Shown here: positions 1 through 64,000 of the stretch, piece after piece
Numbering within the stretch: the first letter of the stretch is position 1
Layout of the letters: the number at the start of each line of letters is the position of its first letter
From: Corynebacterium minutissimum
GTDB taxonomy: Bacteria > Actinomycetota > Actinomycetes > Mycobacteriales > Mycobacteriaceae
Assembly (NCBI RefSeq): GCF_000988205.1
Contig: NZ_LAYQ01000010.1
Location: 62,001 to 126,000 of the forward strand
Direction of reading: 5' to 3'
DNA: 64,000 nt
Made by a program: the position numbers and the translations under genes
Notes under the pieces: model-generated
The model's database searches: none
Seen by the model: only the letters and a program-made list of their open reading frames with translations
What the model was told of the DNA's origin: nothing

Positions 1-292
1 GCTTCTGGAGATGGTCGGTATGAGCGACCGCATGAACCACCTCCCCAATGAGCTCTCCGGTGGTCAGAAGCAGCGCGTGGCGGTGGCCCGCGCCTTGGCC
101 AACCAGCCGGAGATTCTCCTAGCGGACGAGCCCACCGGCGCGCTGGATTCGCAGACCGGCCGCATGGTCATGGACCTCTTCCACGAACTGCACCGCACGC
201 ATGGAAAGACCATTTTGTTTATTACCCACAACCCGGAATTGGCTGATGAGTGCAGCCGCACCGTCACGATGAAGGACGGTGTGCTGTCATGA
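1..292 (+). CDS. ABC transporter ATP-binding protein, MacB/LolD type (5' end outside window)
   Basis: C-terminal part of an ABC ATPase whose start lies upstream of the window. The signature LSGGQKQRVAVARAL, the Walker B segment ILLADEPTGALDS and the switch histidine in FITHN are all visible; Walker A is not in the window. The form of the signature and Walker B matches the LolD/MacB family that powers FtsX-like permeases. The stop overlaps the start of the next gene (ATGA), so the two are translationally coupled and form one exporter. The substrate cannot be told from sequence. Confidence 0.9.
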   Translation, partial: LLEMVGMSDRMNHLPNELSGGQKQRVAVARALANQPEILLADEPTGALDSQTGRMVMDLFHELHRTHGKTILFITHNPELADECSRTVTMKDGVLS

Positions 293-1584
293 ATTTCGCT
301 GAATCCACCAAGATGGCGCTGACCAGCCTGCGCACCAACAAGATGCGCTCGGCGTTGACTCTCTTGGGCGTCATCATCGGCATCGCCGCGGTCATCGCCA
401 TCGTCACGCTCGGCCACTCCTTGCAGGCTTCCGTGCAGAAAGACTTGGACAAGGTCGGCGCCAATAACTTCACCGTCCAGGTCAAGGAGCGCCCTGAGGA
501 GGGCGAAGAGGAAGAAGCCGATGATCCCTTCATGGGCGGCGGCTTTGTCGAGGACGAGTCCTCGATGCTCACCCCGGACATGCTGGACCGCGCCAAGGAG
601 GTCTTGGGAGATCAGATCGCCGGCATCAATATCGGCGAATACAGCTCCTATTCCGGCACCCTCGTGGTCGAGGGCACGTCCGGGGAGGAGACCGCCAACC
701 TCCTGGTCCGCCCCACCAACCCGGATTATGTCTCAGGCTCGTCCTATTCCATCGTGGCCGGGCGCTTCCTCAGCGAAGACGATATCGATTCCAGCCGGGC
801 AGTAGCCATGCTGGATAAGGAAACCGCCACCAAGCTTTTCGACGCTCCTGAAGACGCCATTGGCCAATACGTGAGCTTTGAAAGCCAGGAGGCCACTCCG
901 ATTGAGCTCGCCGTCGTCGGCGTTTTTGAAGAGCCGCAAACCGGACCTCTGGTGGGCGGTGGCCCCAGCCAAACTGCCTTCGTTCCTTACCCGCTGGAGG
1001 CCGAGTTCTCCGATTCCCCCGGCGCCGGCACCGCGTTCAGCGAGGTCACCGTTCGCGGCAACCCGGACTTGGACAAGGCCGCGGTGGCTAGCAACCTGCA
1101 GCGCGTCTTCGATAGCTACTACAAAGACAACCCTGACTACATGGTGAAGGTGTCTGACTTCAGCGATGACCTCGCGTCCCTGAACCAGATCTTCACCACG
1201 ATGAGCTTGGTTCTCGCGGCCATCGGCGGTATCTCGCTGCTCGTCGGCGGCATCGGCGTGATGAACATTATGCTCATCACCGTTACCGAGCGCACCCGTG
1301 AGATTGGCATCCGCAAGGCGCTTGGCGCACGCCGCCGTGATATCCGCATCCAGTTCATCACGGAGGCCATCGTGGTCTGCCTCATCGGTGGTCTCATCGG
1401 CATCGCCATCGGCACCGCCGCCGGCATGGCGGGCGCGGCCGCCATCGGCTCACTCGTGGCGCCGCCGCTGTGGGCGGTCATCCTCTCGCTGCTCTTCTCG
1501 CTGGCTATTGGCCTCTTCTTTGGCTACTACCCCGCGGGCAAGGCCGCGAAGCTGGACCCGATTGAGGCGCTGCGTTACGAATGA
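289..1584 (+). CDS. MacB-like ABC transporter permease (FtsX family)
   Basis: 431-residue permease. It has one N-terminal membrane segment (about residues 19-43, containing LTLLGVIIGIAAVIAIVTLG), a large extracytoplasmic MacB periplasmic-core-like region (about 45-300), then three C-terminal helices of the FtsX domain, including the hallmark GGIGVMNIMLITVTERTREIGIRKALGA stretch around residues 322-350 (shown here only as the family marker region). The start is the ATG overlapping the upstream ATPase stop; an upstream in-frame start at 250 would overlap the ATPase heavily and is less likely. Partner of the preceding ATPase; probably exports a peptide, lipid or drug. Confidence 0.9.
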   Translation: MNFAESTKMALTSLRTNKMRSALTLLGVIIGIAAVIAIVTLGHSLQASVQKDLDKVGANNFTVQVKERPEEGEEEEADDPFMGGGFVEDESSMLTPDMLDRAKEVLGDQIAGINIGEYSSYSGTLVVEGTSGEETANLLVRPTNPDYVSGSSYSIVAGRFLSEDDIDSSRAVAMLDKETATKLFDAPEDAIGQYVSFESQEATPIELAVVGVFEEPQTGPLVGGGPSQTAFVPYPLEAEFSDSPGAGTAFSEVTVRGNPDLDKAAVASNLQRVFDSYYKDNPDYMVKVSDFSDDLASLNQIFTTMSLVLAAIGGISLLVGGIGVMNIMLITVTERTREIGIRKALGARRRDIRIQFITEAIVVCLIGGLIGIAIGTAAGMAGAAAIGSLVAPPLWAVILSLLFSLAIGLFFGYYPAGKAAKLDPIEALRYE

Positions 1585-1630
1585 TCCCACTCATCCTCCC
1601 GACTTATCAGGTATTCTGAAGCCCAAAAGT

Positions 1631-1723
1631 TCGGGGGGACTCCATATTGGATAAGCGGTGCGTTTTTGAGTTCTTCGCACCCCAATCCCCTCTTGCCGGT
1701 ACTTCCACTATCAAGAGGCACTC
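1631..1723 (+). promoter_or_regulatory. Structured 5' leader that hides the ribosome binding site of the Abi-like gene
   Basis: Two stem-loops precede the Abi-like start codon. The first pairs GGTGCG (1657-1662) with CGCACC (1676-1681). The second pairs CCTCTTG (1689-1695) with CAAGAGG (1712-1718). The 3' arm of the second contains AAGAGG, the only ribosome-binding-like sequence, five bases before the ATG at 1724. A G run at 1633-1638 could also pair with the C runs at 1680-1690. A possible -10 (TATTCT) lies at about 1612-1617. Pairing is seen by eye; regulation is inferred. Confidence 0.45.
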
Positions 1724-2449
1724 ATGAAACTCATACAGCATGAACTAGGTCATTCTGAAGCAGAGACCATACTTGGCGCATTGCCGTTGCCTCGCCGAAG
1801 CACCTACCTCAACTTGGCTAAACAGCACGGAGACACCGGTACCGACATCGATATACTCGCAGCTCATCTTTATGTTTGGAATGGCTTCATGGCATCTGTT
1901 GTTGACAGAACAACTGGTGAAGTTGAGGTTCTCTTGCGCAACTTTATCGATTCAAGATTTAGAGAGTGGAACTCCTCGCCTCCAAGAAATGGCTCGCCAG
2001 ACTGGTTGGAACACCCAGAAGCACCGCTTACTCAACTTGTGCTACCGGAAGGCCGCAGTCGGCTTGCGGACCTAGCGCATTGCGATAGCTCCTTCAGCCC
2101 ACCGAATCACGATGATTATGTTGCAGGTTTGACCTTCGGTATTTGGGTTCACCTACTACCTAAACCTCACGCTGGAAACAAAAACCCACGAGTGGTTCTC
2201 TGGAATGAGGCTCTCGGACCACATGTTCACAAACTAAACCGAGTTGAATTCCAGCAGTACGCAATGCTGGTAAAAGACATGCGCAACCGAGCGACGCACC
2301 GTCGCCCTCTCATAAAAGACATCCCCAAACTAGAGAAGACCCATCAGTTCTCTATCGAGCTAGCTAAGGCCATAAATCCCAAAATGGGTGTCTGGATGCG
2401 CTCGGAACGGTGGATTCCTGAAGCGCTAAAGCAATTCCCAGCGAAATAA
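1724..2449 (+). CDS. Abi-like HEPN-domain protein
   Basis: 241 residues, resembling the actinobacterial Abi-like family. The features are an N-terminal YLNLAKQ...LYVWN block, then EVEVLLRNFIDSRF, then VAGLTFGIWVHLL, and near residue 188 the motif MRNRATHRRP, which contains the R-x4-H signature of HEPN nucleases. Members act as abortive-infection or toxin-type RNases. It stands alone on its strand, with a structured leader upstream and a strong hairpin 6 bases after the stop. It is noticeably less GC-rich than its neighbours, suggesting acquisition. Target RNA and trigger are unknown. Confidence 0.65.
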   Translation: MKLIQHELGHSEAETILGALPLPRRSTYLNLAKQHGDTGTDIDILAAHLYVWNGFMASVVDRTTGEVEVLLRNFIDSRFREWNSSPPRNGSPDWLEHPEAPLTQLVLPEGRSRLADLAHCDSSFSPPNHDDYVAGLTFGIWVHLLPKPHAGNKNPRVVLWNEALGPHVHKLNRVEFQQYAMLVKDMRNRATHRRPLIKDIPKLEKTHQFSIELAKAINPKMGVWMRSERWIPEALKQFPAK

Positions 2450-2454
2450 AAGAT

Positions 2455-2475
2455 GGCCCCAGCGATGCTGGGGCC
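2455..2475. terminator. Perfect 9-bp hairpin, probable bidirectional terminator
   Basis: GGCCCCAGC (2455-2463) pairs with GCTGGGGCC (2467-2475) around a 3-base loop, six bases after the Abi-like stop. Read on the minus strand it is followed by a T-rich tract (ATCTTTTATTT), so it may also end transcription coming from the sugE side. The plus-strand T tract is weak. Confidence 0.6.
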
Positions 2476-2588
2476 AGAGCCTATTTGCCTTGCGGCTTGA
2501 TATCCAGAAGCCTACTACGCAAGTACACAGGCGTCCACCCACCGATATGATGATTCTTCTTCGTCGTCGTTTCAAACGCCGACGCCTC

Positions 2589-2903
2589 CTAATGCACCAC
2601 CTTCAGGCCCACGATCCCACCAATGATCATGGCGAGAAACAGCACCTTCCACACGGTTGCCGCCTCATGCCCGGCGGCGAAGGAGTAAATGACGGTGACC
2701 ACCGCGCCCACGCCGGCCCACACCGCGTAGGCGGTGCCCACGGGGATGGACTTCATGGCCCAGCCCAACCCGCCCATGGAAATGGCGCAGGCAACGAAAA
2801 AGACCACCGAGGGCCACAGGCGGCTAAAGCCCTCCGACTTATCCAGTGCCGCCGCCCACACAGCCTCGAAGGCACCGGAGAAAATCAACACAAACCACGA
2901 CAT
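2589..2903 (-). CDS. sugE: SugE/Gdx small multidrug resistance protein, guanidinium exporter
   Basis: 104 residues, the usual SMR length, with four membrane segments. The essential glutamate is Glu13 in GAFEAVWAAALDKS, and the family stretch IPVGTAYAVWAGVGAV is at about residues 53-68. The C terminus GGIVGLKVV is also typical. The ATG at 2903 was chosen because the N terminus MSWFVLIFSGAFE matches the family; an upstream in-frame extension would run through the riboswitch. SugE-subfamily SMR proteins export guanidinium by proton exchange. The guanidine-III riboswitch directly upstream supports the Gdx assignment rather than a broad quaternary-ammonium pump. Confidence 0.92.
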   Translation of the reverse strand: MSWFVLIFSGAFEAVWAAALDKSEGFSRLWPSVVFFVACAISMGGLGWAMKSIPVGTAYAVWAGVGAVVTVIYSFAAGHEAATVWKVLFLAMIIGGIVGLKVVH

Positions 2904-2958
2904 GGCCAGCCCTTTCTGGCCGTCTTGTCGCGTCACCGGGTACGGCTCCCTCGTCCGG
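2904..2958 (-). promoter_or_regulatory. Guanidine-III (ykkC-III) riboswitch with ribosome-binding-site hairpin
   Basis: Read on the minus strand from 2958 to 2918, the sequence carries the guanidine-III core in order: CCGGACGAGG, then GCCGTACCCGGT, then GACAAGACGGC. The two CCGG segments can form P1 and GCCGT pairs with ACGGC for P2, giving the known pseudoknot. Directly downstream, GGCCAG and CTGGCC (2921-2904) form a 6-bp hairpin with AAAGGG, the ribosome binding site, in its loop. Its 5' arm overlaps the last P2 bases, so guanidine binding would free translation of sugE. The aptamer match is from memory of the family; the switching mechanism is inferred. Confidence 0.85.
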
Positions 2959-3010
2959 GGCTCGCATGAATCGCGGCGAGCCTGCCCACAATAATGGCAC
3001 ACTGGGCGGC

Positions 3011-3849
3011 ATGAAGATTGCATTCCTTGGTACTGGCCGCATGGGCACCGAGCTCGCCCGACACCTCCTCAAGAACCATGAGCTCACCGTTTGGAACCGC
3101 ACCGCCGAGCGCGCGCAACCGCTGGTCAAGTCCGGCGCTACCCTCGCCGATTCCCCCACCGCCGCCGTAGAAGGCGCAGAGGTCATCATTACCTCGCTCT
3201 TTGGCCCCGATGACATCCGTGAGCAGATCATCGAGACCAACCTCATCCCGGACGGCGTGACCTGGATCGATACCACGACCGTCTCCCCCGATGCTGCCCG
3301 CGAGTTCGCCGCAGCGGTCGACTCTTATGTCCACGCGCCCGTCGTCGGTTCGCTGGGCCCGGCGCGCGAGGCAAGCTCGGCGTTTACGTGGGCACGCCTG
3401 ACGACGACCGCCGCGAGCTCGCCATGACCATCGCCGAGTCCTGGGCCGATGAGAACAAGCTCATCGGTGTGGAGTCCGCCGCCACCGCGGCGATTGGCAA
3501 GCTCCTGGCCAACCTAGCACTTGCCGTTACCGCGGAGGGCGTGCTGGAGGCACTGCACCTCGGCGAGTCTGAGGGCCTCGATTCCGAGGTCATCCTCGAG
3601 ATGCTCGACATCACCGGCCTGGCCTTCATGAAGAACATGAAGGGCCCGTTCATCACCGGCGAGCGCAACACCACTCCGGGCGATTTCACCGTGGATGCCC
3701 TGTGCAAGGACGCCAAGCTCATGGAGATGACCGCCAACAAGCCGCTGCCTGCGGTGGCCGCCGCCATCGAACGCTTTGAGGAGCAGCAGGCCATGGGCCA
3801 CGGCGACCAGGACTTCTCCTCCATCTTCGTCTTCCGCAACAAGGGCTAG
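3011..3849 (+). CDS. NAD(P)-dependent beta-hydroxyacid dehydrogenase-like protein (frameshifted)
   Basis: Starts MKIAFLGTGRMGTELARHLL, the GxGxxG Rossmann motif of the 6-phosphogluconate/3-hydroxyisobutyrate dehydrogenase family. It continues through the substrate loop with a G-S-L-G-P-A block and an all-helical C-terminal domain containing the catalytic lysine region (GKLLANLA). The frame breaks at about 3370: GAGGCAAG should read GAGGGCAAG. With one G restored the gene is 840 bases (279 residues), a normal family length. The substrate is unknown (glyoxylate/succinic-semialdehyde reductase-like enzymes share this fold). It is divergent from sugE. The break is probably a sequence error. Confidence 0.85.
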
Positions 3850-3858
3850 GCCTGAGAG

Positions 3859-4482
3859 CTAGACGCCCCGCTTTCCGACGAGCCCGCGCAGCACCTCCTC
3901 CAGCTGCGCGTTATCCCCCGTGTCCTGGCTGTGAAAGCGCGCTGCAATAAACTCCGCGCGCACGCGGCTATCACTCGCTAGCCGCTCCACATCGAGTTGG
4001 TATCCTGCCGCCGTAGCCAGCGAGTCAAAGAACACCGTCTGCGTTCGGGTATTGCCTTCTCTAAAGCTGTGCACCACATTGAGCTCGCCCCACAGCTCCG
4101 CCAGCTTGGCCACAAACTCATCAATCTCTAGGCCACGCAGAAAGTCATCCTTCGCCAGCCCCGCAAACAGCTTCTCTGCTGCCTTCGTCATTTCCGGCCC
4201 CGCCGGATAGTAGGCATGCCCAGCCTTAATCATGAACTGACCTGTAGGGGCAGTCCGCTCTTCGCCCGCCCATTCATACACATCCTGAAACAGACGTCGA
4301 TGTATGGCCTTGAAATGCGCGTAGTCAAAAGCACCTTCCACAGGTGCCGAGTCCAACTCGGCTATCCGAAGAAATACAAGCTTTTCTTCCAAGATCCGTA
4401 GTTCTTCTGCGTCATCTAACCCCAAGCGATTCTTCAGAACCTTGGTCCCTGGAATGAAATAGCTCTCCCAGCCCCCGCTCAT
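3859..4482 (-). CDS. Fic family toxin (class I, VbhT-like)
   Basis: 207 residues with the Fic core. The catalytic loop is HSFREGNTRTQT near residue 137, preceded by a flap (GQFMIKAGHAYYPAG) and the N-terminal helical Y-I-P-G-T-x-V-L-x-N-x-L start typical of stand-alone Fic toxins. Canonical Fic loops read HxFx(D/E)GNGRxxR; here the second Gly is Thr and the final Arg is Thr. Fic enzymes usually transfer AMP to a hydroxyl side chain. The small antitoxin gene lies 15 bases upstream in the same operon. The gene ends 10 bases from the convergent dehydrogenase. Confidence 0.88.
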   Translation of the reverse strand: MSGGWESYFIPGTKVLKNRLGLDDAEELRILEEKLVFLRIAELDSAPVEGAFDYAHFKAIHRRLFQDVYEWAGEERTAPTGQFMIKAGHAYYPAGPEMTKAAEKLFAGLAKDDFLRGLEIDEFVAKLAELWGELNVVHSFREGNTRTQTVFFDSLATAAGYQLDVERLASDSRVRAEFIAARFHSQDTGDNAQLEEVLRGLVGKRGV

Positions 4483-4497
4483 GTTTCTCCCCGCGCT

Positions 4498-4689
4498 CTA
4501 CTTCAGCGAAGCTCGCCGAACACGAGCGATTGCTTCGTCGGCAGATAATGTCCCTGCAGCCACCTCGCGGCCCAGCTGGCGCACGTACTCATCAGTCACA
4601 TCGTGGCCTGCTAGACGCAACGCAGCATCGCTCAACGCTAACGGATCACGGTCGCTACTACTGCTTTCAATTTGAACAGGCTCCGACAT
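4498..4689 (-). CDS. VbhA-like antitoxin of the Fic toxin
   Basis: 63-residue helical protein immediately upstream of the fic gene. The segment ALRLAGHDVTDEYVRQLGREVAAGTLSADEAIARVRR lies at about residues 23-59 and resembles the VbhA antitoxin domain in layout. In this family an (S/T)xxxE(G/N) motif blocks the ATP site; the aligned position here reads ALRLAG, so the inhibitory Glu seems to be Ala. Assignment rests on position, size and weak similarity. Initiation at the ATG at 4689 gives the expected size. Confidence 0.7.
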   Translation of the reverse strand: MSEPVQIESSSSDRDPLALSDAALRLAGHDVTDEYVRQLGREVAAGTLSADEAIARVRRASLK

Positions 4690-4864
4690 TGCTATCCTCC
4701 CGAGTTTTCAACTACATTTTCTCTCATTTTAGCAGCTCACAACACCAATCCCAAGGGTGTTTCCCACCTCGAGAACAACGTTCAGGGCGTGCATTTTGCT
4801 AAACTTCATCAATAAGTTTTAACTATTACCTTGTCACCCAGTGTAAGGAGCTCGCCGCCCAGCA

Positions 4865-5443
4865 ATGCTTTCCATCGACGCCGATTATGGGCATTCCACG
4901 CCCCTTGGACATCTTGAGAAAGATTTCGCCTCGGGCCATGTTTATGGCCTCACCGGGCCCAACGGTTCAGGTAAATCCACGTTGCTAGCCACGCTCGGCG
5001 GTGAGCTTGCGCCTCTCGAAGGCTCAGTGGAGTGCGACGGCCATCCCGTCGGCACGAAGGAGCAACCGGGTGCTGTGATTACGGTGGCTGAGCCGGTTTT
5101 CCTCCCCGACCTCACCGTGGGCGAGCACCTGGACTTGATGGGAAAGGCGGCAGGGGTGGACGTCGCCAAGCTCTGCGAACTCTGGGCGCTTGAGCCTCTC
5201 CTTCCGCACCCCGCCTCGCGCCTGTCCTCGGGCCAGCGCCAGCGGGTGTTCTTGGCCGCACAGCTATACCAGCCAGCGCGCGCAGTGCTTATCGACGAGC
5301 CCGAGCGCCACCTCGACGCCACCTGGACCGAGTTCCTCGCAAGCGAATTGCGCTACCTAGCTGACGAGGAGAATCGCTGCATTGTCGTGGCCTCGCATTC
5401 CGACACGATCACCCAGGCCTGCGACGAGGTGGTGCAGCTGTGA
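4865..5443 (+). CDS. ABC transporter ATP-binding protein
   Basis: 192-residue minimal ABC ATPase. It has Walker A GPNGSGKST near residue 34, an unusual signature LSSGQRQRVFLAAQL, Walker B AVLIDEPERHLD and the switch His in VASHSD. AAGGAG at 4845-4850 lies 14 bases before the ATG. The stop overlaps the start of the membrane-protein gene (TGATG), so both products probably form one transporter. The direction and substrate are not evident; the short signature and absence of a periplasmic binding protein suggest export. Confidence 0.85.
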   Translation: MLSIDADYGHSTPLGHLEKDFASGHVYGLTGPNGSGKSTLLATLGGELAPLEGSVECDGHPVGTKEQPGAVITVAEPVFLPDLTVGEHLDLMGKAAGVDVAKLCELWALEPLLPHPASRLSSGQRQRVFLAAQLYQPARAVLIDEPERHLDATWTEFLASELRYLADEENRCIVVASHSDTITQACDEVVQL

Positions 5444-6459
5444 TGCGCACGCTGTCCCGGCTAGGTGATGGCATATGGTATCTCATCCTCGCCGGCATCG
5501 TCTTCGGCTTCGGTTACACAGTCTGGCAAGAAGTCGGCGCAGTCCTGCCTATCATCCCGGCGCGCATCACTCTGACTGGTATCGCTCCTATTGCCGGCAT
5601 CGTGGGACTGCTCGCGCTTATGGTACTCACCGAGGCTCTCTATCCCCTGCGCGCGCTATCCCGGGAGCGTTGGGTGTACGTCGATCGCCCGCGCGGCAGG
5701 CTCCGTGGCACGGACTGGATCACGTGGGCGCAGCTGATTGGCTTCGGGGTGTTGGGGCTCGGCATTTGCGTGTCCACCGGGCTATCCCCGTGGTTCGCGC
5801 TGGCAGTCCCAGCCCTGCGTTTCGTCGTGGGGTGGCGCTCGTTCACGCTGGCTTCGCTTCTCAGCGCTGGGCGCACGCGCCTGGTCGGTGGATCTGGCCT
5901 TGGCCTGCTTGATTCGGAGGTCACCTCCGATGCCATTGCGAACCAGTCCGCCTGGATTCCTCGTCGCGCCCATGCGCCCTCCACGTTGACGGGTCTCTTC
6001 TTCCGTCGTCTGGGACGACGGTGGTACATCGGCGTCGGTGCGCTCGCGGCCCTCGGCTTGACGTTGGGGTTCGCCCCACAGCTCGGGGCGCTGGCTATCG
6101 TTGGATTCATGTCCGCGTGGAGCATCGTCGGCGCGGCGGTTGGGCGCGCCGCCTCCTTCGGCCGCGTCAGCGACGATGCATGGCCCGACTGGGGCCTTCC
6201 CCTTATCGCTTCTGTGGGCACGGCGCTTCTTGGTGCCGGTGTCCTCCTCTTGGTGTGGAAGCTCTCCGCCATCGCAGTGGTGCTCATCATCGCCGGTCTT
6301 AGCTGGGCGTCGTTTAAGCGTTCCCGCCCAGCACGGGTAGACAGCATGTCCATGCTGGATAGCGGCGGCTTCGGTGTTTCCTTCTCCCCCGAGGTGCTGC
6401 ACTACATTGCCCGCGGCGCCCTCGGCCTTGGCGTGGCGGCCCTTGCGCTCGGGTATTAG
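5443..6459 (+). CDS. Multi-pass membrane protein, partner of the ABC ATPase
   Basis: 338 residues, very hydrophobic, with roughly eight to ten predicted membrane segments (for example about 15-35, 48-65, 95-125, 195-245, 258-290 and 318-335). There is no recognised domain. The ATG at 5443 overlaps the ATPase stop; the GTG at 5440 is an alternative one codon earlier. Translational coupling points to a permease subunit. The ABC-F gene follows 84 bases later on the same strand. Confidence 0.7.
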   Translation: MRTLSRLGDGIWYLILAGIVFGFGYTVWQEVGAVLPIIPARITLTGIAPIAGIVGLLALMVLTEALYPLRALSRERWVYVDRPRGRLRGTDWITWAQLIGFGVLGLGICVSTGLSPWFALAVPALRFVVGWRSFTLASLLSAGRTRLVGGSGLGLLDSEVTSDAIANQSAWIPRRAHAPSTLTGLFFRRLGRRWYIGVGALAALGLTLGFAPQLGALAIVGFMSAWSIVGAAVGRAASFGRVSDDAWPDWGLPLIASVGTALLGAGVLLLVWKLSAIAVVLIIAGLSWASFKRSRPARVDSMSMLDSGGFGVSFSPEVLHYIARGALGLGVAALALGY

Positions 6460-6543
6460 CCGGGGCTAGTCTTTCCGGCATGAAGATTTTTTCCTAATTC
6501 GACGTCACACTTTTACGCGACCTACTCGAAGGTGGATTTCTTC

Positions 6544-8055
6544 ATGCCTATTTCTTTTTCTCATCTCACCGTCACCTGGCCCGACGGCGCCCCTTGTTTC
6601 ACGGACCTCACCGGTACGTTTTCCTCCCACTTCACGGGCTTGGTCGGCGCGAATGGCTCCGGAAAATCAACGCTGGCCAAGGTGCTTGCTGGCCTCATTG
6701 CCCCGACTTCAGGAACGGTATCCGCGGGCTCAGTCCTCTATGTCGACCAGGATTTAGGCCTCCATACGTCTGACACCATCGCCGATGTCTTTGGCGCAAC
6801 AGAGATCCTCAGTGCCATTGCCCGCATTGAGGCTGGCGAATACTCGGAAGAGCTCGCCGCCGCTGTTGGTGAGCAGTGGGATCTAGCAGAACGCATCGAG
6901 GCGGCTCTCGACGCCGCGGGTATCCCCTTCCCCTTAGAGCGCACTATCGGGACTTTGTCTGGCGGTGAAGCCGTGACCGTGGCCCTGACCGCCGCTTTCT
7001 TCCACAAGCCGGATTTCCTCATCCTCGACGAGCCCACCAACAACCTGGACTCTTCATCACGCCAGCGCCTACTCGAGCTCATTCGCACCGCGCCGATGCC
7101 GGTTCTCGTCGTCTCACACGACCGCGAGCTCCTCGAGCACGCGGAGAGCATCGCGGAGCTCTACCACGGAACTCTTCGTGAGTTCGAGGGAAATTACTCC
7201 TCCTATCGCGCAGCGATTGATGCCGAGCAGGATTCCGCGCAGGCCAAGGTCAGGGAGACCAAAGCCGAACACCGCAAACAAATCCGCGAGCGCGCCGCTA
7301 TGCAGACCCGCATTGCACGCGATGCCCGCCGCGGCAAGAACTTCGCCGCCTCGAAGCGCAAACCCGGCATGGCCATGGGCTTGGACAAGAACCGTTCCGA
7401 GCGCTCTGCCGCTGGGCGTTCTCAACAGGCCAACGATGCAGTGGCCGCCGCCCTGTCGGCACATGACAAGGCACAGCGCGCGCTTCGCGACGACACCCAT
7501 GTCCACATCGATCTCCCCGGCACTGAGCTGCCCGCAGGCACCCGCGTGCTGGTGAGCGATCTGCTGAGCATTACTGGCCCCGAGCGCGTTCGCCTCGCCG
7601 GGCCAAACGGCAGCGGCAAGACCACCTTCCTCAACCGCATCGCCCGCGGAGACGTCGAGTACGCGCTGCCCTGCGGATACATCCGCCAACGCATCGTCCT
7701 GCCCGCGGAGAAGTCTGTGCTCGATATCGTGCGGGAGGCCAACCCCGGCGCGGACCCGCAGTTCCTGCGCGACCAGCTGGCCCAGATGCTCTTTATCAAC
7801 GACAAGATCCACCAGCCCGTGGGCCAGCTTTCTGGTGGCGAGCGCTTCCGCGTCGAAATCGCTCGCGTCTTGCTCAGCGATCCGGCACCGCGCTTCCTGC
7901 TTCTCGACGAACCGACAAACAACCTCGATATCCCCACCACCGACTGGCTGATTGAGGTGCTCACGAGCTACCGCGGGGCATTCATCCTGGTCAGCCACGA
8001 CGAGCACGTATGCGAGCGGCTAAACCTAACGCGCACTGTTCACGTGGCCTCATAA
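6544..8055 (+). CDS. ABC-F family ATPase (ribosome-associated, possible antibiotic resistance)
   Basis: About 503 residues with two complete ABC domains and no membrane segments. Domain 1 has Walker A GANGSGKST, signature LSGGE and Walker B DEPTNNLD. Domain 2 has Walker A GPNGSGKTT, signature LSGGERFRVEIARVLL and Walker B FLLLDEPTNNLD. The charged linker between them (about residues 205-290) is the part of ABC-F proteins that reaches into the ribosome. Members either protect ribosomes from antibiotics or regulate translation. The ATG at 6544 gives a family-like start; the GTG at 6532 is an alternative. Which antibiotic class, if any, is unknown. Confidence 0.85.
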   Translation: MPISFSHLTVTWPDGAPCFTDLTGTFSSHFTGLVGANGSGKSTLAKVLAGLIAPTSGTVSAGSVLYVDQDLGLHTSDTIADVFGATEILSAIARIEAGEYSEELAAAVGEQWDLAERIEAALDAAGIPFPLERTIGTLSGGEAVTVALTAAFFHKPDFLILDEPTNNLDSSSRQRLLELIRTAPMPVLVVSHDRELLEHAESIAELYHGTLREFEGNYSSYRAAIDAEQDSAQAKVRETKAEHRKQIRERAAMQTRIARDARRGKNFAASKRKPGMAMGLDKNRSERSAAGRSQQANDAVAAALSAHDKAQRALRDDTHVHIDLPGTELPAGTRVLVSDLLSITGPERVRLAGPNGSGKTTFLNRIARGDVEYALPCGYIRQRIVLPAEKSVLDIVREANPGADPQFLRDQLAQMLFINDKIHQPVGQLSGGERFRVEIARVLLSDPAPRFLLLDEPTNNLDIPTTDWLIEVLTSYRGAFILVSHDEHVCERLNLTRTVHVAS

Positions 8056-8088
8056 ACTGAAACCTCTCTAGCGCTCATCCCCTTTTCG

Positions 8089-8109
8089 TTGTACAGTTTC
8101 TTGTACAAG
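8089..8109 (+). promoter_or_regulatory. YefM-type operator: two TGTACA palindromes
   Basis: TGTACA occurs at 8090-8095 and again at 8102-8107, centres 12 bases apart. The second sits inside the perfect palindrome CTTGTACAAG (8100-8109). TGTACA core repeats are the known operator of Escherichia coli yefM-yoeB. They lie 15-35 bases before the yefM start, where binding of YefM or YefM-YoeB would repress the operon. Confidence 0.75.
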
Positions 8110-8123
8110 AAGGGAGATAGCTT

Positions 8124-8381
8124 ATGAAAACCATGTCTTACTCGGAATCGCGAGCAAGATACGCCGAGGTCCTACAGTCGGTCGTTGATGACCGTGAGGA
8201 AGTCATCATCACTCGCAATGGTCATGAGTCTGCAGTCATCGTTTCCTTAGATGACTACAACTCTCTTCGCGAAACCGCATACCTTCTGCGTTCCCCTCGC
8301 AATGCCCAGCGCCTGCTTGACTCCATCGAGAGTCTCAACGCCGGGGAAGCAACGGAGCACGAGCTCGTTGAGGAAGATTAA
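8124..8381 (+). CDS. yefM: YefM antitoxin (Phd/YefM family)
   Basis: 85 residues starting MKTMSYSESRARYAEVLQSV, the DNA-binding Phd/YefM N terminus. It is followed by VIITRNGHESAVIVSLDDYNSLRETAYLL, the family core (residues 31-60), and an acidic flexible tail that would wrap the toxin. A good ribosome binding site (AGAAGGGAG) precedes it. The toxin gene begins 5 bases after its stop. Autoregulation is expected through the two TGTACA sites upstream. Confidence 0.93.
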   Translation: MKTMSYSESRARYAEVLQSVVDDREEVIITRNGHESAVIVSLDDYNSLRETAYLLRSPRNAQRLLDSIESLNAGEATEHELVEED

Positions 8382-8386
8382 GCTTC

Positions 8387-8641
8387 ATGATTCTTTCGTG
8401 GACAGAGGAAGCATGGGAGGACTACCTCTGGTGGCAAGCTCACAACAAGAAGATCCTCAAGAGAATCAATAGCCTCATTAAAGACATTGCACGAAACGGC
8501 AATGAAGGGATAGGAAAGCCCGAACCACTCAAGTTCGAGTTGGCCGGGTTCTGGTCTCGGCGAATTACCGAAGAGCACCGACTGATCTATCGCATTAAGG
8601 GCGCGACCATCGAGATTGCTGGGTGCAGATACCACTACTAG
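8387..8641 (+). CDS. yoeB: YoeB toxin, ribosome-dependent mRNA endonuclease
   Basis: 84 residues, the standard YoeB length. The start ILSWTEEAWEDYLWWQ, the middle INSLIKDIARN...GIGKPEPLK and the end RRITEEHRLIYRI...AGCRYHY match Txe/YoeB. Catalytic residues of the family are recognisable: Glu46-equivalent in the GKPEPLK region, Arg in SRRI, His in EEHR and the C-terminal H-Y. Second gene of the yefM operon. A repeat-rich gap follows before convergent hemY. Confidence 0.93.
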   Translation: MILSWTEEAWEDYLWWQAHNKKILKRINSLIKDIARNGNEGIGKPEPLKFELAGFWSRRITEEHRLIYRIKGATIEIAGCRYHY

Positions 8642-8671
8642 CTAGCGTCAACTTCCCGTATCGCCTCTGCC

Positions 8672-8835
8672 TAAAAGGCATCTGGCAAAAGGCATCAGTC
8701 ATAAGGCGTTTTCACGGCCAAAAACGCCTTTTATGCTTGACAAATGGAGTTTTTAGACCCAAAGATGCCTTTTATCAGACGCCTTTTGCGGGGCGCCTTT
8801 TGCGAGGCGCCAAAAGGCAGGCGCCGACAGCGAGC
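8672..8835. repeat. Cluster of AAAAGGC/GCCTTTT inverted repeats between yoeB and hemY
   Basis: The gap between convergent yoeB and hemY carries many copies of a short unit. AAAAGGCATC occurs twice near 8672-8697, the pair AAGGCG...ACGCCTTTT lies near 8703-8732, and GCCTTTT recurs at about 8766, 8781 and 8796, ending in AAAAGGC near 8812. They can fold into several alternative hairpins. A related unit with a perfect 13-bp inverted repeat is at 22885-22940, so this is a dispersed repeat family. It may also end transcription from both sides. Confidence 0.7.
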
Positions 8836-10217
8836 TAGCTGACGAGTGCTTGCGCGGCAGCGCGGGCGCCGGCAATAACGGCGGGCACGCCGACTCCATC
8901 AGCCCAGGCGCCGGCGGTGGCGATACCGGGGACGTCGGCAAGCTTGGCGCGGACCGCGGCAACGGTGGCCAGATGCTTTTCGTCATAGCGGGGGATGCCG
9001 CCGAACCAGCGCTGCGTGTAGATCTCCTCCACGCCGGCGGCGCGGCCGTCGAAGCCTGTGATCTTCTGCAGGTCATCGAGGGCGTAGTCCACCAGGTCAT
9101 CCTCCTCCGCGCGCACGAGGGCGTCATCGCCGAAGCGGCCGAAGGAGGCGCGCACGAGGAAGCCCTCGCGCTCGTTCAGGTGCGGCCACTTATTAGAGGA
9201 GAGAGTGAAGGCCTTGGCGCGCAGGTCAGGCTCATCGGAGGCGACGAGGATGCCGGTGGCCTCCGGAAGGGAGTTGCCCTCCGGATCCGTGGCGGAGGCG
9301 AAATTGAAGCCGACAACCACAGAGGAAGCCAGCTGGACGGTGGACAGCTCCTGGGCGGCCTCGGGGGCTACGGCCTTGAGCAGGCGCGCGGTGGTCGGTG
9401 CCGGGGTGGCAAAGAGCACGCGGTCGAAGGGGCCGATAGCCCCCGGCGCGCCCTTGACCTCGAAGGCATCGCCCTTGCGCGTCACGCCGGAGACGAAGGT
9501 GTCCAGGTGGATCTGCGCACCGGACTTGTCAGCCAGGGCCTCGTAAAGCTCGGCGTAGCCGCCCTTGAAGGTTCCAAAGACGGAGCCTTCGGCCGGGCTG
9601 CGGCCGGACTCGATCTGCTTGATTGCGGCCGACAGCGTGACGGGGCCGTCCTTCGCCAGTGTGTCCAGCGTGGCCGCCAGGTGCGGAACCGTGGCGCGCA
9701 GGCCTAGGTCGTCGGCCGTACAGGAGTACACACCGCCGAGCAGCGCGGAGACCACGTGGTCCACCACGTCATCGCCGTACTGCTGGCGAACGAGCTGACC
9801 CACAGAGACATCCCCGCCGATCTCCCACTCGAAGGGCTGCTCGTTGGTGATGCGCTCGTTGGTCGCCTCGGAGAAGAAGTCCTGCGGCTCGGAAGGAATA
9901 CCCATGACCCCGCCCTGCGGCAGGAAGTGCAGCTCGCCGCCGGTGTACACGCGCGGGCGCAACTCCGGATTGGGCTCCACAAAGGAATCCTGCAGGCCGA
10001 GCTCCGTGAAGAAGTCCACGGCGTCCTGGCGGCGGCGGATGAAGGCCTCCGCGCCCATGTCCGTCGGACCGCCGTTGAAGGCCACGGTGTGCAGCTTGCC
10101 GCCGATGCGATCCGCTGCTTCAAAGACGAAGATGTCGTGGGAGCCCTCAGTGTTCTGCTTGATTTCCCATGCCGCGGTGAGGCCCGCGAGGCCCGCACCG
10201 ATGATCGCGATCTTCAT
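8835..10217 (-). CDS. hemY: Protoporphyrinogen/coproporphyrinogen III oxidase
   Basis: 460 residues. The FAD-binding start is MKIAIIGAGLAGLTAAWEI with the E-A-A-D-R-I-G-G-K segment at about residues 33-41, followed by the typical substrate regions and a C-terminal G-A-W-A-D-G-V-G-V-P motif that closes the FAD site. In Gram-positive bacteria this enzyme (HemY/CgoX) oxidises coproporphyrinogen III in the coproporphyrin-dependent route. It directly follows hemE in a run of same-strand haem genes. In C. glutamicum hemL follows; here repeats and a toxin pair follow instead. Confidence 0.93.
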   Translation of the reverse strand: MKIAIIGAGLAGLTAAWEIKQNTEGSHDIFVFEAADRIGGKLHTVAFNGGPTDMGAEAFIRRRQDAVDFFTELGLQDSFVEPNPELRPRVYTGGELHFLPQGGVMGIPSEPQDFFSEATNERITNEQPFEWEIGGDVSVGQLVRQQYGDDVVDHVVSALLGGVYSCTADDLGLRATVPHLAATLDTLAKDGPVTLSAAIKQIESGRSPAEGSVFGTFKGGYAELYEALADKSGAQIHLDTFVSGVTRKGDAFEVKGAPGAIGPFDRVLFATPAPTTARLLKAVAPEAAQELSTVQLASSVVVGFNFASATDPEGNSLPEATGILVASDEPDLRAKAFTLSSNKWPHLNEREGFLVRASFGRFGDDALVRAEEDDLVDYALDDLQKITGFDGRAAGVEEIYTQRWFGGIPRYDEKHLATVAAVRAKLADVPGIATAGAWADGVGVPAVIAGARAAAQALVS

Positions 10218-11257
10218 TTAGCCCTCCTCGTGGATGATGGCGACGGCACGGGTAATGGCCTCCGCCTCCGTGGTCGGCAGCACGCCGTGGCCAAGGTTCC
10301 AGATGTGTCCACGCAGGTTGCCTGCCGCGCGGGCGGCATCTATTTCTGCCTTGATGGCGCGTACTTCCTTGCGCACCGCATCCTCGCCGGCGAACAGCAG
10401 GGCTGGGTCGAGGTTGCCCTGGAGAATGTCCGCGTTGACGCGGGCCGCGGCGGCATCCATGCTCACGCGGTAGTCCACGCCCATGACCTCAGAACCGGCC
10501 TCCGACATCGCGCCGAGCAGCTCGCCAGTCCCCACGCCGAAGTGAATGCGCGGCACGCGGCCTTCTGCGACCTTAAGGATCTGCTCCGAATAAGGCAGCA
10601 CGAACTCGCGGTAATCGCGCTCATTGAGGTAACCCGCCCAGGAATCGAAGAGCTGCATGGCGTCGATGCCGGCATCCAGCTGGAGCTCCAAGAAAGAAAT
10701 GATCGTCGGGGTCAGGCGCTCCATGAGCTGGTGCCAGGTCTCCGGATCGGAATGCATGAGCGCTTGGTACGCTCGTGGTTCTTCGAGGGGCCGCCCTCAA
10801 TGAGGTAGCTGGCCAAGGTGAAGGGTGCGCCGACGAAGCCGATGAGGGCCTGCTTGTCGGTGAGCTCGCTCAGAATGATCTCAATGCCTTGGCGGACCTC
10901 GGGCACATCCACGTCGAGGATAGGCAGGTTGTCCACGTCCTCCGTGGTGCGCACGGGTGCATCCATGACGGGGCCGCGGCCGGGGACGATCTCCACGCCA
11001 ACGCCCGCGGCTTTGAGCGGGACGACGATATCGCTGAACAAGATGGCGCCGTCGACATCGTGGCGGCGCACCGGCTGCAGGGTGATCTCCGCGAGGAGCT
11101 CCGGCATGAAACAGGAATCCAGCATGCTGATTCCCTCGCGCACCTTGCGGTACTCCGGCAAAGAGCGCCCCGCCTGGCGCATGAACCAGACGGGCGGGCG
11201 GGAGGGCGTGTGGCCAGTAGCGGCAGCAATTAGCGGCGCATCAGACAGTCGAGACAT
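10218..11257 (-). CDS. hemE: Uroporphyrinogen decarboxylase (frameshifted)
   Basis: HemE converts uroporphyrinogen III to coproporphyrinogen III. The N-terminal hallmark PVWFMRQAGRSLPEYR and the second hallmark GAPFTLASYLIEGG (near residue 140) are intact, and the C-terminal part ends GHIWNLGHGVLPTTE. The frame breaks at about 10762: the coding strand reads AAGCGCTCATG where AAGGCGCTCATG (K-A-L-M) is expected. With one G restored it is about 347 codons, the family length. The ATG at 11257 starts MSRLSDAPL; an ATG three codons earlier (11266) is possible. HemE is needed for haem, so an artefact is likely. Confidence 0.9.
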
Positions 11258-11295
11258 ACCGTCCATTATGAATCAAAAGTTGGAGTAGGCGCCAA

Positions 11296-11793
11296 TCAGG
11301 AGTTTTGGGCGCGACGGGCCTTGATGAAAGCCGTTGAATCCGGGTGAAAGAGGAAGTAGATGGCCACCATGAGCGCCATCGGGATAAGCAGCAAGAGCAG
11401 CCCGCCCACGCCCGCGATCAGCGCCGCAATGCTGACGAACATGGTGTAGGCAGACACCGCGGTGATGATGCGGCGCGCCCATACTGAGCCGCTTGCCAGC
11501 TGCGCGGAGCAGGCCGCGATGATGACGGCACCCACCACGTTGGAGATGGCCGCAAAACGCGTGTTGAAGCGGATATAGTCCACCTGCTCCGGGCTGAGCT
11601 GGGTGTTCGTCACCGATGTATAGGAACCAAAGATCCCCACCATTCCGGCGGTGAGCATGACAATTGCGGCAATCACGCAGACCCAGTAGGCAATGCGCAG
11701 CTGCGAAGGCCAGGTGGAAAAGTCTTGCTCACCCTGCTTCTTAGGGCGGCGTGGGCGGCGGTTATAGTCCGCGGGACCGGGGCGCTCGCTCAT
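11296..11793 (-). CDS. Four-helix membrane protein of unknown function
   Basis: 165 residues. A charged, proline- and arginine-rich N terminus (residues 1-28) is followed by four membrane segments at about 31-52, 75-97, 104-128 and 128-148. Its start overlaps the stop of the next gene upstream (ATGA), so the two membrane proteins are co-translated inside the hemB-hemE run. There is no recognised domain. The location between haem genes hints at a link with haem, but nothing in the sequence shows it. Confidence 0.75.
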   Translation of the reverse strand: MSERPGPADYNRRPRRPKKQGEQDFSTWPSQLRIAYWVCVIAAIVMLTAGMVGIFGSYTSVTNTQLSPEQVDYIRFNTRFAAISNVVGAVIIAACSAQLASGSVWARRIITAVSAYTMFVSIAALIAGVGGLLLLLIPMALMVAIYFLFHPDSTAFIKARRAQNS

Positions 11794-12503
11794 CGCTTGC
11801 CGTCCTTGTTGTCTTCTTTCTCCCTGTCCTTTTCTTTATTGTCCTTGTTCTTCTTCTCGCGCTCCTCCAGGTTTTCCTGGCGGCGCTGCTCCTCCATCTC
11901 CTTGCGCATCTGGCGCAGCTGCTCCATCTCGCCGGTGTACTCGAGCACCTCTTCCTTGGTGGAGAACATCAAGCCCATCACGGCCGCCACGCCGACGAGG
12001 ATCTGCACGGCACCATCGAGTAAGAAGAGCCAATCCGGCGCGCTCGCCCCGGCGGGGCTGCTGATGAAGACGATGAGCACGCGGAGGCCAAAGTAGAGGG
12101 AGAAGGCGAACCACAGGCGCCGGCCAGTACCGGCTGCCTTGGAGTTCTTGTGGATAAAGCCCAGCATGATGCCCAACAGCACCACGATGGCGAGTGAAAT
12201 CAGCGAGCTAAACGCCACCGAGCCATAGCCCACGAGCTGTACGAGGGCATCGCTGACGTCCTGCCCGGACTTCTCCGCTGCGGACTCCGCCGTAGTGCGG
12301 GCCTGGGCAAAGAGCTCCTCCCTATTCAGCAGGGTCAGCACGATGCTCAAGACCAGGTGCACCACCTCGAGCACCAAGGCAACGGTCCACACCTTGAGCA
12401 TGAGGGAGACGGCTTCGGTGCGCTTGGCCTGCTCCTTATCCGGCTCCGTATCCTGCTTCGCCGGCTTGTGTGCCGACGGCGTAGTGTTCGGGCTGAACGT
12501 CAC
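11790..12503 (-). CDS. Membrane protein with long charged C-terminal tail
   Basis: 237 residues with about four membrane segments (around 33-58, 92-116, 127-146 and 153-172). The tail is extremely charged (residues about 180-237), rich in Glu, Lys, Arg and Gln (EQLRQMRKEMEEQRRQ) and likely coiled coil. It sits 10 bases after hemB and overlaps the following membrane gene by 4 bases. Function unknown; likely an actinobacterial conserved protein of the hem region. Confidence 0.75.
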   Translation of the reverse strand: MTFSPNTTPSAHKPAKQDTEPDKEQAKRTEAVSLMLKVWTVALVLEVVHLVLSIVLTLLNREELFAQARTTAESAAEKSGQDVSDALVQLVGYGSVAFSSLISLAIVVLLGIMLGFIHKNSKAAGTGRRLWFAFSLYFGLRVLIVFISSPAGASAPDWLFLLDGAVQILVGVAAVMGLMFSTKEEVLEYTGEMEQLRQMRKEMEEQRRQENLEEREKKNKDNKEKDREKEDNKDGKR

Positions 12504-12513
12504 GATTCTCCTT

Positions 12514-13491
12514 TTACTTGAGCAAGCGGGCGGCGTCCGTGGCGAAGTAGGTCAGGATCTGATCCGCGCCCGCGCGCTTGAACGCGGTCAAGGACTCCAG
12601 CATAACGGCCTCGCCATCGATCCACCCGTTCTGGGAGGCGGCCTGAATCATCGCGTACTCGCCGGAGACCTGGTAGACAGCTACCGGCACGGAGGAGCGC
12701 TCGACAGCACCGGCCAGCACATCGAGGTACGACAGGCCAGGCTTAACCATGACGATGTCCGCGCCTTCCTCGATGTCCAGGTCTACCTCCAGCATGGACT
12801 CGCGGAAATTGCGCGGGTCCTGCTGGTAGGTGCGGCGGTCGCCCTCCAGGGAGGAACCCACGGCATCGCGGAAGGGGCCGAAGAAGGCCGAGGCGTACTT
12901 GGCCGAGTAGGCCATGATCGCAACATCCTCGTGGCCGGCCTCATCGAGAGCCTCACGGATGGCGGCAATCTGGCCGTCCATCATGCCCGAGGGGCTGACC
13001 ATGTGCGCACCAGCGCGGGCCTGGGAGCGGGCCATATCCTGGTAGAGCTCCACGGTTTCATCGTTAAGCACGCGGCCCTGGTCATCGATCACACCGCAGT
13101 GGCCGTGGGAGGTGAATTCATCGAGGCAGGTATCCGCCATGACGATGAGGTCATCGCCGAATTCTTGGCGCAGCTCCGCGATAGCCACGTTGAGGATGCC
13201 CTGCGGGTCCCAGGCCACGGAGCCGGTCGCATCCTTATCTTCCTCACGCGGCACGCCGAAGAGGTCAACGCAGGTCACGCCCGCATCGAGGGCCTCGTGC
13301 GCGGCACGCTTGAGGGAATCCAGACTGTGCTGCTGCACGCCCGGCATGGAGGGGATATCACGGGGTTCATTCAGACCGTCGACCACAAACATCGGGAGGA
13401 TGAGGTCGGAGGGGCGCAGCGACGTTTCCGCAACCAAATCCCGAAAAGCCGGGTTCTGACGTAGGCGGCGGGGGCGGCGAGCAATGCTCAT
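12514..13491 (-). CDS. hemB: Delta-aminolevulinic acid dehydratase (porphobilinogen synthase)
   Basis: 325 residues. Condenses two 5-aminolevulinate to porphobilinogen. The Schiff-base lysines are visible in AYSAKYASAFFGPFRDA (about residue 200) and VMVKPGLSYLD (about residue 252). The metal site reads DTCLDEFTSHGHCG: two of the three cysteines of zinc-dependent enzymes are present, with Asp at the middle position, as in enzymes of mixed metal use. The ATG at 13491 gives the usual short arginine-rich N terminus. Confidence 0.96.
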   Translation of the reverse strand: MSIARRPRRLRQNPAFRDLVAETSLRPSDLILPMFVVDGLNEPRDIPSMPGVQQHSLDSLKRAAHEALDAGVTCVDLFGVPREEDKDATGSVAWDPQGILNVAIAELRQEFGDDLIVMADTCLDEFTSHGHCGVIDDQGRVLNDETVELYQDMARSQARAGAHMVSPSGMMDGQIAAIREALDEAGHEDVAIMAYSAKYASAFFGPFRDAVGSSLEGDRRTYQQDPRNFRESMLEVDLDIEEGADIVMVKPGLSYLDVLAGAVERSSVPVAVYQVSGEYAMIQAASQNGWIDGEAVMLESLTAFKRAGADQILTYFATDAARLLK

Positions 13492-13576
13492 GAGTAAAAA
13501 CTCTCCTTTGAGCTACGAGAAAATTGAACTACCTTCTCGACTGTAGTCGCCCCTTACCTGCCCGCCCAGAAGCGGT

Positions 13577-15259
13577 CTACGCCGTCTTCTTGCGCGAGCG
13601 GCGCTTCTTGCGCGGAGCAGGAAGGTTGCCGGCAGCACGCAGGGCGGCGACGTGGTCAGCGAGGGCGTCGACAAGCATCGGCACGTCCGCGACCTCCGGG
13701 ACCACGTCCACGCGCAGGCCCACCTCCTCGGCCGCCGCCTTGGTGGAGGGGCCAATGCAGGCGATGATGGTGCGGGCATGCGGCTTGCCGGCAATGCCGA
13801 CGAGGTTGCGCACCGTCGACGGCGAGGTAAAGGCCACGGCGTCGAAGCCGCCGGTCTTGATCATGTCGCGGATCTCCGCGGCCGGCGGGGCCGCGCGCAC
13901 GGTGCGGTAGGCCACGACATCATCGACTTCCCAGCCCAAGTCCAGCAGACCAGTCACCAGCGCCTCGCCGGCGATATCGGCGCGCGGCAGCAGTACACGC
14001 CCCACGGCGTCGATATCCTCAACGTAGTTGGGGAAGACCTCCACGAGGCCCTCGGCGTTCTGCTTCGTCGCCGGCGGCAACAGCTCCGGGACCATGCCTT
14101 TGGCGCGAATAGCATCGGCGGTCTTCTGCCCCACCGCAGCTAGGTGCACGCCGGCAAAGTCGCGAGCGTCGAGGCCGAGTTCCGCGATCTTCTTCCACAC
14201 TGCGCTCACCGCATTGACGGAGGTGAACACGACCCACTTGTAGCGGCCCTCGACAATGCCCTTGATGGCGCGATCCATCTGCGCCGGGTTGCGCGGCGGC
14301 TCCACGGAAATGGTGGGCACCGACTGCGGAATGGCGCCGTGCCCGGCCAAGCGAGCGCTCATCGCCGCGGCCTGTTCCTTCGTGCGCGGCACCAGCACGC
14401 GCCAACCATAGAGCGAACGATTCTCCCACCAGGAGTACTTCGAGCGATCATCAAAGCTGCGCCCCAGCGTGACCACGAGCTCGCCCGGCAGCTCAGCATC
14501 GAGCTTGCCGAGTGTTCCCAACGTGGTCTCGTGGGTGCGCTGCAGGCGCGTGGTGCCGTGAACGGTGACGTATGCTTCCGTCTCCGCGGGCATTCCGCGC
14601 TCCACCAGCTCGGCGGAAATAACCGGCAGGTCATCTGCCGTGGCCTGCAAAACCAGCGGCTGCGTCGCGGTGGCCAGTGCGTCCCAGTCCGCGCCTTCCG
14701 TGATATCGGCCTCGGTATAGGTCGCACCAAGAGCAATGCCCGCGAAGGAGGGAACCGTCGAGGGCAGAGACATGCCCGGGACCACCTGGAATTCCATGCC
14801 AGCGGCGGCCACGGCGGTGATCTCCGCCTTGATGGACTCACGGTTGAGCGGGTTACCGGTAACCAGACGGATCACGTCGTGCCCCTCGGCGCGCTCGAGC
14901 GCGTTACGCAGTTGCTTGACGACGTCCCCCTCGACCTCCTCAAACACCGCCGCCGTCGGCGGTGCCGGGCGTGGCGGCTTGCGGCGCGCGCCCGCTTCCT
15001 TGGCCGCGGCGCAGATGCGCTCGTACTCTTCCTCGGCGGCGTCGAGAAGCTCCTGCGGAACCGGAACCTGCTGCGCCACCATGTCACGCACGCCCTGCGA
15101 GACCCCCGAGTCGGTGACGACGTTGGCGGTCGTCTCCAGAACCTCGCGGGCGCGGACGGTCAGCAGGTCGGGATTACCTGGGCCGGCACCGACGAAGACG
15201 ACTTTGCCCAGATCAGACTTACCCAGCTCAGGCTGGGTATCCGGCACGGCATTGCTCAT
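13577..15259 (-). CDS. hemD: HemD fusion: degenerate SUMT-like N-domain plus uroporphyrinogen-III synthase
   Basis: 560 residues. Residues about 15-240 resemble the SUMT/CobA methyltransferase fold (VVFVGAGPGNPDLLTVRAREVL) but are altered at usually conserved sites: GDPDL is GNPDL, and the G-D-P-x-x-F-G-R-G loop reads TGNPLNRES. Residues about 280-525 are HemD (WRVLVPRTKEQAAAMSARL ... FTSVNAVSAVW ... VAFTSPSTVRNL), which closes hydroxymethylbilane to uroporphyrinogen III. The tail is lysine/arginine-rich. The ATG at 15259 was chosen because the GAGPGNP motif follows at the usual distance. Such fusions are standard in actinobacteria; the methyltransferase half may no longer act. Confidence 0.9.
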   Translation of the reverse strand: MSNAVPDTQPELGKSDLGKVVFVGAGPGNPDLLTVRAREVLETTANVVTDSGVSQGVRDMVAQQVPVPQELLDAAEEEYERICAAAKEAGARRKPPRPAPPTAAVFEEVEGDVVKQLRNALERAEGHDVIRLVTGNPLNRESIKAEITAVAAAGMEFQVVPGMSLPSTVPSFAGIALGATYTEADITEGADWDALATATQPLVLQATADDLPVISAELVERGMPAETEAYVTVHGTTRLQRTHETTLGTLGKLDAELPGELVVTLGRSFDDRSKYSWWENRSLYGWRVLVPRTKEQAAAMSARLAGHGAIPQSVPTISVEPPRNPAQMDRAIKGIVEGRYKWVVFTSVNAVSAVWKKIAELGLDARDFAGVHLAAVGQKTADAIRAKGMVPELLPPATKQNAEGLVEVFPNYVEDIDAVGRVLLPRADIAGEALVTGLLDLGWEVDDVVAYRTVRAAPPAAEIRDMIKTGGFDAVAFTSPSTVRNLVGIAGKPHARTIIACIGPSTKAAAEEVGLRVDVVPEVADVPMLVDALADHVAALRAAGNLPAPRKKRRSRKKTA

Positions 15260-15335
15260 AAGGTTCTTTTCTAGTTTGTAGATTCCGAGTGCCCCAGCGC
15301 CGAAGCGTGGCAGGCGCGGGAGTGGAGACAAGAAA

Positions 15336-15360
15336 GCCCCTCACTCGCGAGTTAAGGGGC
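15336..15360 (-). terminator. GC hairpin with T tract between hemC and hemD
   Basis: GCCCCT (15336-15341) pairs with AGGGGC (15355-15360). On the minus strand the stem is followed by TTTCTTGT, like an intrinsic terminator or attenuator lying upstream of hemD and downstream of hemC. A second palindrome, TTAAGGGGCCCTTAA, overlaps it at 15352-15366 and could form an alternative fold. Confidence 0.4.
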
Positions 15361-15438
15361 CCTTAATCATTGCTCTCAATGATCGTGTGCTAGATACACA
15401 CTAAAGGAAAAGGCCCGAAACCAAAAATCTACGTGCGA

Positions 15439-16329
15439 TTACTCCGCTGCCAGTACGTCTGCAGCTCCCTGCGCGAAGAGCTCCTTGGAGACCGCGCGCC
15501 CCAATTCTTCAGCCTCGTCCGCTGCTCCTTGAACCTGAGCGATGAGCTGGCGGGAGCCGTCGAGGGCGAAGACACCGCCGCGAACGACCAGCTGCTCGCC
15601 TTCCCAGTGGGAAGTGGCAGCGACCGGCGCGGTGCAACCGGCCTCCAGTTGGGAAAGCACGGTGCGCTCGGCGCGGGTGGCGGCGGTGGCGGGGCCGTCG
15701 GCAAGCAAGGCGATGGCCTTCGCTGCCTCGGTTCCCTTGACGGCCTCGATAGCCAGCGCGCCCTGCGCAGGCGCAGGCATGAAGACCTCCGGATCGAAGA
15801 CCTCGGTGGCGCGGTTCGCGTAACCCGCGCGCACGAGGCCGGCGTAGGCCAGAAGGACGGCGTCGAGCTCGCCGCTGGTGACCTTGCCCATGCGGGTATC
15901 GATGTTGCCGCGCAGCGGACGGATATCCAGGTCCGGGCGCATAGCGCGCAGCTGACTGATGCGCCGCGGCGCGGAGGTCCCCACACGTGCGCCCTCCGGC
16001 AGCTCCTTGAGGGTCAGGCCATCGCGGGCAATGAGCGCCTCACGGACGTCCTGGCGCTGCGGAACCACGAGGTCGAAACGGTCATCGGCAGCCGTGGGCA
16101 GGTCCTTGAAGGAGTGCACTGCGATCTCACACTCGCCGCGGTCGACGGCCTCACGCAGGGCCTGGGTAAACACGCCCACGCCGATGCGCTCCACAGGAGC
16201 CATGTTGACGTCACCCTGCGTGGTAACGATGTGCAGCTCGGCCTCATAGCCTTCCTGCTGCAACCACTCCTGCACGTGGCCCGACTGAGTCGTGGCTAGG
16301 AGGGATCCTCGGGTACCGATCTTCAACAT
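15439..16329 (-). CDS. hemC: Porphobilinogen deaminase (hydroxymethylbilane synthase)
   Basis: 296 residues starting [20 protein letters not shown], the diagnostic N terminus. It polymerises four porphobilinogen units on its dipyrromethane cofactor. The cofactor cysteine is visible in [12 protein letters not shown] (about residue 231). Other family blocks are VHSFKDLPT and [30 protein letters not shown] around 93-150. The start abuts the hemA stop with no gap, indicating one hemA-hemC unit. Confidence 0.96.
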
Positions 16330-17706
16330 CTATGCGTCCTTTTCTTCCTTAGTACGTTCCGCGGCTTCCATCTGCGCGGCATCCGGCAGATCTGCCATGT
16401 CTACCGCTACACCGCTGCCCTCCAGGTGGAGTCCAAAGAGTTCCTGCAACGCGGTCTCATGGCTTACGGTGCCAGAGTTAGCTGCGAGCTGCTTCGCACG
16501 AACCGTGGGCTCGTGGAGCAGCTTATCCGCAACGCGCTTGAGCGCGCGATTGATATCTCCCATCTGGCGCTCGTCCAGCTCGGGGTGCTTCTGCTCCATC
16601 CGCGCTACCTCGCACTGGACCAGGTTTGCTGCGCGCTTGCGCAGTGCCGATACGGCTGGGACGACGTCGCGGACGCGCTGCTCGGAAGCATAGGCTTCCA
16701 GTTCTTCACTGACGATGCGCCGCGCCTGCGCGTGTGGGCTGGTGCCGGCTGCCAGGTCGGTATCGGCTGCTTGCAGAGAGTTACTGAGCCTCTCGATGTT
16801 GACCAGGTCGACTCCCTCGACCTCTGCCACGGCGTCATCGATATCGCGCGGCAGGGAGAGATCCACGAGCATCAGTTCGCGGTCGGCCACGTGATAGCGC
16901 TCGACGTCGGCAGCCGTGATGGTGAAGCCCTGGGCTCCCGTGGCGGAAATTGCCACATCCACATCCCGCAGGGCCTGGGCGCGCTCCGAGAAGTCGATAA
17001 CGTCCGCGTACACGCCCGCCTCATGGGCGTGCTGCGCCACGCGCTCCGCGCGGGCAATGGTGCGGTTCGCAATAATCAAGTGCGCACCCAGGCGTCCTGC
17101 GTGCGTTGCCGCCAGCGAAGCCATCGCTCCTGCGCCCAAAATGAGCACGCGCTTGCCCGCGAGATCTTCCCTGCCCATGCGGCTTAGCGCCTGATCAAAA
17201 GCAAAGGAGACCATGGAGGAGCCCGCCTCATCGATCTCGGTTTCGGAATGCACCCGCTTGCCGGTGCGCAGCGCGGACTGTGCCAGCGCATGGATGCGCG
17301 GGCCGACGGTTCCTTGCTCCGAAGCAAACTGGTAAGCCGTGCGCACCTGGCCGATGATTTGCTGCTCACCTACCACCATCGAGTCCAAGCCGGAGGTGAC
17401 CATCATGAGGTGCTCGGCGGCGGCGTCGGCATAGCGCACATAGAGATAGGAGCGCAGCTTCTCCTCCTCCACCCCGGAGACTTCAGCGAGGTTGCGCACG
17501 ACGTCCTGAACTCCAGTGTGGAAAGAGTTGGTGACGGTATAGACCTCGAGGCGGTTGCAGGTGGAGATAATCATCGCCTCGCTCAACGAGCCCGCCGATA
17601 CCATGGCCCGGCAAGTGTCATTCTGCACGGTCTCGTCCATGCTCAGCTTTTCCAGCAGCGCCACCGGCGCCGACTGATGCGACATGCCCACGACGAGCAC
17701 ACTCAT
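16330..17706 (-). CDS. hemA: Glutamyl-tRNA reductase
   Basis: 458 residues; first committed step of C5-pathway haem synthesis (Glu-tRNA to glutamate-1-semialdehyde). The active-site cysteine is in STCNRLEVY (about residue 50) and the NADPH-binding domain has VLILGAGAMASLAATH near residue 185. The C-terminal dimerisation domain is helical. The ATG at 17706 is preceded by GGAGGG at a 6-base spacing; a TTG two codons earlier is less likely. A 9-bp inverted repeat sits just upstream. Confidence 0.96.
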   Translation of the reverse strand: MSVLVVGMSHQSAPVALLEKLSMDETVQNDTCRAMVSAGSLSEAMIISTCNRLEVYTVTNSFHTGVQDVVRNLAEVSGVEEEKLRSYLYVRYADAAAEHLMMVTSGLDSMVVGEQQIIGQVRTAYQFASEQGTVGPRIHALAQSALRTGKRVHSETEIDEAGSSMVSFAFDQALSRMGREDLAGKRVLILGAGAMASLAATHAGRLGAHLIIANRTIARAERVAQHAHEAGVYADVIDFSERAQALRDVDVAISATGAQGFTITAADVERYHVADRELMLVDLSLPRDIDDAVAEVEGVDLVNIERLSNSLQAADTDLAAGTSPHAQARRIVSEELEAYASEQRVRDVVPAVSALRKRAANLVQCEVARMEQKHPELDERQMGDINRALKRVADKLLHEPTVRAKQLAANSGTVSHETALQELFGLHLEGSGVAVDMADLPDAAQMEAAERTKEEKDA

Positions 17707-17734
17707 GCACAACCCTCCAGTTTTGCATCATCCC

Positions 17735-17758
17735 TTTGGATGACATAGATCATCCAAA
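17735..17758 (-). promoter_or_regulatory. Candidate operator upstream of hemA
   Basis: Perfect 9-bp inverted repeat TTTGGATGA (17735-17743) and TCATCCAAA (17750-17758) with a 6-base spacer. It lies 29-52 bases before the hemA ATG, a position suited to repressor control of the hem operon. No known corynebacterial haem regulator motif was recognised in it. Confidence 0.5.
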
Positions 17759-17811
17759 AGACTACTAGTTTTCATCTCGTTTCCGAAACTCACGGAAGTG
17801 CCCACAGAAGG

Positions 17812-18051
17812 CTAGTCTGCCAGCGCCTGTGATAGCTCCTCATTGTCCACTTCCCAGCAGGAGAATTCCTCTCCATCAATCACCACAACAGGAACGCGAT
17901 CACCATATTCCATGGCCAGCTCCGCATCCTCATCGACGTTGCACACTTTTAGCTCTGCCCCAGCCTGCCGGACCACCGGGGTAATCTGCTCCAGAACGCG
18001 CGCGCAGGAGCCGCACGTGGTACGCACCATCAGCTCGACGACGTGAGACAT
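17812..18051 (-). CDS. Glutaredoxin-like thiol-disulfide protein
   Basis: 79 residues with a thioredoxin fold. A C-G-S-C active site (TTCGSCARVLEQI, about residues 12-24), a conserved V-P-V-V-V-I-D-G cis-proline loop at 53-60 and a short C-terminal helix are visible. Belongs to the DUF836/glutaredoxin-like group. It lies upstream of hemA in the same orientation with a separate control region between, and is divergent from the HAD phosphatase. Confidence 0.85.
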   Translation of the reverse strand: MSHVVELMVRTTCGSCARVLEQITPVVRQAGAELKVCNVDEDAELAMEYGDRVPVVVIDGEEFSCWEVDNEELSQALAD

Positions 18052-18118
18052 TAAGAACTCCTCGATAGGACGTAGAACGGTTCGCGGTTTACTATGGACA
18101 CGTTAGTCCGCCCACCCT

Positions 18119-19174
18119 ATGAAAGCTGAACGCGTGCCCCTCCCGCTCCCTCCTGGTATGCCCGATTCTCCCCGTGAGTTCCTTGCCAACTGGACCGCAA
18201 GCAGGGGAAACTTACGTAATTTCCTAGAGCAGCAAGCCTTCGCGCCGCTGGGTGAGGAGCACCAACGCGCCGCCGGTGAGGCGTCGGCAGCCGCGGCGGT
18301 AGAACACCTCTTTGGCATCGATCTAGACGCCTTCTCCTCCGGCATCGATTCCGTCCAGGGGTCCTTCGAATCGGCGGGGTCGCGCTCCATCACTGAGCCC
18401 GACCCAGACATCCCCCAGGACGCCGGCGCTGCCGCCTTCTTCGACGTCGATAACACCTTGGTCCAGGGGTCCTCGCTCGTGTCTTTTGCCTTGGGCCTCG
18501 CGCGGCGTCGCTACTTCAAGCTCTCAGAGATCCTGCCCATCGCTTGGAAGCAGCTCAAGTTCCGCATCTCCGGTTCGGAGAACGCAGCCGACGTGGCTGC
18601 CGGACGCGTGCAAGCGCTCGAGTTTGTCAAGGGCCGCTCGGTGGATGAGATGGTGGCTTTGTGCGAGAGCATCGTGGACCAATCCATGGCCCGCAAGGCC
18701 TACCCGGGCACGAAGCAGCTGGCGCAGATGCACCTCGACGCTGGCCAGCAGGTATGGCTGGTCACGGCCACCCCCGTGCAGCTGGCGCAGATTCTGGCGC
18801 AGCGTTTCGGTTTCACGGGCGCGCTCGGCACCGTGGCGGAGGTCAAAGATGGCCGCTTCACCGGCCGCCTCGTCGGCGATATCCTCCACGGGCCAGGTAA
18901 GAAGCACGCCGTGGCGGCGCTCGCCACCTTGGAGAACCTCGATCTTGAGCGCTGTACCGCCTACTCCGACAGCGCCAACGATGTCCCGATGCTTTCCATG
19001 GTGGGGACCCCGGTGGCCATTAATCCGGATTCCAAGCTGCGCGATATTGCAGAGGAAAAAGGCTGGCTCATCCGCGACTACCGCTCAGTACGCAAGGCCG
19101 TGCGCACCTACGGCCTCCCGGCACTCGCCACCGCGCTCTTCTCCTATGGCAGCTGGCGCTTCGTGCGCCGCTAG
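18119..19174 (+). CDS. HAD-IB family phosphatase (SerB-like)
   Basis: 351 residues. About 100 N-terminal residues without a known domain precede the HAD motif I in [22 protein letters not shown] (Asp nucleophile about residue 110). Motif II lies in [15 protein letters not shown], and motifs III/IV in the [16 protein letters not shown] segment. It is the subfamily of phosphoserine phosphatase-like lipid or sugar phosphatases; a C-terminal membrane anchor is possible. A -10-like TACTAT at 18098-18103 lies upstream with no clear ribosome binding site. Its stop shares CTAG with the convergent gene. Confidence 0.85.
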
Positions 19175-19749
19175 TCGCTGCTTTGAGCCTTGGTGCGCAG
19201 CATGTCCATGCACATGACCGCACCAATCAGCCCTGCATGCTGTTGCGGGTCGAGCCCCGGCGCGATGCTGAGGCGGTAGGTGTTCTTCCCGGTTAGGAAT
19301 CTGCCCACGCCTCCCCACTCGTTGCGTACCTCTGCCAGCGGCTGGCCCTGGCTGGTAATCGTAATATTCCAATCCCAGACATCGCCTTCAATCTCGATCT
19401 CCGGGAAGCCCTCCATCTCCAAGCTCAGGCGCGTCTTGAACATGGCAAACTGCTTGGTCACGATCGCCATGGGCTTCTCGACGCCCGGCAGATACACCTC
19501 ATAGGTATCCCGCACGAAGTTGGGCGGATCCTTGATCACCATGAGCGGCTGTTGCGGGTTTCCCTGCTCATCCGTGAAGGCAACTTGGAGGCTGCGGGAG
19601 GCGTTGAAGAACATATCCTTCAGGCTCGTCGACTGCAGAATCGTCCCGACGGGCACGCCCTCGTCATCGGCGATCAGGAATTCATCCTGCATGAAGGACT
19701 TGGTCTGCGAAATAACCAGGCTGTTAAGAGTAAGGAGTCGAGGCAACAT
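19171..19749 (-). CDS. Phospholipid scramblase / LURP-one-like protein
   Basis: 192 residues from the ATG at 19749 ([15 protein letters not shown]). The composition and pattern ([14 protein letters not shown] ... [16 protein letters not shown] ... [23 protein letters not shown]) match the scramblase/LURP-one beta-barrel family found widely in actinobacteria. Biochemical role unknown. Four bases of overlap with the HAD gene, tail to tail. Confidence 0.7.
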
Positions 19750-19944
19750 AGTTCGCCATTTTACGTACGCGATGAACTCTGTGGGGTGAGAAGGATGACA
19801 CTCCCCACGCGGTTTTGACAGCAAATACACGCTCTATAACCTTCATCCAGATACCACCTTATTAGCTGGTCAGCATAGATGTCTGGGGCATGTTTTATAG
19901 TTCATTTAGAACATAGCATCGACACATAAAACCCGGGGGATACC

Positions 19945-21165
19945 GTGAACACCGCCACCCAAACCGCCTACTTTTCCCATATGAACCCTGACTGCGCCCT
20001 CGCCGTGGAGCGCAGTGCCGCTCGCCGCGCAGACTACCGCTCGTGGGTAACTGCCATGCCAGACCTCGATGAGGATTTTGATGTCGCGTGCCAGAGGCTC
20101 GTCGCCAAGCTTGGCGTCGGCGACTATACCGTTAGCGAGTGTTGCCTGGCCGTGCACCGACTCACGGAGCTCCCGCAGGTCAAGGCCCTACAAGACAGCC
20201 AGTTCTTGCTCGATATGAAAGCGCTCATCACCATCGACCGCACCTTGACCAAGCTGGGCGCGCTGCCTGCGGAAACACTCGCGCTTATCGACGACGCCCT
20301 TGTCACCTTCTTCACCCCTACCTCCCCGAACCAGGTCTTTCCCACCCCAGCGCAGATTGGGCGAAAGGTACGCGATATCTGCAAGAGCATCAACAAGTCT
20401 TTTTCCTTCCGCGATTCCCCGAAGAAGGACTCATATACTTTTACCGATACTGGCGCACGCGGCATCCTCGAGCTCAATACCGATAGCGCCACGGGCATGA
20501 TTCTGGATGGCTACATCAAGCAGGCAGCAAAGGAAAACGGCCTTTCACAGGCTGATGCCCTGAAAAAGCTCATCGCCGGCAGTATCTCTCCGCCCGTGAC
20601 CGTCATTCTGCACACCTACCAGGCCACGGACATTGACAACGCCCCCACCTTCGTCCAAGGGCATGGTTGGACGTCACAAGACATTCCCGCAACACGCACG
20701 CGCAACCTTTCCTCGCAGCCACCGGAGTCAGCCAGCTACGTTTGCTCGGAGCTCATCCGCAAGTACGTGGAGGGACGGGACGGCACCTGCCGCGCTCCAG
20801 GATGCAACCGGCCGGCGTACCTGTGCCAAATGGACCATCGCATTAACTACGCCGATGGCGGTGCCACACATCCGCGCAACTTGGCCAGTCTGTGCCAGCA
20901 CCACCACAATATGAAGACTGATGGGCGCGCGCACTACATCATGGATCCACATACTGGGGACATCGTGTGGCTCTACGAGGACGGAACGTGGGCCATGACG
21001 GAGCCGGCTGGTCCGCTGGCTAAGAAGGGCAAGCGTTGGGCACAGACGGTAGCCCAAAAGATTTCGGCTACCCGCGAGCGTGCCCAGCAGGAAGCTAAGA
21101 AGGCACAAGCCGCTGCCGAGGAACCCCGTACCCCGACCTCCCCGCAGGAAGACATTCCGTTCTAA
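19945..21165 (+). CDS. DUF222/13E12-type protein with C-terminal HNH endonuclease domain
   Basis: 406 residues from a GTG start with GGGGGA ribosome binding site. The N-terminal two thirds are the DUF222-like helical region; the HNH motif is CRAPGCNRPAYLCQMDHRI followed by CQHHHNMKTDGRAH (about residues 288-335), with the zinc Cys pair and catalytic His visible. The C-terminal tail is lysine/alanine-rich. Corynebacteria and mycobacteria carry many such genes; the role is uncertain but may be mobile or DNA-processing. Confidence 0.85.
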   Translation: MNTATQTAYFSHMNPDCALAVERSAARRADYRSWVTAMPDLDEDFDVACQRLVAKLGVGDYTVSECCLAVHRLTELPQVKALQDSQFLLDMKALITIDRTLTKLGALPAETLALIDDALVTFFTPTSPNQVFPTPAQIGRKVRDICKSINKSFSFRDSPKKDSYTFTDTGARGILELNTDSATGMILDGYIKQAAKENGLSQADALKKLIAGSISPPVTVILHTYQATDIDNAPTFVQGHGWTSQDIPATRTRNLSSQPPESASYVCSELIRKYVEGRDGTCRAPGCNRPAYLCQMDHRINYADGGATHPRNLASLCQHHHNMKTDGRAHYIMDPHTGDIVWLYEDGTWAMTEPAGPLAKKGKRWAQTVAQKISATRERAQQEAKKAQAAAEEPRTPTSPQEDIPF

Positions 21166-21168
21166 GCA

Positions 21169-21210
21169 GCTTCGTCGTCTGAAACGACGGCGCGGTCATC
21201 TGAAATGACG
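21169..21210. repeat. Tandem palindromes with CTGAA loop
   Basis: Two palindromes of one consensus sit 21 bases apart: CGTCGT-CTGAA-ACGACG (21173-21189) and GTCAT-CTGAA-ATGAC (21195-21209). A 22-base stretch covering the first (21169-21190) recurs identically at 59611-59632. They follow the HNH stop. This is a dispersed repeat or a pair of protein-binding sites. Confidence 0.65.
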
Positions 21211-21231
21211 GGAAGGAGAAAAGATAACAGA

Positions 21232-21271
21232 AACTCCCCGCCACGATCCCAAAAGGACCATGCGGGGAGTT
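21232..21271 (-). terminator. Terminator of the bS22 gene
   Basis: AACTCCCCGC (21232-21241) pairs perfectly with GCGGGGAGTT (21262-21271) across a 20-base loop. On the minus strand the stem is followed by TCTGTTATCTTTT and begins 13 bases after the bS22 stop. Confidence 0.75.
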
Positions 21272-21283
21272 GCAGGCGAAGCT

Positions 21284-21385
21284 TTACTTGCCCAGCTTAC
21301 GGCGCTGAACGCGGGTGCGGCGCAGCATCTTGCGGTGCTTCTTCTTGGACATGCGCTTGCGGCGCTTCTTGATGACAGAACCCAT
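21284..21385 (-). CDS. Small ribosomal protein bS22
   Basis: 33-residue, almost entirely basic peptide: [16 protein letters not shown] then [17 protein letters not shown]. This is the actinobacterial bS22 (AURKAIP1/COX24-like) protein of the 30S subunit. A clear ribosome binding site (GAGGAAAC) lies 6 bases before the ATG and a terminator follows. The neighbouring order, with the helix-turn-helix gene upstream and glutaredoxin/HAD genes nearby, is the usual one in corynebacteria. Confidence 0.93.
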
Positions 21386-21626
21386 AGCAGGTTTCCTCAC
21401 TTTCGGTATCAGTACGTACGTAACCCGGCCGGCAACGCCTGGAATAAAACCACCCACGGTGCACTCGAGGCGGCCCCGCGAAACGGGGAGACACAGGCAT
21501 ACCAGTGCCGAAACGAATGTTCACTATCTTACCTAGTGGCCTGCCCAGCACCAAAACTAACGGCAGCGCCCACCGCCGTGGACCGCGAGGGTCCGCAGTG
21601 GTGGCGCTGCCAGAGAGAGGTGTGCG

Positions 21627-21815
21627 CTAGGCTCCGTACACGGACGCCTCAAGGTATTCCTTGACGGCGGATTCGTGAACGCGGAACGAGCGTCCCACGC
21701 GCACTGCCGGCATGTCACCTGCATGAACCAACCTGTACACCGTCATCTTGGAGACACGCATAATCTCCGCAACTTCGGCGATGGTCAGGAAAGTTCCCTT
21801 ATCTTCATTCGTCAT
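21627..21815 (-). CDS. BldC-like helix-turn-helix (excisionase family) DNA-binding protein
   Basis: 62 residues. MerR-type winged helix: FLTIAEVAEIMRVSKMTVYRLVHAGDMPAVRVGRSFRVHESAVKEYL covers residues about 9-55 as a helix-turn-helix plus wing. It matches the small BldC/excisionase-like regulators conserved next to proC and bS22 in actinobacteria. Upstream (21974-21990) there is a TGACA-N5-TGTCA inverted repeat that may be part of its control region. Confidence 0.88.
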   Translation of the reverse strand: MTNEDKGTFLTIAEVAEIMRVSKMTVYRLVHAGDMPAVRVGRSFRVHESAVKEYLEASVYGA

Positions 21816-22014
21816 AGTTTATTTAACCCTTCAGCACGTGACGCGCTGTAGGCTTCCCCTCCCACAGGACTATCACGCACGCGCTCCTGCCAGCTTAGCG
21901 TGAAACCTGTGACTAATGCGACCCAAGAGCTAATTTTTTCCTCTTTCGCACCGTTGTTCCCCATCAAGCCCGAATGACAACAGGTGTCACATCGCTCCCA
22001 GGGGGTGGAGAACT

Positions 22015-22806
22015 CTAGGCAAGTTCCTGCGCACGCTGGGAACATGCCTCAGCGGCACGGAAGAACGCGCCCCGCAGGCCAGACTCCTCGAGTTCACGAA
22101 GGGCGGCAGCAGTGGTTCCCCCCGGGGAGGTTACCCCTGCGCGCAAAGCCACGGGATCCTTACCGGATTCAGCCAACATTTCACCCGCGCCCTGTGCAGT
22201 GCGGGTGGCCAGCTTCTCGGCAACGTCGCGGGTGAGGCCGAGCTGCACGCCAGCATCAATGAGCGCTTCGGTAACCAGGAAGTAGTAGGCAGGCGCAGAG
22301 CCCGCCAGGGCAGTAGCGGCATCAATGTGCTTTTCTTCGATGACAGCGACCTCACCGACGGCCTCCAGCAGTTTGACCACGCCGTGGAGCTGCTCCTTCG
22401 TGACGTGGGAACCACCCGCGCAGGTGCACATGCCCTTGCCCACCAACATGGGGGTATTCGGCATGACGCGGACGACGGGCACGCCCTCGCCTGCGGCCTT
22501 CTCCAGGGTGTCGAGGGTCAGACCAGCCGCCATGGAGGCAACCACCGCTGTCTTGGGAATGTCGAGCCCCTCGAGGAGTTCCTCGATGGCATAGGGCTTC
22601 ACACACGCAAAGATGTAGTCGGCGCCGTCGATCGCCGCGGCGTTATCGCTGGTAACACTTACGCCGTAAGCGTCCTTCAGCTCCTCACCACGCTCGGAGC
22701 GGCGGTTGGTCACCACAATGTCCGCGGCCTCGTAGCCTGCGTTCACCAGCCCGGAAACTAGGGCTTCGCCGATTTGTCCTCCACCAAGTACTGCAATTTT
22801 TGTCAT
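22015..22806 (-). CDS. proC: Pyrroline-5-carboxylate reductase
   Basis: 263 residues, last step of proline synthesis. NAD(P)-binding start MTKIAVLGGGQIGEALVSGL; the conserved signature VVRVMPNTPMLVGKG (about residues 107-121) and the C-terminal block VTSPGGTTAAALRELEESGLR are present. The ATG at 22806 gives the family start; upstream in-frame sequence overlaps a repeat element and is not family-like. Confidence 0.95.
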   Translation of the reverse strand: MTKIAVLGGGQIGEALVSGLVNAGYEAADIVVTNRRSERGEELKDAYGVSVTSDNAAAIDGADYIFACVKPYAIEELLEGLDIPKTAVVASMAAGLTLDTLEKAAGEGVPVVRVMPNTPMLVGKGMCTCAGGSHVTKEQLHGVVKLLEAVGEVAVIEEKHIDAATALAGSAPAYYFLVTEALIDAGVQLGLTRDVAEKLATRTAQGAGEMLAESGKDPVALRAGVTSPGGTTAAALRELEESGLRGAFFRAAEACSQRAQELA

Positions 22807-22882
22807 GCATCCCAGGGTGCCAGAAAGGCTAGGATGCGGCCACCAGGTCAAGGCTGTGCACGCAGGCTGACCCCGCGCATGC

Positions 22883-22942
22883 AAAAGGCATCTGTCAGAA
22901 GGCGTTTTCAGGGGCAAAGATACCTTGTGACAGATGCCTTAT
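22883..22942. repeat. Hairpin repeat related to the 8.7-kb repeat cluster
   Basis: Perfect 13-bp inverted repeat AAGGCATCTGTCA (22885-22897) and TGACAGATGCCTT (22928-22940) with a 30-base loop that contains AAGGCGTTTTCA, also seen in the 8.67-8.83 kb cluster. It lies between proC and the next gene on the same strand. Probably a non-autonomous dispersed element. Confidence 0.7.
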
Positions 22943-22968
22943 GAGAAGGTGCCCTGTGGAGCTGGTTC

Positions 22969-23835
22969 TTACATCACAACGAGCAGCGGGCCGAAGGTAA
23001 GCACGAGGCCGGCAACGGCTGCGAGGAACATCGACAAACCATCGCGGCTGGTACGCAGTGCGTGGACGATTCCGACGATGACGCCAGTGACGACGACGCC
23101 GAGCACGACGACGACTAGGCGGTCGAAGCGGTCCCAGAGAATTTCAAAGCCCTTGAATACGATTGCACCGAGCACGATACCCACGAGGGCGAGCAGGACG
23201 ACGGCGAAGGGGTTGAGCTTGCCCTCCCCCTCGTCGTAGTCTTCGTCGTACTCTTCACGGTCCTGATCGACTGCCTCGAGCTCCCCCGTGGTGAAGGTGT
23301 CATCCTCGGTTGCTACCGCAGCCGCCGGTGCGGTCTTGTCAGCGACCTTTGTTTCGACCTTATCGTCGGTTTTTTCTTCGACCTTCGGCTCGGCCTTAGC
23401 CTCAGTCTTCTTTGCCTCAGCCTTCTTCTTAGGCTCGTCCTCGACCTTTTGGATAACACGCGTGTCCTCATCAGAGGGCTGGGAGCGCTTGGTCTCCGGC
23501 TCAGCTGGCTTCTCTACTGAGACAGCGGCAGCCTGAGGCTTGTCAGCCTTCTTCCTGGATTCCTCCTGCTGAGGAGTCTCCTGCTTAGGCTGTTCCTTCT
23601 GCTCCTTCTTCGGTGCAGGAATGACCGGGGCCGTTTCGTCAATGGAGACGCTGGAGTGCTTTGCCTCGGCCGGAGTTGCCTTGACCCTCTCAAGATTGCC
23701 GGTCAGCTCCGCAACCGAGATGCCGCCTTCATCAAGGCTGCGACGACGGCGGCGCGGGGTCTTCTCCTCGCCGGGTCGGTTCTTCGCGTTACGGGCCAGC
23801 AGCTCCGCAACTGTCAACTGTTTCTTGTCAGCCAC
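22969..23835 (-). CDS. Membrane protein with long charged N-terminal region
   Basis: 288 residues. Residues 1-30 begin MADKKQLTVAELLARNAKN with a basic run (PRRRRRS), a motif shared with corynebacterial/mycobacterial proteins next to ppx. Residues about 55-190 are a low-complexity Lys/Glu/Ala/Pro region; four membrane helices fill about 208-285. Its start overlaps the apparent end of the frameshifted ppx by about 20 bases only in the broken frame; after correction ppx ends 9 bases before this ATG. Function unknown. Confidence 0.8.
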   Translation of the reverse strand: MADKKQLTVAELLARNAKNRPGEEKTPRRRRRSLDEGGISVAELTGNLERVKATPAEAKHSSVSIDETAPVIPAPKKEQKEQPKQETPQQEESRKKADKPQAAAVSVEKPAEPETKRSQPSDEDTRVIQKVEDEPKKKAEAKKTEAKAEPKVEEKTDDKVETKVADKTAPAAAVATEDDTFTTGELEAVDQDREEYDEDYDEGEGKLNPFAVVLLALVGIVLGAIVFKGFEILWDRFDRLVVVVLGVVVTGVIVGIVHALRTSRDGLSMFLAAVAGLVLTFGPLLVVM

Positions 23836-23844
23836 GTTTCTTTC

Positions 23845-24773
23845 CTATTCCAGTCCCTTATCGGTACGGCGCAAAATGACACCTTCTCGGAGAGCCCAGG
23901 GGCAGATCTCCAACTTTTCGATTCCCAGGGCACGCATGCTCGCCTCGGCCACAAGGCGCCGGCGACGATCTGATGCGATCGGGTAGAACTTACACCCTCA
24001 AGGTCTGCCCTGTCAGCTGCAGTCATACGAGAGATGAAGGAAATCAGCTGGCGCAGACCCGGCGCAGTGAGGGTGCGCTTGACGTAGGGACCCGCCGATG
24101 ACGGTGCGGCACCGGTCAAACGAGCCAGCGTGCGGAAGGTTTTCGAAGTTCCCACGGCCAAGCCAGCGGGGCCCAGCGCGCGCATCTTATCGGCCACGCC
24201 GACCAGTTCCGCGTCAATGTAATCCCGCAACAAGTTCACCTTGGATTTCTCCGGCGGGTCAGTATCAAACCAGTTGTGGGTCAGGCGGCCCGCTCCCAGG
24301 TCGAGGGAGAAGGCCATCTCCGGATGCTCGTCGGTACCCGTGGATAACTCCAGCGAGCCACCACCAATATCCAGGTTGGTAATGCGGCCAGCGGACCAGC
24401 CGTACCACCGGCGGGCGGCGAGGAAGGTCAAGCGCGCTTCCTCCTCGCCCGACAAGATCTCTAGGCGCACGCCGGTTTGCTTTTCCACTTCGTCAAGGAC
24501 CTCAGCCGAGTTCGTGGCTGAGCGCACGGCGGAGGTAGCAAAGGCGATGAACTCATCACAGCCCAGCTTCTGGCCCAGCTCGGCGGCCTCACCCACGGCG
24601 GAAATGAGCTTCTTCATGCCCTTCTCGTGGATGTTGCCGTTCTTGTCTAGCTGTTCCACCAGACGCAGCGGGGTCTTCCAATCGCTCATCGGCGAAGGCC
24701 GCCCACCAGTTGCGGCGTCGACCGCAACAAGGTGGACGGTATTACTTCCGACGTCTAATACACCTAATCGCAC
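23845..24773 (-). CDS. ppx: Exopolyphosphatase / GppA-like phosphatase (frameshifted)
   Basis: Ppx/GppA ASKHA-fold phosphatase: start [18 protein letters not shown], then [12 protein letters not shown] and the second phosphate motif [12 protein letters not shown] (about residue 140). The frame breaks at about 23953: the coding strand reads GCCTTGTGGCC where GCCTTGGTGGCC is expected; restoring one G gives [11 protein letters not shown] and ends ...[10 protein letters not shown]. The corrected length is 309 residues. GTG start at 24773; TACTCT about 6 bases upstream suggests a leaderless transcript. Divergent from the Cys-rich protein. Confidence 0.9.
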
Positions 24774-24806
24774 GCCTCCAGAGTAGTAGGTCTACCGTGG
24801 GTAGGT

Positions 24807-25688
24807 GTGAATCGCCCGAAATCGAATGAAGTTTACCTGGGTTTTCCTGCCTCCTCCCCCGCGGCAGCATCCATCTTGGCCGGCCGCGAAAAGGCCCCCG
24901 ACTTCCCCAGAGAGTGGTTTGAATTTACGGATCCGAACGATCCACTCCATGTCTTTTCTATCGACCTGACCTGGCTCGAATCGCACTATGCCTGCCAGTT
25001 TGGAACGGAGAGGTGCCACGGCATCGATAAGCAACAGCCCGACGTCGGCTGTTGCGTTCACGGCGCCTACATGGCTGATGAGACGGATCGGGAGCAGCTT
25101 CACGACGCCGTCTCCCGCATGCCCGCCCGCTTCTGGCAGCACCGCCCAGAGGGGGTAGATGAGTTCCTCCAACACGGAGAAACTGAGGAGTTGGAGCCCT
25201 GGCTGGAGTGGGATGAGCTCGACGGCGACGATGGCGAGCCGGAGCCAGCACTCAAGACGCCGCTTGTCGACGGCGCCTGCATCTTCGCCAACCGCGCCGG
25301 CTGGCCCACAGGCGCGGGCTGCGCTATCCACCAGTGGGCGCTCGAGGCGGGCGAGGAGCTTACCGTGGTCAAGCCCGAAGTATGCTGGCAGCTACCCATT
25401 CGCCGGCACGAAGACTATGAGGAGCGCCCCGACGGGGAGGAAATCCTGCGCACCACCATCGGCGAATATGACCGTCGCGGGTGGGGCAACGGCGGCGAGG
25501 ACTTCGATTGGTATTGCTCGGCGGATCCCTCCTGCCACATCGCGGATGAGCCACTGTGGAAGTCGCAGAAAACCGAGCTCATCGCGCTACTCGGCGAGGA
25601 GAGCTACGAGATTCTGGCCAAGCACTGCGAGGCCCGGGCGCGCTCCGGGGTCGACTTCCCGCGGCACCCAGCGGATCCTCGCGCTTAA
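24807..25688 (+). CDS. Cysteine-rich protein, possible metal/Fe-S binding (DUF3109-like)
   Basis: 293 residues from a GTG start. It has a conserved-looking cysteine pattern: [27 protein letters not shown] at about 55-82, GACIF and GCAIH at about 152-175, VCWQLPIRR, and [11 protein letters not shown] near 236. Such spacing suggests a bound iron-sulfur cluster or zinc, as in DUF3109/YkgJ-like proteins. TACCGT upstream gives a nearly leaderless start. Its stop shares TTAA with convergent regX3. Role unknown. Confidence 0.6.
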
Positions 25689-26383
25689 GCCTCGAACTTG
25701 TAGCCGAGGCCGCGCACCGTCACGAGCTGCTGCGGGTGGGAAGGCTCGGCTTCGATCTTGGAGCGCAGGCGCTTGACATGAACGTCGAGAGTCTTGGTGT
25801 CACCCACGTAGTCGGCGCCCCAGATGCGGTCGATGAGCTGACCGCGGGTCAACACGCGCCCAGCGTTGCGCAGCAAGTACTCGAGAAGGTCGAATTCCTT
25901 GAGCGGCATGGAGACCGGTTCACCGGCGACAAGCACGGTGTGGCGCTCGACGTCCATGCGCACGCGACCGCCTTCCAGAATCTGATCGTCCGGCTCCTCC
26001 TCGGCGTAGTCAGAGGAGACGTCGTGGCCGCGGCGCAGCACCGCGCGGATGCGGGCGATGAGCTCGCGGGAGGAATAAGGCTTAGTTACGTAGTCATCAG
26101 CGCCAAGCTCGAGGCCCACGACCTTGTCGATTTCAGAATCGCGCGCAGTCACCATGATCACCGGCACGGAGGAGGTCGCACGCAGCTGCTTGCACACGTC
26201 AGTTCCGGACATTCCCGGCAGCATGAGGTCCAATAGGACGATGTCCACGTGATTCGCCGCGAACTGTTCTAGCGCACTAGGCCCGTCCGGGGCGAGGAGT
26301 ACGTCGAATCCCTCCTTCCGGAGGAGGAAGGCGAGGGGATCGGCCAGCGACTCTTCATCTTCAACGATGAGGATGGTGGTCAT
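25685..26383 (-). CDS. regX3: Response regulator RegX3
   Basis: 232 residues, OmpR/PhoB class. The receiver phospho-acceptor Asp is in [12 protein letters not shown] (about residue 52) with the acidic pair EDEE at 8-11 and the Lys in VTKPY. The winged-helix effector domain spans about 130-230 ([13 protein letters not shown] ... [13 protein letters not shown]). In mycobacteria and corynebacteria it controls the phosphate-starvation response. ATGA overlap with the senX3 stop. Confidence 0.95.
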
Positions 26384-27645
26384 TGCGCTTTATCCTTTCG
26401 ACGAGCTGCTACACGCGCCACGGCGCGCTGCAAACCAGGGGCGGCAGAGCTGACGGCTCCGTCTTCTATATTATCGCGATTAATAAGATTATCTGTTGGC
26501 TTTTCTTCCGCATATATAGGGAGCTCGATAGTGAACGTCGAGCCGGTGCCAGGACGCGACCACAGCTTGATGTTGCCGCCGTGATTAGCCACGACGTGCT
26601 TCACAATGGCCAGGCCCAGGCCCGTTCCGCCGGTCTGCCGGGAGCGCGCCTTGTCCACGCGGAAGAAGCGTTCAAACACGCGCTTTTGATCCTCTGGGGC
26701 GATGCCAATGCCGCGATCCGTGACGCGAATGTGAACGACCTTCCCGCCGACCACCTTCTGCGTTACCGACACCGGTAGTTCATCTGGCGAATAGTGGATG
26801 GCGTTGGAGATCAGGTTGGAAATCGCCGTCACCAGGAGGGACTTATCTCCCATCACCTTGACGCCTGCGGATTCGCCGCGGGTGAGCTGGTTGTGGTGGG
26901 AATCGGCAGCGAGTTGGTTGCGGGTGATGGCTTCATCAATGACCTCATCGAGGTCGAGCGGCTCCATCTCCGGGAGGGCCTCCGCACCCTGCAGCTTGGA
27001 CAGGGAAATGAGCTCGCTGACCATGTCCGCCATGCGCGCCGCTTCCTTCTGCACCTTGCTACCGAAGTACTCGACATGCTCGGGGTCCCCGGTGTCCTGG
27101 AGGAGTGCCTCGGCCAGCAGGGCGATGCCTCCCACTGGGGTCTTCAACTCGTGAGAAACATTGGCCACAAAGTCGCGGCGAGCGGATTCCATGCGCACCG
27201 ATTCGGATTCGTCGGTGCCGTAGACGATGACGAAGCGATCATCGTTGAGCGTCAGCGGCTGGACCACTGCGCGCACCTGAATCACGCGGTTACCGGTGCG
27301 CCGTTTGGGGATGGCGAGGTCCAGTGTGCGGGTCTCTTTGTCTTCAAAGACCTCTTCCGCGACCTTCCAAATGTCGGGGTTCACCGCACGGTCGTGCACC
27401 ATCGACATTTCATGGGCAGCGGGATTAGAGAAGATGACCTCTTTCGTGCGCGAAAGCACAGTCATTCCAGATGGGGAACCACCCACGGCTAGGTGCAGAA
27501 CCTGGCTAACACTGGTGACCTGGTTAGCGTCTGCATCGCGGACGCGGCGGCGCTCCATCCGTTCACGGATCCGGGTGATCACCGGTATGGCCAGGCCGCA
27601 GGCCACCACACCGGCGAGGAAAGCGAGTACCAGTTCCACAATCAT
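26380..27645 (-). CDS. senX3: Sensor histidine kinase SenX3
   Basis: 421 residues. One N-terminal membrane helix (about 3-24) is followed by a PAS-like domain (about 45-150). The phospho-acceptor helix is VANVSHELKTPVGGIALLAEAL with His near 166, and the ATPase domain has NLISNAIHYSP, DRGIGIAPEDQ and TGGTGLGLAIVKHVV. Pairs with RegX3. A single helix instead of two is typical for SenX3, which responds to phosphate status through the Pst-PhoU system. Confidence 0.95.
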   Translation of the reverse strand: MIVELVLAFLAGVVACGLAIPVITRIRERMERRRVRDADANQVTSVSQVLHLAVGGSPSGMTVLSRTKEVIFSNPAAHEMSMVHDRAVNPDIWKVAEEVFEDKETRTLDLAIPKRRTGNRVIQVRAVVQPLTLNDDRFVIVYGTDESESVRMESARRDFVANVSHELKTPVGGIALLAEALLQDTGDPEHVEYFGSKVQKEAARMADMVSELISLSKLQGAEALPEMEPLDLDEVIDEAITRNQLAADSHHNQLTRGESAGVKVMGDKSLLVTAISNLISNAIHYSPDELPVSVTQKVVGGKVVHIRVTDRGIGIAPEDQKRVFERFFRVDKARSRQTGGTGLGLAIVKHVVANHGGNIKLWSRPGTGSTFTIELPIYAEEKPTDNLINRDNIEDGAVSSAAPGLQRAVARVAARRKDKAQ

Positions 27646-27662
27646 TCACACCCCTAGAAAGA

Positions 27663-27692
27663 ATCCCCAAGGAGTATAGGCTCCCTGGGGAT
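27663..27692 (-). terminator. Terminator after gpmA
   Basis: ATCCCCA (27663-27669) pairs with TGGGGAT (27686-27692), with an inner GGAG/CTCC stem. On the minus strand it follows the gpmA stop by 28 bases and is trailed by TTCTTTCT. Confidence 0.7.
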
Positions 27693-27720
27693 CGTGCGCA
27701 GCACGCAGCTTCCTGGGCGG

Positions 27721-28470
27721 TTATTTCTTTCCGCCCTGGGCAGCCACGGCAGCGGCGCCGGCAGCAGCAGCTTCCGGATCCAGGTACGTGCCGCCCGGGT
27801 TCACAACCGAACCGTCCTCGGTGATCTCGTAAACCAGCGGGATACCGGTCGGAATATTGAGGCCGGCAATCTCCTCATCGGAGATCTGGTCTAGGTGCTT
27901 GACCAGCGCACGCAGGGAGTTACCGTGCGCGGCGATGAGAACGGTCTCGCCCTTCTTGGCGCGCGGAAGGATCTCCTCCTCGAAGTACGGGACGAAGCGC
28001 TCGACGACGTCCTTCAGGCACTCGGTGCGCGGGACGGTCTCCAGGTTGGCGTAGCGGACGTCGTTGGCCTGGGAGTACTCGGAAGAGTCCTCCAGCTCCG
28101 GCGGCGGGGTGCCGTAAGAACGGCGCCATGCCATGAACTGCTCCTCGCCGTACTTATCCTTGGTCTCTGCCTTGTTAAGGCCCTGCAGGGCGCCGTAGTG
28201 GCGCTCGTTGAGGCGCCAGTCGCGCACAACCGGGATCCAGTGGCGGTCAGCCGCGTTGAGTGCAATATTGGCGGTGCGGATGGCACGGCGCAGCAGGGAG
28301 GTGTAGACGATATTCGGCAAGATGCCCTGTTCCTTGAGCAGCTCGCCGCCACGCTTGGCCTCGCCCTCGCCCTTGGCGGTGAGGTTGACGTCAACCCAAC
28401 CGGTGAACTGGTTGGACTCGTTCCATTCGGACTGTCCGTGTCGAAGTAGAATCAGCTTTCCGTTACTCAT
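27721..28470 (-). CDS. gpmA: 2,3-bisphosphoglycerate-dependent phosphoglycerate mutase
   Basis: 249 residues. Interconverts 3- and 2-phosphoglycerate in glycolysis. The phosphohistidine motif [12 protein letters not shown] is at about residues 5-16, with [11 protein letters not shown], the second catalytic His in [10 protein letters not shown], and [12 protein letters not shown] near the end. The ATG at 28470 gives the family N terminus; an upstream start adds four residues. A glycine/alanine-rich tail ends in GGKK. Confidence 0.96.
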
Positions 28471-28559
28471 AAACACCAGCATGCCACGTTTTTCGACAGC
28501 CCGCCTGTGAACCCGAGCACATCACCCCTAAGTGTGGGTTTATGCCCACTTGTGTGGGA

Positions 28560-29825
28560 TTAATATCCGATTGCCCGGCGCGCGTGGCAATCCGGAATCT
28601 CGATACTCATCGCATCGGCGTAAATATTCTCCAACTGGGTGGCGGCCGCTGCCCAACTGAACTGCTGGGCGTGATCGACGGCGGCTTCTCCCATGGCGAT
28701 GCGGCGGGGGTCGTCGTCAAGCAGCTGTTCCAATGCGTCCGCCCAGTCCTGCGCTGAGTGTGAGTGGACGAGCAAGCCCGTGTCACCGTCCGCGACGGCG
28801 ATGGGCAGCCCACCGACGGCCGCCGCCACCACGGGAGTTCCGGAGGCCTGCGCTTCCATGGCCACCAGCCCGAAGGACTCGTTATAGCTGGGCACCGCAA
28901 CAATGTCCGCAGCCTGGTAGATGGCCACGAGCTCTTGGGGTGGGCGCGGGCTCAGGAAACGCACGACGCGCTCCACCCCCAGCTCGCGGGCAAGGTTGTG
29001 GTAGGCATCCGGCGAGGAATTCGCCCCGGAGGCACCGCCACAGATGACCACGCGCAGGCGGCGATCCGGATCGCGCTCCATCAGCTCCGCGGCGGCGCGG
29101 ATGAGCACGTCGGGGCCCTTGAACTTTTGCAGGCGGCCCACGAACGCCACCACCTTGGTGTGCAGCGGGATGCCCAGCTGGCGGCGCGCGCGTTCCGTCA
29201 TGCGGTCCGTTCCCGGGGTATACAGCTCGGTGTCCGCCCCCGGGGAGACCACGACGATATTCTCCGGCGAGGCGTCGTAGTGCTCGATCAGATCGCGGGT
29301 TTCCTGGGCGGTGTTGACCACCAGGATGTCGGCGTTATCCACCAGTTGCTGCTCGCAAATGCGACGTGCCTCGGTTTCCGGGGTGTCATCGAGCGTGCGG
29401 TGCACGTTCTTCACGGCAGCCAAGGTGTGCGCGGTATGGACGAGAGGGATATCCCACAGATCGCGCAACAACCATCCCACCTGGCCGGAGAGCCAGTAGT
29501 GGGAGTGGATGACGTCATACTCCACATCAAAACAGCGCGCGAAGTTGAAAATGCCGCCCGTGAACGCGGCCAGCTGGGTGGGCAGCTCCTCTTTACTGAG
29601 ACCTTCATAGGGCCCCGCCACAATGTTGATGACGCGCAGGCGCTCCTCGACGTCCACCACTTCCCCCTGACTGGGGCGCGTGGCGCGAGTGAAAATATCG
29701 ACCTCCACGCCGAGGCGCGCGAGCTGACGGGCAGTGTTGAGGACGTAGACGTTCATGCCGCCCGCGTCCCCGGCTCCGGGCTGCTCGAGGGGCGAGGTGT
29801 GCATGGAAATCATCGCGATGCGCAT
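28560..29825 (-). CDS. mshA: D-inositol-3-phosphate glycosyltransferase MshA (mycothiol synthesis)
   Basis: 421 residues, GT4 family. The start [28 protein letters not shown] is nearly diagnostic of MshA, which joins GlcNAc to inositol-3-phosphate as the first mycothiol step. Nucleotide-sugar contacts appear in [16 protein letters not shown] and [24 protein letters not shown] with the E-x7-E pair. Mycothiol is limited to actinobacteria, which supports the lineage. Divergent from the acyl-CoA ligase with a 76-base control region. Confidence 0.95.
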
Positions 29826-29857
29826 AGTTTTCCAGTGTATCCCGAAACAACCCGCGT

Positions 29858-29863
29858 TATACT
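29858..29863 (+). promoter_or_regulatory. -10 element (TATACT) of the first acyl-CoA ligase
   Basis: TATACT lies 39 bases before the start codon in the mshA/ligase divergent region. The same TATACT occurs before the second ligase at 31744-31749. No convincing -35 was seen. Confidence 0.5.
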
Positions 29864-29901
29864 GGCCCGTACCTTAACCTACGCGACCGAAAGGTGAATC
29901 G

Positions 29902-31614
29902 ATGTCGGCATACGAGTCCAAGGCGTGGCTGAAGTACTACCCAGAATGGACCCCGCACACCCTGGAGTACGGAGACACCACGCTTCTCGACGTCTACGAC
30001 AACAACCTCGCGCTTCATCCCGATAAGCCGGCAACCTACTTTTTCGGTCGCACGCAAACCTACGCCGAGCTGGACAAGCAGGTCCGCCGCGCAGCCGCCG
30101 GTCTGCGCGCCTTCGGCGTGCGCCCGGGAGACCGCGTTGCCATCGTCGCCCCCAACTGTCCACAGTTCATCTCTGCTTTCTGGGCCGTGCTTAAGCTGGG
30201 CGCCATCGCGGTGCTGCACAACCCGCTCTACACCGCCCACGAGCTGGAGGGTCTGTTTAAGAACCACGGCGCGCGAATCGCCATCGCGTGGGATAAGACG
30301 GCCTCCACGTTGGAGAAGCTGCGCCCGACGACCTCCCTGGAGACCGTCGTCTCCATCAACATGATCAACGCGATGCCGACTCCGCAGCGCCTGGCCCTGC
30401 GCCTGCCTATTCCGCCGTTGAAGTCCAAGCGCGATCAGCTCACCGCCCCAGCTCCGAATACGGTGCCGTGGGAATCCCTCGTTGGCAACGCCATCGGCGG
30501 CGATGGTTCCGATGTCATCACCCCGGAAGAAGTCACCAAGGACACCACCGCGCTCATCCTCTACACCTCCGGCACCACCGGCAACCCCAAGGGCGCGGAG
30601 CTGACCCACGGCAACCTCTTCTCCAACCTCTTGATGGGCAAGCACTGGGTACCGGGCTTGGGTGATTCCCCCGAGCGCATGCTCGCCGCACTCCCCTTCT
30701 TCCATGCCTACGGCCTGACCATGAACGCCACCCTGGCGCCGCTCATCGCCAGCGAATTGGTGCTGCTTCCTAGCCCGCAGATGCCGCTCATCATGGACCT
30801 GATGAAGAAGCACACCCCGACCTGGGTTCCGGGTGTACCGACCTTGTACGAGCGCATCGTGGCAAAGGCGGAAGAAGACGACGTTTCCCTCGACGGCGTG
30901 CGCGCGGCCTTCTCCGGTGCGTCCACCCTGCCGGTCAACACCGTGGAGAAGTGGGAGAAGTACACCGGCGGCATGCTCGTGGAAGGCTATGGCCTCACGG
31001 AGTGTTCGCCGATCATCGTGGGTAACCCCATGAGCGATGATCGCCGCCCCGGCTACGTGGGAATCCCTTTCCCGGACACGGAGATTCGCATCGCCAACCC
31101 GGACAACCTGGATGAGACCATGCCCGATGGTCAGGAGGGCGAGGTTCTCGCTCGCGGCCCGCAGATTTTCAAAGGTTACTTCGGCGATGAGGAAGCCACT
31201 AAGAAAGCCTTCCACAATGGCTGGTTCCGCACGGGTGATATGGGCGTGATGGAAGAGGACGGTTTCATCCGTCTAGTCAGCCGCATCAAAGAAATCATCA
31301 TCACCGGTGGCTTCAACGTCTACCCGGGCGAGGTTGAGGAAACACTGCTGGACCACCCGGACGTGGCGGAGGCCGCCGTGGTGGGCCGCCCGCGTTCGGA
31401 CGGCTCCGAGGACGTCGTGGCCTGCATCGTGCTGAACGACGGCGCCGCGCTCGATCCCGACGGCCTCAAGAGCTTCTGCCGCGAGCGCCTCACCCGCTAC
31501 AAGGTTCCGCGCACCTTCTACCACTTCGAGAAGCTGGCCACGGACCAGCTGGGCAAGATTCGCCGCCGCGAGGTTCAGCAGGATCTGCTCGAGCGTCTCA
31601 AGGCCGAGAAGTAG
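29902..31614 (+). CDS. AMP-dependent long-chain acyl-CoA ligase (FadD-like), first copy
   Basis: 570 residues of the ANL adenylate-forming superfamily. The P-loop-like AMP motif LILYTSGTTGNPKGAELTHGNL is at about residues 218-240, then the VEGYGLTECSPI motif near 362, GWFRTGD near 440, and the C-terminal lysine region LGKIRRREVQ for thioesterification. It probably activates fatty acids for the type I synthase or for mycolate-related lipids. It is followed by a strong hairpin and a close paralogue (same start pattern ESKAWLxYYPEWT). Confidence 0.9.
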   Translation: MSAYESKAWLKYYPEWTPHTLEYGDTTLLDVYDNNLALHPDKPATYFFGRTQTYAELDKQVRRAAAGLRAFGVRPGDRVAIVAPNCPQFISAFWAVLKLGAIAVLHNPLYTAHELEGLFKNHGARIAIAWDKTASTLEKLRPTTSLETVVSINMINAMPTPQRLALRLPIPPLKSKRDQLTAPAPNTVPWESLVGNAIGGDGSDVITPEEVTKDTTALILYTSGTTGNPKGAELTHGNLFSNLLMGKHWVPGLGDSPERMLAALPFFHAYGLTMNATLAPLIASELVLLPSPQMPLIMDLMKKHTPTWVPGVPTLYERIVAKAEEDDVSLDGVRAAFSGASTLPVNTVEKWEKYTGGMLVEGYGLTECSPIIVGNPMSDDRRPGYVGIPFPDTEIRIANPDNLDETMPDGQEGEVLARGPQIFKGYFGDEEATKKAFHNGWFRTGDMGVMEEDGFIRLVSRIKEIIITGGFNVYPGEVEETLLDHPDVAEAAVVGRPRSDGSEDVVACIVLNDGAALDPDGLKSFCRERLTRYKVPRTFYHFEKLATDQLGKIRRREVQQDLLERLKAEK

Positions 31615-31620
31615 CACTCC

Positions 31621-31676
31621 ATAACCCCGGAGCGATCCCTGCGTGATAAACGCACATCGCCGGGGTTATTGATTTG
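31621..31676 (+). terminator. Long hairpin between the two acyl-CoA ligase genes
   Basis: ATAACCCCGG (31621-31630) pairs with CCGGGGTTAT (31660-31669). Inside it GCGAT/ATCGC and TGCGT/ACGCA extend the stem. It starts 7 bases after the first ligase stop and is followed by TGATTTGT. It separates the two genes, which therefore have their own promoters. Confidence 0.75.
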
Positions 31677-31743
31677 TCCCGAAAAGATTTCGTTACGTTA
31701 AGCAACTTTGCTAAGTTTTGCGAGACTTCTGTCACAGATTGGT

Positions 31744-31749
31744 TATACT
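31744..31749 (+). promoter_or_regulatory. -10 element (TATACT) of the second acyl-CoA ligase
   Basis: TATACT inside GGTTATACTGTTCC, 44 bases before the start codon. The surrounding 31680-31780 stretch is AT-rich compared with the genes. Confidence 0.5.
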
Positions 31750-31792
31750 GTTCCAAACATAACAAGTTTGACCACCTAAGGAGTTCGCGAAC

Positions 31793-33532
31793 ATGTCCGA
31801 ATCCCCTGCCCAGGCATCCTCCGCCTTTGAGTCGAAAGCCTGGCTCCAGTATTACCCTGAGTGGACTAAGCCCAATCTGGATTACGGCACCGAAACGCTC
31901 TTGGACTCCTACCGAGAAACCGTGGAAGAGTTCGGCGAAAGGCCCGCCACGTGGTTCTTTGGCCACCAAATGACCTACCGCGAACTCGATACCCACGTGC
32001 GCGCCGCCGCGGCGGGCCTCAAAGCCTTCGGTATTCGCCCCGGCGATCGCGTCGCCGTAGCGCTCCCCAACTGCCCCCAGCACGTGGCGGTCTTCTACGC
32101 CATCTTGAAACTCGGGGCGACCGTCGTGGAGCACAACCCGCTCTACACCGCGGCTGAGCTCGAGCCCCTCTTCCAAGATCACGCCGCCCGCGTGGCCGTG
32201 GTGTGGGATAAGGCGAGCCCGGTCTTTGAGGAGCTGCGTGATACCACGCCGCTCGAAACGATCGTTACGGTCAACATGATCGAGGCCATGCCGCGCCCCA
32301 AGCAGCTGCTACTGCGCTTGCCGCTTCCCATCATTAAGGACAAGCGCGCCGAGCTCTCAGTTCCCGCCCCTAACACCGTTCCGTGGAGCACGCTCACCGG
32401 GCGCGCCATCGGCGGACAAGGCCAGAAGCTACAGGATGCCAAGGTCAACCGCGAAGATACCGCGCTGATCCTTTACACCTCCGGAACCACTGGCAAGCCC
32501 AAAGGCGCGGAGTTAACCCACTCCAACCTGTACTGCAACATGAAGATGGCGGAAGCGTGGGTCCCCGAAATCGGCAAGAAGCCCGAGCGCATGCTCGCTG
32601 CCCTCCCCCTCTTCCACGTCTATGGCCTCACCCTCATCGCAGCCCTCGGCGTACACATTGGCGGCGAGTTGGTCCTCACCCCGGCGCCAAAGATTCCGCT
32701 GCTCCTCGACATTATGAAGAAGCGCCGCCCCACGTGGATGCCGGGTGTACCCACGATCTACTCCAAGGTCATGGAGGCAGCCAAGGAACAGAACATCGAT
32801 CTCCACGGCATCGAAAACAGTCTCTCGGGTGCAGCGGCGTTGCCAGAGGACATCGTTGAGGAATGGGAAACACTCACCGGTGGCCTACTCGTGGAAGGCT
32901 ACGGGCTCACGGAAACCTCGCCGATTGTCGCTGCAAACCCGCTCAACAAGAGCCGCCGCCCCGGCTACATCGGCATTCCCTTCCCGGATACCGAGGTGCG
33001 CATCGGCAACCCAGACAACCTCAGCGAGACCCAGCCGGATGGCACCGCGGGCGAGCTTCTCGTGCGCGGGCCGCAGGTATTCAAGGGTTACTTCAACATG
33101 CCGGAGGCCACCGAGCAGTCCTTCCACGATGGTTGGTACCGCACGGGCGACATGGCGATCATGGAGTCCGATGGCTTCATCAAGATCGTCTCCCGCATCA
33201 AGGAGATGATCATTACCGGCGGTTTCAATGTGTACCCGGCCGAGGTGGAAGACGTTATCCGCCAGCACCCGGACGTCACCAACGTGGCCATCGTCGGCCG
33301 CCCGCGCGCGGATGGCTCCGAGGATGTCGTGGCCTGCATCATCCTGGAGGATGGCGCGGTGCTCGATCCGGAGGGCCTCAAGGATTACTGCCGCGAGCGC
33401 CTGACCCGCTACAAGGTACCGCGTACCTTCTACCACTTCGAGCACCTGGCCTCCGACCAGCTGGGCAAGGTCCGCCGCCGCGAAGTGCAGAAGGACCTCC
33501 TAAAACTGCTCGGCGAAGAGGCCCCCGCCTAG
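31793..33532 (+). CDS. AMP-dependent long-chain acyl-CoA ligase (FadD-like), second copy
   Basis: 579 residues, the tandem paralogue of the preceding gene. It has the same core motifs (LILYTSGTTGKPKGAELTHSNL, VEGYGLTETSPIV, GWYRTGD, LGKVRRREVQ) and an almost identical C-terminal domain, with more divergence in the substrate half. AAGGAG precedes the ATG by 9 bases. The stop overlaps that of the convergent YbjN-like gene at CTAG. Different chain-length preference from copy one is plausible but not shown. Confidence 0.9.
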   Translation: MSESPAQASSAFESKAWLQYYPEWTKPNLDYGTETLLDSYRETVEEFGERPATWFFGHQMTYRELDTHVRAAAAGLKAFGIRPGDRVAVALPNCPQHVAVFYAILKLGATVVEHNPLYTAAELEPLFQDHAARVAVVWDKASPVFEELRDTTPLETIVTVNMIEAMPRPKQLLLRLPLPIIKDKRAELSVPAPNTVPWSTLTGRAIGGQGQKLQDAKVNREDTALILYTSGTTGKPKGAELTHSNLYCNMKMAEAWVPEIGKKPERMLAALPLFHVYGLTLIAALGVHIGGELVLTPAPKIPLLLDIMKKRRPTWMPGVPTIYSKVMEAAKEQNIDLHGIENSLSGAAALPEDIVEEWETLTGGLLVEGYGLTETSPIVAANPLNKSRRPGYIGIPFPDTEVRIGNPDNLSETQPDGTAGELLVRGPQVFKGYFNMPEATEQSFHDGWYRTGDMAIMESDGFIKIVSRIKEMIITGGFNVYPAEVEDVIRQHPDVTNVAIVGRPRADGSEDVVACIILEDGAVLDPEGLKDYCRERLTRYKVPRTFYHFEHLASDQLGKVRRREVQKDLLKLLGEEAPA

Positions 33533-34527
33533 GCCGCGCGGTCGATATAGCGCATCACGCGCGTGGGGTTGAAGGTTCGGTAGAACGCTTCACCAGCACC
33601 GACAAGCTGGCTCACCAACGTGCTGAGCTGCCAATCTAGCTGTTCGTCGGTGTAGCCCCACTTCGTGGGAATGCGGGCCGTGGTCACCAAGACGAGGTCC
33701 TGCTCTTGGCCGCCATCGAGGTTCACGGCCTCGATGCGCGCGGAGTAAACGTATTGATCATCGTTCATAAACTCAGCCCAGCGCACGAGCGCATCCAGGT
33801 CACACGCGCAGCGGCCGGAGGGGGTGACGAGGCTGAGCTCAATATCCCCGGAGCCATCGAGGGCGGATTCAATGGCGATCGTGTGCTCATTGATGAGGAT
33901 GCTCACGGCCCCGTTCTTGTTATCCACCACGTGGATGGGCGTGCCGATCATCGCCAAGCGTGTGGCGCGTTCATGTACCCGCCACATCCCCACTACTGAC
34001 ACCCCATAGGCCTCACTGAAATAGTGAGGCGACACCGGCTTGAGCCCAGAGCCTTTCCGCGGCTTTGAGCGATCTTCCGGAAATTGCTCATCCAAGCGCG
34101 CGAAGACCGCTGACATCTCGGCCGCATAGCCCGCGATAATGCTCTTGAGCTGAGCATTCGTGGCCGTCGACGGCAGATAGGGCGGCGCGAAGACCCGCAG
34201 GTGGGTATGCATAGCGGAGCTTCCACAGGGCTCGGCCACGAGGCTGCCGGATATTGCACCGCCGTTGAGATCGTTGACTTCCATACGCAACGGCTGCCGG
34301 TCCGGGTCGAAGCACACCGCGCCGCCCCAATACCCAAGGACGCAGAGGCCGCCCATCTCTTCGTTGACGTCGATGCTTAAGAATCCGCCCGCAATCTTGA
34401 TGGTGGGCATGCCGGTCGAGGAATCCTCCTCAAGCTTTCCGGCCAGCTTGGTCATGGTTTTGATAACTCGGCTTTTGCTGAGCCGAGCCGGTGTCTTAGT
34501 CGTTTTCTCTGGTGTTGATTGAGACAT
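33529..34527 (-). CDS. YbjN-domain protein
   Basis: 332 residues with two similar halves, each resembling the YbjN/type III secretion chaperone-like fold (VNDLNGGAISGSLVAEP ... ; DALVRWAEFMNDDQYVYSARIEAVNLDGGQ). The first 30 residues are basic and disordered. It lies convergent to the acyl-CoA ligase and divergent from fas. YbjN proteins are small regulators or chaperones in several actinobacteria; the target here is unknown. Confidence 0.65.
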   Translation of the reverse strand: MSQSTPEKTTKTPARLSKSRVIKTMTKLAGKLEEDSSTGMPTIKIAGGFLSIDVNEEMGGLCVLGYWGGAVCFDPDRQPLRMEVNDLNGGAISGSLVAEPCGSSAMHTHLRVFAPPYLPSTATNAQLKSIIAGYAAEMSAVFARLDEQFPEDRSKPRKGSGLKPVSPHYFSEAYGVSVVGMWRVHERATRLAMIGTPIHVVDNKNGAVSILINEHTIAIESALDGSGDIELSLVTPSGRCACDLDALVRWAEFMNDDQYVYSARIEAVNLDGGQEQDLVLVTTARIPTKWGYTDEQLDWQLSTLVSQLVGAGEAFYRTFNPTRVMRYIDRAA

Positions 34528-34828
34528 AGTCCCCCCTAGTTTTTCTTTTCATTCATGCTGCGCGGGCCGATGCCGAGCCACCCCTGCTCCTCCCCGAGCC
34601 GCTGCAGTGAGCCCGAGGATACAAAAGGTTGGGCAACTTCGCGCGGCGAGCGCTGAGAAAGAGTGCCCCCGCCACCAAACGTGAGAAAAACCTCACATTT
34701 TCCGCGCGGGAGACAGCTTTGCGCGAAAGCTTCGACTACGGTGGCACATCATGATTGTTCTGTAGGGCTAACTAATCCTGCCCACAGCTCTTCATAAAAC
34801 CGTTCCCCATCAGCTCAAAAGAGGAAAG
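34528..34828. other. Divergent intergenic region between the YbjN-like gene and fas
   Basis: About 300 bases without a gene. Only a short GCTTT-GCGC-GAAAGC palindrome near 34720-34731 and a good ribosome binding site (AGAGGAAAG) before fas stand out. A fatty-acid repressor site is expected here by analogy, but no known motif was recognised. Confidence 0.5.
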
Positions 34829-37800
34829 ATGCCTGTTACTATGCTGCATTCCATGCCCCGCCCGGCCGTGCTTTTCGCCGGACAAGGCTCCGATTGGCAG
34901 GGTTTCATCACCACCGCCGCGCAGACTGCCGCCACCGCTGACTCCCTGCGCGAGGCCCTCGCCCAGGCCCGCAGCCTCACCGGCCCCGCCGCACGCACCA
35001 TTGCCTCCACGTGCCCTGGCGCACTTGAGCGCCTCGAGCAGCTCATTGATGGTTCCGTCGAGCCCAATTCCCTCGACTCTCTGCCGGCAGTGTCCATCCC
35101 CGGCATCGTCCTTGGCCAGATTGCTGCCATCGAGCAGCTGCGTGATCTCGGCGTCGACATCGACGAGCGCGCTGGGCATTCGCAGGGAAGCTTGGGCGAG
35201 ATGGCCGTCGACAAGCCAGTAGAAGCCCTGGCTCTGGCCATCCTGATGGGCACCGCAGCCAGCGCGGTCAACGGCTCCGACCCGCGCCCCCAGATGCTGT
35301 CCATCCGGGGCCTGGAGCGCAGCTTCGTCACTGAGCACCTACACGGCACCGCAGCCATCGCCGTGGTCAACGGCCGCCGCCACTTCGCGCTGTCCGGCAA
35401 CCCGGAGGACCTGGCTGCCACCCGCACCGCCATCGAAGAGGCCGTGAAGAGCTTCAACGCCGAGCTGGAGAAGCGCACCATCGGTGGCGATGAGCTCAGC
35501 CCGCGCTTCGATGAGCTGCCCGTGGCCCTTCCCTTCCACAACGCGGTTCTCGCGCCGGCGGCTGAGCGCACCGTGGCGCTGGCTCAGAAGTGCGGCCTCG
35601 ACGTGGATGAGGCCCGCACCCAGGCCGAGGCCATCCTGGTCAACGAACACGACTGGCCGGCCACGCTGGCCGCGCTCAACTCCGAGCACCTCATCGTTCT
35701 CGACCGCGCCTTGGCGAACATCACCCGCCGCGTGGTGCAGGGAACCGGGGTGACGGTGGTCTCCGCCGCCACCCCGCAGGAGCTCGATGCGCTGGCGACG
35801 CCGGGCAATGAACTGCCCAAGGCCCTGAACTACGCTGACTTCGCCCCGCGCACCATCGAGCTTCCGAACGGCCGCACCTATACCCAGACCCGCTTCTCCG
35901 ATCTCACGGGCCTGTCCCCGATCATGCTGGGTGGCATGACGCCGACCTCCGCTGATGGAGAGATCGTGGCCGCGGCAGCCAACGCCGGCCACTGGACGGA
36001 GATGGCCGGCGGCGGCATGTACTCCGATGAGGTTTTCCGCGCCCACCTGGCCACAATGGAGCAGCACCTGCGCCCGGGCCGCACGGCGCAGTTCAACACC
36101 ATGTTCTTCGACCGCTTCCTGTGGAACCTCCACTTCGGCCAGGCGCGCATCGTGCCCAAGGCGCGCGCGGCCGGTGCGGCTTTCAACGGCGTGTGCATCT
36201 CCGCCGGCATTCCGGAAGTAGAGGAGGCCGGCGAGCTGCTGGACCGCCTCCACGCCGACGGTTTCCCCTTCATCTCCTTCAAGCCCGGTACCGCAAAGCA
36301 AATCCGCGATGTCCTGGCCATCGCCACGGCCTACCCGGAGGATCGCATCATCATGCAGGTCGAGGACGGCCACGCCGGCGGCCACCACTCCTGGGTCAAC
36401 CTGGATGACATGCTGCTGGATACCTACGCCGAAATCCGCCAGCACCCCAACGTCTACCTGGCAGTCGGCGGCGGCATCGCCTCCCCGGACCGCGCCACCT
36501 CCTACCTCACCGGTGAGTGGGCGAAGAAGCACGGTATGCCGGCCATGCCTGTCGACTCCGTCTTCCTCGGCACCGTCGCCATGGCCACCAAGGAGGCCAA
36601 GGCCACTGATTCGGTGAAGGACCTGCTGGTCAACACCGCCGGTATCAGCCCGGAGCAGAACGACGGCTGGGTAGGCCGCGGCACCGGTGCGAACGGCGTG
36701 GCATCCTCGCAGTCCCACCTTTTGGCAGATATCCACGACCTCGATAATTCCTTCGCCGCAGCTTCTCGTCTGATTACGAGCCTGAGCATCGAGGAGTACC
36801 CAGCACACCGCCAGGAAATCATCGACGCCCTGGCCAAGACCTGCAAGCCCTACTTCGGCGATGTCGAGTCCATGACCTACGCCGAGTGGATCGAGCGTTT
36901 TGTGACGCTGGCCCACCCGTTTGTGGATCCGACGTGGGATGACCGCTTCTTCGATCTCCTCCACCGCGTCGAAGCCCGCCTGAACCCGGCGGACCACGGC
37001 CAGATTGAAACCCTCTTCGCAAGCCTTGAGGACGTCCACGACGCCCCCGCAGCCGCAGCGAAGCTGCTGGAGGCTTACCCCGCCGCACGCACCACCGAGG
37101 TCTCGGCGCGCGATGCCGCCTGGTGGATTTCCCTGCACTACAAGCACGTCAAGCCCATGCCGTGGGTACCGGCCCTGGACGGTGACCTGAAGTCCTGGTT
37201 CGGCAAGGACACGCTCTGGCAGGCGCAGGATGAGCGCTACACCGCTGACCAGGTGCGCATCATCCCCGGCCCCGTGGCCGTGGCGGGTATTACCAAGAAG
37301 AACGAGCCGGTGGCAGACCTGCTTGCCCGCTTCGAGCAGGCCACCACGGATGCGCTGCTGGAGCAGGGATCGACCCCGCAGAAGGCTTTCTCCCGCCTGA
37401 ATTCCGCCGCCGATGAGGCCGCGTTCCTGCGTACTTCCCCGACCCTGCTGTGGCACGGCCACCTCATGGCCAACCCGGCTTATGAGATGGATGAGAACGC
37501 CTTCGACCTGCGCCAGGATGCCGAGGGCAACTGGGAGATCGTCATCACGGCCGACTCCTACTGGGATGACCTGCCGGAGGAGCAGCGCCCCTTCTACGTC
37601 CGCGAGGTCACCGTCCCTGTGGACCTGCCGGAGGATGTAGCCACGGGTGGCTCCCCGGTGGTCTCCGAGGAGCGCCTGCCCAACTCCGTCTTCACCCTCC
37701 TGGAGGGCCTGGCTGGTGTCGGCTCCACGGCGGAGCAGGGCGATGAAATCACGGAGATGCCCACCGTCGAGTCGGGCTACTCCTTCCACTTCCCTGCCTC

Positions 37801-40800
37801 GCTGCTCTCCGCACACAGCGCGGTGACCTGCGGCGATGCTGCAGCCGAGAAGGCCGGCACCCCGGATGTTCTGGTCGGCCCGTGCTGGCCGGCCATCTAC
37901 GCCGCGCTCGGCTCCGGCCGCCTGGAGGACGGCTACCCGGTCATCGAAGGCCTGCTCAACGCGGTGCACCTGGACCACGTCATCGACCTGCGCGTGCCGC
38001 TGGAGCAGCTTGCCGACGGCCGCCAGATCGACGTCACCTCCTCCTGCACCGCCATCGAGGAATCCGTCTCCGGGCGCATCGTCACGGTGGAGCTGGAGCT
38101 CAAGGACCACGCCTCCGGTGATGTCGTGGCCACGCAGATGCACCGCTTTGCCATCCGTGGCCGCGCCACCGGCACCGCCGCACCGAGCCAAGCACCGGAG
38201 TGGGGCGGCGGCAAGTCCGCCACCAAGGTGGTGCCGACGCCGCGCTCCTTCGTCGACCGCGCCACCGTCACCGCCCCGCAGGACATGACGCCCTTCGCTC
38301 TAGTCTCCGGTGACTACAACCCGATTCACACTTCCTATAACGCGGCCCAGCTGGTGAACCTGCAGGCACCGCTGGTGCACGGCATGTGGCTCTCGGCCGC
38401 CGCACAGCAAGTGGCCGGGCGCCATGGCCGCGTGGTGGGGTGGACCTACTCCATGTACGGCATGGTGCAGCTGGGCGATGACATCGAGGTCACCGTTGAA
38501 CGCGTCGGCCGCAAGGGCATCCACCAGGCCCTCGAAGTCACCTGCCGCATCGACGGCGAGGTGGTCTCCCGCGGCCAGGCCCTGCTTGCCGCGCCGACCA
38601 CGGCGTATGTCTACCCCGGCCAGGCATCCAGGCCGAAGGCATGGGCAAGGGCGACCGCCAGGCCTCCCCGGCAGCGCGCGAAGCGTGGCGCCGTGCTGAT
38701 GCGCATACCCGCGAGAACCTGGGCTTTAGCATCCAGAAGATCATCGATGAGAACCCGACGGAACTCACCGTTCGCGGCACCACCTTCCGCCACCCGCAAG
38801 GCGTGCTGCACCTGACCCAGTTCACGCAGGTGGCCCTGGCTGTAGTGGCCTATGCCCAGACCGAGCGCCTGCGCACCGAGGACGCCCTGGCTCCGACCTC
38901 CTACTTCGCCGGTCACTCCCTGGGCGAGTACACCGCGCTGGCTTCGCTAGCGAATATCTTCGACCTTGAGGGTGTCATCGACATCGTCTACTCCCGCGGC
39001 TCCGCCATGGGCAGCCTGGTCCCGCGCGATGCGGAGGGCAACTCCGAATACGCCATGGCGGCACTGCGCCCGAACATGGCGGGCATTGATGCCGACAACG
39101 TCGACGCCTGGGTGGCTGAGGTCGCCGAGGCCACCGGCGAGTTCCTGGAGATTGTTAACTACAACATCCGCGGCCAGCAGTACTCCGTCGCCGGCACCAA
39201 GAAGGGGCTCAAGGCCCTGGTGGACAAGGCCAATGCCATCGCCCCGCGCGCGGCCGTCATGGTCCCGGGCATCGACGTTCCTTTCCACTCCCGCGTGCTG
39301 CGCGAGGGCGTTCCGGCCTTCGCGGAGAAGCTCGATGAGCTCCTGCCGCAGGAGCTGGATCTGGACGCCTGGTAGGCCGCTACATCCCGAACCTGGTGGC
39401 CCGCCCCTTCGAGCTGACCCAGGACTTCGTCGATGCCGTGGCACCGCTGGCTCCCTCCGGCAAGCTGGACGGGCTGAAGGTGGAGGACCTCTCCGAGCAC
39501 GAGCTCGCCCGCCTGCTGCTCATTGAGCTGCTGTCCTGGCAGTTCGCTTCGCCTGTGCGCTGGATTGAGACCCAGGAGCTCCTCTTCGGCAAGGTCGAGC
39601 AGATCATCGAGGTCGGCTTGGCTTCTTCCCCGACGCTGACCAACCTGGCTACCCGCTCGCTGGCCGTCGCCGGCATCCCGGAGGGCACCATCCGCGTGCT
39701 CAACGTGGAGCGCGACCAGGAGCAGGTCATGCTTGCCGACGTCTCCGAAGCCCCAGCCGCCGAACCGGCTGCGGAATCCGACGCCGAGGAGGCACAACAA
39801 ACCAACGAGGCACCAGCCGAGCTGCCGAGCTCCGGCTGCGGCCGCGCCAGCTGCCGCACCTGCTCCTGCGCCTACCGCAGCCGCCGCCTCCGGCGACGCC
39901 CCCGAGCTGCGCTTTGGTGCGGCGGAGGCCATCATGGTGCTCTTCGCCTTCCAGAACAAGATCCGCGTGGATCAGATCGCGGACTCCGACACCGTGGAGG
40001 AGCTGACCAACGGTGTGTCCTCGCGCCGTAACCAGCTGCTCATGGACATGTCCGCGGAGATCGGCGTGCCGGCCATCGATGGCGCCGCCGATGCCGACGT
40101 GGCAACGCTGCGCGAGAAGGTCGCCACCGCCGCCCCGGGCTACTCCGCTTTCGGCCCGGTGCTGGGTGAGGCCGTCGGCGCGCGCCTGCGCCAGCTCTTC
40201 GGCGCTGCGGGCCTCAAGCCCACCGCCGTGGCGGACTACGTCACCGGCACCTGGGGCCTGCCCGAGTCCTGGGTTGCCCACGTCGAGGCTGAGATTCTGC
40301 TGGGCTCCCGCGAGGAGGACTCCGTGCGCGGCGGCTCGCTGAGCACCGTGCCGGCGAGCGCTACCTCCAAGTCCGCAGCACACGAGCTGATCGACGCCGC
40401 CGTCCAAGCCGTCGCCGCTACCCACGGTGCATCCGTGTCCAAGGGCGCGGCCGCCGGTGGTGCCGGTGGCGGTGCCGTGGTCGACTCCGCTGCGCTCGAT
40501 GCCTTCGCCGAGACCGTCACCGGTGAGAGCGGCGTGCTGGCTACTGTCGCCCGCCAGGTTCTCTCCCAGCTGGGCTTGGACTCCGAACCGGAGCTCATCG
40601 AGGCACCTGATACCACCGTCATCGATGCCGTCGAGGCAGAGCTCGGCTCCGGTTGGCTCAAGTCCGTCACGCCGTCCTTTGATGCGAACAAGGCCGTGCT
40701 TTTCGACGACTCCTGGGCCATCGCCCGCGAGCGCCTCGCCCGCCTGGCACTGGGCCAGGCCGAGTACCCGGTGGACAGCTTCCGCGGTGCCGGCGAGGAC

Positions 40801-43790
40801 CTAGCGCGTCAGGCGCGCTGGTGGAAGCGCGAGGACATCGCCAAGGCCGCCGTGGACACCACCCCCGGCGCGTTCGCCGGTGAGGTTGCCCTGGTCACGG
40901 GTGCTGCCCCTGGTTCCATCGCCACTGCGCTGGTGGAGCGCCTACTGGAGGGCGGCGCGACCGTCATCATGACCGCCTCCCGTGTCAGCCAGGCCCGCAA
41001 GGAATTCGCGCGCACGCTCTACGCCGAGCACGGCGCTGCTGGTTCCGCCCTGTGGCTGGTCCCGGCGAACCTGTCGAGCTTCCGCGATATTGACGCGCTC
41101 ATCGACTGGATCGGCACTGAACAGCGCGAGTCCGTGGGCAACGAGGTCAAGATCCTCAAGCCGGCCCTCACGCCGACGCTGGCCTTCCCCTTTGCTGCGC
41201 CGAGTGTCTCCGGCTCGCTGGCGGATGCCTCCGGCAGCACCGAGGCCCAGGCCCGCCTGCTGCTGTGGTCCGTCGAGCGCACCATCGCGGGACTGGCAAG
41301 GTTGAGCCAGGAAGACGTCGACAAGCGCTGCCACGTTGTCCTGCCGGGCTCGCCCAACCGCGGCACCTTCGGTGGCGACGGCGCCTACGGCGAGGTCAAG
41401 GCCGCCCTCGATGCCATCCTCAACAAGTGGAAGGTCGAGGCCGGCTGGCCGCAGGGTGTCACCCTGGCGCAGGCCAAGATCGGCTGGGTCGCCGGCACGC
41501 ACCTCATGGGCGGCAACGATGGGCTGGTGCCCGCCGCCGAGAAGGCCGGAATCAAGGTGTGGAGCCCGGAGGAGATTTCCGCCGAGCTTATGGACCTGGC
41601 CAGCGCCGACTCGCGCGAGCAGGCAGCTCACGCCCCGGTAGAGAAGGACCTCACCGGCGGCCTAGAGGCTTCTCCCTCAAGGAGCTTGCCGCAGGTGCGG
41701 AAACCGCTGGCGCAGTTCCGCACGAAGATATAGAAGCCCCCATCACAATCGCGGCACTGCCCAACCAGGTACAAGCAGTGCAGCCTGGCCTGGAGGAAGA
41801 AGTTGGCCAGGTCACCACGGACCTGGAGGACATGGTGGTCATCGCCGGTATCGGCGAGGTCTCCTCGTGGGGCTCCGGCCGCACGCGCTTCGAGGCCGAG
41901 TATGGCCTGCAGCGCGATGGTTCCGCGGAGCTCACCGCAGCTGGTGTGCTGGAGCTGGCCTGGATGACCGGGCTGGTGGAATGGCGCGAGGACCCGCACC
42001 CGGGCTGGTTCGTGGTGGAGAGCGATGAAGAGATCGCCGAGGAGGACATCTTCGAGCGTTTCCGCGATGAGGTCGTTGCACGCTCCGGTGTGCGCACGCT
42101 GACGGATAAGTACCACCTCACCGACCGCGGCTCCATCGACCTGACCACCGTCTTCCTGGACCGCGACGTCACCTTCGCCGTGGATTCGGAGGCCACCGCC
42201 CGCGATATTCAGGACGCGGACCCGGAGTTCGTCAGCATCGTCGAGGTGGACGGCGAATGGCAGGTCACCCGCCGCCAGGGTGCCACCGTCAAGGTGCCGC
42301 GCAAGGCTACGCTGACTCGCACCGTCGCCGCCCAGATGCCGGATGACTTCGACGCCGCTAAGTGGGGCATCCCGGAGCACATGCTCGACTCCCTGGACCG
42401 CATGGCGGTGTGGAACCTGGTCAGTGCGGTGGATGCCTTCACCCAGGCTGGCTTCTCCCCGGCGGAGCTGCTGCGCTCCATCCACCCGGGCCAGGTGGCC
42501 ACCACGCAGGGCACCGGTATCGGTGGCATGGAATCCCTGCACAAGGTCTTCGTCACCCGTTTCCTTGGTGAGGAGCGCCCGTCCGACATCCTGCAGGAGG
42601 CCCTGCCGAACGTCATCGCGGCGCACACCATGCAGTCGCTGGTGGGCGGCTACGGTTCCATGATTCACCCCATCGGCGCCTGTGCTACCGCAGCGGTGTC
42701 GATTGAGGAGGCCGTGGACAAGATTGCCCTGGGCAAGGCCGACGTGGTCGTGGCCGGCGGCATCGACGATGTCCAGGTGGAATCCCTCCAGGGCTTCGGC
42801 GACATGAACGCCACCGCGGAGACCGCGAAGATGACCGCCAAGGGAATTGATGATCGCTTCATCTCCCGCGCCAATGACCGCCGCCGCGGCGGCTTCCTCG
42901 AAGGCGAAGGCGGCGGCACGGTCCTGCTGGTGCGCGGTTCCCTTGCACAAGAGCTGGGCCTTCCGGTCCTCGCAGTGGTCGCGCACGCGGCCTCCTATGG
43001 CGACGGCGCCCACACCTCCATCCCGGCTCCTGGCCTGGGTGCGCTGGGGGCTGGCCGTGGCCGGGAGAACTCCCGCCTGGCGCGCTCGCTGCGCGGCCTG
43101 GGCCTGACGCCGAACGACGTCAGCGTCCTGTCCAAGCACGACACCTCCACCAACGCCAACGACCCCAACGAGTCGGAGCTGCACTCCCTGCTGTGGCCGG
43201 CGATTGGCCGCGATGAGGACCAGCCGATGTTCGTCATCTCCCAGAAGACGCTCACCGGCCACTCCAAGGCGGGTGCCGCGCTCTTCCAGACCGGCGGTAT
43301 CATCGACGTCTTCCGCACCGGCCGCATCCCGGCCAACGTGTCGCTGGACTGCGTTGATCCGCTCATCGCGCCGAAGGCGAAGAACCTGGTGTGGCTGCGT
43401 TCGCCGCTGGATCTGGCAGCCGCGGGCCGCAACGTGAAGGCCGCGGCGCTGACCTCGCTTGGCTTCGGCCACGTCAGCGCGCTCATCGTCTACGCCCACC
43501 CCGGCGTGTTCGAGCAGGCCGTGTCTCAGCAGCGCGGGGCGGATGCAGCTGCCGAGTGGCGTGAGCACGCCGAGCAGCGCCTGCGCGCCGGCCGCGCACA
43601 CTTCGAGGCCGGAATGCTGGGCCGCGCCCCGCTCTTCGAGGTCATCGAGGGCCGCCGCCTACCGCACGCCGACGCCAAGGTGATGATTGACGGCTACGGT
43701 CTCGTCGACGCCGACAAGGCCGCGGAAATCTCCATGCTCCTCGACGCCGATGCGCGCCTGGGCAGCAACGGTGAATTCCCGGGTGCGTAA
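34829..43790 (+). CDS. fas: Type I fatty acid synthase (five apparent frameshifts)
   Basis: With five bases restored the gene is 8967 bases, a 2988-residue FAS-I of normal corynebacterial size. Domains in order: acyltransferase (GHSQGS, Ser118); enoyl reductase (LGGMTPTSADGE near 366, EDGHAGGHHSW near 510); MaoC-like dehydratase (GDYNPIHTSYNAAQ near 1161); malonyl/palmitoyl transferase (GHSLGEYTAL near 1361); Ala/Pro linker; acyl carrier protein (VSSRRNQLLMDM near 1731); ketoreductase (VTGAAPGSIATALVERLLEGG near 2023); ketosynthase (IGACATAAVS, Cys near 2618). Frame breaks, each one missing G: about 38624, 39372, 39821, 39829 and 41665. A phosphopantetheinyl transferase is not in the window. 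A strong terminator follows. Confidence 0.93.
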
Positions 43791-43802
43791 CCTCTAGCAA
43801 TT

Positions 43803-43837
43803 AGGGCCAGTTCAAGTACGAACTGGCCCTTTCCTTT
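43803..43837 (+). terminator. Terminator after fas
   Basis: AGGGCCAGTTC (43803-43813) pairs perfectly with GAACTGGCCCT (43820-43830), followed by TTCCTTT. Eleven-base stem and T-rich tail, 12 bases after the fas stop. Confidence 0.9.
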
Positions 43838-43907
43838 CGGACTAACCTCGTTTCGCTCTATGTCGCGACGATATTTGCTCACCAACGCTTTTCAATTAAA
43901 TGTTCCA

Positions 43908-44216
43908 TCACACGCTTTCAAACATCCGCCGAAAAATATTGACAAGCATGATTACGGAATCAGCGATTATGCCAGCTTCACGGCGCGATGAGTTCGGTGC
44001 GTGTTTTATCGAATGAGCTAACGAAACTGCCTTACGAACAAAACTACGCAGTTCACTATTCGCTGGTCCTGGAAGTTCTACTTCAACAACTCGTGCCAGC
44101 CGGTTTTTGAGTTTCCCTCATTAAATTTATCCGCATCATCACCATTCCGTAAGTGACGAGTTTCGTCAAAGGCTACGCGGTTCAATTCATGTTGGCGGAC
44201 ATGAAAAACTGACAGT
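43908..44216 (-). pseudogene. C-terminal remnant of an unknown gene, cut by the ISL3 element
   Basis: Minus-strand reading from 44216 gives a protein-like stretch in two frames: LSVFHVRQHELNRVAF ... RHLRNGDDADKFNEGNSK, then after a one-A loss in an A run (about 44106) NRLARVVEVELPGPANSEL ... REAGIIADSVIMLVNIFRRMFESV and a stop at 43908. Composition is balanced and clearly coding-like, with GC near 45-48 %, lower than fas. The N-terminal part is missing where the ISL3 element begins. The helical, Arg/His-containing end looks like a HEPN-type C terminus, but no family was identified. Confidence 0.4.
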
Positions 44217-44268
44217 GGCAGACACGGGATTTAGGGGTTTGGGGAGTTTTTATTGGGGGTAGGAAAAT

Positions 44269-45733
44269 GGCTCTTCCGGTTTCGGGGTGCGTAGCGGGGT
44301 GAGGTAGAAATCGACGGGATCAGCGGGTCAGCACAACATGTAGGGGTCCCTGGTGTGAAGATGAAAGTTCCTACACAACCATCTAAACCCACCAGGAACC
44401 CGTACTGTGAAGCCTACTGGAAACCTCGTTGCCGACACCATCTGCCGTACCGCGGAAATCGGGCTTGCTATCACCGGTGCTGCTGATGCCGGACCGCTGA
44501 CCATCATTGAGGCTACGCCAGTAGCCGTTAGCGGCGTGTGCCCGGACTGCGGACAGTCAGGAAAGCTGCGCGACCACATCACCCGTCGACTCGTTGATCT
44601 TCCCGTTGTTGGATTCCCCACCAGGCTGCACGTAACAGTCCCCAGATTCTTATGCACAGCCGACTCATGTAAGAGAAAGATCTTCCAAGAATCCTTAACC
44701 TGCGCTGATGACGGCGCCAAACTCACTGACCGGGTCACCCGCTGGATCTTGCAACGCCTCGCTATTGACCGGATGAGTGTGTCAGCTACCGCCAAAGCAC
44801 TCGGTGTGGGCTGGGACCTAGTCAATAAAGTCGCACTAGATGCCTGCCGCCAGCTTGTCTACGGCGACCCTCACCACCTAGACGGAGTTCGCGTCCTTGG
44901 AGTCGATGAACATGTATGGAAACACACCAGAAAACCAGGCCAGGCATCAAACCTGGTGACCATACTCGTTGACCTCACCCCGCTGGTGGACGGGCGTGGG
45001 CCTGCACGCTTGTTAGACATGCGACCGGGCAGATCCGCCCATGTGCTCAGCGGGTGGCTTAAGGAACGCAACCCCAGCTTCCGGGAACAGATACAGGTGG
45101 TGACCATGGATGGGTTCACCGGATATGCCACCGCAGTCGAGCAGCAACTACCACAAGCTGACAAAGTCATGGACCCTTTCCATGTAGTGCATCTGGCAGC
45201 CGACAAGCTCACCAGTTGCCGACAGCGACTCCAACGTGAGACCACCGGGCGCCGCGGACGCAAAGATGACCCACTGTACAAGCATCGGCGCACCCTGTTG
45301 ACCAGGACGAATTATCTCACCGAGCGGCAAAAGCAACGCTTAGAAATGCTGTGGGCCACCGATGACGACTACGTGTGCCTAGAAGTAACGTGGTTGGTCT
45401 ACCAAGACATGATCGCAGCGTACGCGCATCCGAAGAAATCGGAAGGCAAAAAGCTCATGGAACGCATCATCCACACCCTGCGTAAAGGATTACCGAAAGG
45501 CTTAGAAGAGCTCGCCCAACTGGGACGCACCCTGTGGCGAAGGCGCAAAGATGTGCTCGCCTACTTTGATATCGGTGCATCCAACGGCCCCGTCGAGGCA
45601 ATCAACGGCAGACTCGAACACCTACGCGGCATCGCCCTAGGATTTAAAAACCTCAACCACTACATCTTGCGATGCCTAATCCACTCCGGACAACTACAGG
45701 ACAAAATCAACGCACTCTAAAACCGGAAGGGCC
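44269..45733 (+). mobile_element. ISL3-family insertion sequence, both ends present
   Basis: Left terminal repeat GGCTCTTCCGGTTTCGGGG (from 44269) and the right repeat, which reads GGCCCTTCCGGTTTTAGAG on the minus strand from 45733, match at most positions and are followed on both sides by GTGCGT. The transposase fills the element and its stop lies in the right repeat. The 8-base flanks (AGGAAAAT left, TGCAATGG right) do not match, so no target duplication is visible; this suggests rearrangement after insertion or joining of different sequences. Confidence 0.88.
44407..45720 (+). CDS. tnp: ISL3-family transposase
   Basis: 437 residues, full length for the family. N-terminal zinc-ribbon-like cysteines (CPDCGQSGKLRDH and CTADSCKRKIF) precede a helix-turn-helix, then the DDE catalytic core (LGVDEHVWK; MDGFTGY; final NGPVEAINGRLE segment). 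The end ...SGQLQDKINAL matches corynebacterial ISL3 transposases. No frame break, so it may be active. Confidence 0.93.
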   Translation: MKPTGNLVADTICRTAEIGLAITGAADAGPLTIIEATPVAVSGVCPDCGQSGKLRDHITRRLVDLPVVGFPTRLHVTVPRFLCTADSCKRKIFQESLTCADDGAKLTDRVTRWILQRLAIDRMSVSATAKALGVGWDLVNKVALDACRQLVYGDPHHLDGVRVLGVDEHVWKHTRKPGQASNLVTILVDLTPLVDGRGPARLLDMRPGRSAHVLSGWLKERNPSFREQIQVVTMDGFTGYATAVEQQLPQADKVMDPFHVVHLAADKLTSCRQRLQRETTGRRGRKDDPLYKHRRTLLTRTNYLTERQKQRLEMLWATDDDYVCLEVTWLVYQDMIAAYAHPKKSEGKKLMERIIHTLRKGLPKGLEELAQLGRTLWRRRKDVLAYFDIGASNGPVEAINGRLEHLRGIALGFKNLNHYILRCLIHSGQLQDKINAL

Positions 45734-45737
45734 TGCA

Positions 45738-46898
45738 ATGGCTTCAGTAATAGTTCCACTATTGATTTTTGACATAAGCAAAAACGCCACACTGGCAGGA
45801 TCAGTATCAGCTTTTGGAACAGGTTCGCTTATTCTTTTGAGCCTGTTTGCCGGTGCATTAACAGATAAGTTTCATCCCTCAGTAGTGCTAAAACTAGTTA
45901 CTCTCGCTCAAACGATCATTTGGATCAGCATTGCTCTCATGCTCTCCTTTAGTGATCTTCCGTTACTCCCCATAGTTTTATGCATCGTTCTCGCTTCCGC
46001 GCTCTCTGCATTCGACGCACCAAGCGAACAAAGTCTCATCAAGCAGATGGTCCCTACAAGCGATCTAGGTACAGCAAATGCTATCGCGCATGGACGTGAA
46101 TCCACTGCGGAAGTTTTCGGCGGACCGAGCGCCGGACTTCTTTACGGTTTAAACCCCCACTTAGCTCTTTTTGTCCAGGGAGCATTCCATGCCATCGCCT
46201 GCGCTCTCGTTCCTCGAAAGCCTAATTCAGCGTCAACAAATCAGCTACCCGAAGAACACGACACAAATGTTTCTGTTCTAAAGTCCTCGACTGATGGGTT
46301 CCGTTTTGTATTTAGCCACACAGGGCTGCGCGCAATCACTCTCGTGGCAGCCGTTGCCAACATTCCAATGTCAGCTTTTATCTTGGTACTGATTTTTTCA
46401 TACCGCGCTACAGGAGAATCTGCATTCATTATCGGTTTGATTTCAGCATCTTTTGGATCCGGTGTCATCGTAGGTTCTTTTTTGGCCAGCAAGCTAGCAG
46501 AGGTTGTACCACTAGGAAAACTTGGCACTATAGCTTTACTTACCTTCACAATAAGCCTTATTGTGCTTACCACACTACATAGCAATACGGTCGCCACCAT
46601 CATTGCTTTGTTTATCGCGGGTCTACCCCTAGCGTCTTTTAATACTGCAATTGGGGCTTTTACTGCCGCCATTACCCCTGACTACCGAATGGGCGCAGTA
46701 ACCACAGCTTCTACCATTCCTGGAATATTTCTCATGCCATTCGGAGCATTTCTCGCTGGCTTTGGATTTGAGCACTGGGGAGCTTCAACAACACTCGGAC
46801 TCATTTCAACATTCGCGCTCATTGCCACCATGATGACGCTAACCTCAGCGGTTCGCGGAATACCATTGCTATCTCAACTCGACGAAGTTCAATCCTGA
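45738..46898 (+). pseudogene. MFS transporter truncated at its N terminus by the ISL3 element
   Basis: About 386 residues, mostly hydrophobic. It has MFS-3-like features: SEQSLIKQMVPTSDLGTANAI near residue 95, the duplicated loop motif L-T-D-K in GALTDKFHPSVV, and about ten to eleven membrane helices. The first readable residues MASVIVPLLIFDISKNATLAG begin inside what is normally the end of helix 1, and the ISL3 right end lies 4 bases upstream, so the natural start is lost. GC is about 45 %, far below the neighbourhood. The family includes macrolide/drug exporters; the substrate is unknown. Confidence 0.75.
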
Positions 46899-46952
46899 TA
46901 GTTCCACTCTGCACTGTAATGCTCTTAAAATAAGGATTACCCCATAGAACGA

Positions 46953-47099
46953 TTAAGCCAAATAACTTTCGACGACATATACCTCATCTCCCCGTCCAGT
47001 TGGAATGATTGAAACACCGTAATGCTCCCAGACCTAATCAAAATCCAGGACTTCCAGAAAGAGAACTCTGGGCGACTGGTGAGCGACGGTTTCAAGGAG
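46953..47099 (-). pseudogene. Short coding-like remnant beside the IS3-type element
   Basis: On the minus strand, LETVAHQSPRVLFLEVLDFD, one in-frame TAG (47034-47036), then VWEHYGVSIIPTGRGDEVY and VVESYLA with a stop at 46953. It looks like the tail of a decayed gene. The rest of the 46899-47160 gap shows only the outer end of the IS3-family element. Confidence 0.3.
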
Positions 47100-47161
47100 C
47101 CCGACCCCCGGAAAGTAGACACCGTGGGGTGAACAAAATGTAGGTGTAAGCCTATCAGGCC

Positions 47162-48058
47162 TTAAGCGGCTTGGGACTCGAACTCATCGGGGGTTTGGTA
47201 TCCGCACCATGTGTGCCGACGGCACGTGTTGTAGCGCACGCACCACCGGAATACGTCTCTGCGGCAGATAAGTTGATTGGCGAAGGTCTTTGTATCTTTG
47301 AGGACCTCCCGTTTTAAAGCCGCGTTGAACGACTCAGCGAGCGAATTATCCGCGCTGGTTCCCACCGCGCCCATCGACTGGGTAACGCCCAAGCGCCTGC
47401 ATGTTGCCTGGAACTGCGATGAGGTGTACACGCTTCCGTGATCTGAGTGGAAAATCGCACCGTCTAGACCTCCTCGCAGGTGGGAAGCGTTTTCGAGGGC
47501 TTCTTCTACCAGTTCGGTGCGCATGTGATCTGCGATAGCAAAGCCGATAAGTTTGCGGGAGAAACAATCAATAGCTGTTGCTAAGTACATGTTCGTTCCG
47601 TCTGCGATCGGCAGATACGTAATATCGCCGACAAGCACACGATTTGCAGCGCAATCGGTGAAGTCACGGTTCACCAAGTCTGCGAACACGCGCCGGCTTT
47701 TGTCGCGCACAGTGGTCTTGACCCTGCGCTTCTTCTGAAATCCGAACAGGTTCTGGGCCCGCATCAAGCGGGCCACCTTTTTGCGATTGATCCGCTTGGC
47801 AGGGGTTGTAGCACCGTCGCGACGTGTGGGATCGTTGAGTTCGGCAGTGATGCGACGAGCGCCCCACACGCGGTTTTCAGCATCGAAAATGGCCTGGATC
47901 TCCGCGGCCATCACAGCGTCATCTACAAGGCGCGCACGGCGCCGCGGAGCCGATTTCTTCCATTTGTAGTACGAAGACCGATTTAGGCCCAGGACTGTGC
48001 ACATCCGCTTGACCGAGTAGTCGGCGAGATTGTCACAGGCGAACTGGAAGCGGATCAC
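47162..48058 (-). CDS. IS3-family transposase OrfB (integrase core)
   Basis: 298 residues from a GTG overlapping the orfA stop (TAGTG). N-terminal helical region with a HTH_21-like segment, then the rve core with all three acidic residues: VLVGDITYLPIADGTN (Asp), IFHSDHGSVYTS (Asp) and DNSLAESFNAALKREVL (Glu). In IS3 elements OrfB is made mainly as an OrfAB fusion by -1 frameshifting. Intact in itself; depends on a truncated orfA here. Confidence 0.93.
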   Translation of the reverse strand: MIRFQFACDNLADYSVKRMCTVLGLNRSSYYKWKKSAPRRRARLVDDAVMAAEIQAIFDAENRVWGARRITAELNDPTRRDGATTPAKRINRKKVARLMRAQNLFGFQKKRRVKTTVRDKSRRVFADLVNRDFTDCAANRVLVGDITYLPIADGTNMYLATAIDCFSRKLIGFAIADHMRTELVEEALENASHLRGGLDGAIFHSDHGSVYTSSQFQATCRRLGVTQSMGAVGTSADNSLAESFNAALKREVLKDTKTFANQLICRRDVFRWCVRYNTCRRHTWCGYQTPDEFESQAA

Positions 48059-48282
48059 TAGGTCGTCTCTTCCGCAAAATACTTCGCGGCCTTGCGCAGA
48101 ATATCGCGCTCTTCACGAAGCCTTTTGTTTTCGCGTTCTAACTGGCGAATTCTTTCCGCATCAGCAAGCTTTTCTACGGGTGACGATGCATCATCATCCT
48201 TAGGCACGTTGGTGCCGAATTGCTTGTACCAGTATCCCAAAGTCGAGCGATTGATCCCGAGTTCTTCTGCGACCTTGCGCAT
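48058..48282 (-). pseudogene. IS3-family OrfA, N-terminally truncated
   Basis: About 74 residues from the first ATG. It contains the helix-turn-helix MRKVAEELGINRSTLGYWYKQFG and the leucine-zipper-like IRQLERENKRLREERDILRKAAKYF that mediates OrfA multimerisation. Family members start about 25 residues earlier; upstream codons S-R-H-T-S still fit the family, then similarity stops at the junction near 48305. Confidence 0.8.
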
Positions 48283-48299
48283 CGAGGTATGACGTGAGC

Positions 48300-48554
48300 C
48301 GCAGTCGACAACCGAACAAAATCATCGAAAGCCTGTCCCGACTCTGATTCATGGAAGTAAACAACGTTCTTCTGCGCTACTTCTCGCGAAGGATCCTGCG
48401 CCACATCGAGGTTTCCCGACCGCAGTCGCGTAATTGAAGATTTAGCGCGACCATAGGCTTCGAGCAAATTGAACAAGAACTCGCGATCATATTCGGCACG
48501 GCCACCTAGTTTCGACGTTCGTTCCTCGACTGCGCGCAGGTTCAACTTTGCCAT
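48300..48554 (-). pseudogene. N-terminal fragment of a gene cut by the IS3-type element
   Basis: About 81 residues: MAKLNLRAVEERTSKLGGRA ... YDREFLFNLLEAYGRAKSSI ... TRLRSGNLDVAQDPSREVAQ ... VVYFHESESGQAFDDF, then fused to IS3 sequence. The arrangement (xLGG-x2-EYDREFLFxLLxAYGxxKSSITRLRxG) recalls the N termini of some large restriction-modification or helicase-linked proteins, but I cannot name the family with confidence. The rest of the gene is not found nearby. Confidence 0.4.
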
Positions 48555-48724
48555 TGTGACGCCTCTATTCCCTTTATCAATTCACGAAAATCTACAGCTC
48601 AACCGGGCAAGACCACGATCAAGGGGCCGCCACAGACAAACCTTCGATAATCATAACAAGGCTCACTTGGTGTAATGCCGGCTTCGTCTCTCCGGCCTCA
48701 AATTCCGCTGCCTTCATATCAGCA

Positions 48725-48868
48725 TCACTTCAGCTTCTCGGAACTCTCCTGTTCCAGTTCTCGTGCCGACCGCAAAGAAGAATATTCTTTAGCAATCAAT
48801 CGTCCCCGCTTACGCAAGACTTCGAGGTTATATCCGGCTTCTGCCTCGTCTGCACAACATTGAAGCAT
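48725..48868 (-). pseudogene. Possible antitoxin-like small ORF or fragment
   Basis: 47 codons from an ATG: MLQCCADEAEAGYNLEVLRK then RGRLIAKEYSSLRSARELEQ and ESSEKLK. In-frame codons continue upstream (GGLRAQKINGAPVTGK) without a start. The string NGxPVT...AEAGY-(D/N)-x4-L-x2-RGR is characteristic of the N-terminal tails of many actinobacterial ribbon-helix-helix antitoxins; the DNA-binding part seems lost or replaced. It is divergent from the Fic gene at 49006. The remaining 48555-48720 stretch shows no gene. Confidence 0.35.
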
Positions 48869-48914
48869 CTTACCGGTTACTGGAGCTCCGTTAATCTTTT
48901 GTGCTCGCAGTCCA

Positions 48915-48975
48915 CCGGGATAACAGCTATCCCGGTAAACTAGGACATCAATCTACCGAGATAAACCTTATCCCC
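48915..48975. promoter_or_regulatory. Two related palindromes upstream of the second fic gene
   Basis: CCGGGATAACAGCTATCCCG (48915-48934, palindromic) and GAGATAAACCTTATCCC (48958-48974) share the pattern G-x-GATAA-N5-TATCCC. Their starts are 41 bases apart, close to four helical turns, in the region between a minus-strand antitoxin-like fragment and the fic start at 49006. Likely operators of a dimeric regulator. Confidence 0.5.
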
Positions 48976-49005
48976 AATGCCCCAAGCGCATGAGAGGAGT
49001 CAGCT

Positions 49006-50283
49006 GTGGCAAAAACAGTCGAATTGGAATGGATCCCCGCTGATGGCAGCGGTCTTTCTCGACGCGCCAAACAAGGAGGTAAGTATCACGCTTTCGTTCC
49101 CGATCCACTTGCAGGCATGTCGTTGAAGCTTCCGTCCGAGCTCTCGCGACGTATCGTTCGCATCGAGCGGGAGATTCACAATCTTGGGATGAGAGACAAT
49201 ACCCATTCCCTTGAAGGCGTTGCGCGACTCCTGCTCCGTTCTGAGGCCGTCGCTTCCTCCCGGATCGAGGGAATCGCTCCTAACTCCGACAAAGTGGCCA
49301 TGGCGATCCTCGCGCGTGAATCAGATTCCGGAATTCGGGGTTTCAAAGAATCCGCAACAGCTGTCGCCCGCAATGTCGCCATCCTCGACACCATCAATGC
49401 AGACTTGGCTTACAAAGACGAGCTAGTCCTGGATGACATTGTTGCAATGCAGACAGCGCTCGTTGCAGAAAAGCCTTTACAAGGAGTACGTACTACTCAA
49501 AACTGGATTGGCGGGTCTGACTATCACCCCATCGATGCAGCTTTTGTTCCCCCGCCTCCCGTGCAAGTCCCAGAACTCCTCGATGATCTCATTGAATACT
49601 TCAACGGGGCAGACCACGCCGCGCTCGTTCAAGCAGCGCTCGTTCATGCACAGTTCGAGACCATCCACCCATTCCCGGATGGGAATGGGCGCGTGGGACG
49701 AGCCATGATTCACGCACTTTTGCAGCGCAGAGGGCTCACCGATGCTGCGGTTCTCCCTGTCAGTATGGTGCTGGCAACGCTCGGTGACCGTTACGTCGAC
49801 GGACTCACGAAATTCCGCGAGGGTGACGTGCTGGCATGGATCTCTTTCTTCGTCGAGGCTGCACAAGTCGCCACCACCAAAGCAGCTGAACTTGCGGATA
49901 GCGTCGCCGCCCTAGAAGCAGAATGGATGGACAAGGTCAATCACCACCGCACTGCGCAAGGAAGCAAGCGCGCATTGAAATCGAATTCGACGGAGTTCCA
50001 ACTGCTCAAGAAGCTTCCTGCCATGCCTTTGGTCACGGTGCCCATTGTGAAGTCCGAGCTGGGGATTTCATCGACAAGCACGGCCCGAGACGCGCTCGAT
50101 TCACTCACCGAGGCTGGCATTCTGCGTAAGAAAGTCATCGGTGCGGGCGGGCTTCTCGGTTATTTCGCTGACGATGTTTTCATGTTGGTCGACGATGCTG
50201 AACGCCAACTCGCTTCGACGCAGTTTAATACTCGGCTTTCACCTCCGACCAACCGAGCAGTTCCAGCCCTTCGCAATAAATAA
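49006..50283 (+). CDS. Fic family protein with N-terminal autoinhibitory motif (class II)
   Basis: 425 residues from a GTG with GAGAGGAG upstream. The inhibitory helix motif (S/T)xxxE(G/N) is present as SSRIEGI (about residue 85), the canonical Fic loop is HPFPDGNGRVGRAM (about residue 224), and a C-terminal winged-helix-like domain covers about 325-395. This is the usual AMPylator architecture that modifies its own or a partner protein and restrains itself. Both key Arg residues and the loop Glys are intact, unlike the first Fic protein in the window. Confidence 0.92.
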   Translation: MAKTVELEWIPADGSGLSRRAKQGGKYHAFVPDPLAGMSLKLPSELSRRIVRIEREIHNLGMRDNTHSLEGVARLLLRSEAVASSRIEGIAPNSDKVAMAILARESDSGIRGFKESATAVARNVAILDTINADLAYKDELVLDDIVAMQTALVAEKPLQGVRTTQNWIGGSDYHPIDAAFVPPPPVQVPELLDDLIEYFNGADHAALVQAALVHAQFETIHPFPDGNGRVGRAMIHALLQRRGLTDAAVLPVSMVLATLGDRYVDGLTKFREGDVLAWISFFVEAAQVATTKAAELADSVAALEAEWMDKVNHHRTAQGSKRALKSNSTEFQLLKKLPAMPLVTVPIVKSELGISSTSTARDALDSLTEAGILRKKVIGAGGLLGYFADDVFMLVDDAERQLASTQFNTRLSPPTNRAVPALRNK

Positions 50284-50380
50284 GCAGTAATCAATAGTGG
50301 TCACCTACTTCGTTTCCTTACATAAGGCAAAGCGTCGTGCTGATGCGACGCTGCAGGAGGGGGCATCGGAAAGCTCAAAA

Positions 50381-50407
50381 GAGACCGTCACTAAAAGTGA
50401 CGGTCTC
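50381..50407 (-). terminator. Terminator after rtcB
   Basis: GAGACCGTCAC (50381-50391) pairs perfectly with GTGACGGTCTC (50397-50407). On the minus strand the stem is followed by TTTTGAG and begins 14 bases after the rtcB stop. It may also end fic transcription from the other side. Confidence 0.85.
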
Positions 50408-50420
50408 ATCATGACGCAGG

Positions 50421-51581
50421 TTAGGTGCCCTTGACGTTGAGGATCTGGCGCAGGGTGTGCTTGACCTCAACGAGCTGGGCGGCATCAGCCATCACGCGGT
50501 CGATGTCCTTGTAGGCGTCCGGAATCTCATCGACGAACTCGGCGCCGGGACGATAGACGATGCCTTCCATGCGTGCGGCAAGATCCGCCTCGGTGAAGCG
50601 GGCCTTGGCCTGGGTGCGCGACATGACGCGACCCGCGCCGTGCGGCGCAGACTTGAGGCCCGGCGGGTAGCCCTTGCCTTCCACGACGTAGCTAGTGGTG
50701 CCCATCGAGCCGGGGATGAGGCCGCGGTCGCCTTCGTCCGCCTTGATGGCGCCCTTACGCGTGAGCCACACATTTTTGCCGTAGTGGCTCTCACGTTGGG
50801 TGTAGTTGTGGTGGCAGTTGATGCGCTCGAACTCGAGGGTCTCCCGGTCTGCGCCGGCCCAGGTGGCGACGCAGTCGAGGAAACGGTCCATCATCTCATC
50901 GCGGTTGAGCAGCGCAAAGTGCTGTGCCCAGTGGAGATCCGCAATGTAGGAGTCGAACTCTTCCGTGCCCTCGACGAGGTAGGCCAGGTCCTTGTCCGCG
51001 AGCTGGATCCAGTGCTTCTCGCAGTGACGCTGCGCGGCCTCGATGTGCTCCTGTGCGATCTTGTTGCCCACGCCGCGCGAGCCAGAATGCAGGAACAGCC
51101 AGACGCGGTCCTCTTCGTCGAGGCAGAGCTCAATGAAGTGGTTACCGCCGCCCAAGCTGCCCAGCTGCTGACGCCAGTTTTTGGAGTGGCCGAGATCCAC
51201 GCCAGTGTCCTGGGCCAGCTGCGAGAGCTCGCGCGTGCGGGCCTCGGTGCGCGGGTCCATGATCCAACCGTTGTAGTTTCCGGGCGAGAGCGGAATGGAG
51301 TCTTCGACCGCGGTGCGCAGGTCCTCGAGAGCGAAGTCCTGGATGTCCGCGTGGGTGAGCCCCGTGCGCACGGCAATCATGCCGCAGCCGATATCCACGC
51401 CGACGGCCGCCGGGATGACGGCGCGCAGCGTGCCGAAGACAGTGCCGACCGAGGAGCCCTTGCCAAAGTGGGCATCAGGCATGAGCGCCACATGTGGGTA
51501 GACGAAGGGCAGGTCAGCGACGAGTTGTGCCTGCGCCACCGTCTTGTCTTCAACAATGGAGGCGAAGTTGTGCAGGCGCAT
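50421..51581 (-). CDS. rtcB: RNA-splicing ligase RtcB
   Basis: 386 residues. Joins 2',3'-cyclic-phosphate and 5'-OH RNA ends using GTP and manganese. Metal ligands are in MPDAHFGKGSSVGTV and VGVDIGCGM; LHSGSRGVGN and GGGNHFIEL follow; the catalytic histidine is in LKSAPHGAGRVMSR (about residue 320). The ATG at 51581 was chosen because MRLHNFASI precedes the conserved start closely and has AAGGCTCTCTT context; the longer reading frame upstream is not family-like. Acts in tRNA or rRNA repair after toxin damage. Confidence 0.95.
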   Translation of the reverse strand: MRLHNFASIVEDKTVAQAQLVADLPFVYPHVALMPDAHFGKGSSVGTVFGTLRAVIPAAVGVDIGCGMIAVRTGLTHADIQDFALEDLRTAVEDSIPLSPGNYNGWIMDPRTEARTRELSQLAQDTGVDLGHSKNWRQQLGSLGGGNHFIELCLDEEDRVWLFLHSGSRGVGNKIAQEHIEAAQRHCEKHWIQLADKDLAYLVEGTEEFDSYIADLHWAQHFALLNRDEMMDRFLDCVATWAGADRETLEFERINCHHNYTQRESHYGKNVWLTRKGAIKADEGDRGLIPGSMGTTSYVVEGKGYPPGLKSAPHGAGRVMSRTQAKARFTEADLAARMEGIVYRPGAEFVDEIPDAYKDIDRVMADAAQLVEVKHTLRQILNVKGT

Positions 51582-51734
51582 AAGAGAGCCTTTCTCTGCG
51601 TTTGCGTAACGCAGTTCGTGAGAAAGGGCCTGCTTGGGCGGCTGACTTATAAGTTGTGCGCGCGGGTCGCGCGGCTGGCACCAACGTCCGGGATAAGCAG
51701 GGCCGCTTTCCCGGGAAATGGTCAAGTCAGCCTG

Positions 51735-51788
51735 TTAGAAGAGTTGCTTAAAGAGGCGTCCTAGCGGCTGATTGTTATGGGTCATCAT
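51735..51788 (-). CDS. 17-codon leader ORF with strong ribosome binding site, upstream of rtcB
   Basis: Encodes MMTHNNQPLGRLFKQLF. The consensus AAGGAGG (51804-51798 on the minus strand) lies 9 bases before its ATG, a better site than most genes here have. The stop is 153 bases before the rtcB ATG. Between them there is an extended GC-rich stretch with palindromic GTGCGCGCGGGTCGCGCG. It may be a leader peptide or a tiny protein. Confidence 0.4.
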   Translation of the reverse strand: MMTHNNQPLGRLFKQLF

Positions 51789-52013
51789 CGCGGTTCGCCT
51801 CCTTTATGCTTTCTTGTTCTTCTTCTTTCGGGCTGTTAGTGCTGCGTGTGAGCCTACACGATCTACGCGATTTCTACATGCGATTGATGATGCAAGGAAA
51901 TTCACCCAGCCACGAAAACTTGACACCGTCCATTCAACCGCATTCACTGCCTGCTCATTTGTTCGTCCGTCTGGCGGGGTGTCGTGCGCCGTGACAAGCT
52001 TCGTTTAATCGTT

Positions 52014-52045
52014 CAGCCCGCCTCGCCCTAGTCGAGAGTGGGCTG
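52014..52045 (+). terminator. Hairpin between the rtcB leader region and the fas remnant
   Basis: CAGCCC (52014-52019) pairs with GGGCTG (52040-52045), with an inner CTCG/CGAG stem, followed by GATCTTTATCT. It sits 30 bases before the fas-like sequence. The rest of the 51790-52074 gap holds no gene that I can support. Confidence 0.4.
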
Positions 52046-52074
52046 GATCTTTATCTGGGTTATGCAGCAAGAGT

Positions 52075-52731
52075 GCACTGGGCAAGGCCGACGTCGTGGT
52101 CGCCGGCGGCATCGACGAGCGCTTCATCTCCCGCGCCAACGACCCGAACGAGTCCGAGCTGCACTCCCTGCTGTGGCCAGCGATTGGCCGCGATGAGGAT
52201 CAGCCGATGTTTGTCATCTCCCAGAAGACGCTCACCGGCCACTCCAAGGCGGGTGCCGCGCTCTTCCAGACCGGCGGCATCATCGACGTCTTCCGCACGC
52301 ACCGCATCCCGGCGAACGTGTCCCTGGACTGCGTCGACCCGCTCATCGCTCCGAAGGCGCCGAACCTGGTGTGGCTGCGCTCCCCGCTGGACCTCGCTGC
52401 GGCAGGCCACAGCGTGAAGGCCGCGGCACTGACCTCGCTTGGCTTCGGCCATGTCAGCGCGCTCATCGTCTACGCTCACCCAGGTGTGTTCGAGCAGGCT
52501 GTGTCCCAGCAACGCGGGGCGGATGCCGCCGCCCAGTGGCGTGAGCGCGCCGAGCAGCGCCTGCGTGCTGGCCGCGCCCACTTCGAGGCCGGCATGCTGG
52601 GCCGCGCCCCGCTCTTCGAGGTCATCGAAGGCCGCCGCCTTCCGGCACAGGACGCCAAGGCCGCCGAGATTGCCATGCTTCTCGACGACACCGTGCGCCT
52701 CACCGATGACGACACCTACCCCTCCGCCTAA
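52075..52731 (+). pseudogene. 3'-terminal remnant of a second type I fatty acid synthase gene
   Basis: Starts abruptly with sequence like the ketosynthase end of fas (ALGKADVVVAGGID) and runs to a conserved stop. Compared with the full fas it lacks two internal blocks: 28 codons (between two G-I-D-D copies) and 95 codons (between two A-N-D copies), both in frame. It also has a shorter C terminus. The remaining part (AIGRDEDQPMFVISQKTLTG ... HFEAGMLGRAPLFEVIEGRR) is nearly identical in protein and clearly diverged at silent sites. The catalytic Cys lies outside the retained part, so it cannot be an active synthase. Confidence 0.9.
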
Positions 52732-52764
52732 GGCGCTAGCCCCCTAACAGCAAGCCCTTAGAAC

Positions 52765-52810
52765 AAGCCGAGGACCTCCGCTCAGAAGCGGGCCTCCTCG
52801 GCTTCTTTTC
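52765..52810 (+). terminator. Terminator after the fas remnant
   Basis: AAGCCGAGGA (52765-52774) pairs with TCCTCGGCTT (52795-52804), with an inner CCGCT/AGCGG stem, followed by CTTTTCT. It differs from the terminator of the complete fas gene. Confidence 0.85.
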
Positions 52811-52896
52811 TGTCTGCACCCTTCGCCTCGTGATAGCTTTTCGCATAAGGCACCGCTTACTTAATTGCGAGACTTCTACGAACCAGAGGACGAAGC

Positions 52897-53100
52897 ATGG
52901 ATATTGAAAAATTCCTCATAACAGCTGTCGGCTCACTCAGCGTCATTTCCCTTGCCGGTTGGCTCATCGCTGATTACGAGTGGTCAACCAGGGCCACGAC
53001 GGTTATGGGGTTTGGATTCCTAGTCTCAGCACTGATTAATAAGCGCGGGCAAGAAAAGGCCGCTGGCCACCGCCAGGTTTCGGAAGAATCTGCGCAGTGA
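52897..53100 (+). CDS. Small membrane protein
   Basis: 67 residues with two hydrophobic segments (about 7-24 and 33-48) and a charged tail. AGAGGAC lies 6 bases before the ATG. No family recognised. It stands between the fas remnant and the proline-rich protein. Confidence 0.55.
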   Translation: MDIEKFLITAVGSLSVISLAGWLIADYEWSTRATTVMGFGFLVSALINKRGQEKAAGHRQVSEESAQ

Positions 53101-53211
53101 CAGCGTTTGGGCAGTTAGGAGCGCTCCCCGGCTAGCTGCTTTCCCAGGTGCAGTAGCCATGCGGCGATTATTATCGGGACTCATCTGACGCTCTCCTGAA
53201 AGAAGCTACTC

Positions 53212-54240
53212 ATGACCCAACCTCCGTATCCGCCGCACACTCCACCCCCAGGCCCCGGTCAGCAGAGGCCGCACCAGCACGGGGGACCACAGCAGAACCC
53301 CTATGCCAACCAGCCTTTCCCACCCTTAGGCACTCCCCATAACAATCCTGGCGGCGGTTACGGGGCTGCCCAGCCCCAGCCAGAGCCACTAAAGAAAAAG
53401 TCCGTCGTTGGAATCATCGCCACGGTTCTCGCCGTTCTCGGCACAATCATCGCCTGCATCCCCGGCATCTACGCCGCAGGCTGGATCCTTCTCCTCGCAG
53501 CGCTTATTACCGGCGCGGTCTCACTTTTCCTCAGCAACCAGTCAACTGCGTGGGGAGCAGTCGCCCTGATCATCACTGTGGTGGGCAGCTTGATCGCCTC
53601 GGTCGTCTTTTTCTTCTTCATGGCCGCAAAATTCATCGGTTCTCTTCCGGACACTACGCAAACACCCGAAATATCAAGTTCTGTCGTGGGCACGACGGTG
53701 CGCCCCTGGGATGAGGAGGAGACGCTGGACAGCACGGGCTCCCCCACCCCAACAGCGACGGAATACTACAACAGCGTTCCTGATGAGAACGGAAACCAAG
53801 TCCTTGAGGAAGGCACGCCCGGTTCGCGTTCTAACCCGCTACCGCTCAACACGACGCTGAAAGGGCCGGAATGGCACGTGGATGTCAGCAACCTCAACTT
53901 CGATGGCACGGACGAAGTCATGGCCGCGGACCCTTCCTACAAGCAGCCGGACGAGGGGAAGAAATACCTGGTCTTTGATTTGACCTTGACGTACGTGGGC
54001 AACGAGACCGACGCCGGCTCGGAAATGGCGTTCCTTTACTTCGGCCCGGGCGAGGAATCGAATGGGCAGCCCCTCATGTGGGATGTCAATGGGTTTATCG
54101 ACGTAGACACTCCCTTCCAGCCGCAAGAGAAACGTACCGGCCGAGTGGCTGTCAGCGTGCCTGAGAATGGCGCGGAAGACGGCGCGTTCGGCATCGTCGT
54201 GCCCGGCACCGAGATTCCCTTCCACCTCGCTCTGAAGTAG
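53212..54240 (+). CDS. Proline-rich membrane-anchored protein with DUF4190/DUF4352-like parts
   Basis: 342 residues. Residues 1-60 are a Pro/Gln/Gly-rich cytoplasmic tail, followed by three membrane helices (about 64-85, 89-108 and 115-140, DUF4190-like). An acidic, Thr/Ser-rich linker and an external beta domain (about 205-340, DUF4352-like, with FDLTLTYVGNETDAG) follow. Typical actinobacterial surface protein; ligand unknown. Confidence 0.7.
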   Translation: MTQPPYPPHTPPPGPGQQRPHQHGGPQQNPYANQPFPPLGTPHNNPGGGYGAAQPQPEPLKKKSVVGIIATVLAVLGTIIACIPGIYAAGWILLLAALITGAVSLFLSNQSTAWGAVALIITVVGSLIASVVFFFFMAAKFIGSLPDTTQTPEISSSVVGTTVRPWDEEETLDSTGSPTPTATEYYNSVPDENGNQVLEEGTPGSRSNPLPLNTTLKGPEWHVDVSNLNFDGTDEVMAADPSYKQPDEGKKYLVFDLTLTYVGNETDAGSEMAFLYFGPGEESNGQPLMWDVNGFIDVDTPFQPQEKRTGRVAVSVPENGAEDGAFGIVVPGTEIPFHLALK

Positions 54241-54242
54241 GG

Positions 54243-55408
54243 CTACATCCCTGCCGTCTCGTCCTGTGCCTGCCGTGCGTTGTCTGAAATCTCACGCGCC
54301 CTCTGCTCCAGGTTCTCTTGGGCGCGGGCCTGGGCTTGAGAGGAGCTATCAGAGCGCGGCGGGGCTTGGATAAAACGCTCGGAGTGTAGCCCCAGCTGCA
54401 GTTCCTTGGCACGCAACACCTCGGCATCAATCTTGATGCCGACGATGAGCACGGTGTTCATCAACCACATAGCCATGAACACCGCCATGACGGTGCTTAG
54501 CGCACCATAGGCGCTGGCCGCAGCGAGGTACTTCAGGTAGAGGCCCACCAGCCCCAGGACACTACTGTGCCCACGAGCGCCACCACCGAACCATAAGTAA
54601 TCCACCTAAAGCGCCCAGGCCGCACGTTGGGGCCGAAGTGATAGAGCACTGCAATGAGCGTGAGCACCACGATCACAGTGACGGGAAAGCGCAGCCAGTT
54701 CCACACCGGAAGGAAGATTCTTACCAAGTACGTGGCGGTATCTTCTAGCCCTACGTTGCGCGCGAGCGGAATCAACCCTTCGTTAAGAACAGCATCACGC
54801 AGCAAGTTGGCAAAAAGCACGATGACCGCGCCCACCACGATGACTGCTGTCAGCCCCCACATCAGCGCCCACGTGCGGATGATCCCGCGGCCTTCCACCC
54901 GGCCGTACACGGTATTGGCAGTGCGCGAGAAGGCCCGCACATACGCCGACGCTGAAAACAGCGAAATGGCCAGGGAAATGATCAGTGCCAACGTGCCCTG
55001 CGCGCTAGAGCCGATGATCGTGCCGACGACCGTATGGGCTTGCTCAGAAAGCGAGCCAGGGACGTACTGTTCGATGAGCTCTGAGGTCAGCTGCTCCACT
55101 TCCGCTTGGCGGGAGGAGAAGATGAGCGTGGCAATGGAGTAGGCGGCCAGTACCGTGGGCGCAAAAGCCATGAGCGTGAAGTAGGTCATCCCGGCGGCAC
55201 GGTCCATGAAGGCATCGTGGAAAAAGTCATTCCACGTGCGGCGGATGATCAGCCCCCAGCTCTCCTTGCGGAGCCGGTTGTCCCTGGAGAAAGGGTCGCG
55301 TTCCTCATCGTGGCCCTGGACCTCAAGGATGGTCGAGCTCTTAAACGGCACGATGGTCTCTGGCTCTTCGGCCGGAATAGCGTTGCCGCCAATCTCCTCT
55401 TCGCTCAT
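54243..55408 (-). CDS. YihY/BrkB family membrane protein (frameshifted)
   Basis: Six-helix YihY fold (formerly annotated RNase BN): FFHDAFMDRAAGMTYFTLMAFAPTVLA near residue 65, GRVEGRGIIRTWALMWGLTAV near 175, RWITYGSVVALVGTVV near 275, and a C-terminal cytoplasmic tail rich in Gln/Ala/Arg. The frame breaks at about 54557: the coding strand reads GTGTCCTGGGG where GTGTCCCTGGGG is expected. With one base restored it is 388 residues. Transport or envelope role; not an RNase. Likely a sequence error. Confidence 0.88.
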
Positions 55409-55478
55409 ATCTGACCAGCGTATGCGGCACAGCCCGCATTCAGGGGAAGGACACTCGGGCCACAGGCTAAGCCGTGGT

Positions 55479-55484
55479 TACACT
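55479..55484 (+). promoter_or_regulatory. -10 element (TACACT) of luxS, nearly leaderless
   Basis: TACACT ends 8 bases before the luxS ATG, so transcription would start within about 2 bases of the start codon. No ribosome binding site is needed in such leaderless actinobacterial transcripts. Confidence 0.5.
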
Positions 55485-55492
55485 GGGAAAGC

Positions 55493-55969
55493 ATGACTGA
55501 GAAGAACACCGAGAACAAGATCAACGTAAAGTCCTTCGAGCTCGACCACCGGCTTGTCGACGCCCCCTATATCCGCGTCGCCGACCGCACCGACCTGGGC
55601 GGCGGAGTCGAGATTATCAAGTATGACCTGCGCTTCTGCCAGCCCAACAAGGAGCACCTCGGCACCGAGGCAATCCACTCGGTGGAGCACATGATGGCCA
55701 ACTTCATGCGCAACTACACCAACAAGCTCATCGGTTTTGCCCCGATGGGCTGCCGCACCGGCTTCTACGCCATCACCAACGGCATGGAGCAGGACGAGCT
55801 GCTCCGCGCCGTCGAGGGCGCACTCAATGACATCCTCAACGCCACCGAGGTTCCCGCCGCCAACGAGGTACAGTGCGGCTGGGGCGCCCACCACTCACTC
55901 GAGGGCGCACAGGAGGCCGCACGCGATTTCCTCGCGGCCAAGGATGAGTGGCTCAACGTCATGGCCTAA
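55493..55969 (+). CDS. luxS: S-ribosylhomocysteine lyase LuxS
   Basis: 158 residues. Cleaves S-ribosylhomocysteine to homocysteine and DPD, the AI-2 precursor. The metal site HSVEHMMANFMRN (HxxEH, about residues 62-66), the active-site Cys in GFAPMGCRTGFY (about 88) and the third metal ligand in EVQCGWGAHHSLEGA (Cys about 131) are all present. Full length. No methionine-cycle partner gene is adjacent. Confidence 0.96.
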   Translation: MTEKNTENKINVKSFELDHRLVDAPYIRVADRTDLGGGVEIIKYDLRFCQPNKEHLGTEAIHSVEHMMANFMRNYTNKLIGFAPMGCRTGFYAITNGMEQDELLRAVEGALNDILNATEVPAANEVQCGWGAHHSLEGAQEAARDFLAAKDEWLNVMA

Positions 55970-55999
55970 GCGGCGGTGAAAGCTTGGGGCAATGGAGCC

Positions 56000-56203
56000 C
56001 TAACAGCTAGTGCTCGAGGCGTCGGATCTGGATGCGGGAGAAAACAGCCCGGCGACGCCGAGCCCCAAGACGCTCGCCATTAAGGTGCAGCGCGCTGCGC
56101 TGAACTCCGCGAACAGGCCTGGGACCAACAGCATCGCCACCGCGCAAAGAAGGGCCGAAACAAAGAGGAGGATGGCAAAGAGTACGTCTTTGGGGATGTA
56201 CAT
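56000..56203 (-). CDS. Small two-helix membrane protein
   Basis: 67 residues: MYIPKDVLFAILLFVSALLCAVAMLLVPGL contains one long hydrophobic helix and a second follows at about 38-56. AAAGGACC precedes the ATG at a good distance, supporting translation. Family unknown. Confidence 0.5.
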   Translation of the reverse strand: MYIPKDVLFAILLFVSALLCAVAMLLVPGLFAEFSAARCTLMASVLGLGVAGLFSPASRSDASSTSC

Positions 56204-56277
56204 GCGAGGTCCTTTCTGGGCACCTAGTGTTTGCGGCGGCGAGCTAGCAATTCAACGCTATTTTAAATATTTCGCAC

Positions 56278-57408
56278 TTATATTTCTACCCCTAGCCAGA
56301 TGGGCTCCGGCTCCAACGTCACGCCGAAGGCCTTTTGAACCCCGGCGCGAATCTCGCGGGCCAGCGCAACGATGTCATCTGCGGTGGCCTCACCGCGGTT
56401 GGTCAGCGCCAGGGTGTGCTTGGTGGACAGGGTTGCCTTCGCACCTGACTCTTCACCCGGGTAGCCCTTGGCAAAGCCGGCTCGCTCGATGAGCCAGGCG
56501 GCGGAGAGCTTTTCCTTTCCTTCTCCAGATGCGGTGCCGCTTGTCGGCACCGCATGGCGCGGCATGCGGTCCGCATCCTCGTCGCCGCGGGCGGCGCGGA
56601 CGGCTTCCTGGATGGAATCGGCAAGCTGCGGTTCCACGATGGGGTTGGTAAAGAAAGAACCGGCTGACCAGGTGTCGTGGTCTTCTGGGTCGAGCACCAT
56701 GCCCTTGCCGCGACGCAGCTTCAGCACTTCCTCACGGACTTCCGCGACCGGGCGGCGCTCACCGGGGTTCTGGGTGAGCTGGCCAAAGCGCAGGGGTGTG
56801 GACAGTCCATCGGTGGTCAGCTGCAGCTCGATAGCCAGCACCACGCCGCGTCCAGTGAACTTCAGGTTGGAGTAGCGATACGCCAGCTCTAATTCTTCCG
56901 CCGGTACCCAGCTCGCGGTCCGCGTAGCGCGCTCATAGAGGTAGACCTGCGTGAGGACGTCGGAGGTCTCCGCGCCATAGGCGCCGACGTTCTGTACCGG
57001 TACGGCACCCGCATTGCCCGGGATGCCGGACAGGCACTCAATGCCGCCCAGGCCGCACTCCACGGTCAGGGCCACGACGTCATCCCACACCGCGCCCGCA
57101 TCAGCGCGCACGAGGCCGTTGGCCACGGTGACATCGATATCCTCGAAGTCGAGCACCACGACCACGACATCCAGCTGACCTTCCGCCACCACGAGGTTGG
57201 AGCCACCGCCGACGACGAGGTAGTCCTGGGAGGCGTCGTCAAGCGCGGCCAAGGCCGCAACCGCCGACTCAGCGCTGCCGCAGCGCACCGTCACCAGCGG
57301 TGCACCACCGATGCGCAGCGTCGTGAGATCGGCGAAGGTGGTCTCGGAATCCAGCGTGACTCCGTCAATGTCAGCGAGGGTCAGGAATTTATCTAGCACG
57401 TCTACCAA
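56278..57408 (-). CDS. murB: UDP-N-acetylenolpyruvoylglucosamine reductase
   Basis: 376 residues, second step of UDP-MurNAc synthesis. FAD-binding motifs: FADLTTLRIGGAPL near residue 26, YLVVGGGSNLVV near 68, GIECLSGIPGNAGAVPVQNVGAYGAE near 118. The catalytic Ser-containing SAGSFFTNPIV is near 238. The start is TTG at 57408, or GTG three codons later (57399). It is divergent from the DUF2505 gene with only 15 bases between start codons. Confidence 0.95.
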   Translation of the reverse strand: MVDVLDKFLTLADIDGVTLDSETTFADLTTLRIGGAPLVTVRCGSAESAVAALAALDDASQDYLVVGGGSNLVVAEGQLDVVVVVLDFEDIDVTVANGLVRADAGAVWDDVVALTVECGLGGIECLSGIPGNAGAVPVQNVGAYGAETSDVLTQVYLYERATRTASWVPAEELELAYRYSNLKFTGRGVVLAIELQLTTDGLSTPLRFGQLTQNPGERRPVAEVREEVLKLRRGKGMVLDPEDHDTWSAGSFFTNPIVEPQLADSIQEAVRAARGDEDADRMPRHAVPTSGTASGEGKEKLSAAWLIERAGFAKGYPGEESGAKATLSTKHTLALTNRGEATADDIVALAREIRAGVQKAFGVTLEPEPIWLGVEI

Positions 57409-57423
57409 GGTAGTCTGTAACTC

Positions 57424-57915
57424 ATGTCAACCCGTAGCGAAAACACCGTTATCATCAACCAGCCCATCGATAAGGTGCACAAGGCACTGACCACTCAGGA
57501 GTACTGGGACTTCATCGTGGCCAAGCTGTCCCCGGAACCGGGTACCGTGCACGAGTTCACCGGCAACACCGCTGTGCTCTACGAAATTCTTCCGACCTCC
57601 CTCCTTCCGGAGGCCGTTCGCGCCATGGTCTCCCAGGATCTGAAGGAAAAGCGCACCGTGACCATCGGCGAGTTGGTCGACGAGCAGATTTCCGTCTCCT
57701 TCACCGCTGACGTCAAGGGCACCCCGGTCGACTTCAAGGGTGACATCACCTACAAGGCCCAGGATGAGACCACCGTTCTGGATTACGTCACCGAGGTTTC
57801 CGTCAACATCCCGATGATGGGCGCTGCCATCGAGCCGAAGGTCGCTGAAGCTCTGCAGGAGCTCTACACCAACGAGGGCAAGCTCACCGAAGAGTGGATC
57901 TCCAACAACCTCTAA
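57424..57915 (+). CDS. DUF2505 family protein (START-like fold)
   Basis: 163 residues: ENTVIINQPIDKVHKALTTQEYWDFIVAKLSPEPG and a C-terminal helix (AEALQELYTNEGKLTEEWI) match the actinobacterial DUF2505, an SRPBCC-like lipid-binding fold. TAGTCT ends 7 bases before the ATG, so the mRNA is probably leaderless. Function unknown. Confidence 0.85.
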   Translation: MSTRSENTVIINQPIDKVHKALTTQEYWDFIVAKLSPEPGTVHEFTGNTAVLYEILPTSLLPEAVRAMVSQDLKEKRTVTIGELVDEQISVSFTADVKGTPVDFKGDITYKAQDETTVLDYVTEVSVNIPMMGAAIEPKVAEALQELYTNEGKLTEEWISNNL

Positions 57916-57942
57916 ACAACTCCCTACACCACAGTTGTTGCC

Positions 57943-58752
57943 ATGGCCGATCACGCGCATAACCTGAAGGCTCAGGAAAGCGCTGGTCGGCCTTTTGGCG
58001 TTGTTACCCGCGGCACCACCAACCCCAACCGCCTGCGCCGCTGCGATCGGTGGATGGTGGCGCACCCGGAGATCTCCTCGCTGTTGCGCTCCACGAGTAA
58101 GCCGCTGGCTCTCGACGTCGGCTACGGCGCTTCCCACACCACCACCGTGGAGTGGGCCGGCTGGCTGCGCAGCGTTAACCCGCATACCCGGGTAACGGGC
58201 CTAGAGATTTCCCCCGAGCGCGTCCTGCCGCCGCGCGATGGTGTCAGCTTCGAGCTCGGCGGCTTCGAGCTTGCCGGCTACCGCCCGCAGCTGGTGCGCG
58301 CCTTCAATGTGCTGCGCCAGTACGACGTCGACCAGGTGGAGAAAGCCTGGAACACGGTGACTTCACGCTTGGCTCCCGGCGGCTACTTCGTGGAGGGAAC
58401 CTGCGACGAGCTGGGACGCAGATCGGCCTGGGTGCTTCTCGACGCCTCCGGCCCGCGCACGCTGACCCTCGCCTGGGATCCCTTCGACGTGGAGCGCCCC
58501 AGCGATATTGCGGAGCGCCTTCCCAAAATCCTCATCCACCGCAACGTGCCGGGTGAACCGATCCACGAGCTCTTGCAAGCGGCCGACGCCGCCTGGGACC
58601 GCGCCGCCGGCTGGTCTCCATATGGCCCGCGGGTGCGCTGGCGCATGGCGCGCGAAGAACTCCGGCAGACAGTCCCCATCCACCCGGTGAACCGCCGCCT
58701 GCGGGACAACGTTCTCACAGTGGATTGGGACCTGGTAGTTGGCCAACTTTAA
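57943..58752 (+). CDS. SAM-dependent methyltransferase (class I)
   Basis: 269 residues. The SAM-binding glycine-rich motif LALDVGYGASHTTTVEWAGWL is near residue 52 and VTGLEISPERVLPP (acidic adenosine contact) near 85. No substrate-specific motif recognised. Probably co-transcribed with the DUF2505 gene 27 bases upstream; the next gene starts 24 bases after its stop. Confidence 0.8.
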   Translation: MADHAHNLKAQESAGRPFGVVTRGTTNPNRLRRCDRWMVAHPEISSLLRSTSKPLALDVGYGASHTTTVEWAGWLRSVNPHTRVTGLEISPERVLPPRDGVSFELGGFELAGYRPQLVRAFNVLRQYDVDQVEKAWNTVTSRLAPGGYFVEGTCDELGRRSAWVLLDASGPRTLTLAWDPFDVERPSDIAERLPKILIHRNVPGEPIHELLQAADAAWDRAAGWSPYGPRVRWRMAREELRQTVPIHPVNRRLRDNVLTVDWDLVVGQL

Positions 58753-58775
58753 TCCAGTGCGCCACACTAGTAGTC

Positions 58776-59573
58776 ATGGCTTCTTCTAAATCTCCCGCCT
58801 CGACGGCCTGGAAAATTTTCATCGGCGTACTGGTGACGCTCCTGCTCATCATCTTGCTTGCTGAGCTCGGCCTGCGCTGGTTCTTGGGTTCTCAGATGAA
58901 GAGCCAATTTACCCAGTCCGCCAAGGAGCAGGGCGTGGAGACCTCCGAGGAACCGGAGGTGAGCTTTGGTGCCAGCCCTATGGTCTTTGGTTTGCTCAAC
59001 GGCAAGATTCCGCAGATGGATATGAAGACCCCGTCCACGCTGAAGATTGAGGGCACCACCATCACCGGCCAACCGGCCGCTGATGTGCACGTCGAAGACA
59101 TGACGCTGTCCAAGGAGCCGGTTGCGGGCACGCTGCGGGCTTCGACGACGGTGCCGGATCAGTTCCTGCTCGCCAGCTTCCAAAAGGCCATTGCTGAGCA
59201 GTCCGGCTATGACGCCTTGGGCAACCTGGTGGTCACCGCGATTACCGCCAACGATGCCGAGGACGACCTCGAGGTGGAATTTGCCGGTGGCCTAGCCACG
59301 CTCTCGCTCAAGCCGGAGGCTCGCGACGGCAAGCTCGCCATCGATGCGAAGGAAGCATCGCTCTTCGGCTTCGACCTGCCCGAGCAGGCGACCTCCGCGA
59401 TCTCGAATGCCTTGGCCGAAGGCATGGAGGAACAGCTCGCGGGCCAGCAGCTGACCTTTGAATCCGTGGATGTTGGGGCTGGGGAACTGACGCTCACCCT
59501 CATTGGCCACGACGTTCCAATGAGCGAACTCGATTCCGCCACCGCGCCAGCACAGCAGGCACCGGCTAATTAA
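58776..59573 (+). CDS. DUF2993 family (LmeA-like) lipid-binding protein
   Basis: 265 residues from the ATG at 58776. One N-terminal membrane anchor (about 11-36), then a DUF2993 extracytoplasmic domain: VSFGASPMVFGLLNGKIPQMDMKTPSTLKI near 64-93 and FESVDVGAGELTLTLIGHDV near 230. LmeA in mycobacteria binds phosphoinositides and acts in lipomannan synthesis. A Gln/Ala/Pro tail ends it. Confidence 0.85.
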   Translation: MASSKSPASTAWKIFIGVLVTLLLIILLAELGLRWFLGSQMKSQFTQSAKEQGVETSEEPEVSFGASPMVFGLLNGKIPQMDMKTPSTLKIEGTTITGQPAADVHVEDMTLSKEPVAGTLRASTTVPDQFLLASFQKAIAEQSGYDALGNLVVTAITANDAEDDLEVEFAGGLATLSLKPEARDGKLAIDAKEASLFGFDLPEQATSAISNALAEGMEEQLAGQQLTFESVDVGAGELTLTLIGHDVPMSELDSATAPAQQAPAN

Positions 59574-59576
59574 GAA

Positions 59577-60026
59577 TTAAAGGCTCTCTATGGAGAGCTG
59601 CGTATCCAGGGCTTCGTCGTCTGAAACGACGGAGCCCGTTTCAATGAGGCACTGATAGCCCGCTTGCTCGGCAGCACGCGCATACTCCGGCAACGGCAGA
59701 GCCGGACGCTCAGGAAGAATGAGCCCCAAGCGCACGGGCAGCGGGCAGGCCTCGCGGAGAGTGACGAGCTCGGAGAGGAGCGAGGTGGCATCCCCGAGCA
59801 GCGCATCCACCGCAACCCACACCTCGGCGGCACCTGATTGCACGGCCAGCCGCGCCTCCGCCGCCTTCACCAAAGAGTGGTGGCGCCCGGTGGGATAACC
59901 GGCAACGGCAATGACGTGTTCGGCGCCCTCAGCGGCAAGCACATGGTGCGGGGAGACCAGCACTCGTTGTTGCCCCGCCGACTGGTTTCGCACCTCCTCC
60001 ACGGAGGCCTCAAGCAGATTCAGCAT
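59577..60026 (-). CDS. DeoC-like aldolase fold protein, short and lacking active-site lysine
   Basis: 149 residues resembling deoxyribose-phosphate aldolase: RVLVSPHHVLAAEGAEHVIAVAGYPTGRHHSLVKAAEARLAVQSGAAEVWVAVDALLGD spans about 21-79. Compared with DeoC, the catalytic region E-(V/I)-D-M-V is EVWVAV, and the K-T-S-T-G-F catalytic lysine segment and the last third of the barrel are absent. It is probably not an aldolase. Its 3' end contains one copy of the 22-base repeat also found at 21169. Confidence 0.65.
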   Translation of the reverse strand: MLNLLEASVEEVRNQSAGQQRVLVSPHHVLAAEGAEHVIAVAGYPTGRHHSLVKAAEARLAVQSGAAEVWVAVDALLGDATSLLSELVTLREACPLPVRLGLILPERPALPLPEYARAAEQAGYQCLIETGSVVSDDEALDTQLSIESL

Positions 60027-60319
60027 TAGTAGGAATAATCGCCGTTGATGATGGCCTTGAGCTGCGGGCGCACATCAAACCAGTACACGCCAGTAATGAT
60101 GGCGCCAATCCAGCTAACAAAAGGCAAGGGCAGGTTCATCACCACGGCAGAACCGAAGAGCAGCCCGACCCATACCCACTTGTTCTGGCGGTCACCAGCA
60201 CGGAAAGCGTCTTCGCGCGTCATCGCTGCCAAGACGGCGCCGATGAGGGCGAAGAGAGATACCGCGATGAAAATGTAGTGCGGTATCGACGCAAGAATGT
60301 TAAGAAAAGTGTGCATCAA
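60026..60319 (-). CDS. DUF2516 family membrane protein
   Basis: 97 residues with about three membrane segments; the end VYWFDVRPQLKAIINGDYSY and the middle AFRAGDRQNKWVWVGLL match DUF2516 of corynebacteria and mycobacteria. Start overlaps or abuts the DeoC-like gene downstream at 60026. Function unknown. Confidence 0.85.
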   Translation of the reverse strand: MMHTFLNILASIPHYIFIAVSLFALIGAVLAAMTREDAFRAGDRQNKWVWVGLLFGSAVVMNLPLPFVSWIGAIITGVYWFDVRPQLKAIINGDYSY

Positions 60320-60329
60320 GAAAGACTAA

Positions 60330-60791
60330 CTAGTTCTCGTCAACTACTTCGCCGTCAATGACATCATCATTCGGCTTCTGTGCGTAGGGGTTGCGCGGGC
60401 TTTGCGGCTCCTGCGGCTGCTGGGCATGCTTGCCCTCCGCGCGCTGCTCCTTGGCGTTGTTGATAGCGCCCTGCACACCCTCACGGGTCTCGTTGAAGGC
60501 CGTGGTGAAATCCTCACGGGCCTTCTCAAAAGACTCCGAGTTGCGGGTCTCACGGGCGGCGGAGGACACAGACTCCCCAATGTTCTTGGCCGTGGAGGTC
60601 ACGCGGTCGAGGAAGGACTCTTCCTTCGCAGTGCCATCACCCATGCCCGCCTCATCGGCGGCACGCGCAATGCGATCCGCCTGTGCGCTCTGGGCTTGGT
60701 TCTGGCGCTCTTCCTTGAAACGGCCACCAAAATCCTTGGCCACACCAAAAGCAGAGGAACCGGCATTCTTGATCGAGTCAAATACGGACAT
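60330..60791 (-). CDS. Hydrophilic helical protein of a corynebacterial family
   Basis: 153 residues from the ATG at 60791 (MSVFDSIKNAGSSAFGVAKDFGG). Strongly charged, with likely amphipathic helices (EESFLDRVTSTAKNIGESVSSAARE) and a Gln/Pro-rich acidic tail (NPYAQKPNDDVIDGEVVDEN). The repeated amphipathic helices resemble lipid- or membrane-interacting stress proteins. Function unknown. Confidence 0.75.
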   Translation of the reverse strand: MSVFDSIKNAGSSAFGVAKDFGGRFKEERQNQAQSAQADRIARAADEAGMGDGTAKEESFLDRVTSTAKNIGESVSSAARETRNSESFEKAREDFTTAFNETREGVQGAINNAKEQRAEGKHAQQPQEPQSPRNPYAQKPNDDVIDGEVVDEN

Positions 60792-60806
60792 GGTCGTCAC
60801 TCCTTG

Positions 60807-62141
60807 TTAGACGCCAAAAAGCAGATGATTAACAGTGTAGATAACCAACCCCGCCAGCGCACCCACAACCGTGCCGTTGAGGCGGATGAACTGCAGGTCC
60901 TTGCCCACCATGAGCTCGATATTCTCGGAAGCCTCCTGGGCATCCCAGCGCTTAATGGTCTCCGGAATAATCGCGATGATCTCCGGGGCGAATTTCTCCA
61001 CCGCGTAGCGCGCGGCCTTGTCCACCAGCTCGTTGGCTTGGGCCAGGAACTCGGAATCCTCCAGCAGGCGGTGCGCCAATTCCTTCACCTTGGCGGTGAT
61101 CTTCTGGCGCAGGAAGGACTCTGGGTCGGTGAGCTGTTCAATGAGCGTGGAGGAGACCGTCGCCCACATCGCCGCCGGCGCCTTCTGCGCCTGATCGGAG
61201 GCCAGCATCTCCTGCTTGATACCTTCGATGCGCCCGCGCATGTCCTCATCCCACTGCAGGTCCGAGGCCAGCTTGGACAGGTTGCGGCGAATGGCTAGGC
61301 GGGCTTCGTGGTTGCCGTTGCGGCGAACTTCATCGGCGAAGTCCACGAGTTCGGCGTAGACCTTCTCCCCCACCATCTCGCGGGCAAAGCGCGGCGCCCA
61401 GCCGGGCATGCGCTCATCGATAGCGGTGACCACCGTGGATTCCATGCCGAGGATCTTGCCGTGTGCCCAGTCAATGAGGTCATCCTCCAACGGGCGCACC
61501 TTGCCTTCCGCGATATAGCCCTCCAACAGGCGTCCTAGCGGCGGGCCCCATTCCGGCTCTGCCAGACGGTCCATGACTTGGGTGCGGATGAACTGCTCTG
61601 CCTCCGCCGGGTCTAGGTCTGCGACCACGCTGGCTGCGCGCTCACCAATCCACGCGGAGACCTCCTCCGCCCGCCCAGGCTCCACGCCCTGGCGCGCCAA
61701 CCACAGCGGTATCTCCGCCTCCCGCACCTTGGCGCTGAGTGCGTCCGCGGTGAGGAAGTTCTCCTCCACGAAGTCCTTGAGCGCATCACCCACACGGTCC
61801 TTGTTGTTGGGGATAAGTGCGGTGTGCGGGATGGGCAGCCCCATGGGCCGGCGGAACAGCGCGGTCACGGCGAACCAGTCCGCCAGTCCACCGACCATTC
61901 CTGCCTCCGCTGCCGCGCGCACGTAACCCACCCAGACGGGAGCCCCGCTTGCCGACGCCTGCCACCACGAGCACCCCAAAAAGATCACCGCCGCAGCAAT
62001 CAGGAAGGACAGCGCAATCGCCTTCCAGCGGCGCAGGTCCGCCCGGCGCGCCTCCTGGTTTCCTGGCTGCGGCACAAACGACGTCTGCGACGCCGACGTT
62101 TCCCGAGCCGGCTCAAGCCCTGCGTCTGCGCGGTGCGTCAT
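60807..62141 (-). CDS. DUF445 family membrane protein
   Basis: 444 residues. After a 35-residue charged tail come membrane helices at about 43-60 and 70-92 with the family signature AAAEAGMVGGLADWFAVTALFRRP and IPHTALIPNNKDRVG. A long helical cytoplasmic region follows and a C-terminal helix LNGTVVGALAGLVIYTVNHLL ends it. Widely conserved next to DUF2516 genes in actinobacteria; role unknown. Confidence 0.9.
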   Translation of the reverse strand: MTHRADAGLEPARETSASQTSFVPQPGNQEARRADLRRWKAIALSFLIAAAVIFLGCSWWQASASGAPVWVGYVRAAAEAGMVGGLADWFAVTALFRRPMGLPIPHTALIPNNKDRVGDALKDFVEENFLTADALSAKVREAEIPLWLARQGVEPGRAEEVSAWIGERAASVVADLDPAEAEQFIRTQVMDRLAEPEWGPPLGRLLEGYIAEGKVRPLEDDLIDWAHGKILGMESTVVTAIDERMPGWAPRFAREMVGEKVYAELVDFADEVRRNGNHEARLAIRRNLSKLASDLQWDEDMRGRIEGIKQEMLASDQAQKAPAAMWATVSSTLIEQLTDPESFLRQKITAKVKELAHRLLEDSEFLAQANELVDKAARYAVEKFAPEIIAIIPETIKRWDAQEASENIELMVGKDLQFIRLNGTVVGALAGLVIYTVNHLLFGV

Positions 62142-62256
62142 GGGTTGGTTCTCCTTGGGTCTGCGTAATGATGGGGAATAGTGAATCCATTAATCAACAT
62201 TAGTGGGCGTACCGGACACATTCGATTGCCACCAACACTAAGATCGACTCCTAGCT

Positions 62257-62577
62257 TTATGAACGCCAGCCTGCCGAGGGCCCGTTTGTGGTTCCGTAGA
62301 TGAACCGTCCGGCATCCAACGCCTGCTGATCAAAGAAACCGAACCTAGCCGCCAGCACGCCTTTCGCCTTCTGGTGGTTACGGGAAGTGGCGGTCATGAA
62401 CACCACACCCGCCATCAACTCGGCGAGCTTCTCCGGTGTCACCCAGTTGGATGATTCCTCGGTGTGGTCGTTGTCGATGTCCATCACGACACAGTCCGAG
62501 GAAATGAAGCTCGCAGACGAGCGCCGGTCGTTGGTGTAGGTGGCGGCGACGTGATCCAACAGCGCAGTGGTGGTCAT
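62257..62577 (-). pseudogene. Remnant of a phage/plasmid primase-like protein with internal deletion
   Basis: 106 residues. CVVMDIDNDHTEESSNWVTP resembles the catalytic DxD start of archaeo-eukaryotic-type primases in mobile elements, and FFDQQALDAGRFIYGTTN is a later motif of the same proteins. Between them, TSRNHQKAKGVLAARFG joins pieces that are normally about 25 residues farther apart. A decayed replication gene of an integrated element. Confidence 0.55.
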
Positions 62578-63090
62578 CTGGCGTCCTCGCCTTCACGCTC
62601 GACCACCGGCAGCAGGCCACGGATGTTCTTCAACAGGTCATAGATGAACAGGCGGCCTTTCTGCGTCCAGTACATGTGGGTGCAGGTCTTGCCCTCGTCG
62701 TACTCGTACGTCTTGGACTGGGTGTAACCCTTCTCAGCAAACTTGGCGTAGAGGAACCAACGCCCGGACTGGTGAAACTGCACCTGCTCCCCGTGCAGAA
62801 TCTGGTTGAGCTTCTTCGCCGACAGGCCGTAGTCCTTGGCGATCTCGGTGGTGGTGATCAGCGACGGCGACGCCAGCACCACGTCGTAATAGGACACCTT
62901 CGCTGGTAAACCTGACCTGCTGGATGCCACCAGCCCTTTCAAGGGGGTAGTGATTAACGACCCCCTGCAATGACGCGCCAGGGCATCTTTCGTGTTGGCG
63001 TAGCCGAGGGCGGTCGCCACGTCCCGGCCGCAGAACAGGACCTGCCCGCCCGAGGTGATGGTTCGGATCGTACCGATGGCTCCATGTCCC
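62574..63090 (-). pseudogene. Phage antirepressor remnant (BRO-N fused to KilA-C-like domain)
   Basis: Read from about 63090: HGAIGTIRTITSGGQVLFCG RDVATALGYANTKDAL ARHCRG is the BRO-N domain start, and SPSLITTTEIAKDYGLSAKKL ... WTQKGRLFIYDLL is a KilA-C/ANT C-terminal domain. The second half of BRO-N is missing and no good start exists upstream. It overlaps the primase remnant by 4 bases. Both point to an old prophage or mobile island at this end of the window. Confidence 0.65.
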
Positions 63091-63096
63091 GTGCTC

Positions 63097-63190
63097 TTGC
63101 CTCGGCGTCATCAACCAGGTAACCTCGTAGTCAACATGACCGGTTCCGCTTCCCGCCTCAATGGGAGTCCAGGGCCGGTCTTCGTTTTTG
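63097..63190 (+). ncRNA. Promoter and hairpin RNA candidate upstream of the Abi_2 gene
   Basis: TTGCCT (63097-63102) and TAACCT (63120-63125) with an exact 17-base spacer form a sound promoter; the start site would be near 63132. Directly after it, GACCGG (63138-63143) pairs with CCGGTC (63175-63180), with an inner TCCC/GGGA stem (63151-63154 and 63163-63166). The outer stem is followed by TTCGTTTTTG, as in an intrinsic terminator. The Abi start follows at 63203-63209. Short structured RNAs are known upstream of abiF genes; whether this one belongs to that class is an inference. Confidence 0.5.
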
Positions 63191-63202
63191 TATCAAACAG
63201 GG

Positions 63203-64000
63203 GTGCGCGTGGAGCAGGTGAAGCAGTTCAAGACCTACGGTGAACAGGTCGAATTGCTTCGTCAGCGTGGGATGCGAGTGGATGATCCCCAGCATGCTGA
63301 GACGCTGCTGGCTCAATTGAACTACTACCGCTTGTCCGGATACTGGTACCCGATGCGCCGTTTCTCCCAAGACGACGGCACTGCCCGAGATGAATTCGTT
63401 GAGGGAGCATCGTTTGACCTGGTGGTAGCCCTCTATGGGTTTGACGAACAATTGCGCCACAGCGTGTTCATCGAGCTTGATCGCGTGGAGTTGGCTATTC
63501 GAACCAAGCTCGGTCACGAACTGGGTCGCCTTGACCCGCTGATCTATTTGGATCCCCAGCGTTTGAGCGCCCGGGCACGGCAGCGAAACAAAGACGGGCG
63601 TAGCGTGCACGAGGTGTGGCTGAGAAAGTACCAGTCGGCATTGAAAGCGTCGAAGGAGGACTTCGTCGCCCACCACAAATCCAAATATGGTGGGACTCTA
63701 CCCATCTGGGCGGCTGTCGAAATCATGGATTGGGGGATGCTGTCGTACCTGTACGGCATGTCACCCAATATCGTGCGCAAACGGATTGCCGAGCCCTGCG
63801 GCTTAACTGGTCCTCAGCTTGAATCATGGCTGAAATCCTTGAATATTCTGCGTAATTACGCAGCTCATCATGCAAGGATGTTCAACCGTGTTTACGACAT
63901 CAAACCGAAACTGAACAATGACGTCAGGCTGGCTCCGGTAGCTGAAGGAATGAATCGCGTGTTCGGGCAGCTCTCCCTTATCCAATACTTGCAGCGCCAA
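63203..64000 (+). CDS. Abi_2 (AbiD/AbiF-like) HEPN protein, 3' end outside window
   Basis: At least 264 residues, running off the window. Family blocks: KQFKTYGEQVELLRQRGMRV, LAQLNYYRLSGYWYPMRR (the NYYRLSGY hallmark), LYGFDEQLRHSVFIELDRVELAIRT and, near residue 230, LKSLNILRNYAAHHARMFNR with the R-x4-H HEPN motif. The start is GTG at 63203 or 63209. Abi_2 proteins give abortive phage infection or act as toxins. A promoter and hairpin RNA precede it, with phage-gene remnants on the other side. Confidence 0.88.
   Translation, partial: MRVEQVKQFKTYGEQVELLRQRGMRVDDPQHAETLLAQLNYYRLSGYWYPMRRFSQDDGTARDEFVEGASFDLVVALYGFDEQLRHSVFIELDRVELAIRTKLGHELGRLDPLIYLDPQRLSARARQRNKDGRSVHEVWLRKYQSALKASKEDFVAHHKSKYGGTLPIWAAVEIMDWGMLSYLYGMSPNIVRKRIAEPCGLTGPQLESWLKSLNILRNYAAHHARMFNRVYDIKPKLNNDVRLAPVAEGMNRVFGQLSLIQYLQRQ

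Follow-up and report, generated by a model that had tools for sequence, protein, structure and literature searches.

A guanidine-III riboswitch with a proposed two-part OFF hairpin upstream of a Gdx-type exporter gene in Corynebacterium minutissimum

We propose that a guanidine-III aptamer in Corynebacterium minutissimum acts as a translational ON switch with a two-part OFF hairpin and that it controls a candidate Gdx-type guanidinium exporter. We consider this reading probable, and we go no further than that because the modelled ON state is weak; for C. minutissimum itself we infer ligand binding, the direction of switching and the effect on translation. Specifically, when guanidine is absent, the core strand CGCGACA and the P2 bases GGCC would fold onto the leader and the first codons to form a 13-bp two-part hairpin, in which the ribosome-binding site would lie in the loop, the U and G of the AUG would be paired and its A would fall in an internal loop. 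When guanidine is present, the same strand would be kept in the pseudoknot and P2, the hairpin would be blocked and the start region would be freed. All positions given below refer to the window, i.e. the whole 64,000-nt stretch of C. minutissimum contig NZ_LAYQ01000010.1 (62,001-126,000) that was analysed.

The aptamer and its exporter gene

The Rfam covariance model for guanidine-III (RF01763) matches the minus strand at 2985-2915 over model positions 1-67 of 67, with 50.4 bits (E 1.7e-7) against a gathering cut-off of 36 bits, and thus confirms the guanidine-III aptamer that a first-pass annotation had called on this strand. This hit is the sole Rfam match at gathering thresholds across the 64-kb window and the one guanidine-III match reported genome-wide; across the genome, no match was reported to guanidine-I (RF00442), and none to guanidine-II (RF01068) with 150 of 410 candidates scored. 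The annotation had placed the element at 2904-2958, and the aptamer does lie there, but that range starts at the pseudoknot CCGG (2958) and omits an upstream hairpin (2982-2959), the arms of which, GGCUCGC (2982-2976) and GCGAGCC (2965-2959), were identified by the Rfam alignment and folding. The pseudoknot helix P1 (2958-2936) comprises the strands CCGG (2958-2955) and CCGG (2939-2936) and was read off the sequence after the published pseudoknot (PMC5696562), the covariance model not including P1. P2 (2948-2918), as given by the Rfam alignment, pairs GCCGU (2946-2942) with ACGGC (2923-2919) and includes G2948-C2918. In the interval between P1 and P2 lies the core strand CGCGACAAG (2932-2924; alignment and folding), of which 2932-2926 would supply the 5' arm of the outer OFF stem. 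P1, P2 and the conserved core blocks GACGAGG, GUACC and GACAAGAC together make up the H-type pseudoknot.

Downstream of the core, the minus strand reads GGCCAG (2921-2916), the putative ribosome-binding site AAAGGG (2915-2910), CUGGCC (2909-2904) and AUG (2903). The 3' strand of P2 ends at 2918 and the ATG follows 15 nt further on, which is the spacing counted in the annotation; the start of the SMR gene lies 11 nt past the RF01763 match, placing the aptamer in the leader of a guanidine-related gene. A terminator as expression platform was considered and rejected, with 0 terminator-like sites within 2450-3100.

The gene itself (2903-2589, minus strand) encodes a 104-aa Gdx/SugE-type SMR protein with an ATG start and a PF00893 match of 77.1 bits. 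Its closest solved relatives are the Gdx-Clo entries (6wk5, E 2e-22), and in an ungapped alignment with Gdx-Clo the residues E13, W16, S42, Y59 and W62 are all present. Both the central glutamate E13 and W16 of the Gdx subtype are therefore in place; W16 is described as conserved in Gdx, with glycine or alanine in Qac (PMC7695847). This supports the annotation in placing a Gdx-type exporter downstream of the aptamer. Among 21 NCBIfam models SugE scored highest, yet its 103.8 bits miss the equivalog cut-off of 126 bits, and because of this we do not assign the equivalog name. Among named relatives, the protein is closest to those of Corynebacterium sp. HMSC036D02 (99 %) and C. aurimucosum (98 %). 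On the strength of the aptamer, the homology and the Gdx residues, guanidinium is the likely substrate; the annotation had regarded the substrate as fixed, which claims too much, since Gdx-Clo is reported to carry substituted guanidinyl compounds as well (PMC7695847).

Two neighbouring loci may be described here. On the plus strand, a divergent dehydrogenase-like gene occupies 3011-3849; its best NCBIfam match is 3-hydroxyisobutyrate dehydrogenase, below cut-off, and its frame stops after 138 codons in C. minutissimum and at locus L213 and extends over 279 codons in five of the six relatives checked. Because only ~25 bases (2985-3011) lie between the aptamer match and the start of this divergent gene, promoters must adjoin or overlap the aptamer or the divergent gene start; a simple scan of 2985-3011 reported no promoter-like sites. 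At 3862-4482 and 4501-4689 on the minus strand, a Fic-domain gene (PF02661), whose closest NCBIfam model, VbhT, scores below cut-off, stands directly after a 63-aa ORF that has no family match and is possibly an antitoxin.

A predicted two-part hairpin over the start codon

The first-pass annotation had described a 6-bp hairpin that incorporates P2 bases and hides the ribosome-binding site. This hairpin exists (2921-2904, with 2921-2916 paired to 2909-2904), but it is merely the inner half of the proposed 13-bp OFF hairpin (2932-2896), in which folding of the leader and of the local sequence adds an outer stem of CGCGACA (2932-2926) and UGUCGUG (2902-2896) with 7 bp including one G-U pair. For the inner 18-nt hairpin the predicted energy is -10.1 kcal/mol (z -2.46), a value equalled by 2 of 200 dinucleotide shuffles; for the 37-nt hairpin it is -18.6 kcal/mol (z -4.02), equalled by 0 of 200. 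As for the hiding of the ribosome-binding site, AAAGGG is indeed enclosed in the predicted hexaloop but stays unpaired within it, and the paired part is instead the start codon with its flanks, the U and G of the AUG lying in the outer stem and its A in the internal loop. GGCC (2921-2918), the end of P2, also belongs to the inner stem; because this segment and the core CGCGACA are used by both folds, aptamer and hairpin compete for 11 bases. That the two exclude each other, as the annotation had proposed, is thus borne out at the level of the predicted folds, which have the P2 bases in common. Tested by itself, the C. minutissimum leader is marginal, with p 0.093 for the P2 arm against the leader (mononucleotide shuffles) and with 13 core-start pairs, a number matched by 9 % of its leader shuffles.

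Because the folding program does not treat pseudoknots, the ON state was modelled by blocking the pseudoknot bases, and the following values are not a direct comparison of two states. With the upstream hairpin forced, blocking the pseudoknot bases lowers the predicted cost of opening the region from start-12 to +3 from 10.9 kcal/mol (strand free) to 7.4 kcal/mol; with the upstream hairpin not forced, the gain in C. minutissimum is only 1.6 kcal/mol, which is below the mean of 2.8 kcal/mol over 103 leaders. Moreover, the leader refolds in the modelled ON state, in which the probability of being unpaired is 0.03-0.84 for the bases of AAAGGG as opposed to 0.95-1.0 in the OFF loop; within the start codon, G alone gains clearly on going from the OFF to the modelled ON state (0.01 to 0.81), and A and U fall. 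As modelled, folding thus speaks more strongly for exclusion of the OFF hairpin than for an ON state that opens cleanly. The ON direction stated in the annotation agrees with the direction published for the guanidine-III class and would, by analogy, apply here. Because the hairpin is predicted to be very stable, we suggest that the decision is likelier to be made during transcription than by a later equilibrium; P2 is finished ~22 nt ahead of the 3' arm of the hairpin.

Leader complementarity across Actinobacteria

Searches at E 0.001 placed guanidine-III in 262 of the 401 family genomes, 43 of the 242 genus genomes and 51 of the 396 phylum genomes; at this size, such searches use stricter filters and lose weak matches. 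From these, 128 loci were taken, comprising all 43 guanidine-III places of the genus and a portion of the family and phylum hits. A usable gene start was available for 126, L071 and L072 being dropped for want of an adjacent gene, and the starts of L037, L040, L058, L083, L108 and L109 were set by hand. A further 63 loci were kept from 80 SMR loci of named genomes, in which a looser pattern counted 68 with an aptamer, and 2 SMR loci were dropped because there was no start codon at the match. Clustering grouped the leaders by their mutual similarity and not by species tree. The aptamer-free set used for comparison consists of 28 loci, drawn from the 35 genomes in which no aptamer was called; remnants of an aptamer persist at some of these loci.

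Pairing of the P2 arm with the leader was rejected as the sole mechanism: over 69 of the 71 clusters the mean z was -0.85, only 13 of the 69 leaders reached p<0.05, and real leaders differed little from swapped ones (-7.4 vs -6.7, p 0.10). Because this result was weak, we examined the wider leader fold. In a fixed register, defined by the A of the AUG standing opposite the second A of ACAAG, the core GCGACAAGACGGC pairs with the start region at a mean of 0.545, compared with 0.18-0.43 in 20 other registers (68 clustered leaders), and 13 of the 68 leaders score at least 9 of 13, a score reached by at most 2 in any other register. Because the AUG itself adds pairs in this register, the test was then restricted to the bases before the start; contiguous core stems that reach the start and are 4 bp or longer are present in 24 leaders out of 93 (500 permutations gave a mean of 2.4 and a maximum of 7). 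In the opening-cost test, from which leaders longer than 60 nt and repeats were omitted, the difference between the aptamer strand free and blocked was 2.8 kcal/mol vs 0.95 kcal/mol for shuffled leaders (n=103), with shuffle p<0.05 in 25 of the 103. The C. minutissimum core, when grafted, forms 8.7 pairs with aptamer leaders (n=79) and 5.5 with aptamer-free SMR leaders of the genus (n=24, L233, L234, L249 and L250 being omitted from the 28; p 1.4e-4). GUC stands immediately 5' of the start in 35 of 94 aptamer leaders vs 2 of 28 aptamer-free leaders of the genus (p 0.0013), and in 5 of 41 genes of a Kocuria plasmid. Finally, at least eight core-start pairs were counted in 58 of 90 leaders, where 43.0 were expected, with 32 of the 90 falling below eight. 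Across the class, the complementarity of leader and start to the core strand is above chance.

A joint test for covariation gave no lineage-specific signal: swapping whole leaders between lineages yields 218.0 contiguous pairs vs 216 observed (92 leaders), and the core is near-invariant and so leaves little room for covariation. Two single positions lie above random dealing, which equalled them in 46 and in 1 of 1000 deals, relatedness being uncontrolled in this comparison. Single compensated stems occur as GACGGCC/GGCCGUC in L002, as GACUG/CAGUC in L068, L070 and L178, and as GACUUGCC/GGCAAGUC in L169; in L075, L076, L082 and L104 the apparent partner of the P2 strand is the Shine-Dalgarno itself. 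The three tests last cited with 93, 92 and 90 leaders all draw on the same 94 clustered leaders. Codon-2 bias was discarded as support, because Ser UCG (17/30 vs 199/574 in the remaining genes, p 0.013) agrees with the stem and Ala GCA (22/51 vs 92/1319 in the remaining genes) does not, and neither was used.

These comparisons suggest a more general scheme, for and against which we regard the case as evenly balanced: in Actinobacterial guanidine-III switches, GCGACAAGACGGC, which runs from the core into P2, would be the antisense of the start context GCCGUC-AUG-UCG-U and would serve as a common expression platform. The two sequences are complementary with one mismatch, at the A of the start codon, and one G-U pair.

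Several guanidine-III aptamers in the sample precede other genes. At L003, L010, L024, L025, L029 and L030 the gene encodes 382-388 aa, and the product at L010 is an arginase-family protein (PF00491), which we presume may be a guanidine hydrolase. At L065, L083 and L104 the aptamer lies before another small membrane protein (in L104 a small multi-drug export protein, PF06695), and in L065 and L104 the P2 strand is complementary to the Shine-Dalgarno. At L210 (19960-20070), on the mobilizable Kocuria rosea plasmid NZ_CP127860.1, an SMR gene has a guanidine-III-like leader that ends in GGCUGUC-AUG.

Natural losses, rival readings and known systems

Of the 242 genus genomes, 78 have an SMR relative (E 1e-12 or better), among them all 43 with an aptamer. 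Four loci with closely related exporters, L213 (protein 99 %), L214 (98 %), L216 (93 %) and L217 (91 %), have in alignment a net leader deletion of 34-35 nt (35 nt in L213 and 34 nt in the other three), which spans from inside the aptamer to near the gene and leaves the exporter frame open. It takes out the 5' strand of P2, the second P1 strand, the core, the 3' strand of P2 and the larger part of the native ribosome site, along with both 5' arms of the hairpin, and the junction carries GAGGGAGG or GAGGAAGG, a longer purine-rich stretch resembling a Shine-Dalgarno. In a tree of the neighbouring gene and the exporter the four do not form one clade; therefore, either the deletion arose more than once or was passed between lineages, or different histories are combined in the tree. 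The natural reading of these alleles is that the exporter is probably no longer switched, and we do not claim constant expression because the short leaders are still predicted to be partly paired. The other aptamer-free loci of the genus hold aptamer remnants or nothing recognisable, and an Rfam scan covering 20 of 32 such loci gave no guanidine-III match at its cut-off. In the sample, the exporter is broken or shortened at L040 (matching residues 1-58 only) and at L037 (residues 42-104 only), the aptamer start is fused to the gene interior at L249, and L250 combines a decayed aptamer with an exporter matching residues 1-55.

Three other readings of the C. minutissimum leader were weighed against these data. 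The inner 6-bp hairpin alone might be the OFF structure, with the outer stem over the start codon being fortuitous; it is the part common to P2, it is above chance by itself, and the AUG and the following Ser or Trp codons are fixed by the protein and give some outer-stem pairs free. However, z moves from -2.46 to -4.02 once the outer stem is included, other leaders pair with the core strand even where the inner stem differs or is absent, and the bases 5' of the start show complementarity too, and we consider this reading unlikely. We find it improbable, too, that the aptamer is mainly a guanidine-stabilised roadblock that shields the mRNA from RNase E scanning, with the hairpin in a minor role. 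A review (PMC12186494), with reference to Richards and Belasco 2021, reports RNase E protection for guanidine-III; such protection would need no platform, but it leaves unexplained why leader complementarity is above chance and why it is lower in aptamer-free SMR leaders; roadblock and hairpin may also act together.

It is, in our judgement, very unlikely that the start region pairs only because the sequence is GC-rich and the start context fixed, and that the switch is inactive or different here. The joint test without lineage-specific covariation (216 observed vs 218.0), the many shuffled leaders that also reach at least eight pairs (43.0 of 90 expected vs 58 observed), the P2-arm comparison with swapped leaders (p 0.10) and the decay or loss of aptamers and exporter genes in parts of the genus would all agree with this explanation, whereas the permutation and register tests and the contrast in GUC before the start (35/94 vs 2/28) argue against it, as does the C. 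minutissimum locus, in which aptamer and gene are both intact. We therefore retain the translational ON switch with the two-part OFF hairpin as the preferred reading.

The class, the ON direction and translational control are already published, and the C. minutissimum switch is an ordinary member of a class that is common in the group. It resembles the Thermobifida fusca riboswitch (5NWQ; PMC5696562) in the full-length model match, the conserved blocks, the association with an SMR exporter and the proximity to the ribosome site. For that riboswitch, Huang et al. 2017 describe ligand-induced folding as probably exposing the ribosome site 16 nt downstream, i.e. an ON direction, and refer to a region able to form secondary structure (PMC5696562); the available sections of the paper name no pairing for the ribosome-site region, whereas we propose a specific hairpin between core strand and start codon for C. 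minutissimum. A 2025 review likewise reports translational control for guanidine-III, in addition to protection against RNase E scanning (PMC12186494), and emrE and speB are reported as genes associated with the class (PMC2864571). The guanidine-II ON switch (PMC9561414) shares ligand and direction, and its free RNA is described as hiding the start region via a P0 helix that sequesters the ribosome site, but its aptamer is different. Pairing between core strand and start codon was not found in the available portions of the guanidine-III literature searched; it may be drawn in Sherlock and Breaker 2017 or in Richards and Belasco 2021, which lie outside this scope.

What the present analysis adds is a corrected anatomy of the OFF state together with signs that it is shared across Actinobacteria. 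For guanidine-III the crystal structure is known and the route from folding to the ribosome is described, in the available sections, in general terms only (PMC5696562); a concrete competing pairing that recurs in many Actinobacteria makes this step testable, and the deletion alleles allow leaders that have and lack the switch to be readily compared before nearly the same exporter. If the common platform is true, the conservation of GCGACAAGACGGC and of the GUC before the start would partly reflect gene control in addition to ligand binding, and the start codon would be a competitor of the ligand.
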